Positions 1-64,000 of a stretch of DNA of 64,000 nucleotides are shown here, piece by piece. The position numbers and the translations under genes were made by a program. The notes beneath the pieces are model-generated. The model made no database searches. It was not told the DNA's origin and worked only from the letters and a program-made list of their open reading frames with translations. Numbering within the stretch: the stretch's first letter is position 1; each line of letters starts with the position of its first letter. The DNA comes from Clostridia bacterium (GTDB lineage Bacteria; Bacillota; Clostridia; Oscillospirales; SIG627). The stretch spans positions 124,001 to 188,000 of the forward strand of contig JAFWZW010000023.1 in NCBI GenBank assembly GCA_017517325.1. Direction: 5' to 3'.

Positions 1-669
1 ATTTCCCGCCTGCCCGGCATTTCGGTAGAGGGGCTGTTCAGTCACTACGCCACTGCCGATTCCTGCAATCAGACTGAGGCTCTGCGCCAGACCCGTGAAT
101 TTGAAAAACTGCTCGATCTCCTTGAAGAAAGAGGAGTGGCGATTCCCATTAAACATATTTGCAACAGTGCAGGCTCTATGAAAATGAAGAATAAATTTGA
201 TATGTGCCGCTTCGGCATTGCCATGTACGGCCTTGCCCCCTCCGACGAGGTAAGCGGCAGGGAATTGGGTATTACCCCTGCTATGGAGGTATTCAGCCAC
301 GTGGTCCATGTAAAGGAAGTACCTGCGGGAACGAAGATCGGCTACAGCCATACCTATACCGCCCCTGAAAAAAGGGTGATCGCCACGGTCTCCATCGGCT
401 ATGCAGACGGCTTCAACCGTTGCCTTTCCGGCGTAGGCTCCGTCCTCATTTCGGGGCGACGTGCACCCATTGTCGGCCGTGTCTGCATGGATCAGATCAT
501 GGTTGACGTAACGGGCATTCCCGATGTCATCCCCGGTGCTCTTGTGACCATTATAGGCTGCGACGGGGAAGAGGAGATCACTGCAGAGGAATTCGGAAGC
601 CTTTGTCACAGCTTTAATTACGAGGTGGTCTGCACTTTTATGCCTCGCGTTTTGCGGGTCTACGAGTAG
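1..669 (+). CDS. alr: Alanine racemase, C-terminal part (cut by window edge)
   Basis: PLP-dependent racemase that makes D-alanine for peptidoglycan. The reading frame is open from base 1, so the gene starts upstream; the first in-frame ATG at 136 is internal. The visible 222 residues carry the end of the alpha/beta barrel (FSHYATAD, then HICNSAG) and the C-terminal beta domain with GYSHTY, SIGYADGF and the catalytic-domain motif CMDQIMVDVT. The PLP lysine lies outside the window. Family assignment is secure. An isolated promoter follows 45 bases after the stop and drives the tRNA genes. Confidence 0.95.
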   Translation: MSRLPGISVEGLFSHYATADSCNQTEALRQTREFEKLLDLLEERGVAIPIKHICNSAGSMKMKNKFDMCRFGIAMYGLAPSDEVSGRELGITPAMEVFSHVVHVKEVPAGTKIGYSHTYTAPEKRVIATVSIGYADGFNRCLSGVGSVLISGRRAPIVGRVCMDQIMVDVTGIPDVIPGALVTIIGCDGEEEITAEEFGSLCHSFNYEVVCTFMPRVLRVYE

Positions 670-713
670 GAAAAATATCCTGCTGTGACGACAATAAAAA
701 TTAACTTTGTCTC

Positions 714-743
714 TTGACAAACGCAAGTTTCTTGTGATATACT
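714..743 (+). promoter_or_regulatory. Promoter of the tRNA-Gly/tRNA-Asp pair
   Basis: TTGACA at 714-719 and TATACT at 738-743 with an 18-base spacer. It stands between the alr stop and the first tRNA. Confidence 0.8.
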
Positions 744-773
744 ACTTGGGCACCGAAAAAGAGGTGTCCATCT

Positions 774-849
774 GCGGATTTAGCTCATTTGGTAGAGCGC
801 GACCTTGCCAAGGTCGAGGTGGCGGGTTCGAGCCCCGTAATCCGCTCCA
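774..849 (+). tRNA. tRNA-Gly (GCC)
   Basis: Full cloverleaf with encoded CCA. The acceptor stem GCGGATT pairs with AATCCGC. The anticodon loop TTGCCAA, held by CGACC/GGTCG, gives anticodon GCC. The T arm has GGTTCGAGCC. It is the first gene of a two-tRNA unit. Confidence 0.97.
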
Positions 850-851
850 TT

Positions 852-928
852 GGCCTGGTAGTTCAGTTGGTTAGAACGCTAGCCTGTCACGCTAGAGGTC
901 AGGGGTTCGAGCCCCCTTCAGGTCGCCA
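852..928 (+). tRNA. tRNA-Asp (GTC)
   Basis: Full cloverleaf with encoded CCA, two bases after tRNA-Gly. The anticodon stem CTAGC/GCTAG closes the loop CTGTCAC, anticodon GTC. The T arm is GGGGTTCGAGCCCC. A terminator follows directly. Confidence 0.97.
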
Positions 929-930
929 AA

Positions 931-958
931 AGCCCTTGCTTGTTGCAAGGGCTTTTTT
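931..958 (+). terminator. Intrinsic terminator after the tRNA pair
   Basis: AGCCCTTGC and GCAAGGGCT pair around loop TTGTT and are followed by six T. It ends the tRNA transcript but lies only 18 bases before the trmO start, so trmO may depend on read-through. Confidence 0.85.
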
Positions 959-975
959 CGTTGAAAGGAGTATCT

Positions 976-1659
976 ATGAGCGAATTGCAGATCGTTGCCC
1001 GTATCCGCACCGATTTTCCAACGAAATTTGCCATTCCCCGTCAAAGCGGGATCTTGGATGAATTGGAAAGCCGCATCGAATTTGAGAAGCCCTTCCAAAA
1101 CCCCGATTATATCAGGGGGATCGAAGAGTTTTCCCACCTTTGGCTGATCTGGTGCTTTTCGGAAAACGAAGGGCACGCCGCCTCTGCCACCGTTCGCCCC
1201 CCAAGACTTGGCGGCAATCGCCGCGTGGGTGTTTTCGCTACCCGTTCTCCCTTTCGCCCCAATCCCATCGGGCTTTCTTCCGTTCGCCTTTTACGGGTGG
1301 AGGATTCCTCAAAAGGAAAGGTTCTGGTGGTAACAGGTGCCGATCTGATGGATGGTACCCCTATTTACGATATTAAGCCTTATCTGCCCTTTTCCGATTC
1401 TCACCCCGAGGCTCGGTTCAGCTTTGCCCGTGAGCACCTTGAGGATGCTCTTTCGGTGCATATCGATCCCCGGATCGCTTCCGTTTTTCCCGTGGAAAAA
1501 TACGCCGCTCTCCTTGAGATCCTGCGGCAGGATCCCCGTCCCTCCTATCAGGAGGATCCGGATCGTATTTACGGCTTTTTCTTTGCGGGCTTTGAGATCC
1601 GCTTTACCGCTTCGGAGGGGAAGCTTACCGTGGTGAGCATTGAGAAAAAAGATCCTTGA
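976..1659 (+). CDS. trmO: tRNA (t6A37) N6-methyltransferase, TrmO/TsaA family
   Basis: Predicted SAM-dependent methylation of t6A37 in threonine tRNAs, giving m6t6A. The 227-aa protein has the family signature: RVGVFATRSPFRPNPIGLS in the middle and DLMDGTPIYDIKPYLPFSD after it (the DGTP-DIKPY block). I chose ATG 976 because GAAAGGAG stands just before it; the longer frame from 940 would overlap the terminator. The neighbours are tRNA genes upstream and a terminator downstream. The assignment rests on the conserved UPF0066/TsaA block and is firm; function is by homology. Confidence 0.92.
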   Translation: MSELQIVARIRTDFPTKFAIPRQSGILDELESRIEFEKPFQNPDYIRGIEEFSHLWLIWCFSENEGHAASATVRPPRLGGNRRVGVFATRSPFRPNPIGLSSVRLLRVEDSSKGKVLVVTGADLMDGTPIYDIKPYLPFSDSHPEARFSFAREHLEDALSVHIDPRIASVFPVEKYAALLEILRQDPRPSYQEDPDRIYGFFFAGFEIRFTASEGKLTVVSIEKKDP

Positions 1660-1685
1660 ATATTATAAAAATTGCCCCAAAATAT

Positions 1686-1722
1686 GCGGTACGTCCTTTC
1701 GATGTGCCGCTCTTTCTTTTTC
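1686..1722 (+). terminator. Terminator after trmO
   Basis: GCGGTACGTC and GATGTGCCGC pair (with G-T wobbles) around CTTTC and are followed by a T-rich tract. Confidence 0.65.
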
Positions 1723-1777
1723 AATAAAACGATATTGATTTTGCGCCAGAAAATAGAAAAAAAGTCGTGAAATGATA

Positions 1778-1805
1778 TTGACAATAACGGCCAAAATGAT
1801 AAAAT
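1778..1805 (+). promoter_or_regulatory. Promoter of the ceramidase-like/DapA-like cassette
   Basis: TTGACA at 1778-1783 and TAAAAT at 1800-1805, spacer 16. It precedes the GGGAGGTGA ribosome site at 1822-1830. Confidence 0.65.
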
Positions 1806-1836
1806 GAAATTGATAAAAAATGGGAGGTGATTTGCC

Positions 1837-2775
1837 CTGATCTCTTGTACGGAATTTATTCCTTCATACAGCGAACTGTTTTCGTTTTTAGATGAAAATT
1901 TCGGTGGTCACACCGAGGTAGAACGTTTTTGGGACTACCTTTTTAAGCCCACCGGTAAAGGGATCCCGCTGATCAATTTCGTAAAGAAAGACGGTCTCCG
2001 CGGTGCCTGGGAGTATTGGAAGGGCACCCTGACGGAAGAGGCGGCAGACGTTACCCGCCATATGAACGAAAAGGAAGGGTGGATCCATAGCACCTGCCAT
2101 TATTGCCCCTCCAAGGGCAGACTTCTGGAATACGAAAAGACCATTGGTCTTAAGCCCTATTACGATTATTGCGGCCATTGCGATTATTACCGCTCCCACC
2201 TCGCGGCTGCAGGGCTTCTTTGGATCCGAAACCACCTTGACGTGGATAAAGCAAGCTGTCGCAGTATCATCTATGACCCCAAAAAGTTTAAGGGGATGAT
2301 CGCCATGTCCGGCGACGTGGAGGTATTGGAGATCTCCTCCAAGGAGCAGGAATATTTCCACCCCGATTTTCATTCCAGCCTGAATATGGGAATGGAATAT
2401 CTGGGCTCCGTTCACGGGGAGGAGGCGCTGGTAGCATATCTTAACCGCTTTACCGATAACGTCTATAAGCCCGTGATCGAGGAAGGGCAAAAGGATCCCC
2501 TTGGTGCCATTGCCAAAAAGATCAAGGAGACTTATGAGCTTGAAAAGTGCCCTGATACTCTGACTTTGGAAACTGACGGCACCACCCTTTCCGTGAAGAT
2601 CGCCTATTGCCCCGCTGTGAAGCACCTTCACAAAACGGGCAGGCAGGTATCCCGCTGGTTTTCCTATTCCACAAGCGTCGTAATGGCGCGGTTGGCTCTG
2701 CGTTGCGGCCTTACCTTTACCATGGAATCCTATGACGAAGCCACCGGCGCGGCGGCTTACCGATTTACAAAATAA
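1837..2775 (+). CDS. Uncharacterised four-cysteine protein, probable CTG start
   Basis: I do not recognise the family with certainty. The frame is open and coding-like well before the first ATG (2062). A near-perfect ribosome site GGAGGTGA at 1823-1830 sits six bases from CTG 1837, the only start candidate at the right distance, giving 312 aa. No signal peptide or membrane segment is seen. Two CxxC pairs (about residues 87-90 and 112-115, motifs CHYC and CGHC) could bind metal. The C-terminal third (YCPAVKHL then a segment ending AAYRFTK) loosely recalls L-2-amino-thiazoline-4-carboxylate hydrolase-like proteins; this is a weak guess. It is the first gene of a tight cassette with a ceramidase-like hydrolase and a DapA-family lyase, which suggests a shared small-molecule pathway. 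Confidence 0.75.
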   Translation: MISCTEFIPSYSELFSFLDENFGGHTEVERFWDYLFKPTGKGIPLINFVKKDGLRGAWEYWKGTLTEEAADVTRHMNEKEGWIHSTCHYCPSKGRLLEYEKTIGLKPYYDYCGHCDYYRSHLAAAGLLWIRNHLDVDKASCRSIIYDPKKFKGMIAMSGDVEVLEISSKEQEYFHPDFHSSLNMGMEYLGSVHGEEALVAYLNRFTDNVYKPVIEEGQKDPLGAIAKKIKETYELEKCPDTLTLETDGTTLSVKIAYCPAVKHLHKTGRQVSRWFSYSTSVVMARLALRCGLTFTMESYDEATGAAAYRFTK

Positions 2776-2793
2776 GAAAAGGAGAGTTTTGTT

Positions 2794-4134
2794 ATGTTGA
2801 AAGCGGGTTTTGCACGTGGAAATATCAACCCTATGATGGGTGCTGATATTTCCGGTTACTACAAAGAAAGAAAAGCAGACGGTATTTTGGATAATCTTGA
2901 GGTCAATGCCCTTGCCCTGGAATGCGGGGAAGAAAAGGTGGTTCTGGTTTGCCTTGATAATTGCGGCATCAAGCAGGATCTGATCTGTGATTTTCACGAT
3001 GCCATCGTAAAGCTTACCGGCATGAAAAAAGATAATATCTATATTGCCGAGACCCACACCCACACCGGCCCCTCCGCCCGTAAGTCCTCCGAGGATCCCC
3101 TGGAGCAGGAGTATATTAAGTTTGCTATCCGTCGCACGGCTGACGCTGTGAAGCTTGCCCTTGATGATCTGAAGCCTGCCAAAATGGGCTGGGGCATCGG
3201 TCAGGCACCCGGTGTTGCCTTCGTTCGCCGCTTCCGTATGAAGGATGGCTCCGTTCGCACCAATCCCGGTGTAAATAACCCCGATATTCTTGAGCCCATC
3301 GGGCAGGTGGACGAGAGAGTCAGCGTTTTGCGCTTCGATCGCGAAGGTGCAGAAACCCTGCTTCTCGTAAACTTTGCCAACCACCCCGACGTGGTAGGCG
3401 GCTGCAAGATCTCTGCCGATTGGCCCGGTCTTCTGCGCCATCAGGTGGAAAAATCTCTGGATGATACCCGTTGCATCTTCTTCAACGGTGCGCAGGGTGA
3501 CGTAAATCACGTGAACGTGCATCCCAAGGGTGGCGATTTCAACGGTATGTTCCGTGATTTTGATGACGTTTCCCGCGGCTATGCCCATTCCAAGCACATT
3601 GCCAACGTAGTTTGCGGCGGTGTTCTGCAGGTATACGAAAAGGTGAAATATATCGACGTAGAGAGCGTGACCGCTCTGCAAAAGACCATTCAGGTGCCCG
3701 CTAATCTCCCCGATCCTGCCGAGCTTCCCGAAGCACACCGCATCAACGATCTTCATAATGCAGGTAAGGATAGCGAGCTTCCCTATGAGGGGATGATGCT
3801 GACCACCGTGGTGGCAAGAGCCGCCCGTATGGTGCGCCTTGAGCACGGTCCTGATCATTTTGAAATGACCCTTTCCGGTGTTCGTGTCGGCCCTGTAGCC
3901 CTTGTGGGTATTCCCGGTGAGCCCTTCAACGGCATCGGCAGAGCCCTTAAGGAAACCGAGGAATACGAACTGGTGATCCCCACATGCTGTACCAACGGCT
4001 ATGAGGGATATTTCCCCATGCAGGATGCCTATGATCAAGGCGGCTACGAAGCAGGTAGCTCCAGCTTCAAGGCAGGAGTAGCAGAGCTGATCATCAGCGA
4101 GGGTAAGGAACTTCTGAATCAAATTAAAGCTTAA
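2794..4134 (+). CDS. Neutral/alkaline ceramidase-like hydrolase (N-terminal-domain type)
   Basis: 446 aa matching the catalytic domain of neutral ceramidases. Visible family blocks are the zinc-ligand motif HTHTGP (residues 88-93), NHPDVVGG (196-203) and NGAQGDVNHVN (231-241). There is no signal peptide, and the C-terminal immunoglobulin-like domain of full secreted ceramidases (600 aa or more) is missing, so it is probably cytoplasmic and its amidase substrate need not be ceramide. Ribosome site AAGGAG precedes ATG 2794. It lies 18 bases after the unknown CTG-start gene and 14 before the DapA-like gene. A paralogue lies at 51056-52345. Confidence 0.85.
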   Translation: MLKAGFARGNINPMMGADISGYYKERKADGILDNLEVNALALECGEEKVVLVCLDNCGIKQDLICDFHDAIVKLTGMKKDNIYIAETHTHTGPSARKSSEDPLEQEYIKFAIRRTADAVKLALDDLKPAKMGWGIGQAPGVAFVRRFRMKDGSVRTNPGVNNPDILEPIGQVDERVSVLRFDREGAETLLLVNFANHPDVVGGCKISADWPGLLRHQVEKSLDDTRCIFFNGAQGDVNHVNVHPKGGDFNGMFRDFDDVSRGYAHSKHIANVVCGGVLQVYEKVKYIDVESVTALQKTIQVPANLPDPAELPEAHRINDLHNAGKDSELPYEGMMLTTVVARAARMVRLEHGPDHFEMTLSGVRVGPVALVGIPGEPFNGIGRALKETEEYELVIPTCCTNGYEGYFPMQDAYDQGGYEAGSSSFKAGVAELIISEGKELLNQIKA

Positions 4135-4148
4135 GCGAGGAAAAGAAA

Positions 4149-5033
4149 ATGGAACTGAAAAAAGGATTTTACACAGCACTGGGAACACCCCTTGACGAAA
4201 AGGGCAATCTGATTCCCGAATCTCTTGAAAAGCATATTGAGCAGCAGATCGAAGCAGGTGCTTCCGGCCTTCTTCTCATGGGCTCTATGGGTATCGAGGC
4301 CTTCGTGACCAACGCCGCCTATGCCGATATCGTAAGAGTCGGCGCCGCTGCCAACAACGGCCGTTTGCCTTTGTTTGTAGGCGCAATGGATTGCTCCATT
4401 GCCAAGGTTATGGAAAAGATCGCCCTCATCGGTGATGCCAAGATCGACGGCGTCGTTCTTACCACCCCCTACTACAGCGGAATGAAGCCTGAGCAGGTGG
4501 TGAACTTCTATACCACCATCGCAGATCGTTCCCCCTATCCCGTATATCTTTACGACCTTGCGGTTGTAACCAAGATCAAGATCACCCGCGGCATCGTGGA
4601 TCAATTGGTGCATCACCCCAACATCCTCGGTATCAAAACTGCCGATTGGGAACTGATCCATTACATTGAAAGAACTTACCCCGCTGACAACTTCCAGTGC
4701 CTGTACAGCGGCCTGGATTCTTTTGATTACGCCAATATGATGGGCATCACCAAGAATCTTGACGGTATGTTTGCCTGCACCCCCAAGAATGGCAGAAAGC
4801 TTTATGACGCCATTTACGCAGGTGACTACACCGCCGCCCGCAAGTATCTGGATAACATTCTTTTGATGCGTGATACCATGGCAAGCCACAGAAGCCTTTT
4901 GGCTACCTTCAGCTATGCAATGGGTCTTTTGGGTTGCCCCGGTAACTACCATCAGGATTACTCTCTGCCCCTTTTGGATTCCGAGAAACAGCAGGCAGAG
5001 GAGGTTATGCGTAAGATCGGCGAGATCGCGTAG
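4149..5033 (+). CDS. Dihydrodipicolinate synthase / N-acetylneuraminate lyase family protein
   Basis: 294-aa class I aldolase of the DapA/NanA superfamily. The Schiff-base lysine is in GIKTADW, the catalytic tyrosine in YLYDL, and the substrate-loop position (usually GTTGE) reads GSMGIEA, so the substrate is probably not that of housekeeping DapA. It is the last gene of the cassette beginning at 1837 and is followed by a strong terminator. Context suggests cleavage of a 2-oxo acid released by the preceding hydrolases; that is inference. The family is firm and the substrate unknown. Confidence 0.88.
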   Translation: MELKKGFYTALGTPLDEKGNLIPESLEKHIEQQIEAGASGLLLMGSMGIEAFVTNAAYADIVRVGAAANNGRLPLFVGAMDCSIAKVMEKIALIGDAKIDGVVLTTPYYSGMKPEQVVNFYTTIADRSPYPVYLYDLAVVTKIKITRGIVDQLVHHPNILGIKTADWELIHYIERTYPADNFQCLYSGLDSFDYANMMGITKNLDGMFACTPKNGRKLYDAIYAGDYTAARKYLDNILLMRDTMASHRSLLATFSYAMGLLGCPGNYHQDYSLPLLDSEKQQAEEVMRKIGEIA

Positions 5034-5046
5034 GCGTAAAACAAAA

Positions 5047-5077
5047 AAGAAGTTGGCATTGCCAACTTCTTTTTTTA
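5047..5077. terminator. Bidirectional terminator between convergent units
   Basis: AGAAGTTGGC and GCCAACTTCT with a 3-base loop, flanked by A6 and T7. It serves the plus-strand cassette and the minus-strand ABC operon, whose last stop codon overlaps the T run. Confidence 0.9.
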
Positions 5078-5626
5078 TTCCAGTTCGATCTCGATCCCGC
5101 CGGTCAGTTCAGCATCGTGGGTGACCGTGATCACCAAGGCGCTTTTTGAAAGCTCTTTGATGGTTTCGATCACCAAAGCACGGTTTTCGGGGTCAAGCTC
5201 TTTTGTAGGCTCATCCCAAAGGTAAACATCACCACCGTAATAGAGAGAGCGCACAATGGCTCCGCGAAGCCGCATTCCCCCCGAAAGCTCTGCGGGGTAT
5301 TGCTTTGCCGCATCCTTTAGACCGAATTTTTCCAGCAAAGCCATCGCTTTTCCTTCGTCACGATGCTTTTTCGCGATCAGCACGTTCTCCTTCAGGGTCA
5401 GAAAGGGGAGGAGACGGTCTTCCTGAAAGACCACGGAGATCACCTCCCCGTTAAGGCATACCTTGCCGCTGTCAGGCTTTTCAAGCCCTGCGATGATGCG
5501 TAGCAAGGTGGTTTTTCCCGCTCCTGATTTTCCGCGGATCAGAAAGAGCCCTTTTGTGGGGAAATCGTAGGAAAAGCCTTTGATCACGGGGACGTTATAA
5601 GCTTTTTTTACGTTCTTAAGCTTCAA
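5075..5626 (-). CDS. ABC importer ATPase (SsuB/TauB/ThiZ-like), short
   Basis: Nucleotide-binding subunit of a type I importer. Walker A GKSGAGKTT, Q loop VVFQEDRL, signature LSGGMRLR, Walker B VYLWDEP and H-loop VTHD are all present. At 183 aa it is clearly shorter than the usual 240-260 residues; the tail after the H-loop is almost gone. The signature has Leu where LSGGMRQR normally has Gln, and the D loop reads KELD. It overlaps the permease gene by 11 bases and is last in the regulator-SBP-permease-ATPase operon. Substrate unknown. Confidence 0.87.
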   Translation of the reverse strand: MKLKNVKKAYNVPVIKGFSYDFPTKGLFLIRGKSGAGKTTLLRIIAGLEKPDSGKVCLNGEVISVVFQEDRLLPFLTLKENVLIAKKHRDEGKAMALLEKFGLKDAAKQYPAELSGGMRLRGAIVRSLYYGGDVYLWDEPTKELDPENRALVIETIKELSKSALVITVTHDAELTGGIEIELE

Positions 5627-6377
5627 CGGAAATACCCCCTCTCTTGCGGGAAAACAGGAAAAAGACCAGCTTTTCCAGCGCCACGCTGATGAGAATAATG
5701 GCCAGAGTCCAGGCGTAAAGATCCACCGTTTCCAAATACATTTTGGAATTGTAGATCATCTGCCCGATAGAGACCTTGGGCAGGGCCAGCACCTCTGCCG
5801 CCACTCCTGCCTTCCAGGCAAGACCCATACCGGCTTTGGCAGAAGAGAATACGAAGGGTAGCACCTGGGGAAGATCTACGCGGATCAGCGTCTTCAGCTT
5901 TCCGAAGCGAAAGACCTTCGCCATTTCGCTCAGCCGACCGTCGCGGCGCTCAAAGCCCAAAAGTGTGTTTTGCCACACGATGGGAAGCACCATCAAAAAA
6001 CTGATAAAACCGGGGATCCCGTCGCGGTGGATCCAAAGCAGGACCACCAAGATAAACGATGCCACGGGCGTTGCGCGAATGACCCCCATCATAGGAGAGA
6101 CCAGCGCCTTGAACAGCGGAATGCGGAAGGCGAGAAAACCCAGCAAAACCCCTGAAAATACCCCTGCAAGATAGCCTGAGGTCACCCGCAGGAGAGAGGT
6201 GCCCATGATCTCGTAGAATTCGGCGGTGCGGATCAAATCACCTAAGCGTTCCAATACCTCAAGTGGGGCAGGTAGCACCAAGGAAAGATCGACTTTTTCG
6301 GCAACAAGGTGCCACAAAAGGACCCAGAAAAGAAGGGCGGCAACGGTTGCCGCCCCTTTTAATGCGATTCGTTTCAT
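5616..6377 (-). CDS. ABC importer permease (SsuC/TauC/ThiX-like)
   Basis: 253-aa inner-membrane permease with about six hydrophobic segments and the cytoplasmic EAA-type loop (GVAAEVLALPKVSIGQMI) that docks on the ATPase. It overlaps the ATPase gene downstream and the binding-protein gene upstream by a few bases, indicating translational coupling. The family moves nitrate, sulfonates, taurine or thiamine precursors; nothing here fixes the substrate. Confidence 0.88.
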   Translation of the reverse strand: MKRIALKGAATVAALLFWVLLWHLVAEKVDLSLVLPAPLEVLERLGDLIRTAEFYEIMGTSLLRVTSGYLAGVFSGVLLGFLAFRIPLFKALVSPMMGVIRATPVASFILVVLLWIHRDGIPGFISFLMVLPIVWQNTLLGFERRDGRLSEMAKVFRFGKLKTLIRVDLPQVLPFVFSSAKAGMGLAWKAGVAAEVLALPKVSIGQMIYNSKMYLETVDLYAWTLAIILISVALEKLVFFLFSRKRGGISVEA

Positions 6378-7438
6378 TTGGTAAAGTAGAAATCGTCGCC
6401 GGGAATAGCGTTGCCTACGGATTGAGGTGCTGCTTCAAACAGTACGTCCAGACATTTTGCAACACCTTTTTTCATTTCGGCACCCTCAAGGAAGGTAATG
6501 TTGCACCCGGGAATGGCCTTCTTTGCCAAGGGGGCTTTGGGAATGATTCCTGCTTCTACCACAAGCTGGGCACCTTTTTCAAGATCACCGTTGACCAGGG
6601 CCTGGCTGGCGTCGTAATCCTTTAAAAAGGCCTCAACCACTGCGGGGTGCTCCTGAATGAATGCTTTTCTGGCAATGAAAACGCCTTGGATCAGGTTGTT
6701 TTCTTTGCCCGCAACCTGATTCCATTCCTCCGTCATATCAAGAGCGGCGCGGTAGGTGGCGTTGGCGGAGAGAAATGCGGAAACCTTGGGCTCGGGAAGC
6801 ATACCGACGGCTTCGGGGTTTGCAGCCAGCTGAGAGGCAACCTCGTCACCGCTGCCAAAGAACTGCAGGGTCACGTCATTGTCGGGATCAATGCCGTTTT
6901 CCTTCAGAACGAAGCGCAGGATATATTCGGGGGTTGAGCCGGGGTTGGGGGCGTAAATGGTTTTGCCCTTCAGGTCCTTTGCGGACTTGATGGTATCGCC
7001 GTTTTCCACGATGTGAAGCACACCCAGAGTGTTGGCGCAAAGCACCTGAACCTGACCTTTGGTCTTGGCGTAAAGGGTGGAGGCAAGGTTGATGGGCACG
7101 GCGGCAATGTCGCAGGTACCGTTTGCAATGGCGGGCACCACCTGATCGGGTGCGGTCACCAGCTCCGCTTCGTAATCTGCCAGATTGCCTTCACCCTCCT
7201 TGTCGTTATGAAGAAGGGAAGCAAGACCCATACCGGTGGGGCCGGTCATCGCCATCAGGCGGACGGTGGTATCGTCAGTCAAAGGCACTTCATCATCGGT
7301 TGCGGTTTCAGTGTCTTCCACCGTAACGGTAGCATTCAGAGGGGGCACGCCTGTAACGGGCTCCGTTTCCGGAAAGTTGCAGGCGCAAAGGGGGAGAAGC
7401 AGCGAAAGAGCCAAGGTAAGAACGAGTAGTTTTTTCAT
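6374..7438 (-). CDS. ABC importer substrate-binding lipoprotein (NMT1/SsuA-like)
   Basis: 354 aa from ATG 7438, chosen because AAGGA lies at the right distance and the N terminus then reads as a lipoprotein signal (MKKLLVLTLALSLLLPLCAC) with lipobox LCAC. The mature part has a short Thr/Asp-rich linker then a periplasmic-binding type 2 fold (the stretch around NGTCDIAAVP and LKGKTIYAPNPGSTPEY). It starts 33 bases after the Crp/Fnr regulator stop and overlaps the permease gene by four bases, so the four genes form one operon. Ligand unknown. Confidence 0.87.
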   Translation of the reverse strand: MKKLLVLTLALSLLLPLCACNFPETEPVTGVPPLNATVTVEDTETATDDEVPLTDDTTVRLMAMTGPTGMGLASLLHNDKEGEGNLADYEAELVTAPDQVVPAIANGTCDIAAVPINLASTLYAKTKGQVQVLCANTLGVLHIVENGDTIKSAKDLKGKTIYAPNPGSTPEYILRFVLKENGIDPDNDVTLQFFGSGDEVASQLAANPEAVGMLPEPKVSAFLSANATYRAALDMTEEWNQVAGKENNLIQGVFIARKAFIQEHPAVVEAFLKDYDASQALVNGDLEKGAQLVVEAGIIPKAPLAKKAIPGCNITFLEGAEMKKGVAKCLDVLFEAAPQSVGNAIPGDDFYFTK

Positions 7439-7471
7439 AATGAATTCCTTCTTTCTATGCATTTGCATTTG

Positions 7472-8134
7472 TTATCGTGCTAAATAAAGCTCCGCTTTTT
7501 CAGGGGAGGGGAGTGTTACTTCTTTTCCGCTTCGGCAGATCAGCCCTTCTTCCTCCAGCTTTTCCAAAGCTCGGTATAAGCTGGCGCGCCCAAGGCTTAA
7601 TTCCTTTGCCAGATCGGAATAGGATCTCACCGAAAGGGAAGTGCCTTCCCCTGCCTTTTGCAAAAGATAACGGATGAGTTTCTTTTCCGCGCTGGGCGCA
7701 GTGAACGAGGCGATCCGCTCCGTGAGAAACCGAATCCGTCCCGTTAGGAATGAAATCAGGTTCTCCCTTGCTTTTTTGTTTTGCCAAAGGGGGTCTAAAT
7801 GCGCTTCCTTCCAGATGAGGACTTCCGCCTTGCTGTCCGCCACCACAAGGGTCTCTGCGCTGTGGTCGGAATAAAGAGAGGAAACGCCGAAAAGGCTTCC
7901 CGCCTCCAATCGGTTCAGGATCGTGCGCCCGTCGCGGGCGGAATAAACCGTTGCCTTCCCTTTCACGACAATGCCGATCCTGCCGCCTTCACTTCCTTTT
8001 AATGGAATGGTCTCGCCCGCCTCAAAGGAAACGGGCACGGCGCGACAGGCTTTGGCAAGAGAAGCAGCCTCTTCCGGGGTACAACCCTGAAACAGAGGAC
8101 ATTTTTGCAAAGCATCCGGAATGTAATGTTCCAC
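7472..8134 (-). CDS. Crp/Fnr-family transcriptional regulator (GTG start)
   Basis: 220 aa from GTG 8134, chosen because GGAGG stands five bases upstream and the frame further up crosses the promoter. An N-terminal cyclic-nucleotide-binding-like beta roll (CPLFQGCTPEE through ETLVVADS) is followed by a C-terminal winged helix (SYSDLAKELSLGRASLYRALEKLEEEG). Three cysteines near the N terminus (CPLFQGC, then KAC) could hold a sensor group, but they do not match the classic FNR spacing. It heads the ABC importer operon and has a palindrome over its own -10 element, so autoregulation is likely. The effector is unknown. Confidence 0.88.
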   Translation of the reverse strand: MEHYIPDALQKCPLFQGCTPEEAASLAKACRAVPVSFEAGETIPLKGSEGGRIGIVVKGKATVYSARDGRTILNRLEAGSLFGVSSLYSDHSAETLVVADSKAEVLIWKEAHLDPLWQNKKARENLISFLTGRIRFLTERIASFTAPSAEKKLIRYLLQKAGEGTSLSVRSYSDLAKELSLGRASLYRALEKLEEEGLICRSGKEVTLPSPEKAELYLAR

Positions 8135-8161
8135 AAGCACCTCCGTTAAAAGTGTCTCGTT

Positions 8162-8182
8162 TGGTACAATTTGATTGTACCA
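8162..8182. promoter_or_regulatory. Palindromic operator over the regulator promoter
   Basis: A perfect inverted repeat, TGGTACAAT-TTG-ATTGTACCA (9-base arms, 3-base centre). It covers the -10 box of the promoter for the Crp/Fnr gene. The size and symmetry fit a homodimeric winged-helix regulator. Confidence 0.75.
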
Positions 8183-8202
8183 TGACCAATGGAAACTGTC
8201 AA
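8174..8202 (-). promoter_or_regulatory. Promoter of the Crp/Fnr-ABC importer operon
   Basis: On the minus strand TTGACA (8202-8197) and TACAAT (8179-8174) with a 17-base spacer. The -10 box is inside the 8162-8182 palindrome, so bound protein would block RNA polymerase. Confidence 0.85.
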
Positions 8203-8255
8203 GACGGTCTTTCATTATTTTCGGATTATTTTTGGAAAAAATTCGTTCAATGGAC

Positions 8256-8284
8256 TTGTCATATTTCTGTTTTTGTTGTATAGT
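8256..8284 (+). promoter_or_regulatory. Promoter of pgi
   Basis: TTGTCA at 8256-8261 and TATAGT at 8279-8284, spacer 17, 35 bases before the pgi start. It is divergent from the Crp/Fnr promoter. Confidence 0.75.
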
Positions 8285-8319
8285 ATTATCATCAAAAATG
8301 AAGCAAAGGAGCAGCAACT

Positions 8320-9633
8320 ATGTCAATGAAGTTATCAAAAGAATTTTCCAAGCCTTTTTATACGGACGCGGAATACGAAGCTCTCGTTCCCGAAGCAAAA
8401 AAGGCCCTTGAAACCGTGAAGGAAAACTACGCCAAGGGTGTTTCCCCTCTGGGCTGGTATACCCTTCCTTCCGATTATGATAAAGAAGAATTTGCCCGTA
8501 TCAAGGAGTGCGCCGCCAAGATCCGCAAAATGTGTGACGTTTTCGTCGTGATCGGTATCGGTGGCTCTTATTTGGGCGCCCGTGCCGCTATCGAATTTCT
8601 TCAGGGCAACTTCCATAACAACCTCCGTAAGGACGGCCCCGAGATCTATTTTGCAGGCACCAGCGTTGACGGTGACTATCTGGCAGACCTTCTCAAGATC
8701 TGTGAGGGCAAGGATATCTGCATCAACGTGATCTCCAAGTCCGGCACCACCACCGAGCCCGCCATTGCCTTCCGTGTATTCCGCGAGTTGGTTGAAACAA
8801 AATACGGCAAGGAAGAAGCCAAAAAGCGCATCTTTGTCACCACCGATAAAAACGTTAAGCCCGGCACCCTCAAGGAATTTGCCACCGAGGGCGGCTATGA
8901 AAGCTTCGTTGTACCCGGCAACATCGGCGGCAGATATTCCGTTCTCACCGCCGTGGGTCTCCTTCCCATCGCAGTCAGCGGTGCCGATATTGACGCTATG
9001 ATGGCAGGCGCGCTGGAAGCAAAGGAAGAATTTGATAACTTTGACTTGGAAAAGAACATCTGTATGGAGTACGCACTCCTTCGCAATGTCTTCTACCGTA
9101 AGGGCAAGAAGTTTGAGATGTACGCCTCTTATACCCCCGCTATGGAGCTGATGGGCGAATGGCTCAAGCAGCTTTACGGCGAATCCGAGGGTAAGGACGG
9201 CAAGGGCATCTTCCCGGTTTCCGCCATCTATTCCCGCGATCTGCACTCTCTGGGGCAGTACGTGCAGGAGGGGGAGCGCACCATGTTCGAAACCGTTCTG
9301 GAGATCACCGCTCCCAAGGTGGATTTTGCCATTCCCACCGCTGAGACCGATATGGATGGCCTTGGCTATCTGGAAGGCAGAAATATGGATTTCGTCAATA
9401 AAAACGCATTCCGCGGCACCGCCCTTGCCCATCAGGATGGCGGCGTTCCCACCATCGTTCTGGCATTGGAAAAGGCAGACGAAAAGAACTTCGGCTATAT
9501 GGTCTATTTCTTCGAGCTCGCCTGCGCCATCAGCGGCTATATTCTGCAGGTAGATCCTTTCAACCAGCCCGGTGTTGAGGCCTATAAGAAGAATATGTTC
9601 CGCCTCTTGGGTAAGCCCGGTTATACAAATTGA
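8320..9633 (+). CDS. pgi: Glucose-6-phosphate isomerase
   Basis: Interconverts glucose 6-phosphate and fructose 6-phosphate in glycolysis. At 437 aa it is the short form usual in Firmicutes. Visible: the sugar-phosphate-binding segment [23 protein letters not shown], the GNIGGRYS loop and the ESEGKDGKG region. Ribosome site AAGGAG lies before ATG 8320. It has its own promoter and is a single-gene unit; no clear terminator is seen after it. Confidence 0.96.
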
Positions 9634-9704
9634 CAAAAAAAGCTTTTCCCCCTTGTGATTTTTTACGAAATTGATCATTTTTATAAAAAAGGGAAAAAAC
9701 GCTA

Positions 9705-9733
9705 TTGCAAGTTTGTTCAAAATATGGTAATAT
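9705..9733 (+). promoter_or_regulatory. Promoter of the P-loop protein-prmA unit
   Basis: TTGCAA at 9705-9710 and TAATAT at 9728-9733, spacer 17. Confidence 0.7.
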
Positions 9734-9779
9734 ATTTTCAACGAACAAGTCGTAATGACTTGGAAAGGATGGTATTTGT

Positions 9780-10190
9780 ATGTTGAAATTGATCATCGGT
9801 TTGAAGGGCAGTGGTAAGACTAAACAGCTTATCGAGCTTGCGAATAAGGCTGTTGAGGTTTCCCCCGGTCACGTAGTGTGCATCGAAAAGTCCAATAAGC
9901 TTATTTTTGACGTTAATCATAAGGTTCGTCTGGTTGATACCGAGGCTTACGGTGTCGCAGGCGCACAGGAGCTCTTCGGTCTGGTTTGCGGTATTCTCGC
10001 CACCAACTATGACGTGAAGGATCTGTTCATTGATTCCGCTTTGAAGATCTGCGGTGATGACGTTGCCGCTTGGAGTACCTTCATGGCAAGATTGGATGCC
10101 ATCTGCCAGAAGTACGAGGTACAGTGCGTTGTAACGTCCTCCATTGATCAGGCTGATCTTCCCAAGGATCTGGAAAAGTACGTCTTCTGA
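9780..10190 (+). CDS. Small P-loop protein of unknown function
   Basis: 136 aa starting with a Walker A motif at the extreme N terminus (LIIGLKGSGKTKQL). A candidate Walker B is the hydrophobic strand DLFIDSALK, and a later strand CVVTSSIDQ resembles a sensor strand. No membrane segment or partner domain is present. The protein is much smaller than most NTPases, just a bare nucleotide-binding core. It lies one base from prmA under a shared promoter, suggesting a link to translation or a housekeeping regulator, but no function can be given. Confidence 0.8.
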   Translation: MLKLIIGLKGSGKTKQLIELANKAVEVSPGHVVCIEKSNKLIFDVNHKVRLVDTEAYGVAGAQELFGLVCGILATNYDVKDLFIDSALKICGDDVAAWSTFMARLDAICQKYEVQCVVTSSIDQADLPKDLEKYVF

Positions 10191-10191
10191 T

Positions 10192-11142
10192 ATGGATTAC
10201 ATCGAGCTTTGTTTCTCGATGCCGCAAGAAAAGGTCGATCTTGTATCGACCTTTCTTGTTGCAGGGGGATATGATACCTTTGAGATCTGTGATCTTTCCG
10301 ACCTTTTGGAAAACGCAGGGGCTATGTTCTGTGACTACATCGAAGATAACCTTTTAGAGCAGCAGTCTGCGCCGCCGGCCATTAAGTTCTATATGGAAAA
10401 GGAAGAGCGCGAAAAGGCGGAGGAGATCCTTGCCTTTGTGATGGGCGTTTCCGAAAAACTGGGCTGGAATGACGTTTCGGGCGCCATTACCTTGGTGGAA
10501 AACAGTGATTGGGATACCCGTTGGAAGCAGTATTTTTACCCCTTCCCCGTGGGCGAGCGCCTTTTTATCAAGCCCGCCTGGGAGGATGTGGATGAGGATC
10601 TTACCCGTGGTCGTGCCATCATTGAGATCGATCCTGCCGCCGCCTTTGGAAGCGGTACCCACGCCACCACCCGCCTTTGCCTTGAATCCCTTGAAAAGGT
10701 GATCCGCCAAGGAGATCGGGTTTTGGATATGGGCTGCGGATCGGGCATCCTTGCCATCGGTGCCAAAAAGCTGGGGGCAGGGAAGATGGTTGCGGTGGAT
10801 ATTGACGAAGCCGCCGTGCGTACTTCCCGTGAGAATTTTGAGAAAAACGGCGTTCCCTTAGAGGACGTTACCCTCATTTGCGGCAACATTCTGGCAGAAA
10901 AGGATAAATTGGAAGAGATGGGCAAAGGCTTTGATCTGATCCTTGCCAACATTGTGGCACAGATCATCAAGGATATGGCGCCCCTTCTCCTTGCCGCCTT
11001 AAAGCCCGGCGGCACCCTTCTTGCCTCAGGCATTCTTGAGAGCAGGGAAGAGGAAGTGAAAAAAACTCTGATGGAAGCAGGCTTTACGTACGTTTGTACC
11101 CACGCTTCCGATGAATGGGTCTGTATGGAATTGACCCGCTGA
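10192..11142 (+). CDS. prmA: Ribosomal protein L11 methyltransferase
   Basis: SAM-dependent methyltransferase that methylates ribosomal protein L11. 316 aa from ATG 10192, one base after the previous stop; the longer frame from 10144 lies inside the upstream gene. The N-terminal substrate-recognition domain is followed by the methyltransferase core with AFGSGTHATT, the SAM motif VLDMGCGSGILAIGA, and the catalytic-loop motif LANIVAQI. A strong terminator follows. Confidence 0.94.
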   Translation: MDYIELCFSMPQEKVDLVSTFLVAGGYDTFEICDLSDLLENAGAMFCDYIEDNLLEQQSAPPAIKFYMEKEEREKAEEILAFVMGVSEKLGWNDVSGAITLVENSDWDTRWKQYFYPFPVGERLFIKPAWEDVDEDLTRGRAIIEIDPAAAFGSGTHATTRLCLESLEKVIRQGDRVLDMGCGSGILAIGAKKLGAGKMVAVDIDEAAVRTSRENFEKNGVPLEDVTLICGNILAEKDKLEEMGKGFDLILANIVAQIIKDMAPLLLAALKPGGTLLASGILESREEEVKKTLMEAGFTYVCTHASDEWVCMELTR

Positions 11143-11148
11143 AGCTTC

Positions 11149-11182
11149 GCCCCGGAAGGTATTTTCTTCCGGGGCTTCGTTT
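11149..11182 (+). terminator. Terminator after prmA
   Basis: GCCCCGGAAG and CTTCCGGGGC, 7-base loop, then a T-rich tail. Confidence 0.8.
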
Positions 11183-11285
11183 GTAAATAATGTGTAACCG
11201 AAAATTAGGAAAAATGAGCATTTGAGAGAAAAACGGAGAAAAAACGAGCAAAGAATATAAATTTTATTTTTTTATTCAAAAAGCC

Positions 11286-11314
11286 TTGACAAAGCCTTTT
11301 CCGCGGGGTATAAT
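11286..11314 (+). promoter_or_regulatory. Consensus promoter of rplM-rpsI
   Basis: TTGACA at 11286-11291 and TATAAT at 11309-11314, spacer 17: a perfect consensus. The leader is under 35 bases, so there is no room for an L13-type autoregulatory structure. Confidence 0.93.
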
Positions 11315-11348
11315 AGCGGAGCAAATTAAGAATATCGGAGGAAATGCA

Positions 11349-11777
11349 ATGTCCACATTTATGGCAAAAGCCGAAACCATTGATCGCAAATGGTACGTTC
11401 TCGACGCACAGGGCAAGCCTCTTGGAAAGGTTGCAGCCGCTGCTGCTTCCATCCTTCGCGGTAAGAACCGCCCCGAGTTCACCCCCCACGTTGATTGCGG
11501 CGAATACGTAATCGTTATCAATGCTGATAAGGCTATTCTCACCGGCAAGAAGCTGGAGCAGAAGAAGTACAGATACCACACCGGTTACATCGGCGGTCTC
11601 AAGGAGATCGGCTACAAGGAACTGATGTCCAAGAATCCCGAAAAGGCAATCTACCTTGCCGTTAAGGGTATGCTTCCTAAGAACACCATCGGCAGAAAGA
11701 GCCTTACCCGTTTGAAAGTTTATGCCGGCGAAGCTCACCAGCACGCTGCTCAGCAGCCCCAGAGCTTTGAGTTCTAA
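11349..11777 (+). CDS. rplM: 50S ribosomal protein L13
   Basis: 142 aa from ATG 11349 with GGAG upstream; the extension back to 11286 would run through the promoter. Typical L13 blocks: [44 protein letters not shown] and the [17 protein letters not shown] tail. First gene of the conserved rplM-rpsI pair. Confidence 0.98.
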
Positions 11778-11799
11778 TTAAGAAGAAAGGAAGAAAACC

Positions 11800-12207
11800 A
11801 TGAATTATACTAGTGCGAAGCCTTATTTCTACGGCACCGGCAGAAGAAAAAAATCCATCGCCCGTGTACGTATTTATCCCGGTACCGGCGCTATCACCAT
11901 CAACAAGCGTGATATCGATGATTACTTCGGTCTCGATACCCTGAAGCTCATCGTTCGTCAGCCCCTGGAACTCACCGGCAACGTTGGCAAGTTTGACATC
12001 GTTTGCAACGTCGTTGGCGGCGGTGTTTCTGGTCAGGCAGGTGCGATCCGTCACGGTATTTCCCGTGCTCTGCTTCAGGCAGACGCTGAAGCCTTCCGTC
12101 CTACCCTTAAGAAGGCAGGTCTCTTGACCCGTGACCCCAGAATGAAGGAAAGAAAGAAGTACGGTCTCAAAGCCGCACGTCGTGCTTCCCAGTTCTCCAA
12201 GAGATAA
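11800..12207 (+). CDS. rpsI: 30S ribosomal protein S9
   Basis: 135 aa. S9 signature: [17 protein letters not shown] at the N terminus, [19 protein letters not shown] in the middle, and a basic tail ending QFSKR that enters the ribosomal P site. It lies 22 bases after rplM with an AGAAAGGAAG ribosome site. A strong terminator follows. Confidence 0.98.
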
Positions 12208-12229
12208 TCACTTATCTTACAGAGTATTC

Positions 12230-12263
12230 AAAAACCTCGAAGCCTTTTGGCTTCGAGGTTTTT
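12230..12263 (+). terminator. Terminator after rplM-rpsI
   Basis: CCTCGAAGCC and GGCTTCGAGG around TTTT, flanked by A5 and T5. Confidence 0.92.
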
Positions 12264-12324
12264 CTTTATGCCCAAACTCAAGTGGAGCCTTCTTCATATA
12301 CTTGTAATGAAAGGAGGTGAAACT

Positions 12325-13284
12325 ATGAAAATTTTAGCAAACGGAATTGACGTATCCTCTTATCAAGGCCAGATCGATTGGGATGCGGTGAAGGCGAGCG
12401 GTGTGGCTTTTGCCATTCTGCGTTGTGGCTGGGGAGATGATATTTCCACCCAGGATGACCCCCTCTTTCAGCGCAACGCTGACGAGTGTGAACGTGTAGG
12501 GTTGCCCTATGGCGTCTATCTTTACAGCTATGCGGATTCCGTGGAACACGCAAAAAGCGAAGCCGCCCACGTGCTCCGCCAGCTTGGTGGCAGGCGCCCC
12601 TTGTATCCTGTCTATTTGGATTTAGAGGATGCCGGTACCACGGGTACCCTTTCCAACGAGGGGATCCTGGAGGTAGCAAAAACCTTCGTTTCTCTGGTGG
12701 AGGAACAGGGCTATTGGGTGGGGATCTACTCTAACCGAAACTGGGCAGTAACAAGGCTTACCGATCCTTGGTATAACACCAAGGCAAGGTGGATCGCTCA
12801 ATACAACAGTACCAACACCTATCCGGGCTCCTACGGGCTTTGGCAGTATTCCAACGCAGGGAGCGTTTCAGGAATTCGAGGGCGCGTTCTTCTGGATCGA
12901 GCCTACGTGGATTATCCCACCGAAATGCGAGCTTTTTATGCCCGTCAGGGCATTGAGACTGCGCCCACTGACCCTGCCCCTCCACCTGTCGAGCAGACCT
13001 ATGTGGTAAAGGCGGGGGATACTCTGTCGGAGATCGGCGCCCGCTTCGGTGTGCCTTGGAAGACTTTGGCAAGCTATAACGGCATCGAAAACCCGTCTCT
13101 CATTTATCCCGGGCAGATCATTCGCATCCCTAAAGGCGATGAGCAGACCTACGTGGTAAAGGCGGGGGATACTCTGTCGGAGATCGGCGCCTGCTTTGGT
13201 GTGCCTTGGAAGACTTTGGCAAGCTACAACGGCATCGAAAATCCGTCTCTTATTTATCCCGGGCAGATCATTCGCATCCCTTGA
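12325..13284 (+). CDS. GH25 lysozyme with two C-terminal LysM repeats
   Basis: 319 aa from ATG 12325, which follows a perfect AAGGAGGTGA; the frame upstream crosses the rpsI terminator. Residues 1-200 are a GH25 muramidase domain: GIDVSSYQG at 7-15 and the acidic pair of YLDLED (D99, E101). A Pro-rich linker (TDPAPPPVEQ) leads to two nearly identical LysM motifs that bind peptidoglycan. There is no signal peptide, as in phage or bacteriocin endolysins, so release may need lysis or a non-classical route. The monocistronic unit ends in a strong terminator. Only a weak promoter (TATACT near 12295) is seen. Confidence 0.92.
   Translation: MKILANGIDVSSYQGQIDWDAVKASGVAFAILRCGWGDDISTQDDPLFQRNADECERVGLPYGVYLYSYADSVEHAKSEAAHVLRQLGGRRPLYPVYLDLEDAGTTGTLSNEGILEVAKTFVSLVEEQGYWVGIYSNRNWAVTRLTDPWYNTKARWIAQYNSTNTYPGSYGLWQYSNAGSVSGIRGRVLLDRAYVDYPTEMRAFYARQGIETAPTDPAPPPVEQTYVVKAGDTLSEIGARFGVPWKTLASYNGIENPSLIYPGQIIRIPKGDEQTYVVKAGDTLSEIGACFGVPWKTLASYNGIENPSLIYPGQIIRIP
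12991..13280 (+). repeat. Tandem 150-base LysM duplication
   Basis: Two copies (12991-13130 and 13141-13280) differ at only a handful of bases, mostly silent. One change replaces Arg by Cys in the second copy. The near identity at silent sites points to a recent duplication or gene conversion within the lysozyme gene. Confidence 0.93.
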
Positions 13285-13298
13285 AAAGGGGATGAAAA

Positions 13299-13330
13299 AA
13301 AGCGCTCTCACTTTTTTGTGAGAGCGCTTT
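13299..13330. terminator. Bidirectional terminator between lysozyme and rhamnosidase
   Basis: AAAGCGCTCTCAC and GTGAGAGCGCTTT, perfect 13-base arms around T6. It serves both convergent genes. Confidence 0.88.
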
Positions 13331-13341
13331 GTGTTTTGCTT

Positions 13342-16245
13342 TTATTTTCTCTTTTTAAAGAAGAAAATGCCGCAGGGGATCAGAAGTGCGGGAATGAGGA
13401 TCAGAGTTAAAATTAAGGGAATATTGGCGCCGCCGGAAAGCTGGGGTTCGCCGTCGGTGCTGACCTCGGGTGCATCCCCTTGGGGGAGATCTTCATCTGC
13501 CTTTGCAGAAGCGTTGATCTTGCCCTCGCGCTTTTCAAATACGGCTACCAAGGCGGTCTCTCCTTTTACCTCTACGTTCAAGGAGTTGTTGGTGGAGCCA
13601 AGGCTTCCGCTCCAGCCTACGAAGGCGTAGCCCTCGTCAGCCAAAGCCACCAGCTTTACCGTTTCGCCTGCGCCTACTGTGGCGGAATAGGGGAGGGCAA
13701 CGTCCTTCCCTGCTATCTGTACCTTGCCGCCCTCGGTAGCTTCCACCGTCAGGGAAAAGACACCTTCCTGCGCATCGGCAACCGTAGATTGGAATTCAAC
13801 GGTCTTATTTGCCGCTACGGTAAAGTAAACGTATTCGCTGTCGTTCTTCAGGTAGGTAATGCCATCGGCAATCAGTCCTTTGCCGTCACGGAATACCACC
13901 GTGCCCCCTGCAAGGATCAGGGAATTTCCGCCCTCTGCACGGGGAACTGCCACCGTAGCTTCAGCGGGGGAGGAAACAAGGAGGTGATAACCGTTATCAC
14001 GCTTCAATTCAACGGTCGCGGAGCCTTCACCACCGGGCTGTTTTACGGTGCCCTTGAGGCTTTCTACGGATTTAGGCAGGTAAGGCTTGACCACGGCATT
14101 GCCGCCGTTCCAAGTAACACCTGCAAAGCCGCTGAGCATAAAGTAGGCGGGGTATCCGCTCCAAGCGTGGCTGTGAGAGCTCATATCCTCAAAGCGTTCC
14201 CATACGGTTTTGTGGCCTTTTTTCACCATAGCACTCCAAGAGGTGACCATTCTCTGGTAGGCGGCTTCTTTTTGTGCGGCATCGCCCTTTTCCATCAGTG
14301 CGCGGAGCAGCTCGTAGGTGAGAACGACGCTGGTACTATCCGGCTGTGCACGCTGAAGGACAGTCAACTGCTTGTCAAGATAATGGGGGAGAGCAACCCC
14401 AACGTTAATGGCCATGGCGGTAACGCCTGCGTTGGTTTGCGTGGTGCCACCGTGCATATAATAGGAGCCGCTGGCAGGGCTCATCAGCTTGGTGTTGATG
14501 GTATTCTTCAGCTCTTGTGCCTTTTTGGCCCAATCGGTGCTCTCATCGCTCTTTCCGATCAAGGCAGCGATCTGAGACAAGCGATTCATAGAATTGTAAA
14601 GAAGGAGATTTGCCACCGTGGGCGGTGCGCCTGGGTCATCGGGAACGGCTTTTCCGGGATGATCGCTGATATTCCATGAGCCGGGGTCATCGGAAAGGAG
14701 GCCGTCCTTCATAAATTTCATATGATAATTGACGTTCCTTGCTGCCACTTCGTAAAATTCAGCGGTGGTTTCCAAATTAGCCGTCAATTCATAATAGCGG
14801 TGCAAAATGGCGCTGTATCGCAGATCCCATTCGGGAATGGAGGAGTTAGATTTATATACCTCCGTAGGAGCAGTATACGTGAATCTGCCGTTTTTTAACT
14901 GAGAAGTGGCAAAGTCAAGGAGGGTCTTGTGCAGTACTGAGGGTGCCTCTTCAAAGGCGTAAGAGAGAAGGGCGTATTGCAGCTGGGAATCCGCAAGGTA
15001 GTGAGCCTGCTCACGGTGGGGACAGTCAACCGTCATACCGATGGTGTTGTTCAACTGCGTGTTGATGCAAGCCTCGTAAAGCTGACTTAAAAAGGGATCG
15101 GAGGAGGAAAATTCGGAGATCTGAGTCAGATCGGTGGAGGCCCATTCTACCGTAATATCTTCCGGGCGGATCAAATTGGGCAAGCCCACGATCTCAAAAT
15201 AGCGGAAGGCTCGGTAGTCAAAATCTGCCGCAAAGGTCTCTACGCCGTTTCCGGAGAAGGTGTAAAAATCACGGTATTCTTCAGAGGTCTGCTTGGTAGA
15301 GCCGATGCCCAGATGCACGGTTCCGTCTTGGTTCATGTATTCTGAATAGCGAATGTAGACGCGGGTACCTGCAGGAGCGCTGGCACGGATCTTGACCCAT
15401 CCGGTTACCAGCTGCGTAGCGTCAAATACCTGATAACCCACGTCCTGCTTTTCGGCGGCAACGGGGGTGATTCCCTTGTGAACGGTTCCCTCGGGAATGC
15501 TTTGGAAACGCATTTTCCAGTTGGCGGTTTCCGCATTTGCGGGTACCGCATCGTGCCAGGTACCTGCGGTATAGGATGCCTCGTTATAGCCCGTGCGGGT
15601 CCAGGCAAGTCCATCGGGCATTTTTCTGGCGTCGTAGTCGATCTGGGTGCCAAGCTTACGCCCTTTTCTGGGGAAGAGCATCTTGGTGGTACCGTAGGGG
15701 GTATCCTCCAGTGCGCGCCAGGAGGTATCCGTCTTCAGCACTTCCTGAGAGCCGTCTGCATAGGTGACCGTTACCTCGGTCCAAAAGGCGGGAAAAGCGT
15801 CGATATAGTTGGTGGCGCCGTTGCCCATGTATTGCACCGCCGCCGCAAGGCAAAGAACGTTTCCGCTCATTACCTTGGAAAGGGCGTCACCCTCCAGACG
15901 GTAAGAGAGCACGTTGACGTTCTCCGGAATGCAGGCAGGTGCGGGGGAAACGTAGCCTGAGATCAGGCTTCCGTTGACGTAGTATTTTAGGTGGTTATGA
16001 CCGGAAGCCTTGATCTCCAGTACCTTGGGAGCCCCCTTCAAAGAAAATTCCTTGCGGAAGTAGGAGGTGTTGTTTTTTACCACCTTTTCCGTGCTCCAGA
16101 TCCAATCGGAGCTGGTGAAATAATCTGCCATCTTAACCTCCGCCGCCTTTGCCGTTGTGGCAAAGGCAGGGGAAAAGCCCGTTACCAGAAGGCAAGATGG
16201 GAGAAGAAGACTGAGAAAACGCTTGCAGTTTTGTTTGATCTTCAT
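13342..16245 (-). CDS. Secreted alpha-L-rhamnosidase-like glycosidase with membrane tail
   Basis: 967 aa from ATG 16245, preferred because GAAAGG lies seven bases upstream. A signal peptide (MKIKQNCKRFLSLLLPSCLL, cleaved after about residue 33) precedes beta-sandwich domains (HNHLKYYVNG), then the alpha/alpha barrel of GH78-type enzymes with TVDCPHREQAHYLADSQLQ. Towards the C terminus is a divergent InlB-like repeat (GYAFVGWSGSL). The end is a hydrophobic helix plus KKRK, as in wall-anchored proteins, but no LPXTG is visible. Predicted role: removal of terminal rhamnose from plant or microbial glycans at the cell surface. An internally deleted paralogue lies directly upstream. Confidence 0.85.
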   Translation of the reverse strand: MKIKQNCKRFLSLLLPSCLLVTGFSPAFATTAKAAEVKMADYFTSSDWIWSTEKVVKNNTSYFRKEFSLKGAPKVLEIKASGHNHLKYYVNGSLISGYVSPAPACIPENVNVLSYRLEGDALSKVMSGNVLCLAAAVQYMGNGATNYIDAFPAFWTEVTVTYADGSQEVLKTDTSWRALEDTPYGTTKMLFPRKGRKLGTQIDYDARKMPDGLAWTRTGYNEASYTAGTWHDAVPANAETANWKMRFQSIPEGTVHKGITPVAAEKQDVGYQVFDATQLVTGWVKIRASAPAGTRVYIRYSEYMNQDGTVHLGIGSTKQTSEEYRDFYTFSGNGVETFAADFDYRAFRYFEIVGLPNLIRPEDITVEWASTDLTQISEFSSSDPFLSQLYEACINTQLNNTIGMTVDCPHREQAHYLADSQLQYALLSYAFEEAPSVLHKTLLDFATSQLKNGRFTYTAPTEVYKSNSSIPEWDLRYSAILHRYYELTANLETTAEFYEVAARNVNYHMKFMKDGLLSDDPGSWNISDHPGKAVPDDPGAPPTVANLLLYNSMNRLSQIAALIGKSDESTDWAKKAQELKNTINTKLMSPASGSYYMHGGTTQTNAGVTAMAINVGVALPHYLDKQLTVLQRAQPDSTSVVLTYELLRALMEKGDAAQKEAAYQRMVTSWSAMVKKGHKTVWERFEDMSSHSHAWSGYPAYFMLSGFAGVTWNGGNAVVKPYLPKSVESLKGTVKQPGGEGSATVELKRDNGYHLLVSSPAEATVAVPRAEGGNSLILAGGTVVFRDGKGLIADGITYLKNDSEYVYFTVAANKTVEFQSTVADAQEGVFSLTVEATEGGKVQIAGKDVALPYSATVGAGETVKLVALADEGYAFVGWSGSLGSTNNSLNVEVKGETALVAVFEKREGKINASAKADEDLPQGDAPEVSTDGEPQLSGGANIPLILTLILIPALLIPCGIFFFKKRK

Positions 16246-16279
16246 AAGAAAGCCTTTCATTTGGAAAATACCTTTTTCT

Positions 16280-17533
16280 TTAAAGTGCGATGTTGGTGCC
16301 ATCTGTTCCTAAATAATTCTTGTAAAGTCCGGTCTCGCTGTCTCTTAACAAAACGTTGATGTTTTGCTTCAAGGCGCTTGCCTTTTCGGCCCATTGGGCG
16401 CTTTCTTCGCCTTTATCAAGAAGCGCGGCCAAAACAGAGAGGCGGTTGAGGGAATCGTAAAGAAGCAGGTTTGTCACCGTGGGAGGGGAACCGGGGTTAT
16501 TGTTAAAGGCTTTTCCGGGGTGATCTGAAATGTTGTTCACACCGGGTTCGTCAATGAGAAGCCCGGCGGAATCGATCTTAGCGTAGTAGTAATCTACGTT
16601 GGAGGCGGCGTTATCGTAAAACTCTGCCACAGCTTCAAGGCTACCCGTCAATTCGTAATAGCGGTGCAAAATGGCGGTGTACCGCAGATCCCATTCGGGA
16701 ATGGAGTAAAATTCGGGGGCGACGTATTGGGTGGTGGGAGAGGTGTATTCGAAGCGCCCGTCTTCTCTTTGCTGGGTGGCAAAGTCGAAAAGGGTCTTAT
16801 AAATAAATTCGGGTGCTTCTTCAAAGGCGTAGGAGAAAAGAGCGTATTGCAGCTGGGAATCCGCCAGATACTGAGCCTGCTCTCTGTGGGGGCAGTCAAC
16901 GGTCATACCGATGGTATTGTTGATCTGGGTGCCGAGGCCGTGTCTGGCAAACATCGCCTGCGTTTCGGCAAAGGGAGTACTGTCCGACGTGCGCCAGGAG
17001 GTATCACTCTCAATGATTTGGGGGTCACCGTTTGCATAGGTTACGGTCACTTCCGTCCAGAAACCGGGCTTTCCTGTTACGTAGTTGGAGGATTTTTCTC
17101 CCATATACTGAACGGCGGCTGCCAGACAAAGCTGCGTTTTGTCTTCATTCAGCAAAGCGTCAAGCTCCTCTCCTTCCCAACTATAGGAAAGGTAATTGAC
17201 GTTTTCGGGCAGAGAAGCGTTGGCGGGGGTAACGTACCCCGTCACCAAATTCCCGTTGACGTAATATTTTAGGTGATTGTGTGCGCTGGTCTTAACGCTG
17301 ATTTTGATCGGCACAGAAGAAAGGTTTACCTCCTTGCGGAAGTAAGCGGTGGTATGCTTCACCGTTTTGTCGGAGCTCCAGATCCAATTGGTACTGGTTA
17401 TATAGTCTTCTTCCAAGGGCTTTTCCGCGGGGAACATACTCTCCGCCAGCGCCGGCGTTACCAGAGACGTCAGCATAATGAAGCAGAGTGCCAGGCTCAA
17501 AAACTTTGCTCCAAGGCGTTTTGCAATACTCAT
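16280..17533 (-). pseudogene. Internally deleted, C-truncated rhamnosidase paralogue
   Basis: 417 aa in one open frame, closely similar to the neighbouring 967-aa enzyme. It keeps a signal peptide ending ALA and the first beta domain (SDKTVKHTTAYFRKE). After GTQI it jumps to NNTIGMTVDCPHREQ, skipping about 196 residues that the neighbour has between the equivalent points (about 15052-15639). It also stops (GTDGTNIAL) where the neighbour continues for about 350 more residues. It therefore lacks the second half of the catalytic barrel and is probably inactive. Frame and signal peptide are intact, so a secreted binding role is possible. Its stop lies 34 bases before the intact gene's start. Confidence 0.8.
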
Positions 17534-17567
17534 TTTATTGACTCCTTTTTTCGGAATTTTCGTTGTT

Positions 17568-17591
17568 TTAATATATTTGTTTATATATTAA
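17568..17591. promoter_or_regulatory. AT-only palindrome upstream of the rhamnosidase pair
   Basis: TTAATATAT and ATATATTAA (perfect 9-base arms) around TTGTTT, 35 bases before the paralogue start codon. A plausible operator for a sugar-responsive regulator; no regulator gene is adjacent. Confidence 0.4.
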
Positions 17592-17684
17592 GGAAACAAC
17601 ACTCCATACTACTTTAATAATAGCATATTTTAATGCTTCGAAAAAGGTCTGCTTTTGCTAAAAAAGTGTCTTTGCTTGCAAAGA

Positions 17685-17719
17685 AAAAGGCAGATGCATT
17701 TTGTGCATCTGCTTTTTTT
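17685..17719. terminator. Terminator after mntP
   Basis: GCAGATGCA and TGCATCTGC around a 5-base loop with flanking A5 and T7; works for minus-strand mntP. Confidence 0.85.
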
Positions 17720-17727
17720 AATAAGGA

Positions 17728-18318
17728 TCAAAAGAAAGAGGAAATGAAGATCTCCAAACCGATGAAGATCAGGATCACACCGCCTAAAACGGCGGCTTTC
17801 CCGGAAAGCTTCGTTCCGAATTTCTTGCCTAAAAACACGCCGCCCAAGCAAATAAAGAAGGTGACGGCCGCAATGATGATCACCGCCTGCAGGGCCTTGG
17901 AAAGGTCGTATTCTGCAATGGTAAAGCCTACGGAAAGAGCGTCGATGGAGGTGGCAACGCCTTGAACCAAAAGGGTAGACAGCTTCAGCTTCTTTTTTTC
18001 AAGACAGCATACGTCGTCGGGAGGGCAGGGGTGAAGCCCGTCCCAAAGCATTTTTCCTCCGATGTAAAGAAGCAAAGCAAGGGCGATCCAGGGGATCCAT
18101 TTTTCAAATGCGTTGAAGTAAAGAATAAAGTTGTGCACGCACACCCAGCCTAAAAGGGGCATAACTCCCTGAAAAACTGCAAAAAGCAAAGCAACGGCAA
18201 CGGCCTTTCGCTTTTTCATATTGGATTCGGTTAACCCGTCTGCCAGCGCCACGGAAAAGGCGTCCATCGCCAAGCCTGCACCCAGAAGTGCGTTGGTAGA
18301 TAAAAACAGAAAATCCAT
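17728..18318 (-). CDS. mntP: Mn2+ efflux pump MntP
   Basis: 196 aa from ATG 18318, chosen because AAGGAGGAATT directly precedes it; the longer frame runs into the riboswitch. About six membrane helices. The duplicated half-repeat is visible: AMDAFSVALADG in the first helix and SIDALSVGF in the second half, whose acidic residues are needed for Mn2+ export. A cysteine cluster (CPPDDVCC) sits in the cytoplasmic loop. It is the only gene behind a yybP-ykoY Mn2+ riboswitch, the known control for this family. Confidence 0.94.
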   Translation of the reverse strand: MDFLFLSTNALLGAGLAMDAFSVALADGLTESNMKKRKAVAVALLFAVFQGVMPLLGWVCVHNFILYFNAFEKWIPWIALALLLYIGGKMLWDGLHPCPPDDVCCLEKKKLKLSTLLVQGVATSIDALSVGFTIAEYDLSKALQAVIIIAAVTFFICLGGVFLGKKFGTKLSGKAAVLGGVILIFIGLEIFISSFF

Positions 18319-18339
18319 AATTCCTCCTTTTTTGAGGGC

Positions 18340-18383
18340 AAAAAAAGAAAGACTCCATGCATGGCTAACCACACATGAGTCTC
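18340..18383 (-). terminator. Riboswitch-controlled terminator of mntP
   Basis: On the minus strand GACTCATG pairs with CATGGAGTC (one G bulged), followed by TTTCTTTTTTT. The 5' arm overlaps the 3' strand of the aptamer's closing region, so aptamer folding and termination compete: Mn2+ binding should allow read-through. Confidence 0.75.
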
Positions 18384-18460
18384 GCAATAAAAGACAAGCC
18401 AGGTCATAGACCAATATGTTGACTTGCCACGGTAAAACCGCCTGCTACTCCCTCAAGCAA
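18375..18460 (-). ncRNA. yybP-ykoY (Mn2+) riboswitch aptamer
   Basis: The minus-strand leader begins GAGGGAGTAGCAGG, followed by a small hairpin, GTCAACA, a second hairpin TGACCTGGC, then ATTGCGAGACTC. These match the class hallmarks (GGGAGTAG start, metal-binding loops of the two helical arms). It lies between a consensus promoter and mntP, the classic target. Recognised by eye, not by a covariance search. Confidence 0.82.
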
Positions 18461-18464
18461 AGTG

Positions 18465-18493
18465 ATTATACTCCGAAAGATAAGCTTTGTCAA
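18465..18493 (-). promoter_or_regulatory. Consensus promoter of the mntP riboswitch transcript
   Basis: Minus strand TTGACA (18493-18488) and TATAAT (18470-18465), spacer 17. It lies just past the terminator of the upstream gene. Confidence 0.92.
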
Positions 18494-18494
18494 G

Positions 18495-18530
18495 GAAAAA
18501 AGCAGGGAGAGAACACAAATCTCTCCCTGC
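18495..18530 (-). terminator. Terminator after the GH28-like gene
   Basis: Minus strand GCAGGGAGAGA and TCTCTCCCTGC with a 7-base loop and T6 tail. Confidence 0.9.
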
Positions 18531-18537
18531 ACGGTGA

Positions 18538-19908
18538 CTAATCCTGATCTGCAGAAAGGCGGAAGGTGCGTCCGGCGGCGCGGTCCTCCGGCACAACGCC
18601 CCAGGGGTGTGCCTCCATACATTCTTCGGGGGTGGATTTTTCAACCTGAATGGGGGTGGAACGTATGATCTTGACGGGCTCGTCGGTTGCTACCAGCAGA
18701 GTGGGTTCCTCCCAGCCCTCGAAGGTACAGTCCTCGAACAAAAGCTCCTCAAAATTGGCCGCTACCAGAAAGGGCTCCTTTTCAAAGCCTTCCTTGCAGG
18801 CAATGGTGCAATTTTTAAAACGGCAAATGACTTTTTCGTTGGGGTCACCCCAAAGCATACCCGCACGCAGGATCTCACGGAAGGAGCAGTTTTCAAAGGT
18901 GATCTCCCGCAGGGAGCGATTGCAGCACCAACGGTGAAGTCCCGTGAATTCCAAGCGGATCAGCTCCTTTGTCTGCTTGGTGTGAAAGTTTCGGATCACA
19001 ATATTTTCCGCGGGCTTGCGGAGAATGGCTCTGTGGTCGCAGTAATAACTGAAGGGAACGGTGCATTCGCGGCGGCAATTTTCGTTGGAAAGAGCGCCCG
19101 CCATCTTTTCCTCCAAGGAAAGGCGCAGTCGGAAGCCGAAATTCCGTTCATCGGAGACGCAGTTTTCCACCAGAACGTTGTTTCCGCCCAATCTCAGGGA
19201 TTGGCAGGCGGTGTTGAGGGTGCAGCCTCGCACCACCATATCGTTGTTGTCAAACCCCGCAATGGAATCGTCACCTACGTTGAAGATGCAGTTTTCTATC
19301 AGAATATTATCGCAGGTGCGAACGTCAAAGCCGTCGTGCCCGCCGTAAACCGTAAGATTCTTTGCGGTAATGTTTTTGCTTTGGAAGATGGCGTGGCACC
19401 AGTTGCCGCTGTTTATAAAGGTGTAACCCTCAAAGCGTATATTCTCCGAGCGCCAAATGCTGATCCCGTGGGGGCCGCGATAGTTTTCTTCACCTTGTGG
19501 ATCATAGCAGTTGACACCGTCGATATAAGAGCCCTTTTCGCCCACGATGGCAACGTCCTTTGCATCCAGAACGCGAATGAGCCCGTTGCACCAGCGGCTG
19601 GTGGCAACGGCACTTCTGCCGGTGGCAGGGGTATTTCCGATGGGCTCCATGGTAACAGGCTCGATCTTGTCTTTAATGAAAGAGAGATAATCCTCCGGAT
19701 CGCGGCTTCCTTGCAGAATGGCGCCGCTTTCCAGATACAGCTCTACCCTTGAGCGGAGTCGAAGCCCACCGGTGCGGTAAATACCGCAGGGGATCAAAAC
19801 TCTGCCGCCGCCTGCCAAAAAGCAATCATCAATGGCCTTTTGAATTTTTTCCGTCTGCAGCTCCTGAGAAAATGTGGCGCCGTAATCGGCAATATTGAAA
19901 ATCTTCAT
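18538..19908 (-). CDS. GH28-like right-handed beta-helix protein (polygalacturonase family)
   Basis: 456 aa without a signal peptide, so intracellular. It starts with the pectinase-type N terminus IADYGAT and AIDDCFLAGGGRVLIPCGIY, then regular beta-helix coils. GH28 acids are visible in GHDGFD and GDDSIAG. The usual GHG motif is not clear (SLRLGG stands nearby), so the chemistry may differ from hydrolysis of polygalacturonate. A cytoplasmic enzyme would act on imported oligosaccharides. GGGGG lies before ATG 19908; upstream is repeat-rich non-coding DNA with no clear promoter. Single gene with its own terminator. Confidence 0.82.
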   Translation of the reverse strand: MKIFNIADYGATFSQELQTEKIQKAIDDCFLAGGGRVLIPCGIYRTGGLRLRSRVELYLESGAILQGSRDPEDYLSFIKDKIEPVTMEPIGNTPATGRSAVATSRWCNGLIRVLDAKDVAIVGEKGSYIDGVNCYDPQGEENYRGPHGISIWRSENIRFEGYTFINSGNWCHAIFQSKNITAKNLTVYGGHDGFDVRTCDNILIENCIFNVGDDSIAGFDNNDMVVRGCTLNTACQSLRLGGNNVLVENCVSDERNFGFRLRLSLEEKMAGALSNENCRRECTVPFSYYCDHRAILRKPAENIVIRNFHTKQTKELIRLEFTGLHRWCCNRSLREITFENCSFREILRAGMLWGDPNEKVICRFKNCTIACKEGFEKEPFLVAANFEELLFEDCTFEGWEEPTLLVATDEPVKIIRSTPIQVEKSTPEECMEAHPWGVVPEDRAAGRTFRLSADQD

Positions 19909-20030
19909 AGAGAAAATCCCCCTTTAGAATCTATGAAAAGCATAACATAAAAATGGGGGGAAAACAAGCGCAAAAGATTCGAAAACTTTTCGGAAATCCC
20001 AGTGGATCGCTTTGGTAAGGGCTTCTTTGC

Positions 20031-20068
20031 GTTTTTGTGTGTGAATTCGAACTCCTGCAAAAATAATG
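20031..20068 (+). repeat. GAATTCGAACTC module, copy 1
   Basis: About 38 bases; a near copy is at 20306-20344. They share GTTTTTG, TGAATTCGAACTC and an A-rich end TAATG. The copies flank the hairpin chain and the CGACAAG hairpin. Confidence 0.65.
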
Positions 20069-20070
20069 AT

Positions 20071-20228
20071 ATATCGCATGCGCGATATGATATACGGCGT
20101 TGCCGTGTGATATACTTGCTTCGCAAGTATGATATAATATCCGTTCCTTCATATGCCGCAGGCATATATCGCCCACCGAAGGTGGATATCATATCGAAGA
20201 TATATCATCCGTTCTCGGAAGAACGGAT
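20071..20228. repeat. Chain of seven unlike hairpins joined by GATAT/ATATC linkers
   Basis: Successive perfect or near-perfect hairpins: 20071-20088 (ATATCGC arms), 20094-20106 (ACGGC), 20112-20130 (ATACTTGC), 20151-20167 (ATATGCC), 20173-20185 (CCACC), 20191-20203 (ATATC) and 20207-20228 (ATCCGTTCT). Loops are 3-4 bases. Arm sequences differ from hairpin to hairpin, while linkers keep the form GATAT/ATATC. Because structure is kept and sequence is not, this is not CRISPR, REP or a tandem repeat of the usual sort. Function unknown. Confidence 0.8.
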
Positions 20229-20235
20229 ATCATTG

Positions 20236-20271
20236 AAAAACGACAAGTTTCGACAGAAACTTGTCGTTTTT
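20236..20271. repeat. Perfect 16-bp CGACAAG hairpin
   Basis: Arms 20236-20251 and 20256-20271 around GACA, flanked by A5 and T5, so it could terminate transcription either way. Its core CGACAAGTTTC recurs at 20412 and in the tRNA-Gln terminator. Confidence 0.8.
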
Positions 20272-20305
20272 CTTGTCTATGAGCTATGAAAAAGATATTT
20301 TTGCT

Positions 20306-20344
20306 GTTTTTGCGTATGAATTCGAACTCTAGTAAAATATAATG
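20306..20344 (+). repeat. GAATTCGAACTC module, copy 2
   Basis: Second copy of the 20031-20068 module; see that entry. Confidence 0.65.
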
Positions 20345-20465
20345 CTTTTCGACTAAAGGGAGAAAAGCTTCATCAGCACTTCTTCACTATTCACTATTAC
20401 TTATTACCTGATCGACAAGTTTCGAAAGAGAAGAGTGAAAAGTGAAGAGTTAATAGTGAAAAAGT

Positions 20466-20501
20466 AAAATCGACAAGTCTCTGTCGAAACTTGTCGATTT
20501 T
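20466..20501 (-). terminator. Terminator of tRNA-Gln
   Basis: On the minus strand, directly after the CCA end: ATCGACAAGT and ACTTGTCGAT arms then TTTTACTTTTT. The sequence belongs to the same CGACAAG repeat family as 20236-20271. Confidence 0.8.
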
Positions 20502-20578
20502 TGGCAGGGATGGCGAGATTTGAACTCACGAGTGCCAGAGTCAAAGTCTGGTGCCTTAACCGCTTGGCTACATCCCTA
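20502..20578 (-). tRNA. tRNA-Gln (TTG)
   Basis: Cloverleaf on the minus strand, acceptor TAGGGATG/CATCCCT, encoded CCA. The anticodon stem CCAGA/TCTGG closes the loop CTTTGAC, anticodon TTG. It has its own consensus promoter and terminator. Confidence 0.96.
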
Positions 20579-20588
20579 AATCTTGGAC

Positions 20589-20617
20589 ATTATATCGAAT
20601 TTTTTTGTGTTTGTCAA
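20589..20617 (-). promoter_or_regulatory. Consensus promoter of tRNA-Gln
   Basis: Minus strand TTGACA (20617-20612) and TATAAT (20594-20589), spacer 17. Confidence 0.92.
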
Positions 20618-20625
20618 CCGCTTTT

Positions 20626-20660
20626 GGAAAAGAAAATCGCCTCGGTAAGAGACGATTTTC
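20626..20660 (-). terminator. Terminator after mscS
   Basis: Minus strand GAAAATCG and CGATTTTC arms enclosing a smaller CTC/GAG pairing, then TTTTCC. Confidence 0.75.
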
Positions 20661-20672
20661 CGTTCTTTCGCA

Positions 20673-21479
20673 TTATTGATGCATATGCACGTCCATCTGG
20701 GGGAAGGGAACTTGGATCTCCAGTTTTCCAAAGGCGGAGTTGACCTGCTCCAAAAGGTCCAGACGCACGTCAAAGTAGTGCTCGCGCTTGCACCAAACCC
20801 TCAGGGTGAAAACGAGACCGTGATCCTTCTGACCGGTGAGCCTTGCAAAGGGGGCGGGGTCGTCCAGCACCAGCTCGTGGTTTTCTGCCAGCACCGTCAG
20901 CACCTTTTTCACCCGTTCCACGTCGGTGCCGTAGGCAACGGTGAAGTCCAGATCCACGCGGCGGGTAGGCTCGGTGGAAAAGTTTGTGATCACGGAGTTG
21001 ATCAGGGTTCCGTTAGGGATGATGATATCCTTGTTATCTGCGGTGGTAATGGTGGAGGAGAGAAGAGAAATGGATTTGACCGTTCCTTCCTTTCCGCCGG
21101 ATTCAATGTAGTTGCCAACGGTAAAGGGGCGGAACAAAAGGATCATAATGCCCCCTGCAAAGTTGGAAAGGCTTCCCTGCAGAGCAAGGCCGATGGCCAA
21201 GCCGCAGGAGGCTACCACTGCCGCAACGTTGGTCATGGGAACGCCTAAGTTTGCTGCAACGGTCAGCACCAACAGTACCTTTAAAACGATGGAGATCAGG
21301 GAAAGGATGAAGTTCTTGGCTCCCTCGTCAACTTTTGAAAAACGGCTGTTGTTTTGTACCAGACGGGTCAAAACGCCGATGAGCTTCCAGCATACCACCA
21401 AAAGCACAATGGAACAGAGGAGCTTGATTCCGCTGTTTGCAAGAAAGGTGCCAATGCTGTTGAGAATGGATGTAAACAT
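20673..21479 (-). CDS. mscS: Small-conductance mechanosensitive channel MscS
   Basis: 268 aa, matching the minimal E. coli-type MscS. Three N-terminal membrane helices. TM3, the pore, is the Gly/Ala-rich stretch GLAIGLALQGSLSNFAGGI. The beta domain follows (RPFTVGNYI, IIPNGTLINSVITNFS), then the C-terminal alpha/beta cage. It relieves turgor on osmotic downshock. AAGGAG precedes ATG 21479, and it lies 36 bases after recG, in the yhaN-like/recG/mscS operon. Confidence 0.94.
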   Translation of the reverse strand: MFTSILNSIGTFLANSGIKLLCSIVLLVVCWKLIGVLTRLVQNNSRFSKVDEGAKNFILSLISIVLKVLLVLTVAANLGVPMTNVAAVVASCGLAIGLALQGSLSNFAGGIMILLFRPFTVGNYIESGGKEGTVKSISLLSSTITTADNKDIIIPNGTLINSVITNFSTEPTRRVDLDFTVAYGTDVERVKKVLTVLAENHELVLDDPAPFARLTGQKDHGLVFTLRVWCKREHYFDVRLDLLEQVNSAFGKLEIQVPFPQMDVHMHQ

Positions 21480-21515
21480 ATTTTTCTCCTTTATTTTTAT
21501 TGATATTTTTTTATT

Positions 21516-23534
21516 TCAATTGAGACGGGTGCCCCGCTCAAAAGGAATCATTTCTTCAGGCGTTGCCGCTTCAATAAAGGTCTCGGCAGCTTCGCTTGCT
21601 TCCTTTAAAAGCTCCATGGTCATAGCGTTCCCCAGATCGATTCCCGCAAAGCCTGATTGACGGGTGCCGAAAAATTCACCGGGGCCGCGGGTCTTAAGAT
21701 CGTACTTTGCCAGTTCAAAGCCGTCGTGACAGTCACAAAGCTTTTTTAAACGCTCGCGAGCGCTTTTCCCCGAATGAGAGGAGATGAGAACGCAGTAGGA
21801 TTTCTCCGTTCCGCGCCCAACCCGTCCTCGGAGCTGGTGAAGCTGAGAAAGCCCGAAGCGCTCTGCACTTCGGATCACCATTACGGTGGCGCGCGGTACG
21901 TCAACTCCCACCTCGATGACTGTGGTGGAAACCAAAATTTTGGTTTCTCCCGCCTGAAAGGCCGCCATCACCTCGTTCTTTTCCTTGGGCTTCATTTTGC
22001 CGTGAAGAAGGGCGCAGGGAATGCCGGGTACGGCTTTTCGTATGGCTTCGTATTCTTCTGTTGCTGATTGCAGGGGGCTTTTTTCTTCCTCGTCTTCAAT
22101 GAGAGGGCAAACTACGTAGGCTTGCTGACCCAGTCCGATCCGCTCTCTCAAAAAACCGTAAACTCTGGGGAGCTTATCCTCCCCGACGTAAAGGGTATCG
22201 ATCACCTGCCGCCCCGGGGGGAGCTGATCGATAATGGAGATCTTGCCCTTAGCGTACAAAAACATAGCAAGGCTTCGGGGAATGGGGGTAGCACTCATGA
22301 CAAGAGAGTGAACGGCGCCGCCCTTTTCACCCAAAAGGTTGCGGTGGCGTACGCCGAAACGGTGCTGCTCGTCGGTAATGGCCAAAGCCACACCCCCACA
22401 CGTTGCGCCGTCCTCTACCAGAGCGTGGGTACCCACCAGTATATAGGGCTTTTCGCCCGTGGTTTCCGAAAAAATAGCGTCTCTCTCTTTTTTTGAGGTA
22501 GAGCCGGTCAGACAAAAAACGGGAATATCGGTGCCTTGAAAGAGCCGCTGAAAGGAAGAAAAGTGCTGCCGAGCCAAAATTTCCGTGGGCGCCATTACAA
22601 GGGTGCTCTTTCCGTTTTTTGCAGTCAGGTATGCCGCGGCGGCGGCAACCACCGTTTTTCCGCTGCCCACGTCCCCCTGCACAAGTCGGTTCATAGGAGG
22701 AATGGGACTTTCTCCCACCAGGTCTGCCGTGATCTCATCCAGCACTTTTTTTTGGGCGTCGGTCAAGGAGAAGGGGAGTGCGTCAAGGAATGGGGATAGA
22801 TCCACCCGGTGAAAAGGTTCCGTTCGTCCTTTTTGCTGTCGGCGGGAAAAGATGGTGGCTTTTACGGAAAAATCAAAAAGCTCTTCAAAAGCAAAGCGCT
22901 TTTTCGCTTCTTCCAAAAGCTCGTTCGTAGGCGGTGCGTGGAGACAAAAGACTGCCCGTGCCCGCGGCATCAGACCAAAGCGATCCAAAATTCCCTGGGG
23001 GAGCGTTTCTTTGATCTGCGGCAAAACCTGCACAAGGCAAGCCTCCACCAGTTTTTCCATCCGTTTTGAGGAAAGGCCGCCCACCGTAGGATACACGGGA
23101 TAAAGTTTTTCTGGGTCGGGGGCTTCCGCCCGCTTTTCGGGAGAAAACAGATAAAGCCCGCCGCTTTTTTCCTGCAGGATGCCAAAGTAATACGCACTGT
23201 CACCCTTTGCGATCTGATGCTTTAAATACGGCTGATTGATGTACATAATGTGAACCGCGGTTCCGTTTTCATCGCAGGCCTTGTACCGCAGGACGCGCCT
23301 GCCACCAGCCATGGTAAAAACACCGGGGGAAGAAAGAGCTGTGAGGTAAAAGCCGCAGTAAGAGCCGTAGCGCTCCGCAGACAGGGGATAGATCCTTCCG
23401 CTGCGAAAGCTTCGGGGGAAGCAGAAGATCAGATCTCCAATGGTCTTAATGCCGGCGCGGCTTAAGGCGGCACCAATCTTTTCACCAACGCCCTTCAGGT
23501 TTTTAACGGAGTCTTCAAGAGAAAGGGATACCAT
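21516..23534 (-). CDS. recG: ATP-dependent DNA helicase RecG
   Basis: 672 aa, normal length. Branch-migrating helicase that rescues stalled forks. The N-terminal wedge domain is followed by helicase motifs: Walker A GDVGSGKT, ITDEQHRFGVRHR (DEQH box), SATPIPRSL, and in the second lobe VIEVGVDVPRA and QLRGRVGRG. The start ATG shares one base with the stop of the SMC-like gene upstream, implying translational coupling. Confidence 0.97.
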   Translation of the reverse strand: MVSLSLEDSVKNLKGVGEKIGAALSRAGIKTIGDLIFCFPRSFRSGRIYPLSAERYGSYCGFYLTALSSPGVFTMAGGRRVLRYKACDENGTAVHIMYINQPYLKHQIAKGDSAYYFGILQEKSGGLYLFSPEKRAEAPDPEKLYPVYPTVGGLSSKRMEKLVEACLVQVLPQIKETLPQGILDRFGLMPRARAVFCLHAPPTNELLEEAKKRFAFEELFDFSVKATIFSRRQQKGRTEPFHRVDLSPFLDALPFSLTDAQKKVLDEITADLVGESPIPPMNRLVQGDVGSGKTVVAAAAAYLTAKNGKSTLVMAPTEILARQHFSSFQRLFQGTDIPVFCLTGSTSKKERDAIFSETTGEKPYILVGTHALVEDGATCGGVALAITDEQHRFGVRHRNLLGEKGGAVHSLVMSATPIPRSLAMFLYAKGKISIIDQLPPGRQVIDTLYVGEDKLPRVYGFLRERIGLGQQAYVVCPLIEDEEEKSPLQSATEEYEAIRKAVPGIPCALLHGKMKPKEKNEVMAAFQAGETKILVSTTVIEVGVDVPRATVMVIRSAERFGLSQLHQLRGRVGRGTEKSYCVLISSHSGKSARERLKKLCDCHDGFELAKYDLKTRGPGEFFGTRQSGFAGIDLGNAMTMELLKEASEAAETFIEAATPEEMIPFERGTRLN

Positions 23535-25696
23535 CAGAGCACCAGTACCTTGGCGCTGTCACCCACTACTTCGGGGAGATTGGCGTCAGAGGTGGCAATG
23601 AAAAACTGTGAGCAGGTGTTTTCCAGTACCCCATAAAGCTCTCTTGCCGCATCGGGGGAGAGCATGGCGAAGGAATCGTCAAAGATCATGGGAAGCTCCG
23701 TTTTGCCAAGGAGCTCAGCCAGACTGAGGCGGAATGCCAGAAGCCCCATTTCCGATACTACGCCGCCGCCCGCGTTGATCAGGGGCAATACGGATTCCCC
23801 GTCAAGGAAGCAAAGCTCGAAGTTATCGTCAAAAAAGAAGGATTCTCCCTCGGAAAGAACGAAGGATATCTTGTGATTAACGGATTCCGTCAGCTTTTCC
23901 TTCAGGGATTCCTCAAAGCGATCCTTCTGACCCTTTACCACGGTGTAATTCAGTTCGGCGGCCTGATAATCCAAGGTCTCTTTTTCCATTTTGGAGCCGA
24001 TCTCGGCCAAGGCTCGCTCCAGCTCTTCCGTGGATTTTGCCAAATGCTTTTCCGCTTCCTGACGCCTGCTTGTAAGAAGGCTCTTTTTCTTGTAAAGGGC
24101 CTCGTTTTGTGCAGAAAGGAAGGAGAGCTCGTTTTGCAGGGCCGCAAAGGCGGGGCTTACTGCAAGGCTGTCCCGCTCTACGTCACGGGAAAGGAGCTTG
24201 CGATATTCTTCCTCCTCCCGTTCCATTTTGTGCTTTAGATCGTAAAGGGCGTCGTTGGCTTCAATGATCTGGTCGCAAACGGCAAGAAGGTCGCTCTCTT
24301 CCTCGCCTCGTCCAAAAGCGGTGACTTTTTTGGAGATGGCGGCCGTAATGGCGTCTTTTTTCTTCTCCTGCTCGGTGCAGGCCTTGCGGCAATGGGTCAC
24401 CTTGTCCAGATATACGCCCGTGGTGGTTTCGTGAGCGCAGAGGGTCTCGTAAAATGCGTAAAAGTCCTTTAGCGAAGCCTTCTCGTTTTCCGCAAGGATC
24501 CTTCGGATCTTGCCGGTGAAAACAAGGGCAACGCATTCCAGCGCGATCCCGCACAAAAGCACGGAGCATGCCGCCGCCAGACTGACTGCAAAGTCGTAAT
24601 CCAAAAAGTCCAGAAGGAAGTACAGACTGATGCTGATCCCCATCAGCACAATTCCCAGGATCCGCAGGACCAAGCGCCAAAGGCGATTTTTCTCAATTTC
24701 CGTTTTTTCTTCCCGATAATGCTCCGGTGTATCCTGACCGGTAAAAAGATCGGTATGAAAATTCAAGTTTTCTTCCGCCTCTGCCAGCTGAGTTCTGGCT
24801 TGGGCCAGGGAGGTCTCCGCTATGCTCAAACGGTTATAATCCCTCTTCATATCCTCAAGCTCCTCTTCCGTGAGAAGCCCGATCTTCTGGGTGATTTCAA
24901 AAGTGAGGATGCGGCATTGCTTTTCCTTGGCCGCAAGGCTGTTTTTCAATTCCTGCGCGTCTTCTTTGTTGCGGCTTAGCTTCAGATCGTCTGCAAAGCC
25001 TGCCATATCAGCCTTGAGAAATACGCAGCGGCGGTCGTTTTCGTCTGCCTTTTCCGTAATTTCAGCCAAGGCATCGTTGCAGCTCTTCAGCTCTGCTTCC
25101 CAGCGGGGGCGTTCGCGGATCTCCGTTTCGATCCGATCCCGTTCGCGGCGAAGGAGATCAAGGCTTCCCGTTCCTTCCTCGTTGCGAAAGGCTTCCGCTT
25201 TGGCCCGCAGCTTTGCTTCATCCCCGTAAAGGCTACGCGTCTCCTTCTGCTTTGAGGCAAGCGCCTCAAGCAGCTCCTTGTGGGGCTTGAAAACAGGCTT
25301 TTCATAGCGTGCTTGTCTGAAATATGTGATCAGATCAAAGGAATCGCGATCCAGCCCGGTGAGAAACTCACCCGGCGTTTTGTCCGTTTCAACGGGAATC
25401 CCGTTTTCCGCGTTACAAAAAGAAAAGAGCTCCTTGCCGTCTACCACCCGTCTTTCCACAAAGTAGCGGCGCTCTTTGGTTAAAAACCAAATCTTACCCA
25501 ATGCATCCTCTGCGTGGTCTCTGGCAAGAGAAACGGAATCAGCACCGTAAAGAACGAATTGAATGAACTCACAAACGCTGGTCTTACCACTACGAAAGGA
25601 GCCGAAAAAGAGGTTGGCACCCTCTCCCGGCTCAATGGTCAGATTTCGTATTTTTTTAAATGCTTCGATCTCTATTTTTTCAATGAGAAGTTTCAT
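23534..25696 (-). CDS. Membrane-inserted SMC/Rad50-like ATPase (YhaN-like)
   Basis: 720 aa. Walker A GSFRSGKTS at about residues 32-40 and a C-terminal Walker B LPMIFDDSFAML; between them are long coiled coils. About residues 335-390 contain two hydrophobic helices inside the coiled coil, so the hinge end should be membrane-anchored. This arrangement is known in B. subtilis YhaN-type proteins, which usually pair with a YhaO-like nuclease; none is adjacent here. The downstream partner is recG, with a one-base overlap. Likely involved in DNA-end handling near the membrane; the exact role is unknown. Confidence 0.82.
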   Translation of the reverse strand: MKLLIEKIEIEAFKKIRNLTIEPGEGANLFFGSFRSGKTSVCEFIQFVLYGADSVSLARDHAEDALGKIWFLTKERRYFVERRVVDGKELFSFCNAENGIPVETDKTPGEFLTGLDRDSFDLITYFRQARYEKPVFKPHKELLEALASKQKETRSLYGDEAKLRAKAEAFRNEEGTGSLDLLRRERDRIETEIRERPRWEAELKSCNDALAEITEKADENDRRCVFLKADMAGFADDLKLSRNKEDAQELKNSLAAKEKQCRILTFEITQKIGLLTEEELEDMKRDYNRLSIAETSLAQARTQLAEAEENLNFHTDLFTGQDTPEHYREEKTEIEKNRLWRLVLRILGIVLMGISISLYFLLDFLDYDFAVSLAAACSVLLCGIALECVALVFTGKIRRILAENEKASLKDFYAFYETLCAHETTTGVYLDKVTHCRKACTEQEKKKDAITAAISKKVTAFGRGEEESDLLAVCDQIIEANDALYDLKHKMEREEEEYRKLLSRDVERDSLAVSPAFAALQNELSFLSAQNEALYKKKSLLTSRRQEAEKHLAKSTEELERALAEIGSKMEKETLDYQAAELNYTVVKGQKDRFEESLKEKLTESVNHKISFVLSEGESFFFDDNFELCFLDGESVLPLINAGGGVVSEMGLLAFRLSLAELLGKTELPMIFDDSFAMLSPDAARELYGVLENTCSQFFIATSDANLPEVVGDSAKVLVL

Positions 25697-25736
25697 ACGT
25701 TCCCAATCATTTCCTTAATTATTGTTACCTGATTTT

Positions 25737-25765
25737 ATTATATCGGAAACGGCGGCTTTCGTCAA
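25737..25765 (-). promoter_or_regulatory. Promoter of the YhaN-like/recG/mscS operon
   Basis: Minus strand TTGACG (25765-25760) and TATAAT (25742-25737), spacer 17. Confidence 0.8.
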
Positions 25766-25831
25766 TCGTTTTTATAAAAAAGAGAGTGCGGTTTTGTGGG
25801 GGCGATCAGGGCGAAAAGCAATACCGCCGAA

Positions 25832-25862
25832 AGGAAAAAGAGAGGCAATTAAATTGCCTCTC
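25832..25862 (-). terminator. Terminator overlapping a stop codon
   Basis: Minus strand GAGAGGCAAT and ATTGCCTCTC around TTA, followed by CTTTTTCC. The 5' arm contains the last codons of the deacetylase, and the stop TAA reads through the loop. Confidence 0.85.
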
Positions 25863-26547
25863 CCTCCAAAAGCTCTGAAACGGTGACGAATTCGTAGCCG
25901 TTTTCCATCAGATAGGGAATGATCTTTTTCAGTGCCGCAGGGGTGGGTAAGCGCTTGTCCTCAAGGTCGTGAAACAGAAGAATATCTCCTCCTTGGGTGC
26001 GCCCTTCCACCTTTGAAACGATGCTTTCGGTTTTGGGCATACTCCAGTCTCTGGTGTCAAGGGACCAAAGAATGCTTTTGTAGCCCATTTTTTCAACTGC
26101 CGCAATGGAATGATCGTCGTAATATCCACCGGGCGGTCGAAAGACTACGGGCTTTACCCCGGTGATCTCCACCAGAACGTTCTCCGTTTCCCGTATTTCC
26201 CGCTCCAATGCTTCGTCGGATATTTTGGAAATATAAGCGTGGGTGTAGGTGTGGTTTCCCAATTCGTGCCCCGCATCAAAAATGGAGCGGATCCGTTCGG
26301 GGTCGCGTCGTGCGTTTTCTCCGATAACGAAAAACGTAGCCTTGATGCCGTATTCCTCCAGAATGGAGAGAATCTCACGGGTGTTTTGCTTGCTGGGGCC
26401 GTCGTCGAAGGTCAGGGCGATCTTCTTTTCCTCCGTTTTGCTTTTTCGGTAAACGGAGGCCTCCGCCCGAAGCTGCACGGCGGAAAAAACAAGCGTAATT
26501 GCAAGGATCAAAAGGCTTGCCTTCCGAAAAAAACTTACCCTTCCCAT
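25849..26547 (-). CDS. Polysaccharide deacetylase (CE4, NodB fold)
   Basis: 232 aa with an N-terminal signal or anchor helix (ASLLILAITLVFSAVQL). NodB motifs in order: TFDDGP (catalytic Asp and metal Asp), HELGNHTYTH (two metal His), RPPGGYYDD, WSLDTRDW and LLFHD. All catalytic residues are present, so it should be active on extracellular N-acetyl-glucosamine polymers such as peptidoglycan. It overlaps the end of the PdaA-like gene by 13 bases and is translated from the same message. Confidence 0.93.
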   Translation of the reverse strand: MGRVSFFRKASLLILAITLVFSAVQLRAEASVYRKSKTEEKKIALTFDDGPSKQNTREILSILEEYGIKATFFVIGENARRDPERIRSIFDAGHELGNHTYTHAYISKISDEALEREIRETENVLVEITGVKPVVFRPPGGYYDDHSIAAVEKMGYKSILWSLDTRDWSMPKTESIVSKVEGRTQGGDILLFHDLEDKRLPTPAALKKIIPYLMENGYEFVTVSELLEGEAI

Positions 26548-27293
26548 AATTCATCCAACGTGCCGAAGCGGTACCCTTTCTCTTTCATCTGATCGATAAA
26601 ATCTCCCAGAATCTTTGCGTTCGTTTCAGAGGTGGGATGAAGCAGGATCACGGCACCGTCGTGCACTCTGGTGGTCAGCTTTTCCATAGCGTACGCCGGC
26701 GGCTTTTGATTGCTATTGTCCCAATCCGCCCAGGCAAGGCTCCAGAATACCGTCTTGTAGCCAAGCTTTTCCACTACGTCCAAGGCGCGTTCAGACCATA
26801 CTCCCTCGGGGGGACGGAAAAAGCGGTCCATTTCATACCCCGTTTTTTCATGGTAGAAGGCTTCAAGCCCGCGAATCTCCTTGGTAATGTCCTCTTCGGA
26901 CAGATTTGAGATGGCAGGGTGGCGGCTGGTGTGATTGCAAACCAGATTTCCGTTTTTCTTCATTTCAATGCAAAGCTCGGTGTTGGCATCCACAAAGTGT
27001 CGCAGAACAAAAAAGGCACCGCATACCTCTTTTTCTTTTAAAATATCCACGATCTTCTTTACGTTTCCGTTTTCGTAGCCTGCGTCAAAGGTAAGGTAAA
27101 GCACTTTTTCTTCTTTTCCGATGCCTTTGGCCGAAGGGCTTTTTAAATTCGGAAGCGTTGGCCTTTCGTTTTGGCTTTTGGATGAAAAATACCAGTTTTG
27201 TGCGCCGTCGGATCCTGCAAGGCAGGAAAGGGAAAGTAGCAGGATCCCAAAGATCAAGGCAAAAATATAGCCCGATCGAATTTTCGTTTTCAT
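26535..27293 (-). CDS. pdaA: PdaA-like muramic delta-lactam deacetylase
   Basis: 252 aa from ATG 27293; the ATG six bases earlier sits too close to GGAGG. It has a signal helix, then the PdaA-type NodB domain: WYFSSKSQNERP, LTFDAGYENG, CNHTSRHP, FRPPEG and FWSLAWADW. In place of TFDD it has TFDA, and PdaA proteins commonly have TFDN there. PdaA makes muramic delta-lactam in spore cortex. Together with spoIIR at 42.3 kb this supports sporulation ability or recent loss. Paralogue downstream. Confidence 0.85.
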   Translation of the reverse strand: MKTKIRSGYIFALIFGILLLSLSCLAGSDGAQNWYFSSKSQNERPTLPNLKSPSAKGIGKEEKVLYLTFDAGYENGNVKKIVDILKEKEVCGAFFVLRHFVDANTELCIEMKKNGNLVCNHTSRHPAISNLSEEDITKEIRGLEAFYHEKTGYEMDRFFRPPEGVWSERALDVVEKLGYKTVFWSLAWADWDNSNQKPPAYAMEKLTTRVHDGAVILLHPTSETNAKILGDFIDQMKEKGYRFGTLDELWEG

Positions 27294-27334
27294 TTTCATT
27301 CCTCCTTTCCGTAAATATTCTTTGTCTACGTGAA

Positions 27335-27375
27335 AAAAATATGACTGCCTATTTTTTTAGCAGTCACATTTTTTA
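27335..27375 (-). terminator. Terminator after the uracil-DNA glycosylase gene
   Basis: TGACTGC and GCAGTCA arms with AT-rich loop, flanked by A6 and T6; it overlaps the last codon of the gene. Confidence 0.75.
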
Positions 27376-27948
27376 TGCGTTTTTGTTTAATTCTTCCAAA
27401 ATCAATTTAAAATCCGTCAGGGCATCTTCTTTCTTGATGGGATCACGCAGCAGTGCAGAGGGGTGGAAGGTAGCCATGATCTTCATATTGCCCCGTTCGT
27501 ACCATTTTCCGTGGTCTTTGGTAATGCGGAAATCGGGGGAGATAATGCGCTGTGCGGCAATGCGCCCCAAGCAAACCAGGATCCGCGGCTGCAGGATCCC
27601 CACCTGCCGCCGCAGATAGGGCATACATGCCTCTTCCTCTTCAGGCAAGGGATCACGGTTTTTGGGCGGGCGGCATTTCAGAATGTTGGCAATATAATAA
27701 TCCTCTTCCTCAAGTCCTATAAAGGCAAGGTACTCGTCAAGAAGCTTTCCTGCGGCTCCTACGAAAGGGAGACCCTGCAGGTCCTCCTGCTCACCGGGGG
27801 CTTCTCCCACGAAAAGGAGCCTTGCGCCTGCGGAGCCCTTTCCGTAAACGGTATTGTTTCGGCTTTCGCAAAGCCCACAGCCGCGGCAGAGGGCTACCGC
27901 TTTCCGTTCTTCATTCAGCGCAACTGATTTTTCTTCCGTCGTCATCAT
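27373..27948 (-). CDS. Uracil-DNA glycosylase, family 4 (4Fe-4S)
   Basis: 191 aa. Removes uracil from DNA in base excision repair. The iron-sulfur ligands are visible as C21-x2-C24 and C92-x15-C108. The catalytic block GEAPGEQED is at 48-56, FVGAAGKLLD follows, and the leucine-loop region is FHPSALLRD. This set is diagnostic of family 4. It lies 15 bases after the MecA-like gene. Confidence 0.94.
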   Translation of the reverse strand: MMTTEEKSVALNEERKAVALCRGCGLCESRNNTVYGKGSAGARLLFVGEAPGEQEDLQGLPFVGAAGKLLDEYLAFIGLEEEDYYIANILKCRPPKNRDPLPEEEEACMPYLRRQVGILQPRILVCLGRIAAQRIISPDFRITKDHGKWYERGNMKIMATFHPSALLRDPIKKEDALTDFKLILEELNKNA

Positions 27949-27963
27949 ATTCCCTTCTATGTA

Positions 27964-28443
27964 TCAAAATGAAAGTCTGGTGCATCGTGCCCGCAAAAAC
28001 AGTGGAGAGGGAGGATGCTTCATTTTTTCGCCGTATTCCCAAAGGCGCGGCGGCACGCGGTGAGAGGGAACCAGGATCAAAAAACGCTTCCCACCCCTTA
28101 AGCCGTAACAGGCGGCGTCTCTCAGATCGCAGAAAAGAGCGCGCGCCGTTAAAAACGAATCAAATGAATCAAAGGTAAAGCATTCGGGCTCCTCGTCCTC
28201 CTCTAAACAGATGACGAACAGCTCACATCCGCCGTCCCGCTTGGGGTAGAGCTGAACGTAAAGCTTCTCTTCCTCTGCACAAAACCCGGTTTCCTCCTTT
28301 GCTTTGTCAAAGAGCGACAAAAGCACCCGTTTCCCTTGGGGCAGATCGTAATCAAAATCCTCTAAAGAAACTTGAAATTCCTTCAGATCCTGCGGGGTCA
28401 GCGAGATCCGGAGCGATCGATTTCCGTTTCGTACCAGTTTCAA
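27964..28443 (-). CDS. MecA-family adaptor-like protein (TTG start)
   Basis: 159 aa from TTG 28443, chosen because AAGGAG lies seven bases upstream and the N terminus then reads MKLVRNGNRSLRISLTPQDL, in line with MecA proteins. The N-terminal part fits the substrate-recruiting domain, followed by an acidic linker (CLEEDEEPEC) and a C-terminal domain of the size expected to bind ClpC. The tail (PSPLFLRARCTRLSF) is basic and unlike typical MecA. The family call is by pattern only; length is shorter than B. subtilis MecA. First gene of a two-gene unit with the uracil-DNA glycosylase. Confidence 0.62.
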   Translation of the reverse strand: MKLVRNGNRSLRISLTPQDLKEFQVSLEDFDYDLPQGKRVLLSLFDKAKEETGFCAEEEKLYVQLYPKRDGGCELFVICLEEDEEPECFTFDSFDSFLTARALFCDLRDAACYGLRGGKRFLILVPSHRVPPRLWEYGEKMKHPPSPLFLRARCTRLSF

Positions 28444-28480
28444 GCCCGTACTCCTTACTTGCTTTTTTTCTCTTACTAAC

Positions 28481-28508
28481 AGTATAAGCAAAAAAGAAAA
28501 AAATGCAA
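28481..28508 (-). promoter_or_regulatory. Promoter of the MecA-like/UDG unit
   Basis: Minus strand TTGCAT (28508-28503) and TATACT (28486-28481), spacer 16 and almost all T. Confidence 0.55.
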
Positions 28509-28587
28509 CCTTGTATTTTTGGAAAAAACGGAAAGCTTTTCTGCTTTTATTATGTTGGAATCATTTGGGATTTTTTGCCGTATCGTC

Positions 28588-28616
28588 TTGCAAAACGGGG
28601 GGTGCTATGGTATACT
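28588..28616 (+). promoter_or_regulatory. Promoter of the ABC exporter-DUF1854 operon
   Basis: TTGCAA at 28588-28593 and TATACT at 28611-28616, spacer 17. Confidence 0.75.
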
Positions 28617-28638
28617 GAACTCGGAGAGATAATAAAAG

Positions 28639-30942
28639 ATGAAACCGATGAGAAAAATTCCTGCGGAAGTAACGGAAGTCTTCCGTAAAAAAGGCGTTTT
28701 TACCGAAGATGCACCCATCTTCATCCGGACCGATATGGGAAGGGAAGAGTTTTATTGCGATGCTTATACCGTGCTTGTGCCGGAGGGGATCGCCACTCTT
28801 TTCTGCTCTTTCGATCTGAGAGGGAAGAGAGGTGCTTCTCTTTTTTCTCGGGAACGAACGGAAAAGGTCTTTCGTGAGATCGAATACGTTTTCGTTCCGC
28901 TGGAAGAGGTGGAAGAGATCAAGGTGGAGGAGCAGGTCTCCGTCCTCCGCACCGTCTTAAAGCGGAAAAGCGGAGAGGAAGAGATCCTCTTTTGGGCCGG
29001 TGCCGCCTGCCGAAGTGACGTTTACCGTTTTTCGGAAGGGCTCGCTTCCTACCTGAAGGAGGGCAAGGTGCCTGAGGAGCCCGTGGAGCAAAAAGATCTA
29101 TGCCCCCGTTGCCATATGCCTTATGCCGATCCCCGCCACCGCATTTGCAAAAAATGTATGGGGAAAAAGAGCTTGGTGAAAAAGCTCCTTCCCTTCTTTT
29201 TCCGCTATAAACTACAGATCGCGCTGGTGTTTCTGTCTGTTTTGCTTTCAGGCGCCGTCAGCGTCATCACACCGTATCTGAACAGTAAGGTGTTGTATGA
29301 CGAAGTGCTCACCCCCGGTTCATCCCTGTATGGGCAGATCCTGGTTCTGGTGCTTTCCGTAGCGAGCGCCGCGCTCCTTTCCGCCTTTATTAAAATGGTC
29401 AACACCATGGTGGGTGCAAAGGTATCCAGCTTTGTGGTGTACGACCTGAAGAAAACCATTTTTTCCTCCTTTGAACGACTTTCCTATTCCTTTTTTACAT
29501 CCCGTCATACGGGGCGGCTTATCACCCAGATCAATTCCGATGCAGAAACCCTCTACTGGTTTTTCTGTGACGGCGTTCCTTATTTTCTAACCAATATCCT
29601 GCAGATCGTCGGTGTCATCGCCGTGATGCTTTGGACGGCGCCTCTTTTAACTCTATTCGTTCTCCTGCCGGTTCCTTTCGTGTTCGGCGGGTATTGGGTC
29701 ACTCTGCGTCTGTTCCGCCGTCTCCACGCGGAAAATCATACCCACCGCTCCCGCTTTAATTCCGTTCTGTCCGACGTGCTTGGGGGAATGCGCATCGTAA
29801 AAGCCTTTTCCCGCGAGGAAGCGGAGGTTGCCCGCTTCGATGCCAAGAGCCGCGAGCTTGCAGGCTCCACCCTTCATATCAACTTGCGCAATCATACGGT
29901 GTTTCCTCTTTTGAATCTGGCCGTGCGCCTTTCCACCTATATGGTGTGGGGCTTTGGCGGGTATTTCGTTTTAAAGGAAAGCCTGACACCCGGAAGCGGT
30001 ATCAGCTACGGTGAATTGAATCTTTTCGTCAGTTATCTGACGATGCTCTATACCCCCCTGAATTTCTTTGCGGGCTTTTTCAACCATATGGCAAGCGGGC
30101 TTAACGCCCTCCAGCGCCTTTTTGAAATTATGGATACGGAGCCTGAGGTAAAGGAAAAAGATGATCCCGTTGAACTGGAGTGCGTTCGGGGTGACGTTGA
30201 ATTTTCCCACGTGAATTTCTCCTACGCTCCCGGTAAGCGCACCATTCATGACGTTTCTTTTTTCGTCCCCGCAGGGCAGACTCTTGGGATCGTGGGGCAT
30301 ACGGGCGCAGGAAAGAGCACCCTTGCTAACCTTCTTACCCGTCTTTACGACGTGGAAAGCGGCCGCATTACCATCGACGGAGTGGATATCCGCGACCTGA
30401 GCTTTCAGACCCTGCGCCGCCACGTTGCCATCGTTTCTCAGGAAACCTATCTCTTCCGTGGCACCATATTGGAAAACATTCGTTACGCCAACCCGGAAGC
30501 CACGCGGGAAGAGGTGATCCGTGCTTCCCGCGCCGCAGGCTGTCACGATTTTATTATGTCCTTCCCCGAGGGGTATGAGACTGTGGTGGGTTTTGATAAA
30601 AAGAGCCTTTCGGGCGGTGAAAAACAAAGGATCTCCATTGCCCGTGCTATTTTGAAGGATCCCGCCATTCTCATTTTAGACGAAGCCACCGCCGCGATGG
30701 ATACCAAAACGGAGCGGCACATTCAGTCTGCCTTGGAAAAGATCACCCAAAACCGCACCACCCTTACCATTGCCCATCGCCTTTCTACCCTGCGCGATGC
30801 GGATTTTCTCATTGTGATCCAAGGTGGGGAAGTGGTGGAAAACGGCACCCATCAGGCGCTTCTTGAAAAGGAAGACGGGGTGTATCACAAGCTTTACCGC
30901 CTGCAGATGGAAGCCATGCGCACCATCGGCATTGAAGAATAG
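28639..30942 (+). CDS. ABC exporter, fused permease-ATPase, with N-terminal zinc ribbon
   Basis: 767 aa. Residues 1-150 are a soluble domain of unknown type. A CPRC...CKKC zinc ribbon follows (about 155-173), then a six-helix exporter membrane domain and a C-terminal ATPase: Walker A GHTGAGKST near 553, signature LSGGEKQR near 657, Walker B ILILDEATAAMD, and H-loop IAHR. The extra N-terminal module is absent from ordinary multidrug half-transporters. Two such half-transporters flank a DUF1854 protein, the arrangement known as the cyanophycin-metabolism-associated ABC system. Substrate unknown; no cyanophycin gene is in the window. Confidence 0.88.
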   Translation: MKPMRKIPAEVTEVFRKKGVFTEDAPIFIRTDMGREEFYCDAYTVLVPEGIATLFCSFDLRGKRGASLFSRERTEKVFREIEYVFVPLEEVEEIKVEEQVSVLRTVLKRKSGEEEILFWAGAACRSDVYRFSEGLASYLKEGKVPEEPVEQKDLCPRCHMPYADPRHRICKKCMGKKSLVKKLLPFFFRYKLQIALVFLSVLLSGAVSVITPYLNSKVLYDEVLTPGSSLYGQILVLVLSVASAALLSAFIKMVNTMVGAKVSSFVVYDLKKTIFSSFERLSYSFFTSRHTGRLITQINSDAETLYWFFCDGVPYFLTNILQIVGVIAVMLWTAPLLTLFVLLPVPFVFGGYWVTLRLFRRLHAENHTHRSRFNSVLSDVLGGMRIVKAFSREEAEVARFDAKSRELAGSTLHINLRNHTVFPLLNLAVRLSTYMVWGFGGYFVLKESLTPGSGISYGELNLFVSYLTMLYTPLNFFAGFFNHMASGLNALQRLFEIMDTEPEVKEKDDPVELECVRGDVEFSHVNFSYAPGKRTIHDVSFFVPAGQTLGIVGHTGAGKSTLANLLTRLYDVESGRITIDGVDIRDLSFQTLRRHVAIVSQETYLFRGTILENIRYANPEATREEVIRASRAAGCHDFIMSFPEGYETVVGFDKKSLSGGEKQRISIARAILKDPAILILDEATAAMDTKTERHIQSALEKITQNRTTLTIAHRLSTLRDADFLIVIQGGEVVENGTHQALLEKEDGVYHKLYRLQMEAMRTIGIEE

Positions 30943-30962
30943 ACCTGCAAGGAGGTGTCCTT

Positions 30963-31475
30963 ATGATCGATAACGTTGGCTCAGCCACCGAGCTTTTCCG
31001 CCTGATGCCGGAGAATTGCCGTCTGTATTTGTCCGAAAAAGGGCTTTTGAGGGTCAGTATCCCCCAAAAGGAATATGAAGGGCGGGCGTTTCTTGCCTTG
31101 GCCTTTCCCTTTGAAACTAAAGTAGAATATATTGCCGTTCAGAACGAAGCCAAGGAAGAGCTGGGAATGATCGTCTCCCTTTCTGATTTTGATTCCGAAA
31201 CGGGCACTCTTGTGGAAGCGGAGCTAAAAAAGAAGTACTTTGCGCCCAAGATCCTGCGCATCACCAAGCTTCAGGAAAAATACGGCTCCACCTTCTGGGA
31301 TTGCGAAACCGATCACGGCCCCCTTTCCTTTACCGTGAAGGATACCCACCGCAGCTTTCTGCGGGCCGGGGAGGATCGGATCTTCGTGGTGGATCACAAT
31401 GGTTGCCGATATGAGATCGAGAGTATTTCAGGCCTTGATAAAAAGAGCCATTCCAAGATCGAATTGTATCTGTAA
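30963..31475 (+). CDS. DUF1854 family protein
   Basis: 170 aa, no signal or membrane segment. The C-terminal half (FVVDHNGCRYEIESISGLDKKSHSKIELYL) fits the DUF1854 pattern of a short beta-rich domain ending in a D-x-x-S-x-x-x-I-E motif. It lies between two zinc-ribbon ABC exporters, 20 bases after the first and 33 before the second, with AAGGAGGTG upstream. Presumably an accessory subunit or sensor of the transporter; the biochemical role is unknown for the family. Confidence 0.75.
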   Translation: MIDNVGSATELFRLMPENCRLYLSEKGLLRVSIPQKEYEGRAFLALAFPFETKVEYIAVQNEAKEELGMIVSLSDFDSETGTLVEAELKKKYFAPKILRITKLQEKYGSTFWDCETDHGPLSFTVKDTHRSFLRAGEDRIFVVDHNGCRYEIESISGLDKKSHSKIELYL

Positions 31476-31508
31476 CGAAAATAAAAAACGCAAGAAAGGA
31501 GAAGAAAG

Positions 31509-33770
31509 GTGCTGCCCCAAAAAGAATTTGAAGCCTCCATTGCCCCGCTTTTAAAGCTTGTGAACCAAGAGGATACCGTCGTCTTCTCCTTCCCCGTAAA
31601 CTTAAACTCCAAGGGTGAGGTGGAGGAAGGCGCCGTGCTTTTCGGTGAGAAGGCGCTGTATCTTGCAAGAGAAGAAAGTGGCGAAATGCTTTCATTTCCC
31701 TTTGAAAAGATCACCTCCGCCCGTTACGATTCCTTCCCCGGCGGCGCCGTTTGCGAGGTGCTTTACGATGGAAGCTGGCAGGAATTTTGCCGCAGCTTCG
31801 CCTCGGAAAAAGAGAATCTCTCCCAGCTCGTTCGCATCCTCAAGGAGATCGGTGACGGGGTGCTTTCCCCCAAGGATGCCCGCTTTACCTATCGGATGAC
31901 CCAGTGCCCCCGTTGCCGTCAGGCTTTGCCCCGTGGCTCCCAAATCTGCCCCGCCTGTCTGGATAAGCGTAGTTCCGTTAAAAAGCTTTACGGTCTGATC
32001 CGTCCTCAATTGGGCTGGATCCTGGTTTCTATGCTCCTTTTCTTCTTTACCTCCGGTATGAACGTCGTCTTGCCTATGATTCAGGGGCGACTGGTGGATG
32101 ATTACCTTACCGCCGCCGATCCCGCCGCCGTTTTGTCATCCTTCTCGTCGGTGGTGCTGGTGGTGGGCTCAATGGCACTGATCCGTGTCTTTTCGGTGCT
32201 TTTCACCATTTTGCGCAACAACACCTTGTCCCGCATTAGCAACAAAACGGTGGTAGAACTGCGCCGCCGGATATACGAAAGCATTCAGCGTCTCTCCGTT
32301 GCGGGAATCTCCCGCCATACCGCAGGGGATCTGATGAACCGCGTTTCGGGAGATACCGATATCATCTCCCAGTTCCTCACCACTCAATTGCCCAACCTGT
32401 TGGAGCAAGCCATCGTCGTCGTATTCGTAACCGCCCTTTTGTTCGTGCATTCCTGGAAAATGGCTTTGTTCGTTCTTATTCCTGCCCCCTTTGCGATCCT
32501 GCTCTTCCGTTTGATCTGGCGGCGAAACCGTAAGCTCTACGGCAGGCAGTGGGTGGAAAATTCCAAGGCCAATACCGTGCTTCACGATATCTTTCAGGGC
32601 GTTCGCGTGGTGAAGGTCTTTGGCACAGAAAAAAAGGAGATCGAAAAATACGATGCCGCCATCCGCACCCAGCGTGATATTTCTTACCGCAACGAGATCG
32701 CCTGGTCAAAGGTGGTGCCCTATGCGGAATTTGTAATTCAGATCGGCCACTTTATTTTGCTCTATTACGCAGGCAATCAGATTCTGGGTGAGCAAATGAC
32801 CATCGGTGAGCTGACTATGTTCTCCTCCTTCGTCAGTCTGATCTATACCCCTCTGCGCTCCATGGCAAACTTCCCCCGCGTCATCCAGCGCGCCGCTACC
32901 GCTGTGAATAAGGTCTTTGAGGTCATTGACGAAAAGCCGGACGTTGCCGACCGCCCCGAAGCCCGCGAGCATACGATTCGGGGGGATATCCGACTTGAGA
33001 ACGTGTGGTTTGGCTATAACGAAAACGAAAACGTGCTGGAAGACGTCTCCGTTTCCATCGGTCCCGGTGAAATGCTGGGGATCGTGGGTCGAAGCGGCGT
33101 AGGGAAGAGCACCCTCATCAATCTCGTAATGCGTCTTTACGACGTAGATCGGGGAAGCATTACCGTGGACGGGGTGGACATCCGTGATATGACCCAGCAT
33201 TCCCTCCGTTCCCAGATCGGCGTAGTCCTGCAGGAGACCTTCCTGTTCGCAGGCACCGTCTACGAAAATCTTGCTTACGCCAAGCCAAACGCCACCTATC
33301 GCGAGGTCATTGAGGCAGCGCGCCTTGCAGGAGCCCACGGTTTTATTATGAAACTGCCCGATGGGTACGACACCGTGGTGGGTGAAAAGGGTTATACCCT
33401 TTCCGGTGGTGAGCGTCAGCGCATCGCCATTGCCCGTGCCATTCTCCACGATCCCAAGATCCTCATTTTGGATGAAGCCACCAGCGCTCTGGATACGGAA
33501 ACGGAAAAGCTCATTCAGGACGCTCTCCAAAGACTTTGTAAGGATCGTACCACCATTGCCATTGCCCACCGCCTTTCTACGCTCCGCAATGCCACGAAGC
33601 TTCTGGTTTTGGATCAGAAACGGGTGGCGCAGGTGGGCACCCACGACCAGCTGGTGGCGCAGGATGGGGGCATCTATCAGGGGCTGGTTCTGGCGCAAAG
33701 AGAAATGGCCTCTTTCCGTAAGGAAAAGAAAGTGTCTTCGGATTTGACAAATTCCGAAAATGATGTATAA
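31509..33770 (+). CDS. Second ABC exporter with N-terminal zinc ribbon (GTG start)
   Basis: 753 aa from GTG 31509, seven bases after AAGGAG. Same layout as the 28639 gene: N-terminal domain of about 130 residues, CPRC...CPAC ribbon (133-150), exporter membrane domain (starting near LIRPQLGWILVSMLLFF), ATPase with GRSGVGKST near 527, LSGGERQR, ILILDEATSALD and IAHR. Both ATPase sites look complete in both proteins, so homodimers or a heterodimer are possible. The promoter of glyQS lies inside its last codons. Confidence 0.88.
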   Translation: MLPQKEFEASIAPLLKLVNQEDTVVFSFPVNLNSKGEVEEGAVLFGEKALYLAREESGEMLSFPFEKITSARYDSFPGGAVCEVLYDGSWQEFCRSFASEKENLSQLVRILKEIGDGVLSPKDARFTYRMTQCPRCRQALPRGSQICPACLDKRSSVKKLYGLIRPQLGWILVSMLLFFFTSGMNVVLPMIQGRLVDDYLTAADPAAVLSSFSSVVLVVGSMALIRVFSVLFTILRNNTLSRISNKTVVELRRRIYESIQRLSVAGISRHTAGDLMNRVSGDTDIISQFLTTQLPNLLEQAIVVVFVTALLFVHSWKMALFVLIPAPFAILLFRLIWRRNRKLYGRQWVENSKANTVLHDIFQGVRVVKVFGTEKKEIEKYDAAIRTQRDISYRNEIAWSKVVPYAEFVIQIGHFILLYYAGNQILGEQMTIGELTMFSSFVSLIYTPLRSMANFPRVIQRAATAVNKVFEVIDEKPDVADRPEAREHTIRGDIRLENVWFGYNENENVLEDVSVSIGPGEMLGIVGRSGVGKSTLINLVMRLYDVDRGSITVDGVDIRDMTQHSLRSQIGVVLQETFLFAGTVYENLAYAKPNATYREVIEAARLAGAHGFIMKLPDGYDTVVGEKGYTLSGGERQRIAIARAILHDPKILILDEATSALDTETEKLIQDALQRLCKDRTTIAIAHRLSTLRNATKLLVLDQKRVAQVGTHDQLVAQDGGIYQGLVLAQREMASFRKEKKVSSDLTNSENDV

Positions 33771-33771
33771 T
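33744..33771 (+). promoter_or_regulatory. Promoter of glyQS, inside the preceding gene
   Basis: TTGACA at 33744-33749 and TATAAT at 33766-33771, spacer 16. It overlaps the last 27 bases of the second exporter gene. Confidence 0.85.
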
Positions 33772-33822
33772 AACTGTTTGAAATAATTTCACCTGGCACC
33801 CAGCCAGGAAGAAAGTGAGGAT

Positions 33823-35217
33823 ATGATGAAAAATACGGAAAAAACTATGGATAAGATCGTTGCCCTTTGTAAGGGCAGGGGCTTCGTTTACCCCGGTAGT
33901 GAGATCTACGGCGGTCTTGCCAATTCTTGGGACTACGGCCCCTTGGGTGTGGAACTGAAGAACAACGTTAAGCGCGCTTGGTGGAAAAAGTTCGTTCAGG
34001 AAAGCCCCTATAACGTAGGTCTTGACAGTGCCATTCTGATGAACCCCCAGACCTGGGTAGCTTCCGGACACGTGGGCGGCTTCTCCGATCCGCTGATGGA
34101 CTGTAAGGTTTGTAAGACCCGCCACAGAGCCGATAAGCTGGTGGAGGATTACATTGCCGAAAACAACCTTGACCTGAACCCCAACGGTTGGGATAACAAC
34201 AAGCTTGCCGATTTTATCAAGGAAAATCACATCTCCTGCCCCTCTTGCGGCTCCGCTGATTTTACCGATATCCGCAAGTTTAACCTGATGTTCAAAACCT
34301 TCCAGGGCGTAACGGAGGATTCCTCCTCCGAGCTTTACCTTCGCCCCGAAACGGCGCAGGGTATCTTCGTAAACTTTAAGCACATTCAGCGCACCACCCG
34401 TAAGAAGGTTCCCTTCGGCGTAGGTCAGATCGGTAAATCCTTCCGTAACGAGATCACCCCCGGTAACTTCATCTTCCGCATCCGTGAGTTTGAACAGATG
34501 GAGCTGGAATTTTTCTGCAAGCCCGGCACCGATCTGGAATGGTTCACCTACTGGAGAAGCTACTGCGAAAAGTTCCTTCTGGATCTGGGCATCGCTTCCG
34601 AAAATCTCCGTCTTCGTGACCACGATAAGGATGAGCTCAGCTTCTATTCCAAGGCAACCACTGACTTTGAATTTATGTTCCCCTTCGGTTGGGGCGAGCT
34701 TTGGGGCATTGCAGACCGTACCGATTACGACCTGACCCAGCACGCCAACCACTCCGGCGAGCCTATGGAATATTTCGATCCTGAAACAAACGAGAAGTAC
34801 GTTCCCTACGTAATTGAGCCCTCCCTGGGCGCAGACCGTATCACCCTTGCCTTCCTTTGCGAAGCCTATGACGAAGAGGTGGTAGGGGAGAACGACACCC
34901 GTGTGGTAATGCACTTTCATCCTGCGCTGGCTCCCGTTAAGGCGGCGATCCTGCCCCTTTCCAAGAAGCTTTCCGATAAGGCTCGCGAGCTTTATGCAGA
35001 CCTTGCCTGTGACTTCAACGTTGAGTTTGACGAAGCCGGCTCCATCGGTAAGCGCTACCGCCGTCAGGATGAGATCGGCACCCCCTTCTGCATCACATAC
35101 GACTTTGACACCGAGAACGACGGTTGCGTTACCGTTCGTGACCGTGATACCATGGAGCAGATCCGTCTGCCCCTTGCCGAGGTCAAAGCCTACATTGCAG
35201 AAAAGATCCGCTTTTGA
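33823..35217 (+). CDS. glyQS: Glycyl-tRNA synthetase (dimeric alpha2 type)
   Basis: 464 aa class II synthetase that charges tRNA-Gly. N terminus [26 protein letters not shown] zinc site CKVC...CPSCG is seen. Motif 2 region [21 protein letters not shown] and motif 3 [13 protein letters not shown] are clear, with a C-terminal anticodon-binding domain ([10 protein letters not shown]). This is the single-chain type, not the separate glyQ plus glyS pair. It has its own promoter and terminator. The tRNA-Gly gene at 774 provides its substrate. Confidence 0.97.
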
Positions 35218-35226
35218 TTTCCAAAC

Positions 35227-35260
35227 AAAAATGCTCTGTGCGACCGCACAGAGCATTTTT
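35227..35260 (+). terminator. Terminator after glyQS
   Basis: Perfect 15-bp arms (AAAAATGCTCTGTGC) around GACC with a T5 end. Confidence 0.93.
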
Positions 35261-35390
35261 ATTATGCAAACTCAAAGCTGTGATGGATGAATCATTAAAT
35301 CATTATATATATCCCCATAAAAGTTTTCTTCGGTCCCTTCTTTTTCAAAAAAAGGAACGCCGCCCGGTGAGGGCATAAAGTGCCAAGGTC

Positions 35391-36344
35391 TTACAAAAAG
35401 AGGCAGATGACCCAGTAAAGAACAGGAAGGGTGACAACCGAAAGGAAGGTGGAGCCAAGGGTCAGGGTGGTGGCGCTTTTTGCATCACCGCCAAAGCGAT
35501 CTGCAAAGGCAGAAGCAAGACCTGCGGTGGGAACGGCAAAGGCAAAGAAGAAAGCCAGGATCATATCACGAAGCAAAAGATTGGGAACAAAGCCAAGGGC
35601 AAGGAGAAGGACAAGGCTGAGAAGCGGAAAGAGGATCAGTTTCAAAAAGGAAACGTAATATACGCTCTTGGAAGCCAAAATGTCCTTTAAGGAAACGTCT
35701 GCCATTTTCATACCCAAAACGATCATAGAGCCGGGTACTACGATGTTAGAAAGGTGGGTGGCAAAGGTAGTCAGCTCCGGAATATGCTCAGGCAGATTCA
35801 AAAGGTTCAGCACAACGCCAACCAGTGCGGCCAGCATGGCGGGGTTCAGGATCGCCTGCTTTAAATCCATACTCTTTTTATCCCCCGATACCAAATAAGC
35901 ACCCAGGGTATACATCATCAGGTTGGTGAGAACGTTTAAAACGATGAGAATGGTCAAAACCGTGGAATCAGCCCCAAATACCGCCATAGCAAGAGGGATC
36001 CCCAAAAAGCCGTTGTTGGGGAACACGGCGCAAAAGCGCATCATACCGCGGGTCTTTTCTGCAGGAACCTTCTTCAATAGAGGAGAGGAGAGAAGGAAAA
36101 ACAAAACGATGAAGAGGATCAGAAAAAACGAAGCGATCAAAAGGGTCTGAAGCAGTGCTCCCTCAAGCTTCAGCTTCATCGTGCCCGAAAGGATCAAAAA
36201 GGGAAGTCCCACATACATCATCACGCCCGAAATGACCCCCGAGCCTTGAGCCTTCAGCTTTCCCGTGCGCACCAAAAGGTAACCGGGCAGGGCCAAAGCT
36301 ACGAATAGAAGTACGTTTTTCAGCATAATAAAAAAGGTTTCCAT
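35391..36344 (-). CDS. AEC family transporter (auxin efflux carrier-like permease)
   Basis: 317 aa with about ten hydrophobic segments in two halves. The family's conserved helix breaks show as GLPFLILSG in the first half, NNGFLGIPLAMAVFG in the middle, and AVPTAGLASAFADRFGGD near the C terminus. Bacterial members carry malate or other small acids. GGAGG lies six bases before ATG 36344. Single gene; the sequence after its stop (about 35315-35390) is AT-rich with an imperfect hairpin (TTCTTTTTC / AAAAAAAGGA) that may terminate it. Substrate unknown. Confidence 0.88.
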   Translation of the reverse strand: METFFIMLKNVLLFVALALPGYLLVRTGKLKAQGSGVISGVMMYVGLPFLILSGTMKLKLEGALLQTLLIASFFLILFIVLFFLLSSPLLKKVPAEKTRGMMRFCAVFPNNGFLGIPLAMAVFGADSTVLTILIVLNVLTNLMMYTLGAYLVSGDKKSMDLKQAILNPAMLAALVGVVLNLLNLPEHIPELTTFATHLSNIVVPGSMIVLGMKMADVSLKDILASKSVYYVSFLKLILFPLLSLVLLLALGFVPNLLLRDMILAFFFAFAVPTAGLASAFADRFGGDAKSATTLTLGSTFLSVVTLPVLYWVICLFL

Positions 36345-36371
36345 GCATTACCTCCAAAAAGTTCTCCGCTC

Positions 36372-36400
36372 ATTATAACCTAAAAAAACCAAACCGTAAA
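36372..36400 (-). promoter_or_regulatory. Probable promoter of the AEC transporter
   Basis: Minus strand TTTACG (36400-36395) and TATAAT (36377-36372), spacer 17; good -10, weak -35. Confidence 0.5.
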
Positions 36401-36483
36401 GTATCAAATGAGTTTTTCCGCTATATGTCCGAAGTGATGGTAAAAGTCTTTTCGGGAAAAATGAAAAATAAAGTGATTTTTCC

Positions 36484-36511
36484 TTGCAAAATATGACAAA
36501 GATGGTATAAT
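36484..36511 (+). promoter_or_regulatory. Promoter of typA-lysR
   Basis: TTGCAA at 36484-36489 and TATAAT at 36506-36511, spacer 16. Confidence 0.8.
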
Positions 36512-36554
36512 AAATATGTATGTTTAATTTTTCGCAACCAGATAGGAAGTTTTT

Positions 36555-38381
36555 ATGGAAAGAGAAAAAATCAGAAATATTGCCATCATCGCTCACGTTG
36601 ATCACGGCAAGACCACGTTGGTGGATGCCATGCTCCGCCAAACGGGCACCTTCCGTGCCAACGAGCAGGTGGAGGAGCGCGTGATGGACTCCAACGACCT
36701 TGAAAAGGAAAGAGGCATCACCATTTTGGCGAAGAACACCTCCCTTTTCTATAACGGGATCAAGGTCAACATTGTGGATACCCCCGGCCACGCCGATTTC
36801 GGCGGCGAGGTGGAGCGTAGCCTTTCTATGGTAGACGGCGTCATCCTTCTTGTGGATGCTTACGAGGGCTGTATGCCCCAGACCCGTACCGTATTGAAAA
36901 AGGCTTTGGCGCTGGGTCTTACCCCCGTGATCGTGGTGAACAAGATCGACCGCCCCATGGCTCGCCCCAAGGAAGTGACCGATGAAATGTACGACCTTCT
37001 CATCGATCTGGGTGCCACCGAGGAACAGCTGGATCTTCCCGTGATCTACGCCTCCGGTCGCGACGGATGGGCCACCACCGATTATAATGTAAAAACCGAT
37101 GATCTTACCTGCCTGTTTGATATCATCATTAACGATATTCCTTGTCCCGAGGTGGATCAGGACGGTCCCTTCCAGATGATGGTATCCAACATTGACTTTA
37201 ACGATTATACCGGCAGAATGGCAGTGGGCAAGATCCTGCGCGGCGGCATTCACGAAAAGAGCCCCGTTTCCATCGTTCGTCGTGACGGTAAGGTGCAAAA
37301 GAGCAAGATCGTGGGGATCTATACCTTCGATAAGCTGAAAAAGTCTGCCGCCACCTTTGCGGAAGCAGGGGATATCGTGTGCCTTACGGGTATTGCCGAT
37401 ATCGAGATTGGGGACACCATTTGTGACGTGGAGAATCCCGAAGGGCTCCCCTTCGTGGAGATCGAAGATCCCGTGCTTTCTATGTTCTTCTCCGTTTCTA
37501 CCTCTCCCTTCGCAGGGCAGGACGGTACCTACGTCACCAGCCGCCATATCCGTGAGCGCCTTTACCGTGAATTGGAATCCAATATTTCCCTGCGCGTTGA
37601 AGATACCGATACCACCGATACCTTGAAGGTATCAGGCCGCGGAGAGCTTCACCTTTCCGTGCTTATTGAAAATATGCGCCGTCAGGGCTACGAATTTCAG
37701 GTTTCCCGCCCCACCGTTATCACCAAGGAGATCGACGGGGTCTTGTGTGAGCCTTACGAAAACCTTTATATCGACTGTCCCGATGAATTTTCCGGTACCG
37801 TCATTGATCTGATCTCCCGCCGCAAGGGTGAGCTTTTGCAAATGTCCCCCACCGCCGCAGGCTTTACGAGATTGGAGTTTTCCATTACCAGCCGCGGTAT
37901 GATCGGCTGCCGTGCCGAGCTTCTTACCGCCGCCAAGGGCAACGCTGTGGTCAATACGGAATTGGATGGCTACCACCCTATGAAGGCAGGGCTTACCGCC
38001 CGCTCCCGTGGATCCCTTATCGCTTGGGAGGACGGCGTTTCCACCTCCTACGGTATGTATAACGCCCAGGATCGCGGCACGATGTTCATCGGTGTGCAGA
38101 CCAGCGTTTACGAAGGGATGATCGTGGGTGAATCCAACGATTCCAAGGATCTTGTGGTAAACGTTTGTAAAAAGAAGCATCTGACTGCCATTCGCTCCAC
38201 CGGTGCGGATGAAGCCCTCCGCATCACCCCCCCCAGACAGATGAGCCTGGAGAAGTGTATGGAGTTTATTGCCGATGACGAGCTTCTGGAGGTTACCCCC
38301 AAAACTCTTCGTTTGAGAAAGAAGATCTTGAATACGGAGCAAAGAGCAAAGATCAAAGCAAAAGAAAAACTGGGCTCCTAA
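36555..38381 (+). CDS. typA: Ribosome-associated GTPase TypA/BipA
   Basis: 608 aa, full family length. EF-G-like G domain: HVDHGKTTL (P loop, near residue 14), RGITI switch I, DTPGHADFGGE, NKID. Then domain II, an EF-G-like domain III/V pair (SGRGELHLSVL), and the BipA-specific C-terminal domain. Acts in 50S assembly and stress or cold growth. It is followed after 10 bases by a LysR gene that shares the transcript. Confidence 0.96.
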   Translation: MEREKIRNIAIIAHVDHGKTTLVDAMLRQTGTFRANEQVEERVMDSNDLEKERGITILAKNTSLFYNGIKVNIVDTPGHADFGGEVERSLSMVDGVILLVDAYEGCMPQTRTVLKKALALGLTPVIVVNKIDRPMARPKEVTDEMYDLLIDLGATEEQLDLPVIYASGRDGWATTDYNVKTDDLTCLFDIIINDIPCPEVDQDGPFQMMVSNIDFNDYTGRMAVGKILRGGIHEKSPVSIVRRDGKVQKSKIVGIYTFDKLKKSAATFAEAGDIVCLTGIADIEIGDTICDVENPEGLPFVEIEDPVLSMFFSVSTSPFAGQDGTYVTSRHIRERLYRELESNISLRVEDTDTTDTLKVSGRGELHLSVLIENMRRQGYEFQVSRPTVITKEIDGVLCEPYENLYIDCPDEFSGTVIDLISRRKGELLQMSPTAAGFTRLEFSITSRGMIGCRAELLTAAKGNAVVNTELDGYHPMKAGLTARSRGSLIAWEDGVSTSYGMYNAQDRGTMFIGVQTSVYEGMIVGESNDSKDLVVNVCKKKHLTAIRSTGADEALRITPPRQMSLEKCMEFIADDELLEVTPKTLRLRKKILNTEQRAKIKAKEKLGS

Positions 38382-38391
38382 AGGAGGAAGT

Positions 38392-39327
38392 ATGAATCTG
38401 TTGCACTTGAAATACGCAGTAGAGGTGGAACGCACCCGTTCCTTTACAGGTGCCGCTGCCAATCTTTTTATGAGTCAGCCAAACCTCTCCCGCGCCATTA
38501 AGGAATTGGAAGAAAGCCTTGGTATCACCATCTTCAAGCGCACCTCCAAGGGGATCGTGACCACCACACAAGGGGAAGAATTTCTCTTTCAGGCCAAAAA
38601 TATCCTTCGCCAGATCGATGAGATCGAGGAGCAGTATCGGAAGGATACCCCCGAGCATCAGAATTTCAACATTTCCACCCCCCGCGCTTGCTATATCACC
38701 CGTGCCTTTACAAGCCTTGTTAATTCCTTGGATTCCGAACGGCAGATGGATCTGAACTATAAGGAGACCAATTCCTCCCGCGCCATCACCAATATTCTCC
38801 AGAGTAATTACAATTTAGGCATCATTCGCTATCAGACCTCCTTTGAATCCTACTTTTTGAAAATGATGGAGGAAAAGGATCTGAAGCATCAGGATATCTG
38901 GGAATTTGAATACGTGGCCCTGATGGACCGTTCTCACCCTCTTGCCTCCAAGGAGAATATCTCCAAGGATGATTTCAAGGATTGCATTGAGATCGTTCAC
39001 GGCGATCCTTACGTGCCCTCACTGCAGATCGCTTACGTGCGTAAGGCGGAGTTTTCCGACCTGACCGATAAGAAGATCTTTATTTACGAGCGCGGCACCC
39101 AGTACGACCTTTTAAGTGACGTTCCTTCCACCTTTATGTGGGTCTCTCCTTTGCCGAAGGACGTTCTGGAGCGCCACAACGTGGTACAAAAGCGCCTGCC
39201 CGGTATTTCCCATAAGTATAAAGACGTTCTCATCTATCGCAACGGGTATCACCTGACCCCCATTGACCTTCGGTTTATGGAAGAGCTGGAAAAAGCCAAA
39301 AACGAAGCCATCGAGTGTTTGCATTAA
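38392..39327 (+). CDS. LysR-family transcriptional regulator
   Basis: 311 aa. The N-terminal winged helix-turn-helix (LKYAVEVERTRSFTGAAANL then MSQPNLSRAIKELEESLG) and linker helix are followed by a two-lobe effector domain (NFNISTPRACYITRAF through DRSHPLAS). AAGGAGGAAGT is the ribosome site. It lies 10 bases after typA with no promoter between. No divergent target gene is adjacent, so its regulon cannot be read from context. Confidence 0.92.
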   Translation: MNLLHLKYAVEVERTRSFTGAAANLFMSQPNLSRAIKELEESLGITIFKRTSKGIVTTTQGEEFLFQAKNILRQIDEIEEQYRKDTPEHQNFNISTPRACYITRAFTSLVNSLDSERQMDLNYKETNSSRAITNILQSNYNLGIIRYQTSFESYFLKMMEEKDLKHQDIWEFEYVALMDRSHPLASKENISKDDFKDCIEIVHGDPYVPSLQIAYVRKAEFSDLTDKKIFIYERGTQYDLLSDVPSTFMWVSPLPKDVLERHNVVQKRLPGISHKYKDVLIYRNGYHLTPIDLRFMEELEKAKNEAIECLH

Positions 39328-39330
39328 AAA

Positions 39331-39371
39331 AAGCCTTGCACCCCAAAAAAGGGAAGTGCAAGGCTTATTAT
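39331..39371. terminator. Bidirectional terminator between lysR and the pyrophosphorylase gene
   Basis: AAGCCTTGCAC and GTGCAAGGCTT arms with A-rich and T-rich flanks. Confidence 0.85.
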
Positions 39372-39379
39372 TTTGTCTG

Positions 39380-40609
39380 TCAGCAGATCACGCCGTTTTT
39401 GGCAAGAAGCGCACGGGCGGAAACAACGGAATCGACGCCCTCTTTATTTTTGATGGGGGCAAATTCCTTTTCTCTGTCTACTTCGTAGGAAAGGCAAGTA
39501 AGCATATCACGAACGGTATCAATGGCAAGGTACTCGAATTTGTAGCCGTTTTCCTTTTCAGGCTTTACCATCTCGCCGGCTTCGTTCATATAAGGGATCT
39601 TCTTTTCCACGATATGAAGGGGCATTTTGCCGTCTACGATCTCGTACATTCTCTTCATACTGAACAGGTAGTTGAGGATCACGCCAAAGCGGTATTTGAG
39701 CTTTCCGTTCTCATCCAGCTCATTTGCCAGATCGTCGCCCAGTTCATAGTATTCCACGATGGTGGGAAGCCCATCCTTGAGGCAAAGTGCGCCAACCTTT
39801 TCACCGGGTGCGTTTTTGGATACTACTTTAGCGCCGCAGTTGGTGCCGGAAAGAATGGTAGCGCCGATGAACACGGGGTCACAAATGCGCTGGAGCACGT
39901 TATCCATAGAGAATACGTTGATCCATTCTACGCCCGCTTCCTTCAATTCCTTGTCAATGCCGGATTTTACCAAGGACTTGAACCAACCGCCGTTTCCGTT
40001 GGGGGAGAGGGAAAGCTGTGCTTTTCCTTCCATATAGATCTTGCCGTTGTAATCACAGCTGGGCGCCATTTCCTGACGGAAAAAGCGGATCTTTTCTTCG
40101 GGATAACCGAAATATGCGTGCTCCTTCAAAAAGCGGCGAGTCTCTTCGTCGTTCTTGTCGGAGGTCATGATCACCAGCGGGAAGTAGCAGCCTGCCTTCT
40201 TGCAAACGTCAAGCATATTGTTGATCTGGGCTTCGAAAATGTAAAAGTCGCGGGTCACGCCGATGTTGTAAGAGCCCTTGGGGCCGGTATGACCCAAGCG
40301 GGTACCCTGACCGCCGCCTAACAGAAGGGCGCAAACCTTGCCTTCCTGCAGGGCTTTGATACCAACGGCCTCAAATTCAGCCTTTTTCTTATCAATCTCA
40401 TCGATCTCCAAAGCACCCAAGGGGGCAAGAGCGCCGGCGGAATTTTCATCCATCACCTTTTCGTCTTTGTTTGCAAGCTCCTTCAAAATGGTGAAATCAG
40501 CTTCATTGATCTGTTCCTTCAGGCTTTGCTTTTCAGCATCGCTCAGCTCGTCCCAGTAGCGGAGCAAGTGCTCCTGACCGTATTCTTTCAACTGTTCAAA
40601 ATTCGTCAT
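39380..40609 (-). CDS. UDP-sugar pyrophosphorylase, UAP/UGP family
   Basis: 409 aa nucleotidyltransferase of the type commoner in eukaryotes. The nucleotide-binding loop LLLGGGQGTRLG, sugar-site segment PKGSYNIG, VIMTSDKND, and NVFSMDNVL (metal Asp) are present, followed by FGVILNYLFSMKRMYEIV. It makes UDP-GlcNAc, UDP-GalNAc or UDP-glucose from UTP and the sugar 1-phosphate. The fold differs from the bacterial GlmU and GalU. It has its own promoter and terminator. Sugar specificity is open. Confidence 0.9.
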   Translation of the reverse strand: MTNFEQLKEYGQEHLLRYWDELSDAEKQSLKEQINEADFTILKELANKDEKVMDENSAGALAPLGALEIDEIDKKKAEFEAVGIKALQEGKVCALLLGGGQGTRLGHTGPKGSYNIGVTRDFYIFEAQINNMLDVCKKAGCYFPLVIMTSDKNDEETRRFLKEHAYFGYPEEKIRFFRQEMAPSCDYNGKIYMEGKAQLSLSPNGNGGWFKSLVKSGIDKELKEAGVEWINVFSMDNVLQRICDPVFIGATILSGTNCGAKVVSKNAPGEKVGALCLKDGLPTIVEYYELGDDLANELDENGKLKYRFGVILNYLFSMKRMYEIVDGKMPLHIVEKKIPYMNEAGEMVKPEKENGYKFEYLAIDTVRDMLTCLSYEVDREKEFAPIKNKEGVDSVVSARALLAKNGVIC

Positions 40610-40645
40610 AGAAAGCTCCTTATATTTTGATATATTCTACTGTAT

Positions 40646-40674
40646 ATTTTAGCACGACTTATCATTTGTGTCAA
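40646..40674 (-). promoter_or_regulatory. Promoter of the UDP-sugar pyrophosphorylase gene
   Basis: Minus strand TTGACA (40674-40669) and TAAAAT (40651-40646), spacer 17. Confidence 0.8.
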
Positions 40675-40683
40675 TTTTATAAA

Positions 40684-40722
40684 AGAAAAAAAGAGTTCTT
40701 TCAAAAGAAAAAACTCCTTTTT
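40684..40722 (-). terminator. Terminator after the WG-repeat gene
   Basis: A minus-strand hairpin GGAGTTTTTTC / GAAAGAACTC around TTTT with T tail. Confidence 0.6.
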
Positions 40723-40730
40723 TGATTGCG

Positions 40731-42233
40731 TTATTTCCAAAACTCGGGGATCTTTTTGGTTGTGGTGATCACGATCTCGGGCAGCTCCAGAATCTCGGTG
40801 TCTTCCTCTTGAACGAAGGTATTTTCAGGCCCTCTGGTAATGGTGATCTTAGTGGTAAGGGAAGTGACGGGGGGCTTTGCATCCACCATCCCCTCAGGCA
40901 TAAAGTTGCCCGTGACCTTCACCAGAAGAAAAGAACCTTCTTCGTAGTGCACGGTGCTGATCCCATCTGAAAAATCGTCAATTTCATCAAAGGCGCAGGG
41001 GAGGATCTCTTTTCCCGTCATATCGATCAGCCCGGCCTTGCCGTCCTTATTTCTGACTACCGCCAGCCCCTCGCGGAACGCGTGGGCTTCTGTATAAATG
41101 GGGGAGGTGATCCAGGCACCCATCGCTGAATAATAGCCGAAGGTCTCACCGTTGGTCAGAACGAATACACCGTTGTAGTAGGAATAAGGGATATAGCCCT
41201 CGGGAAAGGTGTATTCATCTCCTGCGGTGTTGATGACCCCTTCACGGGCGCCGGTAAGGCTACCTGTTTCGTCGTAGGTGGCGAAGGCAACGCGCAAAAG
41301 CCCGTGGTCAAAGTAGTGAAAGCCCAAGGCTTCCTCGCCTTTTTTATCGGGCAGAACCAGGGTCTGATGGGTGAAGACCTCTTCTCCCTTGGAGCCGCGT
41401 ATGGTGACTCTGCCTTCCGCATTCGCCATGACCGCAAAGCCTTCGGAATACTCAAAGGCCGCTTGGTATTGAGGCTCAACGGTAAAGGTTCTGGTCCTCC
41501 AGCCCTCCTTATAAGAGCCGGTGTAGCCGAAAAGCCCTTGAGAAAAGGTAAGATGTCTGCCTTCCTCTCCCGCACCGTAGGTAGCGGGCAAATAAAGGGA
41601 AGAGCCGTGCGGCACCTGCGCAGGATCAAAGCCGATGGGGGAGAAAGCGAGGCTTTCTCCATCCAGTACGAAGTATTCGCCCGTCTCTTTGTGCAGAAAA
41701 ACTGGAAGGCCGCTTTCACTTAAATAAGAGGTAATAGCGTAAGCCTCGCTTCCCGCAACCGGCGCAAGATCGCCACCGCGGTATAGCTTGCCTGCAGGGG
41801 AGATCAAGTACCCCCTTGCAGAGGTATAGCTTTGCTTCGGAAGCCTTGTTTTTACAATAGAGTTTGCGGCAAGGCTAAAATCACCTGCGGTGATCATAGA
41901 GGCCCCGTTTTCCAAAAAGCTGAAATCGTAAAGTGCTTCTATCTGCTCACGGGCAAAGCTGTTCCAATCCACCACGATCTCTTCTTCCGTGAGGGTTACG
42001 GTTTCCTCCTTGGATTCAAAGGGGTCGGAATACGTTTCCTCTTCCGTAACGGGCGGGCGGCGATCCTTGCGCTTCAAAAAGGGAAGCTCCAGAAAGCCCG
42101 CATCCCATAAGATCAGAACAGCACCCAAGGAAAGAAACAGAAAGGCAACCAGCAGACGGGAAAACAGAGAACGCATCCTTCCCTGAACGGCGCTTTGTAT
42201 TTTGTTTTCGTTTTGTTTCTCGTTTCGATTCAT
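40731..42233 (-). CDS. Membrane-anchored WG-repeat protein
   Basis: 500 aa. A basic N terminus and one membrane helix (LLVAFLFLSLGAVLILWDAG, about 24-44) are followed by an acidic Glu/Thr-rich linker and a large extracellular part. The latter has WG-type beta-propeller-like repeats, seen as GYYSAMGAWITSPIYTEA, KAGLIDMTGKEILPC and EGRVTIRGSKGEEVF. WG repeats mediate protein or wall contacts. The C-terminal 60 residues are charged and unassigned. No recognisable catalytic motif. Upstream neighbour is spoIIR, but a separate promoter drives it. Confidence 0.78.
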   Translation of the reverse strand: MNRNEKQNENKIQSAVQGRMRSLFSRLLVAFLFLSLGAVLILWDAGFLELPFLKRKDRRPPVTEEETYSDPFESKEETVTLTEEEIVVDWNSFAREQIEALYDFSFLENGASMITAGDFSLAANSIVKTRLPKQSYTSARGYLISPAGKLYRGGDLAPVAGSEAYAITSYLSESGLPVFLHKETGEYFVLDGESLAFSPIGFDPAQVPHGSSLYLPATYGAGEEGRHLTFSQGLFGYTGSYKEGWRTRTFTVEPQYQAAFEYSEGFAVMANAEGRVTIRGSKGEEVFTHQTLVLPDKKGEEALGFHYFDHGLLRVAFATYDETGSLTGAREGVINTAGDEYTFPEGYIPYSYYNGVFVLTNGETFGYYSAMGAWITSPIYTEAHAFREGLAVVRNKDGKAGLIDMTGKEILPCAFDEIDDFSDGISTVHYEEGSFLLVKVTGNFMPEGMVDAKPPVTSLTTKITITRGPENTFVQEEDTEILELPEIVITTTKKIPEFWK

Positions 42234-42262
42234 CGTTTCCGCCTAATTCATTTCTTTTTACC

Positions 42263-42291
42263 AGTATACCATTTCAGCGGAGAATTGAAAA
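42263..42291 (-). promoter_or_regulatory. Promoter of the WG-repeat gene
   Basis: Minus strand TTTTCA (42291-42286) and TATACT (42268-42263), spacer 17. Confidence 0.6.
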
Positions 42292-42298
42292 GCCCTTT

Positions 42299-42916
42299 TT
42301 AAAAAATACCCTTTAATTTTGTTTTTGCCTCTTGCCATAACTCCAAGATCTTAAAACGAACCCGATAGCTTTCCCCGTCGCGGGTGATAAGCCTTACGTT
42401 TTCACCCTCCATCCCCGCATCCAGCAAGGCGTCTTCTGCACCGATGGCGCTGTTTAAGCACATTGGGGGGAATAAAACGCACCACCAGTTTTGTCCCGTG
42501 GCATCACCGATGCGGATCTGCAGAGAAAGGTATTCACCTGCCGGGAGCGCAAGGGCTTCGTATTCTCTGGTGGGGTAGACCTCGTTTTCTAAAATTGCGG
42601 TAACGGGGAGGCTCTCCCCTGCCTTTTCCACGATCTCTGCCGCCAAGATCTCAATTTCCTTCAGGTGAGAGCCGATCTGGACCTCTGCCTCTTTTTTGCT
42701 TGTTACCTCCGAAAAATTCTCCTTTGCGTATGCCACGATCCCGTCTCGAACTGCAAGCTTTACTGCTTGATCCCGCGGTGAATCGGAATTTGCTACCACG
42801 TGAATGCGGATCACCGAGGAATAGAGATTCTCCGCTGATGCGATGGGTTGGATGGCAAAGAGGATCATAAAGGCGATCCCCCAAAAAATCAATGCTTTGT
42901 ACCATTCTTTTTTCAT
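42299..42916 (-). CDS. spoIIR: Stage II sporulation protein R
   Basis: 205 aa from ATG 42916, eight bases after GGAGG. Signal or anchor helix (ALIFWGIAFMILFAIQ), then the SpoIIR core IRIHVVANSDSPRDQAVKLAVRD, and FPPMCLN near the conserved WWCVLFPP block. In sporulating Bacillota it is secreted from the forespore and triggers SpoIIGA to process pro-sigma-E. Its presence supports a sporulating lineage. It lies after the ispE terminator. Confidence 0.92.
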   Translation of the reverse strand: MKKEWYKALIFWGIAFMILFAIQPIASAENLYSSVIRIHVVANSDSPRDQAVKLAVRDGIVAYAKENFSEVTSKKEAEVQIGSHLKEIEILAAEIVEKAGESLPVTAILENEVYPTREYEALALPAGEYLSLQIRIGDATGQNWWCVLFPPMCLNSAIGAEDALLDAGMEGENVRLITRDGESYRVRFKILELWQEAKTKLKGIF

Positions 42917-42931
42917 AGTATGTACCTCCAA

Positions 42932-42967
42932 AAAATAAGCTTCGCAGTTTGTTCTGCGAAGCTATTT
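42932..42967 (-). terminator. Terminator after the DUF512-der-plsY-DUF362-ispE operon
   Basis: AGCTTCGCAG and CTGCGAAGCT around TTTGTT, with T-rich tail on the minus strand. Confidence 0.85.
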
Positions 42968-42989
42968 TGGCAGTATTTTCGGTTTTTAA

Positions 42990-43844
42990 TCAGAGAAGTG
43001 TGCAAAAATGTGCTTCCCTGCAGCTTTGCTTGAGAGCGGCTTCGGCGGCACGTGCCTTTTCTTCCCATAAGAAAAGGCCGAATACGGCGCTTCCCGATCC
43101 TGTCATCATCGCGCAGTCTGCACCGTTTGAAAGGAGCGCCTCCTTCAGATCCATAATTTGGGGGCGCAGGGTCAAGGCGGGCAGTTCCAAATCGTTTTCC
43201 ATCATAGAAAAGAGAGCGGCATGGTCCCCCTTTGATAGCACGTTTCGGATCACGTCAAGGCCTGCACGGGCTTTTTTGTTTTGGGGCAAAGAGTCGTAAA
43301 GAGAATAGATCTTGGGAGTGGAAAGACCGTCACAATTCTTGGCAACCACGCAAAATATCCTGTCTTTTCCTCGAAATGAAAGGGGTGTAAGCACTTCGCC
43401 GATCCCTTGGCAGAATGCGGTGCCACCCTCCAAAAAGAAAGGAACGTCAGCTCCGCAGCGCAGTGCGATCTCCGCAAGGGAAACTTTAGCGGGGTAAAGG
43501 GCGTGCATCCCTTTCAGTACCGCCGCGGCATCGGCAGAGCCACCGCCCATTCCGGCACCGTCAGGAATCCGTTTTTGCAGAGAAATACGGATCCCGCCTT
43601 CGACTCCGCTTTTTTCAAGGTAGCCCTTTGCCGCCTTGTAGCAGATATTCTTTTCATCCGTGGGGATCCCGTCCTGATCACAATCAATGAGGATCCCTTG
43701 GGGGATCTTTTTCAATGTCACGGTATCCGCAAGGGAGATCTCCTGCATCAGCGTTTCCAGGGTGTGGTAACCGTCGTCACGGATCCCCGTAATACCTAAG
43801 GTCAGGTTGATTTTTGCATAGGCGGAAAGGGTAAGGGCTTCCAT
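42990..43844 (-). CDS. ispE: 4-diphosphocytidyl-2-C-methyl-D-erythritol kinase
   Basis: 284 aa GHMP kinase of the non-mevalonate isoprenoid pathway. N-terminal AYAKINLTLGI, the ATP loop PDGAGMGGGSADAAAVL, and the C-terminal GSGSAVFGLF block are clear. It phosphorylates CDP-methylerythritol. It lies 13 bases after the DUF362-ferredoxin gene, last in an operon with lipid and ribosome genes. Confidence 0.95.
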   Translation of the reverse strand: MEALTLSAYAKINLTLGITGIRDDGYHTLETLMQEISLADTVTLKKIPQGILIDCDQDGIPTDEKNICYKAAKGYLEKSGVEGGIRISLQKRIPDGAGMGGGSADAAAVLKGMHALYPAKVSLAEIALRCGADVPFFLEGGTAFCQGIGEVLTPLSFRGKDRIFCVVAKNCDGLSTPKIYSLYDSLPQNKKARAGLDVIRNVLSKGDHAALFSMMENDLELPALTLRPQIMDLKEALLSNGADCAMMTGSGSAVFGLFLWEEKARAAEAALKQSCREAHFCTLL

Positions 43845-43857
43845 AGCGTCTCCGTTT

Positions 43858-44985
43858 TTACATAAATTTCAGGAACCAATGGCTGTGTGTCAAAACTGCC
43901 TTTTTGGGGCACATTTCCTGACAGCACCAACAGCGGATGCAATTATTTCTGTGGATCACAGCCTTGTGTTTTTCAATGGTAATGGTCTTTTGGGGGCAAA
44001 GCCGTGCGCATTCTCCGCAGCCGATGCAGCTTTCTTTGTGGATCTTAGGCTTGGGTGAGAGAAAGGCGGCTAAGCGCCCACCGAACAGATCGGGAAAATC
44101 CCGAAGAATATTTCTCTTTTGGCTATCGGGCAAAAGGAATGGGGTAGGGCGGCAGGCTTGGGGATCATCGCCTACTACCTGCACCTCACCGTCAAAGAAA
44201 CCCGCTTTTTTTGCGTGCTCCAAAATGGGGGAGAGGGCAGGATCGATTCCCATAAACTCACAAGAGAGCTGATCCACTCCATAGGTATCGGTACCGCCGA
44301 TCAGCGCTCCCGCAAATTTTGGGATCCCGCCTGAGGGGCCGTCCTTTTCCATACCCCAGATGCCGTCCACAATGGAAAGTGTGGGCACGATCACCTGATT
44401 GATATCGCAAATGAGCCCTGCAAAATCCGAAACGTGGGGGAAGGCGGCGTGGTATTCCACCTTTTTCAGTCCCGGGATCGTGCCGTACAGATTCTTGGCG
44501 GCACCGGTCACGGTGGTCAAAGAATGGGTCTTTAGCTTGGCAAGATTAATGAAAACCTCTGCTTCGGGGAAAACGTTTAGAATATCGACCTCTTTTGCGC
44601 TTTGGGGCTTGGGAACGGAAAGGGTCACGGGCTCCATCTTCATATGAATGGGAATGCCGTAACGGTCGCAAACCTCGCGGATCCCCGTTTCCCGATAAAC
44701 CCCTGCCAAAAGCAGCTCCGTGTTGGGTCCGCCGGGGCATTCCGCAACGGTAATATCCTTGGTGTGGGGAAGAAGACACAGAAGCACCGCCTCCAAAAGG
44801 GCGGGGTGGGTGGTGGCACAACCGTCAGGCTTCTTTTTTACCACCAAATTGGGCTTGATCACAACGCGCTTTCCCTTGGCAAACAGGGCCTCGTAGCCAC
44901 CGTGATCCAGAATGATCCGCTCCACCACGTCTTTTAAAAGGGCAGCATCGTACCGATCTGCCCTATAAAATGAAACGCGGCTCAT
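43858..44985 (-). CDS. DUF362 domain protein with two C-terminal 4Fe-4S clusters
   Basis: 375 aa. The first 290 residues are the DUF362 domain (VVIKPNLVVKKKPDGCATTHP, AKLKTHSLTTVTGAAKNLYG). The C terminus is a bacterial ferredoxin with CIGCGECARLCP and CIRCWCCQEMCP; the second has an extra Cys and a Trp in the middle. Cytoplasmic redox protein of unknown reaction. It overlaps plsY by ATGA and precedes ispE, so a link to membrane lipid or isoprenoid iron-sulfur steps is possible; IspG and IspH are both iron-sulfur enzymes needing electrons. Inference only. Confidence 0.88.
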   Translation of the reverse strand: MSRVSFYRADRYDAALLKDVVERIILDHGGYEALFAKGKRVVIKPNLVVKKKPDGCATTHPALLEAVLLCLLPHTKDITVAECPGGPNTELLLAGVYRETGIREVCDRYGIPIHMKMEPVTLSVPKPQSAKEVDILNVFPEAEVFINLAKLKTHSLTTVTGAAKNLYGTIPGLKKVEYHAAFPHVSDFAGLICDINQVIVPTLSIVDGIWGMEKDGPSGGIPKFAGALIGGTDTYGVDQLSCEFMGIDPALSPILEHAKKAGFFDGEVQVVGDDPQACRPTPFLLPDSQKRNILRDFPDLFGGRLAAFLSPKPKIHKESCIGCGECARLCPQKTITIEKHKAVIHRNNCIRCWCCQEMCPKKAVLTHSHWFLKFM

Positions 44986-45707
44986 TTCTTTGCCTTTTTT
45001 TCTTTATTATCACCGTCTTTATGGATGGTGAACTTCTTTTCTTCCTTACGCATCAGCCTTTGAATGTTCTCCTTGTGCATGGCGATTACGAAGAAGGAGA
45101 TCATAAGGGAAAAGAAAATATAAGCAAGGTTTGCAGAACGAACGTTAAATGCGTATACCACCAAAGGGTAGAAGAATGCGGCGGTAATGCTGGAAGCGGA
45201 AATGATCTGGGTTGCGGCAAACATCAGGGCAAAGATCAAAGCCACCGCAAGGAAGATCAGGGGGTCAATGAGCAAAATGGTAATGGCGCTGACGATCACA
45301 CCCTTGCCCCCCTTGAATTTGTAATACAAGGGGAATACGTGCCCTAAAAGGCAGAAGAAGCCCGCAATGTACTGACCGGGGCCACCCAGCACCAAAAAGC
45401 CAATCACCACAGAGATCAGCGCCTTTGCCACGTCACCTGCCAGGGTCAAAAAACCTGCCTTCTTGCCGAAGGTGCGGAACATATTGGTCATACCTGCATT
45501 GCCGGAGCCGTAGCCGCGAATGTCGTAGCCGTAGAGCTTGGTGGAAAAGAGAATGGCAGAGTTGATACTGCCTAAAAGGTAAGCGGTGACGGCGCAGAAT
45601 AAAAATGCACCGATGAGGATGGCGAAAAATGCGGCGCCCTGCGTTCCGTCAAGGAGCAAAGCCGAAAGGCCCCATTCCACCATACCGTCAGAAAAGAAAT
45701 ATCTCAT
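44982..45707 (-). CDS. plsY: Acyl-phosphate:glycerol-3-phosphate acyltransferase PlsY
   Basis: 241-aa multipass membrane enzyme that makes lysophosphatidic acid from acyl-phosphate. The family motifs LLGSINSA, GSGNAGMTNMFR and KFKGGKGV are present. An N-terminal extension of about 35 residues and a charged C-terminal tail (KKFTIHKDGDNKEKKAKK) make it longer than the usual 200. ATGA overlaps join it to der upstream and the DUF362 gene downstream. Confidence 0.95.
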   Translation of the reverse strand: MRYFFSDGMVEWGLSALLLDGTQGAAFFAILIGAFLFCAVTAYLLGSINSAILFSTKLYGYDIRGYGSGNAGMTNMFRTFGKKAGFLTLAGDVAKALISVVIGFLVLGGPGQYIAGFFCLLGHVFPLYYKFKGGKGVIVSAITILLIDPLIFLAVALIFALMFAATQIISASSITAAFFYPLVVYAFNVRSANLAYIFFSLMISFFVIAMHKENIQRLMRKEEKKFTIHKDGDNKEKKAKK

Positions 45708-47032
45708 TCTTCTTTCGTCCTTTCTCTGATCACGAATTGGATGGGTGTTCCGCGGAACCCGAAGGTCTCGCGCAAGCAGTTCTCCAGATAACGCTGATAG
45801 GTGAAATGGAACAGCTTTTCGCTGTTGCAGAAGATCACGAACTTAGGCGGCTTTACACTTACCTGGGTCATATAAAAGATCTTTAAATGTCTGCCCTTGT
45901 CGCTGGGGGGCTGAACGCGGGTCGTGGCATCGTTGAGCATATCGTTGAGCATACCGGTGGAAATGCGGGTGGAAGCCTGCATATGCACGTAATTGATGTG
46001 CTCAAACAGCTTATCAATGCGAAGTCCGGTCTTGGCAGAAATGAAAAGCACCGGTGCGTACTGCATAAAGGGGAGAATATCAAAAACCTTCTTGGTAGCC
46101 TGCTTGACTGAATCGTTATCCTTTTCGGGCAGGTCCCATTTGTTCATACAGATCACGCAAGCCTTGCCCGCTTCGTGGGCGAGACCTGCAATGGTGGCAT
46201 CCTGACTGGTAATGCCCTCAAAGGCGTCTACCATAATGACGCAAACGTCACTGCGTTCCACCGCAAGCTTGGCGCGTAGAACGCTGTATTTTTCAATGCG
46301 ATCGTCGATCTTGGAGGCGCGGCGGATCCCTGCGGTGTCAATGAAGTTAAAGGTGCCGTGCTCATTGACCACGCGGGTGTCAATGGCATCGCGGGTGGTA
46401 CCCGCAACGGGGGAAACGATCACGCGCTTTTCACCCAGCACCGCGTTGATCAGACTGCTCTTTCCGGAATTGGGCTTGCCGATCACCGCAACGTTGATGA
46501 TCTCTTCCTCTTCCTCATCGGTCTCCCGGGGACCCAAAAGGCGTACTACCTCTTCCAGAATATCGCCGCTTCCCGTTCCGTGGATGGAGGAGAGGGCAAA
46601 GGGACCGTTTTCGATCCCCAGTTCGTAAAATTCGTAAAATTCAGGGGGTAGTGCACCAATGGAATCCACCTTGTTGACCGCCAGGATCACGGGCTTTTTG
46701 CTTCGCTTTAAAAGGGTAGCGATCTCGCGGTCGGCGGCGGTAACGCCCGAGCGGATCTCCGTCATGAAAATGATCACGTCCGCGGCTTCCATAGCAAGGT
46801 ATGCCTGCTCTTCAATGTGGTTTAAGATCTCATCGTTGGAGCCGGGCTCGATTCCTCCGGTATCAATGAGCATCATCTTTCTGCCGCACCATTCGGTTTC
46901 AAAGTATATTCGGTCGCGGGTCACGCCGGGAACGTCGTCCACAATGGAGATCCGCTGGCCTGAGAGCTTGTTGAAAAAGGTGCTCTTTCCTACGTTGGGT
47001 CTTCCAACGATGGCAATTACGGGTTTTGACAA
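45704..47032 (-). CDS. der: Ribosome-assembly GTPase Der/EngA (TTG start)
   Basis: 442 aa with two tandem GTPase domains (GRPNVGKSTFF and DTGGIEPG; GKPNSGKSSLI and DTAGIRR; NKxD in each) and a C-terminal KH-like domain. Needed for 50S maturation. The start is TTG 47032, ten bases after GGGAG, and the start region overlaps the DUF512 gene by 16 bases; no better ATG exists upstream. Confidence 0.96.
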   Translation of the reverse strand: MSKPVIAIVGRPNVGKSTFFNKLSGQRISIVDDVPGVTRDRIYFETEWCGRKMMLIDTGGIEPGSNDEILNHIEEQAYLAMEAADVIIFMTEIRSGVTAADREIATLLKRSKKPVILAVNKVDSIGALPPEFYEFYELGIENGPFALSSIHGTGSGDILEEVVRLLGPRETDEEEEEIINVAVIGKPNSGKSSLINAVLGEKRVIVSPVAGTTRDAIDTRVVNEHGTFNFIDTAGIRRASKIDDRIEKYSVLRAKLAVERSDVCVIMVDAFEGITSQDATIAGLAHEAGKACVICMNKWDLPEKDNDSVKQATKKVFDILPFMQYAPVLFISAKTGLRIDKLFEHINYVHMQASTRISTGMLNDMLNDATTRVQPPSDKGRHLKIFYMTQVSVKPPKFVIFCNSEKLFHFTYQRYLENCLRETFGFRGTPIQFVIRERTKEE

Positions 47033-48363
47033 GGTGTATTATCTCCCTTCAATAAGGCTTCGATCTGATCCAAAATACAGATCCCGTTTTCCACGGGGTA
47101 AACGGGGCAGCCGAGGCCGCGCTCCAGCTCCTCTAAAGTCAGATCGTCTAAAAATCGGTCCCGTTCGTGGCGAAGGGATACCGCCGGGATCAAAAGGATC
47201 TCCGGTTTTTCTTCTTTCATTGTTTCAAGCAGATCACAACCGCAGATCAGCCCCGCAACGGTTACGGTCTCGCCGAAAAAGCGGTTGGGAGCGGCAACCA
47301 CCTTTAAATTTAAAAAGGGAAGCTTTTCCGTGATCTTTTCTGCAATTTCCTTTATAAGGCCCTCTGCCGCAACGCCGGTTGCAAGAGTAACGGAAAGAGG
47401 TGTTTTGGGAAGGCTTTTCCATTCGCCCTCCTCCCAGCGCCAATTCAACTCATCCAGAATCTCTTCCCGAGAACTGCGCAGAAGTCCCACACCGTTATCC
47501 AGTTGGGGGTAACCGTCGTAGGCCTCTTCAGGGGGCAGGGGCATCTCTGCCGCGAGGTAGAATTCGTCTGCGGCGTAAACCAGGCGAAGGTCGTATTTTT
47601 CCATAAACTCACGGGCAAAGCGCTCTACGATGGCAATGACGCTTTGTGCCGATTCTTTTTGGTAAGGGGGGATCACGGAAAGCCCGTCACGGTGACGGGT
47701 CAGGCCTGCGGGCACCACGGCAATGCTCTGCAGAGCAGGGTAAAGACCCTCCAGCTCCCGTATGGTGCGCTCCAATTCCGCTCCGTCGTTAATGCCGTGG
47801 CAGGAAACGATCTGGCAATTGATGTCAATGCCGCCGTCTTTTAAGATCCGGAGCTGATCCATAATATTCGCCGCTTTGGGATTTCCAAGCATTTTCACAC
47901 GCAGGGCGGGGTTTGTGGTATGAACGGAAACGTTTACCGGTGACATGCGCATGGTAACGATCCGTTCCAGATCTTCCTGCGTAACGTTGGTAAGGGTAAC
48001 GTAATTTCCCATAAGAAAAGAGAGGCGTGTGTCGTCATCCTTAAAGTAGATCGTTTCCCGCATTCCCTTGGGGTTCTGGTCAATAAAGCAGAAAATGCAC
48101 TTGTTGGAGCATCGCTTTTTTCGATCCATCAAAAAGGTTTCAAATTCCAAACCGATGTCGTCGTAGCGGCCCTTTTTCAAGGAAACGTCAAATTCCTTGC
48201 CGTTACGCAAAACGGTCAAAGTAATGCTGGATTCCGTGAGAAAAAAGCGGTAGTCCAGAACGTCACGGATGGGGTGGGAATCAATTGCCACAAGGGTGTC
48301 GCCCCCAAGGATCCCGGCTCGCTCTGCTACCGAGCCCTTTTCAACCGATTCAATGACAACCAT
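47017..48363 (-). CDS. DUF512 protein: PDZ plus radical SAM-like domain
   Basis: 448 aa. The N-terminal PDZ-like segment (VEKGSVAERAGILGGDTLVAID) is followed by CSNKCIFCFIDQ, the CxxxCxxC cluster of radical SAM enzymes with an F before the last Cys. The DUF512 core has VSVHTTNPALRVKML and a CHGINDG motif; the C terminus reads GCPVYPVENGICILDQ. The reaction is unknown. In Clostridia it often lies beside der, as here (16-base overlap), which suggests a role linked to ribosome assembly or tRNA. First gene of the operon. Confidence 0.9.
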   Translation of the reverse strand: MVVIESVEKGSVAERAGILGGDTLVAIDSHPIRDVLDYRFFLTESSITLTVLRNGKEFDVSLKKGRYDDIGLEFETFLMDRKKRCSNKCIFCFIDQNPKGMRETIYFKDDDTRLSFLMGNYVTLTNVTQEDLERIVTMRMSPVNVSVHTTNPALRVKMLGNPKAANIMDQLRILKDGGIDINCQIVSCHGINDGAELERTIRELEGLYPALQSIAVVPAGLTRHRDGLSVIPPYQKESAQSVIAIVERFAREFMEKYDLRLVYAADEFYLAAEMPLPPEEAYDGYPQLDNGVGLLRSSREEILDELNWRWEEGEWKSLPKTPLSVTLATGVAAEGLIKEIAEKITEKLPFLNLKVVAAPNRFFGETVTVAGLICGCDLLETMKEEKPEILLIPAVSLRHERDRFLDDLTLEELERGLGCPVYPVENGICILDQIEALLKGDNTPCQNP

Positions 48364-48397
48364 ATCTGTGCCTCCTTTCCTGGATTTTGCCTAAAAA

Positions 48398-48456
48398 AGA
48401 AAAAAAGATATAACTTGGGCACCAAAGCCTTTCGGCTATGCCAAAGGTATATCTTT
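48398..48456 (-). terminator. Large terminator hairpin after yceD-rpmF
   Basis: Minus strand: outer arms AAAGATATA / TATATCTTT and an inner arm built from CTTTGGCATAGCC and GGCTTTGGTGCCCAAG around GAAA, then T7. A second perfect hairpin (GTCTCCGCTG arms, 48472-48495) stands between it and the rpmF stop. Confidence 0.75.
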
Positions 48457-48517
48457 ACGTGCCGTTATAGAGTCTCCGCTGTAAACAGCGGAGACCGGGA
48501 AACGAGCATGGAGCAAA

Positions 48518-48700
48518 TTAGTCCTTCACTACGATGACTTCTTTGCCGTCCTTCTGTCCGCATTCGGAGCAAACTCTGTTATGGAGATTGTATGCACCGC
48601 AGTTGGGACACTTCTGCAAAGCGGGCTGGTTCAGTTTCCATACGCTGGAACGTCTGGAATTCTTTCTAGCCTTGGATGTTTTTCTCTTCGGTACTGCCAT
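48518..48700 (-). CDS. rpmF: 50S ribosomal protein L32
   Basis: 60 aa. MAVPKRKTSKARK start and the zinc-binding CPNCG...CSECG, the four-Cys form (some bacteria carry a Cys-free copy for zinc limitation). It lies 41 bases after the yceD-like gene, the conserved yceD-rpmF pair. Confidence 0.97.
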   Translation of the reverse strand: MAVPKRKTSKARKNSRRSSVWKLNQPALQKCPNCGAYNLHNRVCSECGQKDGKEVIVVKD

Positions 48701-48741
48701 TTCGCACCTCCCAATTTTTCTATACCGTTACCGGTTATGTT

Positions 48742-49251
48742 TTAGTCTTTGAAAAAGTCCGCCAGACCTGCAAGTCGGGGATCAATTTCCCTGCGGTCGC
48801 AGGCACAATCACCGGTGTTCAGATCCTTGCCGCATTTGGGGCAAAGGCCCTTGCAATCCTCGCGGCACAAAAGCCGCATAGGCAGCGAGGTAAACACCGT
48901 CTCTTGAGCCAGAGACGCTAAGTCGATCTTTTTACCTTCGGCGATGATCACGTCCTCATCGGATTCGGCTTCTTCGTTTTCCACGGGAAGATCAAGTTCC
49001 AGAGAAAAGCCTTGGGTGACCGGAGCAAGGCAACGACCGCAGGCGGCGGAATACAAGCCCGTGATCGTGCCGGATAGTCTGATAAATCCGGAAAGGTCAA
49101 CGACGCGCCCGGAAAAGCGAAGGGATGATACCGTAATCTGATTTTCTTCAAAGGGGAAGGGAAGCCCTTCCAGATCAAAGACAAGCTCGTCGGTCTCGCC
49201 GGCAAGAAGCTTTGAAATATCAAGAAAATGGTTTTCGGTTTGGTTGATCAT
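48742..49251 (-). CDS. yceD: YceD/DUF177 family protein
   Basis: 169 aa from ATG 49251; the longer frame would start with TTG inside the ribosome site. CGRCL in the middle and CPKCGKDLNTGDCAC towards the C terminus are typical DUF177 cysteine pairs. Co-transcribed with rpmF as in most bacteria; in E. coli the protein is implicated in 23S rRNA accumulation. Consensus promoter upstream. Confidence 0.92.
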   Translation of the reverse strand: MINQTENHFLDISKLLAGETDELVFDLEGLPFPFEENQITVSSLRFSGRVVDLSGFIRLSGTITGLYSAACGRCLAPVTQGFSLELDLPVENEEAESDEDVIIAEGKKIDLASLAQETVFTSLPMRLLCREDCKGLCPKCGKDLNTGDCACDRREIDPRLAGLADFFKD

Positions 49252-49283
49252 ATTACTTTTCCTCAAGGTATCGACAGTATTTT

Positions 49284-49312
49284 ATTATAACTACAAAGGC
49301 ATTTTTTGTCAA
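49284..49312 (-). promoter_or_regulatory. Consensus promoter of yceD-rpmF
   Basis: Minus strand TTGACA (49312-49307) and TATAAT (49289-49284), spacer 17. Confidence 0.92.
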
Positions 49313-49353
49313 TGCCTTTCTTGAAAATTTGAAAATCTTTTTTGTTAATTTTT

Positions 49354-50688
49354 TTATGGGTTTTCCGGGAGCTTTTCAAGCTCCGTAAGAAGGGTGATCT
49401 TATCGTTTTTCCATTCCCCGTCGATCACTTTGTTCAGAGCGAGCCTTAACAGCTCGCCGATCTTAGGGCCGCTGATGCCCCGCTCCTCCAGATCTTTCCC
49501 GCCAACAGCAAGGCCTTCCAAGGAATAGCATTCCCCGTTTTTCAGGATCGTATTGCCCGTATCGCGGATCTGGTGCACGTGATGCATCCTTTTTTTTACG
49601 CTCCACTTGCTGTGAGCAAGGGTGTCCGCCTCCATTACGGAAATGAGAGTCTGAAAGTTTTCCTTTCCCACCGCTGCCAAAAGGCGCTTGATCTCAGCGG
49701 GACTGCTGGGGTGAGAGTCGTGCAAGGAAACCAAAAGGGTGACCAGCTCCGTTTGTCTCGTGGGAAATTTCATTCGCTGCATAATGACCTTTGCCATACG
49801 GGCGCTTTTTTTGGGGTGGGCGTAAAAATGCCCTCTTCCGGTGCTGTCCATAGTCAGGCAGCTCGGCTTTGAAATATCGTGGAAGAAAAGGGTCAGGCGG
49901 GTAATGGGGTCAGGTTCGGAGTACGCCACGGCGTGGACCGTGTGCTGCCATACGTCGTACTGGTGGAAGGGGGAGTGCTGACAAAAGCCGATGGCGGGGA
50001 GGATCTCGGGTACCAGAGCCCCGATCACGTCGGCAAATTCCGTTAGTACGTAGCGAATATTTCTGCCGCAAAGCATACGGGTAAATTCAGGCAGAGCCCG
50101 TTCCGGCGCTACGGTCAAAACCAGCTCCTTATTACGATGAATAGCGGCGCGGGTCTTTTCTTCAATATCGAAGCCCAAAACCGAGGCAAAGCGAAGGGCA
50201 CGCAGGATCCGCACTGCATCCTGACGGAAACGCTGGTCTGCATCCCCGATGGCACGGATCAGGCGCTTTTTCAGGTCGCGTCTACCGCAGAAAAAGTCTC
50301 GAAAGCCTCTTTCGGGGTGATATACGATGGCGTTGATGGTGAAATCTCTCCGTTTCAGATCCTCAAAGAGATTTTTCGTAAACTGAACGGAGCCGGGGTG
50401 GCGGTGATCCTTGTATTCCCCCTCTTTGCGGAAGGTGGTAATATCCAAAAACACGTTGCCGAAATGAATGGCGACAGTACCGAAACGTTCGCCCACGGTG
50501 TTTTGAGAGCAATCCGAAAAGATCGCCTTGATCTCGTCGGGCAGGGCAGAGGTGGTCAGATCCCAATCGTGCACCTCCCGCCGCAGGATCAGATCCCGCA
50601 CACCGCCTACCAGGTAAGCCTCGTGCCCTGCATCGGTGAGCCGCGCAAGAGCATCCGTTACTTCCTGGGGTAAGGGAAGAGTTAACAT
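49354..50688 (-). CDS. cca: CCA tRNA nucleotidyltransferase with HD domain
   Basis: 444 aa class II nucleotidyltransferase. The head domain has YLVGGVRDLILRREVHDWDL (metal Asp pair) and RRDFTINAI, the neck region RFRQDAVRILRALRF, then an HD phosphohydrolase-like domain (HDISKP, HDSHPS). It adds or repairs the CCA end; the four tRNAs in this window already encode CCA, so a repair role is likely. It is upstream of yceD but separated from it by a consensus promoter. Confidence 0.93.
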   Translation of the reverse strand: MLTLPLPQEVTDALARLTDAGHEAYLVGGVRDLILRREVHDWDLTTSALPDEIKAIFSDCSQNTVGERFGTVAIHFGNVFLDITTFRKEGEYKDHRHPGSVQFTKNLFEDLKRRDFTINAIVYHPERGFRDFFCGRRDLKKRLIRAIGDADQRFRQDAVRILRALRFASVLGFDIEEKTRAAIHRNKELVLTVAPERALPEFTRMLCGRNIRYVLTEFADVIGALVPEILPAIGFCQHSPFHQYDVWQHTVHAVAYSEPDPITRLTLFFHDISKPSCLTMDSTGRGHFYAHPKKSARMAKVIMQRMKFPTRQTELVTLLVSLHDSHPSSPAEIKRLLAAVGKENFQTLISVMEADTLAHSKWSVKKRMHHVHQIRDTGNTILKNGECYSLEGLAVGGKDLEERGISGPKIGELLRLALNKVIDGEWKNDKITLLTELEKLPENP

Positions 50689-50728
50689 AAATATTTTTCC
50701 TTTTTTTGATTTTTCTTCAAGTTTACTC

Positions 50729-50757
50729 TTGACAAAAAAATCCGAATGTGATAAGAT
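50729..50757 (+). promoter_or_regulatory. Promoter of tRNA-Arg
   Basis: TTGACA at 50729-50734 and TAAGAT at 50752-50757, spacer 17. Confidence 0.8.
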
Positions 50758-50778
50758 AACCGATGTTCGAAAGAACCT

Positions 50779-50855
50779 GCGTTGTTAGCTCAGCTGGATA
50801 GAGTGACTGGCTACGAACCAGTAGGTCAGGGGTTCGAGTCCCTTACAACGCGCCA
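50779..50855 (+). tRNA. tRNA-Arg (ACG)
   Basis: Acceptor GCGTTGT/ACAACGC, encoded CCA. The anticodon stem ACTGG/CCAGT closes the loop CTACGAA, anticodon ACG (A34 would be edited to inosine by TadA). T arm GGGGTTCGAGTCCC. Confidence 0.97.
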
Positions 50856-50886
50856 GAAGGCACCCAATGGGTGCCTTCTTTTTTTC
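50856..50886 (+). terminator. Terminator after tRNA-Arg
   Basis: GAAGGCACCC and GGGTGCCTTC around AAT, then a run of T. Confidence 0.92.
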
Positions 50887-50987
50887 GCGCACCGATCAAA
50901 ACTGAAGCCAGTATAACACAAAAAGCACGTTCTGTAAATAAAAAGAGATAAAAAATATTTTGTCAAGAGGTATAATGGCCCGAAATC

Positions 50988-51016
50988 TTGACTTTTTCGG
51001 CGAATTATGCTATAAC
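50988..51016 (+). promoter_or_regulatory. Promoter of the second ceramidase-like gene
   Basis: TTGACT at 50988-50993 and TATAAC at 51011-51016, spacer 17. Confidence 0.65.
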
Positions 51017-51055
51017 CCACTTAAATTAAAGCACAGATAATATGAGGTGATTTTT

Positions 51056-52345
51056 ATGAGAGCAGCTTTTTACGAATATGATATTACCCCGCCCATCGGC
51101 GGCTTTATGTGGGGCCATTACAAAAATGTTGTCGCCGACTACGTGACCGACCGTCTCTACGCCAAGGCCGTGGTGATGGAGGATCAAGGTGAGTACGCCG
51201 CCATCGTAACGGTGGATACCTGTGCTCTTCTCCCCGGTATTCATAAGGTTATTGCAGACCGTGTTGCCCAATATACCCCCATCCCTGCAGATAAGATCTG
51301 TATTTCCTCTAACCACACCCATTCCGGCGCTCCCATCTGCTCTGATCCTTCCTGCGGCGGTGTGGCAGACGAGGCCTACGTTTCCGTTTTCCTTCGCCTT
51401 TGCGCCGATGCCATTATTATGGCATACCGCAACCTTGGGGAAACGAAGGTGAAGTACGCCTATTCTCAGGTGGATAGCATCTCCTTCAACCGTAACTTTA
51501 TTAAGGAAGACGGTACCTACATCACCCACGGAAGAGGAAAGCAGGGCATTGTAGGCACCCTTGACGGCATCGATCCCGATCTGCCCGTTCTCTTCTTCGA
51601 AAACGACGGAAAGCCCGTGGGTGCCATTATCAACTTCGCCTGCCATCAGTGCTGTATGGGCAAATACAACCACGCAGGCTACAGCGGTGACTATTCTTCC
51701 ATCCTTGCCAAGTGCCTGAAGGAACAGTACGGGCAAGATTTTGTCAGCCTCTTTATCCTCGGTACCTGCGGCGATATCAACCACGTTAACCCCGATAGCA
51801 GCGTGGATATCCCCGAAGATTGGTATCGGCATATGGGCAAGACCCTGGCGGCTTCCGTCATTGCCTCTATGGATAAGGCAGAGCCCGTTTCCGGCTGTGT
51901 CAAGGTTTTGATGGAAAACGTTGAAATTGCCCGCCGCCCTGTGGATAATGATGCCATCAAGGCGCAGTTGGAAACGTGGATGAGCAAAAAGCAACCCCTT
52001 ATGCGCCCCCGCAATATGCTCCATTATCAGGCAACCTACGGCGGCGTCGAATCCGACCTTCTCCCCGTTCAGGCTATGGTCATTGGTGACGTTCTCATTT
52101 CCATTCTTCCGGGGGAAGTATATAGTGCCTTCGGAAAGTATATTAAGGCAAATTCCCCTTATAAGAGAAATATGGTGGCAGAAAACTGCAACGAATATTT
52201 AGGCTATATTCCCACCGAAAAAGCCTTTGATCCCTGCAACGATCTTTATGAAACCGCCCTTTGCCGCCATAGCTGTATGATACCCCAGGCAGGCCAGATC
52301 CTTTCCGATACCGCCCTTTCTCTGGCAAAGAAGCTGGCAGAATAA
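51056..52345 (+). CDS. Neutral/alkaline ceramidase-like hydrolase, second paralogue
   Basis: 429 aa from ATG 51056 (GAGGTGA five bases upstream). It shares family blocks with the 2794 gene: YDITPPIGGFMWG, the zinc motif NHTHSGAP, NFACHQCCMG (where the paralogue has NFANHPDV) and GTCGDINHVN. No signal peptide and no C-terminal Ig-like domain. Unlike its paralogue it is a single-gene unit with its own promoter and terminator. The CHQCC variation at a ligand block may alter metal or substrate. Substrate unknown. Confidence 0.85.
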   Translation: MRAAFYEYDITPPIGGFMWGHYKNVVADYVTDRLYAKAVVMEDQGEYAAIVTVDTCALLPGIHKVIADRVAQYTPIPADKICISSNHTHSGAPICSDPSCGGVADEAYVSVFLRLCADAIIMAYRNLGETKVKYAYSQVDSISFNRNFIKEDGTYITHGRGKQGIVGTLDGIDPDLPVLFFENDGKPVGAIINFACHQCCMGKYNHAGYSGDYSSILAKCLKEQYGQDFVSLFILGTCGDINHVNPDSSVDIPEDWYRHMGKTLAASVIASMDKAEPVSGCVKVLMENVEIARRPVDNDAIKAQLETWMSKKQPLMRPRNMLHYQATYGGVESDLLPVQAMVIGDVLISILPGEVYSAFGKYIKANSPYKRNMVAENCNEYLGYIPTEKAFDPCNDLYETALCRHSCMIPQAGQILSDTALSLAKKLAE

Positions 52346-52357
52346 ATCTGAAAAAGC

Positions 52358-52393
52358 AACGAGGCGCACTTTTTAAGGTGCGCCTCGTTTTTG
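52358..52393. terminator. Bidirectional terminator between convergent genes
   Basis: AACGAGGCGCAC and GTGCGCCTCGTT, 12-bp perfect arms, T5 end. Confidence 0.9.
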
Positions 52394-52404
52394 TATAATT
52401 TCAT

Positions 52405-53316
52405 TCAATCCTTTTTGGCTTTTCTTCTGCGTTTTCCCGCAATGGCGAAAATGCCCCAAAGCACAAGGACCGCGATTCCGATGGGAATGAGATAAGGCAG
52501 GGAAGAAACCGCAAATACGAAGGTGTTCACAAAGCCTTCCCATACGTCCTGGAAGTTGTTTTTCAGATTGGTTCCGATCTTCTGCCAGGTGCCCTGCTTT
52601 TCCACCACGCTGACTCTCTCTACCTCGTGAATGTTCAGGTGAACGGTGGTGTAATCCACAAGGTTATCATAGGTGCGAAGTCTGGTTTTGTAGGATTCGA
52701 TCTCGTAGATCACGTCAGTCAGGTTCTGCCGTACGTTCATAATTTCCGTAACGTTGGCGGCGTTTGCCAAAAGGCTCTCAAGTGCTTCTTTTTCCATCTC
52801 CAGCGCCTTGACACGGCTCTCCATATCCACGTAGCTTAAGGTCACGTCATCTGTATCCACGGATTTTGAAATCACCACGCTGTTTTCCGAAACGAAGCCG
52901 GTGAAATCCGCACTTTTATCAGAGGGGATCCGCACGGTCATTTCCGCCCAGCGGCGGCTGTTGGAATCCATCTCGCGCCCTGTGATCTGGCTTGTCTCTA
53001 CGTAGCCCCCAAGAGAAGCGATCTTATTTTCCAGATCCTGCATCAGGGTATCGTAGGTCTTGGTCTGCACCGATAAGCGCACGGTCTCAATGATCTTTCT
53101 TTTATTCAGGTCGCTTTCAGGATCGCGCTTTTCTGCCGTGGTGCCGGTCATATCATCGGCAATGGCGGAGCCTTCCTCTTTAAACTCCATATCGCCCCTG
53201 TCGTAGGCGTTCATGCTTTCGGAGCTTTTGTGGTCCGATGAGGAGCAGGAAGCCAAAACCGATACCGCCAAAAGGAAAACAAGAGCAATTATGGCAATTC
53301 TTTTTAGTTTTTTCAT
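52405..53316 (-). CDS. DUF4349 lipoprotein
   Basis: 303 aa. Lipoprotein signal with lipobox VLASC, then an acidic linker, the DUF4349 core (KIIETVRLSVQTKTYDTLMQDL, GGYVETSQITGREMDSNSRR, VRIPSDKSADFT), a coiled coil (about 160-215) and a C-terminal membrane helix (LIPIGIAVLVLWGIFAIAG) with a basic tail. Function unknown; the topology is anchored at both ends. Its ribosome site is locked in a 15-bp hairpin. It follows the GH4 gene on the same strand. Confidence 0.88.
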   Translation of the reverse strand: MKKLKRIAIIALVFLLAVSVLASCSSSDHKSSESMNAYDRGDMEFKEEGSAIADDMTGTTAEKRDPESDLNKRKIIETVRLSVQTKTYDTLMQDLENKIASLGGYVETSQITGREMDSNSRRWAEMTVRIPSDKSADFTGFVSENSVVISKSVDTDDVTLSYVDMESRVKALEMEKEALESLLANAANVTEIMNVRQNLTDVIYEIESYKTRLRTYDNLVDYTTVHLNIHEVERVSVVEKQGTWQKIGTNLKNNFQDVWEGFVNTFVFAVSSLPYLIPIGIAVLVLWGIFAIAGKRRRKAKKD

Positions 53317-53320
53317 AAAG

Positions 53321-53372
53321 AAATCCTCCTTTGTGTTTTGCTTCTATCCGTAATACGCACAAAGGAGGATTT
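53321..53372 (-). promoter_or_regulatory. Hairpin that buries the DUF4349 ribosome site
   Basis: Perfect inverted repeat, arms 53321-53335 and 53358-53372, 22-base loop. In the minus-strand RNA the 3' arm is CACAAAGGAGGATTT, holding the Shine-Dalgarno sequence, followed by CTTT and the start ATG. The 5' arm pairs with all of it. It could terminate the GH4 transcript, block translation, or both. Confidence 0.75.
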
Positions 53373-53388
53373 TTCCTTATTTTATTTT

Positions 53389-54792
53389 TTACAGAGTGGA
53401 AAGATCGTAATCGGTCAGGTACTTTTTGGTGTTCAGCACCATCTTCTTAAAGAGGGCTCTGGCATCTTCCACGCCGCAGGTCACCAGGGGATCACCTGCA
53501 AAAGCGGCAAAGATCTTGGTAAGGTCACGCTCTGCTACACCCTCGCTTACCAGTTCCTGCTCGGCACAGATCCTGCCGATCAGGGAGTGGATCTCCTTGG
53601 GAATGGGGCCGGCCATAACGGGTGTTACACCGTTGGAGGAGAAGACCGCGTTGGTCTCTACTACGGCGCCTAAGGGAAGATTGGGGATCTGACCCACGTT
53701 GGGAATGTTTACGTTGGTTACCAAAGGATCTCCCAGACCCAGAATGGCGCGCATCTGTGCAACGCCCTCCTCACCGGATTGCTTCAGGGTAATGGGGAGT
53801 GCCCCGGAGCGAAGGTCGCGGCTCTTTTGCAAACGCTCCTCTAAAGAGCCTCTGCGCCACTGAATGGAGGTGAGGCTGAAGCCCCAATTTCTTGCGTGCT
53901 CGGGGGATTTCAGGTACCAGTCACCGTCAACGAATTCTGCCAGATGGCGGTCACCTGCGGCGGCAATGGAGCCGTAGCGCAGGAACAGGTCAAATTTAAC
54001 CTTATGAGAGCAACGGAAGCAGTTGTTCATCCAGTTGGAATCCAGCCATTTGGTACAGCCGGTCTCTCTGTGTTCCTCTGCCAATTCACGGTAAAGGGGG
54101 AATAGATCTTGATTCTGGTAGGTAGCGCGGGTCAGCCAGGTGAAGTGGTTTACACCCACGGGGTTTACCTTAATAAGGCTTCTCTTTTCAATCTCAATGC
54201 CCAGTTTTTCCTTGGCACAGTTCATCAGAAGCTTTTGGGTGCCGAATACCTCGTGGCAGCAGCCGAAGGCACGGATCTGGGGGAAGGTGCGGTAAAGGGT
54301 GCGAACGCAAAGGGTCATGGGGTTGGTGTAGTTGATGACCCAAGCGGTAGGGCAATAATCGCGGATGTACCCTGCGATCTCCTCAAACATAGGAATACAG
54401 CGCATTGCGCGGACAACGCCGCCGGGGCCGCTGGAATCGCCCACAGATTGATAAATGCCGTATTCTTCCGGTGCGTGTATGTCGGATTCCATTTCGTCAA
54501 AGGTACCGGGGAGAATGGAGATCACAACGAAATCAGCCCCTGTCAGCGCTTCCTTGGGGGTCTTTCCCACGAAGTAATTCCATTGAGAAATCGTGCCCTC
54601 TGCGTCGTTGTATTTGTTACCGATAATGCGGTTATCCTCTGCCGCATCCTGGTCAATGTCATAAAGGTATACGTCACCGGACATATCGGGGCAGGTGGCA
54701 AGGTCACTCATCAGGTTCCAGGCCCAACCGCGGGATCCGCCGCCAATATAGGCGATTTTGACGTTTTGTGCTTTTCCGTCAATAATTCTCAT
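53389..54792 (-). CDS. GH4 family NAD-dependent glycosidase
   Basis: 467 aa from ATG 54792, seven bases after AGGAGG; the ATG two codons earlier is too close to the ribosome site. Rossmann motif IAYIGGGSRGWAWN, INYTNPM, the Mn-ligand Cys-His in CCHEVFG, and VNPVGVNHF. GH4 enzymes use NAD+ and Mn2+ for oxidation-elimination at alpha-glucosides, galactosides or galacturonides. A galacturonide role would suit the GH28-like gene at 18.5 kb, but that is inference. Cytoplasmic, unphosphorylated substrate likely (no PTS nearby). Confidence 0.88.
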   Translation of the reverse strand: MRIIDGKAQNVKIAYIGGGSRGWAWNLMSDLATCPDMSGDVYLYDIDQDAAEDNRIIGNKYNDAEGTISQWNYFVGKTPKEALTGADFVVISILPGTFDEMESDIHAPEEYGIYQSVGDSSGPGGVVRAMRCIPMFEEIAGYIRDYCPTAWVINYTNPMTLCVRTLYRTFPQIRAFGCCHEVFGTQKLLMNCAKEKLGIEIEKRSLIKVNPVGVNHFTWLTRATYQNQDLFPLYRELAEEHRETGCTKWLDSNWMNNCFRCSHKVKFDLFLRYGSIAAAGDRHLAEFVDGDWYLKSPEHARNWGFSLTSIQWRRGSLEERLQKSRDLRSGALPITLKQSGEEGVAQMRAILGLGDPLVTNVNIPNVGQIPNLPLGAVVETNAVFSSNGVTPVMAGPIPKEIHSLIGRICAEQELVSEGVAERDLTKIFAAFAGDPLVTCGVEDARALFKKMVLNTKKYLTDYDLSTL

Positions 54793-54927
54793 TGTCATTC
54801 CTCCTGATTTTTTCTTTATTATATATCAAATAAATCAAAGTTTCCTTGATAATTTTGGGAAAACAAGACTGTTTTCTTTGTTTTTTTGATAAAAAAGAGT
54901 TAAGTTCATAATGAAAAAGCAAAATGC

Positions 54928-54957
54928 TTGATTTCTTTGATGGGTTGGGTGTATAAT
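54928..54957 (+). promoter_or_regulatory. Promoter of metF-metH unit
   Basis: TTGATT at 54928-54933 and TATAAT at 54952-54957, spacer 18. The leader is about 30 bases, so no S-box or cobalamin riboswitch fits. Confidence 0.65.
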
Positions 54958-54989
54958 GCATAATAAAGAAGAAAAAGGGGTTTTGTCTT

Positions 54990-55868
54990 ATGAAGATCAT
55001 CAATTTGCTTCAAAGTAAGCTTTTGTCCATTTCCTTTGAGGTGTTCCCACCTAAAACCGATACTGCCTATGAAAGCGTGCGCGTAGCTACGGAGGAGATA
55101 GCCAAGCTTCGCCCCGCCTTTATGAGCGTTACCTACGGGGCAGGTGGCGGCACCAGCCGTTATACCCTCGATATCGCAAAGCAGATCAAAGAGAAGTATG
55201 ACGTGCCCTCCCTTGCGCATCTCACCTGCGTTTCCTCCACCAGAGAAACGGTACAAAGTCGCATTGCTGATATGAAGGCGGCGGGCATTCAGAACGTAAT
55301 GGCCCTTCGTGGAGATATTTCCGCAGATTTAATGGATGCTGACCGAAGTGCTTGGGCCTACCACCACGCCATCGAGCTGGTGCGGGAACTGAAGGAATCC
55401 CATGCGGATTTTTGCATCGGCGGTGCCTGCTACCCCGAGGTGCACCCTGAAAGCGAAAACCAAAAGGAGGATATTCTGCACCTGAAGGAAAAGGTGGATG
55501 CGGGCTGTGAGTTTCTGACCACCCAGATGTTTTTTGATAACAACCTTCTTTATAATTTCCTTTATAAGATCCGTGAGGCTGGGATCACCGTTCCCATCAT
55601 TCCCGGCATTATGCCCATTACAAACGCCAATCAGGTGGATCGCGCCATCAAGCTTTCGGGCTCCTTTATGCCCCGGCGCTTCAAGAGCCTTGTGGATAAG
55701 TTCGGCTCCGATCCCGACGCTATGAAGCAGGCGGGCATTGCTTATGCTACCGATCAGATCATCGATCTGTACGCAAACGGCATCACAAACGTTCACGTTT
55801 ACTCTATGAATAAGCCCGATGTCGCGGCCAGTATTCAGAATAATCTTTGTGATATATTAGGGAAATGA
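54990..55868 (+). CDS. metF: 5,10-methylenetetrahydrofolate reductase
   Basis: 292 aa TIM-barrel flavoenzyme making 5-methyl-THF for methionine synthesis. SFEVFPPKTD near the N terminus (catalytic Glu), SVTYGAGGG, HLTCV, NVMALRGD, and TTQMFFDN with PGIMPI. Short form without the regulatory domain of eukaryotes. First gene of a three-gene methionine unit, four bases before the next start. Confidence 0.96.
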   Translation: MKIINLLQSKLLSISFEVFPPKTDTAYESVRVATEEIAKLRPAFMSVTYGAGGGTSRYTLDIAKQIKEKYDVPSLAHLTCVSSTRETVQSRIADMKAAGIQNVMALRGDISADLMDADRSAWAYHHAIELVRELKESHADFCIGGACYPEVHPESENQKEDILHLKEKVDAGCEFLTTQMFFDNNLLYNFLYKIREAGITVPIIPGIMPITNANQVDRAIKLSGSFMPRRFKSLVDKFGSDPDAMKQAGIAYATDQIIDLYANGITNVHVYSMNKPDVAASIQNNLCDILGK

Positions 55869-55872
55869 TCCC

Positions 55873-56436
55873 GTGATATTTCGTATCAGCGTAAGTGCCC
55901 CTCCCATCTGCGAGGGCGAGATCCTGCGGTATGCGGGCTCCTTTCAAAATGACCCCCAAACGGTGGCGCTCCTGCGGGAATGTCTGGAGGAAGCGGAAGG
56001 AAAATTTACCTATCGGGTCTGCTACCGCCTCCTTGAAGAGGATAACGCCCTTTTGGCTTCAGAGCCTTTGAAGGCGTATTTTTCCCCTTGCAAAAAAAGA
56101 GTGGTCTTCGCCGCAACGGTTGGGGTGGAGATCGACCGCCTCATTACAAAATACGGCAGGATCTCTCCTGCCAGAGCCCTGATGCTTCAAGCCATCGGCA
56201 CGGAGCGGGTAGAAGCTCTTTGTGATGCCTTTTGCCAAAGCTTGGAGCGTGAATATCAAATGAAAGCCGTGAGGCGTATCAGCCCCGGCTACGGGAAGCT
56301 TCCCTTAAGTCTTCAAAAGGAGATCTTTGACCTGCTTGACTGTCAAAGGCAGATCGGGCTGACCCTTGGAAGCAGTCTTTTAATGTGCCCCACGAAATCG
56401 GTGACGGCCTTCGTTGGGCTGAAGGAAAGAACGTAG
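55873..56436 (+). CDS. Stand-alone MetH activation-domain protein (GTG start)
   Basis: 187 aa. The C-terminal part carries RRISPGYGKLPLSLQKEIFDL and a CPTKSVTAFVGL segment, matching the SAM-binding reactivation domain normally at the C terminus of cobalamin-dependent methionine synthase. Here it is a separate gene between metF and a MetH that lacks the domain. It should serve in reductive methylation of inactive cob(II)alamin. Start GTG 55873, four bases after the metF stop. Confidence 0.88.
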   Translation: MIFRISVSAPPICEGEILRYAGSFQNDPQTVALLRECLEEAEGKFTYRVCYRLLEEDNALLASEPLKAYFSPCKKRVVFAATVGVEIDRLITKYGRISPARALMLQAIGTERVEALCDAFCQSLEREYQMKAVRRISPGYGKLPLSLQKEIFDLLDCQRQIGLTLGSSLLMCPTKSVTAFVGLKERT

Positions 56437-56445
56437 AGGTAACGA

Positions 56446-58839
56446 ATGAATTTCAGAGAATTTTTGAAAGAGAATATCGTCTGTCTTGACGGCGGTATGG
56501 GCACCCTTCTGCAAGGCAAGGGCCTTTTGCCCGGTGAAGATCCCGAGCGTTGGAATCTTTCCCATCCGGAAGTGATCCGCGAGATCCACCGTGGGTATTT
56601 CAATGCGGGCAGTAACGTTGTGTGCACCAATACTTTCGGTGCCAATATTTTAAAGTTTTCCGAAAAAGAATTGGAAGCGATCCTTACGGCCGCCGTTGAA
56701 AACGCCAAGGCGGCAAGAGAAGCCTCCTCTTCTCAAAAGGAAAGATTTATCGCCTTGGATATCGGCCCCACGGGAAAGCTCTTAAAGCCCTTGGGGGATC
56801 TTGATTTTGAAGATGCCGTGGAGGTTTTTGCCAAAACAGTTCGCATCGGGGCCCGCCTTGGGGTAGATCTGGTGATGGTGGAAACCATGAACGATAGCTA
56901 CGAAACCAAAGCCGCCCTTTTGGCTGTAAAAGAAAATTCGGATCTGCCCGTTCTGGTCTCCAACGCCTACGGGGAAGACGGAAAATTGATGACCGGTGCA
57001 ACTCCCGCCGCTATGGTGGCAATGCTGGAGGGAATGGGGGCGGATGCCATTGGTGCCAATTGCTCTTTGGGACCCGTACAGCTTCGCTCCGTGGTGGAAG
57101 TCTTGCTTGAAAAAGCCTCCGTTCCCGTTCTTTGCAAGCCTAATGCGGGGCTTCCCAAATGTGTAAACGGCGAAACGGTCTTTGACGTGACCGTGGAAGA
57201 ATTTTCGGAGGAAGTGGCGTCCTTTGTGAAAAAAGGCGTTCGTCTGGTGGGCGGATGCTGTGGCACTACTCCCGAGTATATTTCGAATCTTTGCTCAAAG
57301 GCCGCTTCTCTTGCGCCTGTTCCTCTTAAGGAAAAGAATTTCACCGTTATTTCCTCTTACACCCACGCCCTTGAATTTGGGGAAAAGCCCGTTCTCATCG
57401 GCGAGCGCATCAATCCCACGGGTAAAAAACGCTTTAAGCAGGCCCTTCTGGAGGGGGATATGGATCATATCCTCACCGAAGGAGTCAATCAGCAGGAAAA
57501 AGGCGTTCACGTTTTGGATGTGAACGTGGGTCTCCCCGAGATCGACGAAGGGGCGATGCTGAAGGAAGCAGTCTGCCGTCTGCAGGAGGTGACCGATCTT
57601 CCCCTGCAGATCGATACCGCAAGCGTCTCTGCTATGGAGGGAGCGTTGCGCCGTTATAACGGTAAGGCGATGATCAATTCCGTCAATGGTAAGCGTGAGA
57701 GCATGGAAGCCGTTTTTCCCCTTGTGAAAAAATACGGCGGCCTTGTGGTTGCCCTGACTTTGGATGAAAACGGTATCCCCGAAACGGCCGAGGGCAGAGT
57801 GAAGATTGCTCAAAGGATCCTGAAAACCGCAGAGGGCTACGGGATCGCAGGGAAGGATATTATCTTCGATACCTTGGCTATGACCGTCAGTGCCGATAAT
57901 CGCGCCGCTCTTGCGACCCTTTCCTCTCTTAAAACCATCAAGGAGAGCCTTGGTTGCCATACCTCTCTTGGCGTTTCCAACGTATCCTTCGGTCTTCCGT
58001 GCCGTGATGCGGTGAACAGCACCTTCTTTACCATGGCGCTGGAAAACGGCCTTTCTGCCGCCATTATGAATCCCTATTCTCCCGATATGATGAAAACTTA
58101 TTACGCATACTGCGCTCTTAAGGGCTTGGATGAAAACTGCGCAGCTTACGTTGCTCATGCAGAGCTGTTTGCTACGGTATCTGCTGCCCCTCTGCTGCAG
58201 AAAAAGCCTTCGGAGGAAGCCGCTTCCGAGCTGCAACGCGCCATTATAAAGGGGTTTCGTGATCAGGCGGGCGCTATCACGAAAAAGCTTCTTGCTACCG
58301 TTCCCCCTCTTGAGATCGTAAACGGCGAGATCATTCCCGCTCTGAATCGGGTGGGGGAGGGCTTTGAACGGAAAACGGTCTATCTGCCCCAGCTGCTTAT
58401 GAGTGCCGAGGCGGCAAAAAGTGCCTTTGAGGAGATCAAGACCTTCCTTTCCGACGGCGAAAAGAAGGAGGGAAAGGGCACCTTCGTCCTTGCTACTGTT
58501 CACGGTGATATTCACGATATCGGTAAAAACATCGTAAAGCTTCTTTTGGAAAACTATGGCTTTGACGTAGTGGATTTAGGGAAGGACGTTCCCCCCGAAA
58601 AAGTGCTGGAAGCCGTCTCGGAGCTCCGCGCACCGTTAGCGGGGCTCAGCGCCTTGATGACCACTACCGTTCCCGCTATGGAGGAGACCGTGAGATTGCT
58701 GAAGGAAAAAGCCCCTTGGTGCAAGATCGTGGTGGGTGGCGCCGTTCTCACGGCGGAATACGCCGCACTGGTTGGTGCAGACCATTACGCCAAGGATGCA
58801 ATGGAAACCGTTCGCTTCGCCCAGAGGATCATCGGGTAA
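56446..58839 (+). CDS. metH: Cobalamin-dependent methionine synthase, core without activation domain
   Basis: 797 aa. Domains in order: homocysteine-binding barrel (GGMGTLLQGKG; zinc Cys in GANCS and GGCCGT), pterin-binding barrel starting at GERINPTGKKRF, B12 cap, and B12-binding Rossmann domain with D688-x-H690-x-x-G693 (DIHDIG), the lower-ligand motif. E. coli MetH (1227 aa) adds the activation domain, which here is the preceding gene. Transfers methyl from methyl-THF to homocysteine. Last gene of the unit. Confidence 0.95.
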   Translation: MNFREFLKENIVCLDGGMGTLLQGKGLLPGEDPERWNLSHPEVIREIHRGYFNAGSNVVCTNTFGANILKFSEKELEAILTAAVENAKAAREASSSQKERFIALDIGPTGKLLKPLGDLDFEDAVEVFAKTVRIGARLGVDLVMVETMNDSYETKAALLAVKENSDLPVLVSNAYGEDGKLMTGATPAAMVAMLEGMGADAIGANCSLGPVQLRSVVEVLLEKASVPVLCKPNAGLPKCVNGETVFDVTVEEFSEEVASFVKKGVRLVGGCCGTTPEYISNLCSKAASLAPVPLKEKNFTVISSYTHALEFGEKPVLIGERINPTGKKRFKQALLEGDMDHILTEGVNQQEKGVHVLDVNVGLPEIDEGAMLKEAVCRLQEVTDLPLQIDTASVSAMEGALRRYNGKAMINSVNGKRESMEAVFPLVKKYGGLVVALTLDENGIPETAEGRVKIAQRILKTAEGYGIAGKDIIFDTLAMTVSADNRAALATLSSLKTIKESLGCHTSLGVSNVSFGLPCRDAVNSTFFTMALENGLSAAIMNPYSPDMMKTYYAYCALKGLDENCAAYVAHAELFATVSAAPLLQKKPSEEAASELQRAIIKGFRDQAGAITKKLLATVPPLEIVNGEIIPALNRVGEGFERKTVYLPQLLMSAEAAKSAFEEIKTFLSDGEKKEGKGTFVLATVHGDIHDIGKNIVKLLLENYGFDVVDLGKDVPPEKVLEAVSELRAPLAGLSALMTTTVPAMEETVRLLKEKAPWCKIVVGGAVLTAEYAALVGADHYAKDAMETVRFAQRIIG

Positions 58840-58843
58840 AATG

Positions 58844-58877
58844 AAAGCAGGAACTGCTTGTGCAGTTCCTGCTTTTA
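58844..58877. terminator. Bidirectional terminator between metH and the acyltransferase array
   Basis: AAAGCAGGAACTGC and GCAGTTCCTGCTTT around TTGT. Confidence 0.88.
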
Positions 58878-58878
58878 G

Positions 58879-60075
58879 TTATTCCTCAATGAGAATGACA
58901 CCGCTGGTATCGTAAACGAATTCTCCTTTTAAATAAACCTGCTTCAGGCCGCGCTGAAGGCTGGTGTTTTCGGGGAGCTCTTCGTAGCTTTTGACACCGA
59001 GGGGGTAAACGTAGCTCATGGGTGATTTGCCTGCGCTCTTTCTGGGGTAGCGGGTGTAGCGCAGAGCAAAGGAGGAAATTTTGGATTTCGTTCCCAAAAC
59101 CTCCTGCAATACGGGGGAGAGAAGCCAAGAGCAGCAGTAAAATACCTTGGGCTTCCATTCGGGGTAACAGCGCTTGGTCAGCTCCAGCGCTTCCTTTAAG
59201 GATCGAGAAACAGCTTCGGGTGAAAAATCGGTGTTTCGGGGAATGTGAACGCTTAGACCGTGATCACCGGGCTGATAGACCAGCTCCCATTCCTTCTTGA
59301 AAAAGCGCTCCCGCTCCCGCTGTATCAAAATGCCGCGGGAGGGGTTGCCCACGTATTCCGTCTCCGTCTCTTCAAAGCGGGTGATAAAGGAGCCTTCCTC
59401 CTCTTCGGCACCGCTGCTGCCCAAGAGAAGACCGCTTTTGTGAACGGGGAGCTCGTTTCCGAAAACGGGGAGGATCTCGCCGCTCATTTTGTTTCTCAAA
59501 ACGAAGGCGTTGTAGGAGGGGGAGGTGTGGATCTCAAAATTCAGACCGTGGTGATAGAAGATCTTGCACTTAATGTAAAGCACGCACCAATTTGCATAAA
59601 GATCCGTAAAGCCGGGTACGCCCAAAATGTGGTTCTCTACCACCTCAAGGCTGATTTTGAAGCCTTCCAGATTGACAATGGCCTGCTCAGGGGTAAAGCC
59701 GCGCTCCACGTATTCCTTATAAGCATCCTCAACGGAAGGAAGAAGTGCGTAAAGGGGCAACATATTACCTGCCACGGTACCGTCCGTTTTGGGGTATTTC
59801 ATTTTGCGGCAGCTTTTGCAATCCAGATCGCGAATGCAAAGGCTTACGGCATCAATGAAGGCTTTGCGGTCTCCGTTTTCTTCGGAGATCACCTTCCAGC
59901 CTTGCTTTACAAGATCAAAATATTTGCCGAATAGGTCGAATTTTTCCTGCAGACGGCAGATCAGATCCATGGAGCAAAGCTCGTTTTCTCTGCCTGCGGG
60001 TAGGGGATAGTAGGCGTTCAGGGGTTCGGGGTAGTTTTTGACCCCGAGGCGTTCTGCTAAAGTTTGAAACGACAT
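58879..60075 (-). CDS. Array member 1: NAT_N/GNAT_C (DUF5596)-type putative acyltransferase
   Basis: 398 aa from ATG 60075 (GGAGAAAAAT upstream). Soluble. N-terminal helical half, with CSMDLICRLQEKF near residue 45, and C-terminal GNAT-like half with VHIPRNTDFS, CCSWLLSPVLQEVL and the tail PENTSLQRGLKQVYLKG. It is the most divergent of the five: the middle VGRPAL motif reads GVPGFT. Last gene of the operon, 10 bases after member 2. The family is assigned from memory of the SWLL-P-L pattern; the substrate is unknown. Confidence 0.72.
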   Translation of the reverse strand: MSFQTLAERLGVKNYPEPLNAYYPLPAGRENELCSMDLICRLQEKFDLFGKYFDLVKQGWKVISEENGDRKAFIDAVSLCIRDLDCKSCRKMKYPKTDGTVAGNMLPLYALLPSVEDAYKEYVERGFTPEQAIVNLEGFKISLEVVENHILGVPGFTDLYANWCVLYIKCKIFYHHGLNFEIHTSPSYNAFVLRNKMSGEILPVFGNELPVHKSGLLLGSSGAEEEEGSFITRFEETETEYVGNPSRGILIQRERERFFKKEWELVYQPGDHGLSVHIPRNTDFSPEAVSRSLKEALELTKRCYPEWKPKVFYCCSWLLSPVLQEVLGTKSKISSFALRYTRYPRKSAGKSPMSYVYPLGVKSYEELPENTSLQRGLKQVYLKGEFVYDTSGVILIEE

Positions 60076-60085
60076 ATTTTTCTCC

Positions 60086-61279
60086 TTACAGTTCAATGAC
60101 ACCGGCGTAGCTCAAAACCACTTTTCCTTCAATGTAGTGCTTTTTTAAAGCACGCATCAGGCTGGTATCTTCAGGCAGATCCTCATAGGGACCGTTGAAG
60201 GTCGCGGGAAATACGAAGCTGAATACGCTTTTACCGGAAGCATCCTTCTGGGGGTAACGGATCCAGGTGTTGCCGAAGGCCAAGATCTTGCTGTCGGGCT
60301 TCAGCATAGGCTCCAGATCCTTGGAAAGAAGCCAGGAATAACAATGGAACATTTTGGGATCATATTCGCTGAAGCCTTGCTTTATGATCTTCTTTGCTCC
60401 TTCTCTGGCAGCGCGGAAGGCCTCAACGCTGATATCGCTGCCTCTGGGGATGTGAACGGCGATGAAGTTATCGCCGGGCTTCATGAGCATGACCCATTCA
60501 GACTTGGGGAAAACGGTCTTTTCGTTCACGTAACGACAGCCTTTTGCGGGGTAACCTACATATGCATCTTCCGTCTCTTCAAAGGTAGCTTCAAAAGCGC
60601 CTTCCTCATCGGTTTCGCCCACGGAGCCGAATACCATTCCGTTTGCGGAGATCTTCTGAGGAATGGCAACGGGCACGACCTCGCCGGTCACCTTGTTCTT
60701 TAAAATGTTGGCGTCACCGTGGCGGTGCACTTCAAAATTAAAGCCGCCATGGCGGAACAGTCTTGCCTTGGTGTAAAGGCATTGCCAGGAAAAGAAGGTT
60801 CTGGTCAGGGCTGGGCGACCGGGTACGCCCTTTTCGGCATTTGCCAGACAGTTGTAATAATTCTTCATATAGAGCTTTACCGTCTCTGCATCAAAACCGC
60901 GTTGCAGATACTTTTCGTATGCCCCATCAATGGAGGGAAGGTGAATGTAAAGGGCGAAAAAGTCCTTTACGGGAGTGCCGTCAAATTCGGGAATCTTGAT
61001 CTTGGTGACCATTTCGTATTCGTTGTCCATCATATAAAGGCAGGCGGCGTCAACGTAAGCCTTCATTCTCTCATTTTTCTCCAGCTCCAACCAAGCATCT
61101 CTTACGGCCTGATGGTATTCTCCGAAGAAATCAAATCGTTCCTGAAGGTGGTCAATGAGCTCTGCGGAGCAAAGATGAGCCTTACGCTCTCGGGGAACGG
61201 GGTAATATTTGTGCATCCCTTCGGGAACCAGGTCGTATTTCAATACGCCGATCTCTTTTGCTATCTCGTTTAAAATCAT
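60086..61279 (-). CDS. Array member 2: NAT_N/GNAT_C-type putative acyltransferase
   Basis: 397 aa. N terminus LNEIAKEIGVLKYD, conserved CSAELIDHLQERFDFF, VPGRPALTRTFFSWQCLYTKA, FEETEDAYVGYP, VHIPRGSDIS, CYSWLLSKDLEPML and the tail PEDTSLMRALKKHYIEGK. It lies between members 1 and 3 with 10- and 15-base gaps. GAGGAGAAAAACT before ATG 61279. Confidence 0.75.
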   Translation of the reverse strand: MILNEIAKEIGVLKYDLVPEGMHKYYPVPRERKAHLCSAELIDHLQERFDFFGEYHQAVRDAWLELEKNERMKAYVDAACLYMMDNEYEMVTKIKIPEFDGTPVKDFFALYIHLPSIDGAYEKYLQRGFDAETVKLYMKNYYNCLANAEKGVPGRPALTRTFFSWQCLYTKARLFRHGGFNFEVHRHGDANILKNKVTGEVVPVAIPQKISANGMVFGSVGETDEEGAFEATFEETEDAYVGYPAKGCRYVNEKTVFPKSEWVMLMKPGDNFIAVHIPRGSDISVEAFRAAREGAKKIIKQGFSEYDPKMFHCYSWLLSKDLEPMLKPDSKILAFGNTWIRYPQKDASGKSVFSFVFPATFNGPYEDLPEDTSLMRALKKHYIEGKVVLSYAGVIEL

Positions 61280-61294
61280 AGTTTTTCTCCTCTG

Positions 61295-62488
61295 TTAAAA
61301 TTCAATAATGCCACCGTAATTGTGAATGTGATCGCCTTCTAAATACATTTTTTTCAAAGCGCGCATCAGGCTGGTATCCTCAGGCAGATCTTCCAAAGGT
61401 CCCTTGAAATCCTGGGGGAACACGAAAACGAACACGCTCTGCCCGTTGGATTTTACGGGATAACGAACGTAGCGCTCACCAAAGGAAAGAATGCGGGAGC
61501 CGGGCTTCATAATTTTTTTCAGATCCGGGCTGAGAAGCCAGGAATTGCAGGTGAAAAAGTGAGGCTTGAAATCCGGGTAACGCTGAGAAACGATCTCTTT
61601 TGCCTCTTCCAGAGAATGGGTAATATTCTCTTCGGAAAGGTCGGTCTTTTTGGGAATATGAATGGCAACGATATTGTCTTTTGGCTTAAAGACCATTTCC
61701 CATTCTGATTTTGCAAAGGACTCTTTTTGAGTGGAGAAAAGAAGGTCTTTTACCGGGAAGCCAATGTAAGCATCCTCTGTCTCTTCAAAGGTGGTCTCCA
61801 CAGCCCCTTCTTCATCTTCGAAATCCACCGTGCCCAAAAGATGCCCGCTGCGATGGAGCTTCTGCCCTTCTTTTGAAAGAAGCCGAATTTCTCTCGTTTC
61901 CTTATGCTTCAAAGCGTAAACGGCTTTGTTGGTGGCGAGCTGATAGTTCAGGCCGCGGTGATAAAAGATCAGCGCCTTGGTGTAAAGGCAAAGCCAGCGA
62001 AAATAAATATCCACCAGAGCAGGTCTCCCCACCACGTTTTTGTGGGTGTGGGCAACGTCGTCGTAGAAGCAATCCAGATGGGACAGGGTCTCTTCGTGGC
62101 TGAAGCCGCGACTTCTGTATTTGTCGTAGGCCGCTTCCAAGGAGGGAATATGAATGAAAAGCTGTAAAAGATCACCTTCCGGGGTTCCGTTGGGAGCAGG
62201 TACGGGGATCTTGGTGCATTTTCCGTAAGAGGAGTCCTTCATAAAAAGGCTTGCCGCGTCAACGTAGGCCTTTCTTAAGGTGTCCCTTTCCAAAGCCTGC
62301 CAATATTCCTTGACGATGGAGTAGTATTCCTTGAATACGTTGAAACGCTCCTGCAATCTGTCGATCATTTCAAGACTGCAAAGCTCCCCCTTTCTTTCTT
62401 GGGGAATGGGGTAATAGGGAAGCATTTCTTCTGGGATCGCATCGTACTTTTCAATACCGATCTTTTTTGCAATTTCATTTAAGTTCAT
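61295..62488 (-). CDS. Array member 3: NAT_N/GNAT_C-type putative acyltransferase
   Basis: 397 aa from ATG 62488 (AAAAGGAG upstream; the longer frame overlaps member 4). Same motifs: CSLEMIDRLQERFNVF, VGRPALVDIYFRWLCLYTKA, FEETEDAYIGFP, IHIPKKTDLS, CNSWLLSPDLKKIM, PEDTSLMRALKKMYLEG. By eye it is closest to member 4, sharing almost the whole first 130 residues. Confidence 0.76.
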   Translation of the reverse strand: MNLNEIAKKIGIEKYDAIPEEMLPYYPIPQERKGELCSLEMIDRLQERFNVFKEYYSIVKEYWQALERDTLRKAYVDAASLFMKDSSYGKCTKIPVPAPNGTPEGDLLQLFIHIPSLEAAYDKYRSRGFSHEETLSHLDCFYDDVAHTHKNVVGRPALVDIYFRWLCLYTKALIFYHRGLNYQLATNKAVYALKHKETREIRLLSKEGQKLHRSGHLLGTVDFEDEEGAVETTFEETEDAYIGFPVKDLLFSTQKESFAKSEWEMVFKPKDNIVAIHIPKKTDLSEENITHSLEEAKEIVSQRYPDFKPHFFTCNSWLLSPDLKKIMKPGSRILSFGERYVRYPVKSNGQSVFVFVFPQDFKGPLEDLPEDTSLMRALKKMYLEGDHIHNYGGIIEF

Positions 62489-62501
62489 AGCTTTGCTCCT
62501 T

Positions 62502-63692
62502 TTAAAATTCAATGATACCGCCGTAATTGAGGATGCTTTCGCCCTCACCGTACAGCTTTTTCACAGCCCGCTGGAGGCTGGTGTTTTCAGGTAATTCATC
62601 AAGGTCTTTTTCAAAATCTACGGGAAATACGCAGGGAAGAAGGCCCTTGCCGTTGCATAACACCGGGTATCGAAGAAAGCACTCACCAAAAGATAGGATC
62701 CGCGAGCCGGGCTTCAGTACCTTCTCTAAATCAGGACTTATGATCCAGGAGGTACAGGTGAAAAAACGTGCTTTTCGTTCCGGAAAGTGCCTTGCGACCA
62801 TTTCCTTTGCACCTTTGAAAGCAAGAGCAACCTCTTCTGGGGAAAGATCGGCACCGGTGGGAATGTGAACGCCGATGCAGTCATCCCGCATATCCAAAAC
62901 AAGCTCCCAATCCTCTTTGGAAAATCGCTCCTTGTTTGTAGAAAAAAGATGGCTTTTTACCGCAAATCCAAGGTAGGCATCTTCTGTTTCTTCAAAGGTG
63001 GCATCTACCGCACCCTCTTCCTCCCGGTATCCCGCAGAGCCCAAGATGCGGCCGCTTTTGTGAAGTCTTTGGGGTGTGGCAAGAATGCGCAGCTCTCCGT
63101 TATTCTTATTCTTTAAAACGTAGATCTGCTTGTTTCGGCGCATAGCAAATTTCAGCCCGTGGCAGGAAAAGATCCTTGCTTTTGTGTAATTGCAGAGCCA
63201 GCGGAAATAATCGTATACCAGCGCAGGTCTTCCCACAAGATTCTTGTGGGTGTCGGATACGTTTTGGTAGTAGGAGTCTAAAAAACTCAAGGTTTCTTCG
63301 TGGGAGAAGCCCCGTGCTCTGTAATGTTCGTAAGCATCCTCCACAGAGGGAACGTGGATGAAAAGCTGCAACAGATCCCCGGCGGGGGTACCGTCAGGCG
63401 CAGGCACCGGGATGGCGGTGCATTGGTTGAAGGCGCTGTCTCGCATAAAAAGGGAGGCGGCATCAACGTAAGCCTTTCTTAAGGGGTCCTGTTCCAGAGC
63501 CTGCCAGTATTCTCTGACGATGGGGTAGTATTCCTTGAATATATTGAAACGCGCCTGCAGTCTGTCGATCATTTCGAGGCTACAAAGCTCCCTTTTTCTC
63601 TCTTGCGGAATGGGGTAGTAGGAGAGCATTTCCGGGGGCATTTTTTGGCACCTTTCTGCGCCGATCTCTTTGGCAAGATCCATCAGATTCAT
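62502..63692 (-). CDS. Array member 4: NAT_N/GNAT_C-type putative acyltransferase
   Basis: 396 aa; GGAGGGTGCTTT before ATG 63692. Motifs CSLEMIDRLQARFNIF, VGRPALVYDYFRWLCNYTKA, FEETEDAYLGFA, VHIPTGADLS, CTSWIISPDLEKVL, PENTSLQRAVKKLYGEG. First gene of the four-gene operon, 60 bases after member 5 with a terminator between. The SWLL motif reads SWII here. Confidence 0.76.
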   Translation of the reverse strand: MNLMDLAKEIGAERCQKMPPEMLSYYPIPQERKRELCSLEMIDRLQARFNIFKEYYPIVREYWQALEQDPLRKAYVDAASLFMRDSAFNQCTAIPVPAPDGTPAGDLLQLFIHVPSVEDAYEHYRARGFSHEETLSFLDSYYQNVSDTHKNLVGRPALVYDYFRWLCNYTKARIFSCHGLKFAMRRNKQIYVLKNKNNGELRILATPQRLHKSGRILGSAGYREEEGAVDATFEETEDAYLGFAVKSHLFSTNKERFSKEDWELVLDMRDDCIGVHIPTGADLSPEEVALAFKGAKEMVARHFPERKARFFTCTSWIISPDLEKVLKPGSRILSFGECFLRYPVLCNGKGLLPCVFPVDFEKDLDELPENTSLQRAVKKLYGEGESILNYGGIIEF

Positions 63693-63715
63693 AAAGCACC
63701 CTCCTGATCGAATGT

Positions 63716-63745
63716 GAAAAATGCCGCCGTATCAGGCGGCATTTT
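63716..63745 (-). terminator. Terminator or attenuator between members 5 and 4
   Basis: Minus strand AAAATGCCGCC and GGCGGCATTTT around TGATAC, then T-rich. It either ends the member 5 transcript or limits read-through into the array. Confidence 0.8.
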
Positions 63746-63752
63746 GTTGTCT

Positions 63753-64000
63753 TTACAGAGAGATGACCCCGCCGTAATCCAGAACGTAGCCGCCTGCAAT
63801 GTACTTTGCTTTCAAGGCACGCATCAGACTGGTATCCTCGGGCAGCTCCTCCAAGGGGCCTTTAAAGCTCTGAGGAAATACGAAGTTGAAAACGCTTCTG
63901 CCGGTACCCTTGCGGGGGAACCTGGCAAATCTGCGGGCAAAGCCGAGGATCTTGGAATCGGGCTTGAGCATCTCGTCCAAATCGGGGGAAAGGAGCCAGG
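63753..64000 (-). CDS. Array member 5 (C-terminal part, cut by window edge)
   Basis: 82 visible residues, open to the window end. The sequence begins within WLLSPDLDEML, then KPDSKILGFARRFARFP and the tail PEDTSLMRALKAKYIAGG ending YGGVISL, matching the last fifth of members 1-4. The start lies outside. The array may continue upstream. Confidence 0.75.
   Translation of the reverse strand, partial: WLLSPDLDEMLKPDSKILGFARRFARFPRKGTGRSVFNFVFPQSFKGPLEELPEDTSLMRALKAKYIAGGYVLDYGGVISL

Follow-up and report, generated by a model that had tools for sequence, protein, structure and literature searches.

What does a bacterium, probably one from an animal gut, gain from five diverged acyltransferase-like genes placed side by side? 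Such a run lies at one end of a 64,000-nucleotide stretch of Clostridia DNA (the window). An earlier note, made from the letters of the window, had proposed that each protein acylates a different member of a substrate set or that the proteins form a multi-subunit complex. We examined gene integrity, family and fold, the origin of the copies and the genes beside them and their relatives.

Five intact genes in a tight array

The open frames bear out the earlier description of five same-family genes on the minus strand (Table 1). They are arranged head to tail, each encodes 396-398 residues without internal stop, and copy 5 could be completed beyond the window. With starts taken from the printed sequence, the spacings between successive copies 1-5 are 10, 15, 13 and 60 bases. 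Thus the proposed tight operon of four genes with gaps of 10-15 bases holds, with a longer gap between copies 4 and 5, and the frames read contain no foreign gene between the copies.

Pairwise identity among the five ranges from 40 to 62%, the latter value being that of copies 3 and 4. In this pair third-codon-position differences (0.49) exceed those at second positions (0.19), which fits maintained coding genes. A PF18164 search of the assembly returned six matches, namely the five array genes and one on contig C9 (L005:7905-9116). Hence the copy count stays at five when the contig is followed past 64 kb, in an assembly estimated to be 80.8% complete from which further copies could be missing.

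Table 1. Array genes and terminator-like repeats, in window coordinates.
Feature	Position	Strand	PF18164 E value	Remarks
Copy 1, long-form GNAT_C acyltransferase-like protein	58879-60075	-	4.4e-29	last member of the run
Copy 2, long-form GNAT_C acyltransferase-like	60086-61279	-	1.9e-26	
Copy 3, long-form GNAT_C acyltransferase-like	61295-62488	-		structure modelled
Copy 4, long-form GNAT_C acyltransferase-like	62502-63692	-	8.8e-29	tandem sister of copy 3
Copy 5, 3' part in window	63753-64000	-	1.8e-16 (part), 1.4e-28 (whole gene)	continues beyond the window as far as what would be window position 64943 (L004:5754-6944)
Terminator-like inverted repeat between copies 5 and 4	63718-63745			L004:5719-5746 and 5742-5726; 11 pairs on the + strand, 5 pairs on the - strand; consensus match only
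Terminator-like inverted repeat after copy 1	58842-58877			L004:843-878; common to copy 1 and the convergent gene, by eye metH; consensus match only

Family, fold and conserved residues

Of the copies, the four that lie wholly within the window match PF18164 (GNAT_C) with E values of 1.9e-26 to 2.4e-32. At a curated cut-off of 22.8 bits, copies 1-4 score 93.1-112.2, the part of copy 5 scores 60.8, and the five whole genes score 92.9-113.7. PF18082 (NAT_N) stays below its curated cut-off of 27.8, with 17.9-21.5 bits where a score is reported and none for copies 2 and 5. The proteins had been described as an N-acyltransferase N-terminal domain joined to a GNAT-like C-terminal domain; PF18164 and the fold given below support this, whereas the N-terminal model does not reach its cut-off. 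With copies 1-4 and the window part of copy 5 as queries, none of the NCBIfam named-enzyme models scores above cut-off.

The modelled copy 3 matches the two-lobed overall fold of Orf11*/Dbv8. The closest known proteins are the glucosamine N-acyltransferases of teicoplanin (Orf11*/Tcp24/Tei11) and A40926 (Dbv8), represented by PDB entries 4mfk, 4q36, 6iix, 4mfj and 4mfz; all solved members of the fold found here are these two antibiotic-tailoring enzymes. Both sides have in common the whole fold, an aligned histidine, a SW(L/M)LDP-like motif and an ELP...L-x-(R/K)A region. The histidine, His277 of the HIP motif (copy 3 numbering), is identical in all 32 aligned rows and aligns with that of HVPEW/HIPEV in the solved enzymes; together with Trp317 it is retained by all five copies. 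The active-site histidine of Orf11*/Dbv8-type N-acyltransferases has a catalytic role.

Sequence identity to the solved enzymes is just 18-20%. Moreover, the array proteins belong to a long form with a beta-rich insert of 70-80 residues (HRSG-LGS-G-DEEGSF-FEETE) that is missing from Orf11*/Dbv8, and the invariant Lys379 is replaced there by Ile or Val. Hence the acceptor may differ widely. The motif skeleton proposed for the family needs a correction at this point: FEETE is part of the subfamily insert and not of the region common with the solved enzymes. Nor was a glycopeptide cluster setting recognised: by eye, the frames at window positions 53389-64000 and those of L004 from 5500 onward include no NRPS-sized frame or glycopeptide-type gene.

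Many genomes of the order also encode short GNAT_C proteins of about 260-340 aa, which go by the name 'acyltransferase domain-containing protein'. They share the GNAT_C domain and the HI(P/Q) histidine with the array copies; in all six compared, the insert and the N-terminal part are almost entirely missing. A literature search on the GNAT_C/DUF5596-type family by domain names, with most subscription journals outside its scope, found nothing.

Distribution and origin of the array

GNAT_C was found in 122 of 395 sampled genomes of the order. Exactly one gene is present in 87 of the 122, in line with the expectation that such genes are usually single; the remaining 35 depart from it with two or more. 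Six GNAT_C genes also occur in genomes G123 and G258. G265 and G155 have side-by-side pairs, and in G014 and G250 the paired genes are short-type. Two short GNAT_C genes lie in tandem at L170:5795-7564. A run of three or more outside the array genome was not seen among the places listed for the 395 genomes. In class-level genomes scoring was limited to four candidates each, such that the GNAT_C sites given for them are a lower bound. Scanning genome contigs with copy 3 alone gave no relative; with a close alignment as query seven loci were returned.

Seven genomes of the genus were compared: the array genome has six GNAT_C matches, three others have none, and the remaining three have one, two and four. 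No array was seen in the six others (63-94% complete), whose 0-4 GNAT_C genes are dispersed. The four copies of the congener G005 sit on four contigs; since two are at contig ends, linkage there is possible. The genes adjoining the metH-like gene in congeners differ from the array. The G005 contig with the relative of copy 5 stops just past this gene (L076:1-183) in a sequence resembling, by eye, the end of an insertion element.

In a maximum-likelihood tree built from 32 rows, with 13 of 29 inner branches well supported, copies 3 and 4 are sisters (100/100). Copy 5 groups firmly with a G005 gene (99/97), copy 1 weakly with another (G005_C51; 89/62), and the C9 copy with a gene from a goat-colon MAG (100/99). 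At its base, the clade uniting copies 2-5 leaves the order of copy 2 and a third G005 gene unsettled. Judged from these groupings, the array is mostly a gathering of older paralogues together with one tandem duplication (copies 3 and 4). The idea of a strain-specific duplication, which the earlier note had considered, is therefore half right: the array was not seen in the six other genus genomes, but most of its copies are old paralogues, one firmly and one weakly linked to dispersed G005 genes. The array is thus a real, unusual and non-conserved expansion of a known enzyme family, in its long-form variant. The family as such is already known; new, relative to the sampled relatives and the places listed, is a run of this length.

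Neighbouring genes and the creatininase family

On one side the array faces convergent genes, by eye MTHFR and metH. On the other follow a DUF4838 gene with a GH67 N-terminal-like part, a MATE-family gene, a sodium:solute symporter and a DeoR-type regulator. None of the flanking genes read indicates a substrate, and no resistance gene or mobile element was recognised by eye in the frames around the array. The DUF4838 protein (L004:7076-8812, equal to window 65075-66811) has a 62% identical copy elsewhere in G005.

In relatives, 89 genes adjacent to family members matched 120 families. Few of these recur and most neighbours are not sugar genes. The most frequent was creatininase (PF02633) with eight cases, followed by xylose-isomerase-like TIM barrel (four), transglutaminase-core (three) and Gfo/Idh/MocA, GH20, deaminases, AAA and others (two each). 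Among 103 genes at least three positions off, no creatininase appeared in the families listed (25 of 140). This comparison flatters the creatininase enrichment, since the exclusions had taken two creatininases of the four-gene L093 run out of the far set and a single one could hide among the 140 families. Hand removal took out 7 of the 96 near genes and 198 of the 301 far ones. The sets exclude L004, L005, family matches weaker than 1e-60, neighbours below 120 aa, stretches that are not a multiple of three and genes two places away.

A genome-wide count, independent of the near and far sets, was made in 37 genomes hand-picked among those with family matches. Here 15 of 93 creatininase matches have a GNAT_C gene at most 1.5 kb away, strand disregarded, while random placement in 2.4 Mb genomes predicts about 0.6. 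The 15 span 10 genomes and seven genera, the related genomes not being independent. Seen from the other side, 12 of 98 GNAT_C sites are creatininase-flanked (eight long, four short) and 86 have no creatininase that near. As controls, by eye, one M20 peptidase is near GNAT_C among the matches listed (227 in all), and one of 70 PIG-L deacetylases.

Two further loci show expansions of other genes. At L093:8763-12420 four tandem creatininase-family genes lie directly upstream of a single long-form acyltransferase, a mirror image of the array with the hydrolase half expanded. Three tandem frames of one family, 650 codons each, lie near a long-form acyltransferase gene at L087:10191-16418.

A precedent for such a neighbourhood comes from antibiotic tailoring. 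In teicoplanin and A40926 synthesis, the deacetylase Tei2/Dbv21 frees glucosamine, which Tei11/Dbv8 then acylates (PMC8987122). Some relatives resemble this pairing in that an amidohydrolase-family gene adjoins the acyltransferase gene. The hydrolase is of the creatininase family, unlike Tei2, which belongs to PIG-L. The recurrent adjacency suggests a deacylate-reacylate pair that would use another hydrolase family than that of Tei2. Our literature search, with most subscription journals outside its scope, gave nothing on a creatininase-family/acyltransferase pairing among the matches listed. In a further difference from the Tei2/Tei11 pairing, a PF02633 search of the array's own genome gave no match; its M20 place among the matches listed (three in all) and both PIG-L places are on contigs other than the array's.

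Proposed function and alternatives

The domain, the fold of copy 3, the intact frames, the conserved histidine and the copy number are shown by the analysis. Based on these, we consider it somewhat probable that the array encodes five acyl-CoA-dependent N-acyltransferases of Orf11*/Dbv8 fold which diverged in acceptor or acyl choice. Each would transfer the acyl group of bound acyl-CoA to an amine lodged between its two halves, N- and C-terminal, and His277 would be the likely base. An amino sugar or another small amine would be the most likely acceptor; the copies, at their degree of divergence, would let a single locus supply a limited range of related modifications. The proteins are probably cytosolic. 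Against this reading stand the low identity to the solved enzymes, the insert and Lys379, by which the acceptor may be quite different, the lack of a substrate pointer beside the array, the mostly non-sugar neighbours in relatives and the lack of conservation of the array in the genus.

Plain amplification, in which all copies perform one reaction and are kept for dosage or merely tolerated, is possible but unlikely. The sisterhood of copies 3 and 4 speaks for it, as does the restriction to one of the genus genomes examined, so that the array has perhaps not been kept for long. However, dosage alone predicts near-identical copies and those of the array are diverged; in the tree the old copies 1, 2, 5 and C9 are scattered, with G005 genes as partners of copy 5 and, weakly, of copy 1. 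A role in defence, each copy inactivating one class of amine-bearing antibiotics made by neighbours, appears highly improbable. Aminoglycoside N-acylation by other GNATs is established, and a MATE-family gene lies two genes upstream of the array, but a terminator-like site separates the two and in the surrounding frames no resistance gene or mobile element was recognised by eye. Marginally less credible still is a hetero-oligomer, the complex of the earlier note, in which some copies would be structural subunits. It would agree with the tight spacing on one strand; yet no copy looks catalytically dead, judged by His277 and Trp317, and many relatives have the gene without an adjacent second copy.

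The preferred reading of five N-acyltransferases could be part of a wider scheme, which we regard as rather improbable. In an amide-exchange module of gut Clostridia, a creatininase-family hydrolase would deacylate an amino sugar or amine, to which a long-form GNAT_C protein would then attach another acyl group, parallel to Tei2 and Tei11 with another hydrolase family. The array genome would have expanded the acylating half alone, its five members putting different acyl marks on scavenged or own amino compounds. If amide exchange were true, gut bacteria would remodel N-acyl sugars or amines by a route not found in our literature search. The Clostridia relatives form a group that is marked by an insert of its own and by a neighbour family that recurs, and one of its genomes carries five natural variants next to each other. 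These variants, side by side, are a ready set for finding the substrates of the family.

Putative expression signals

Terminator-like repeats were more frequent than in shuffled sequence (38 on both strands of 12 kb scanned versus 16.3). Besides the two in Table 1, another follows the DUF4838 gene. A promoter-like sequence 5' of copy 5 was noticed by eye (TTGCAG, 17 bases, TAAAAT, with TG one base ahead) and is below the scan threshold. Together with the repeat between copies 5 and 4 it suggests that transcription probably starts separately at copy 5 and that expression of copies 4 to 1 may need read-through. Purine-rich, ribosome-binding-like stretches are visible by eye 5' of the starts.
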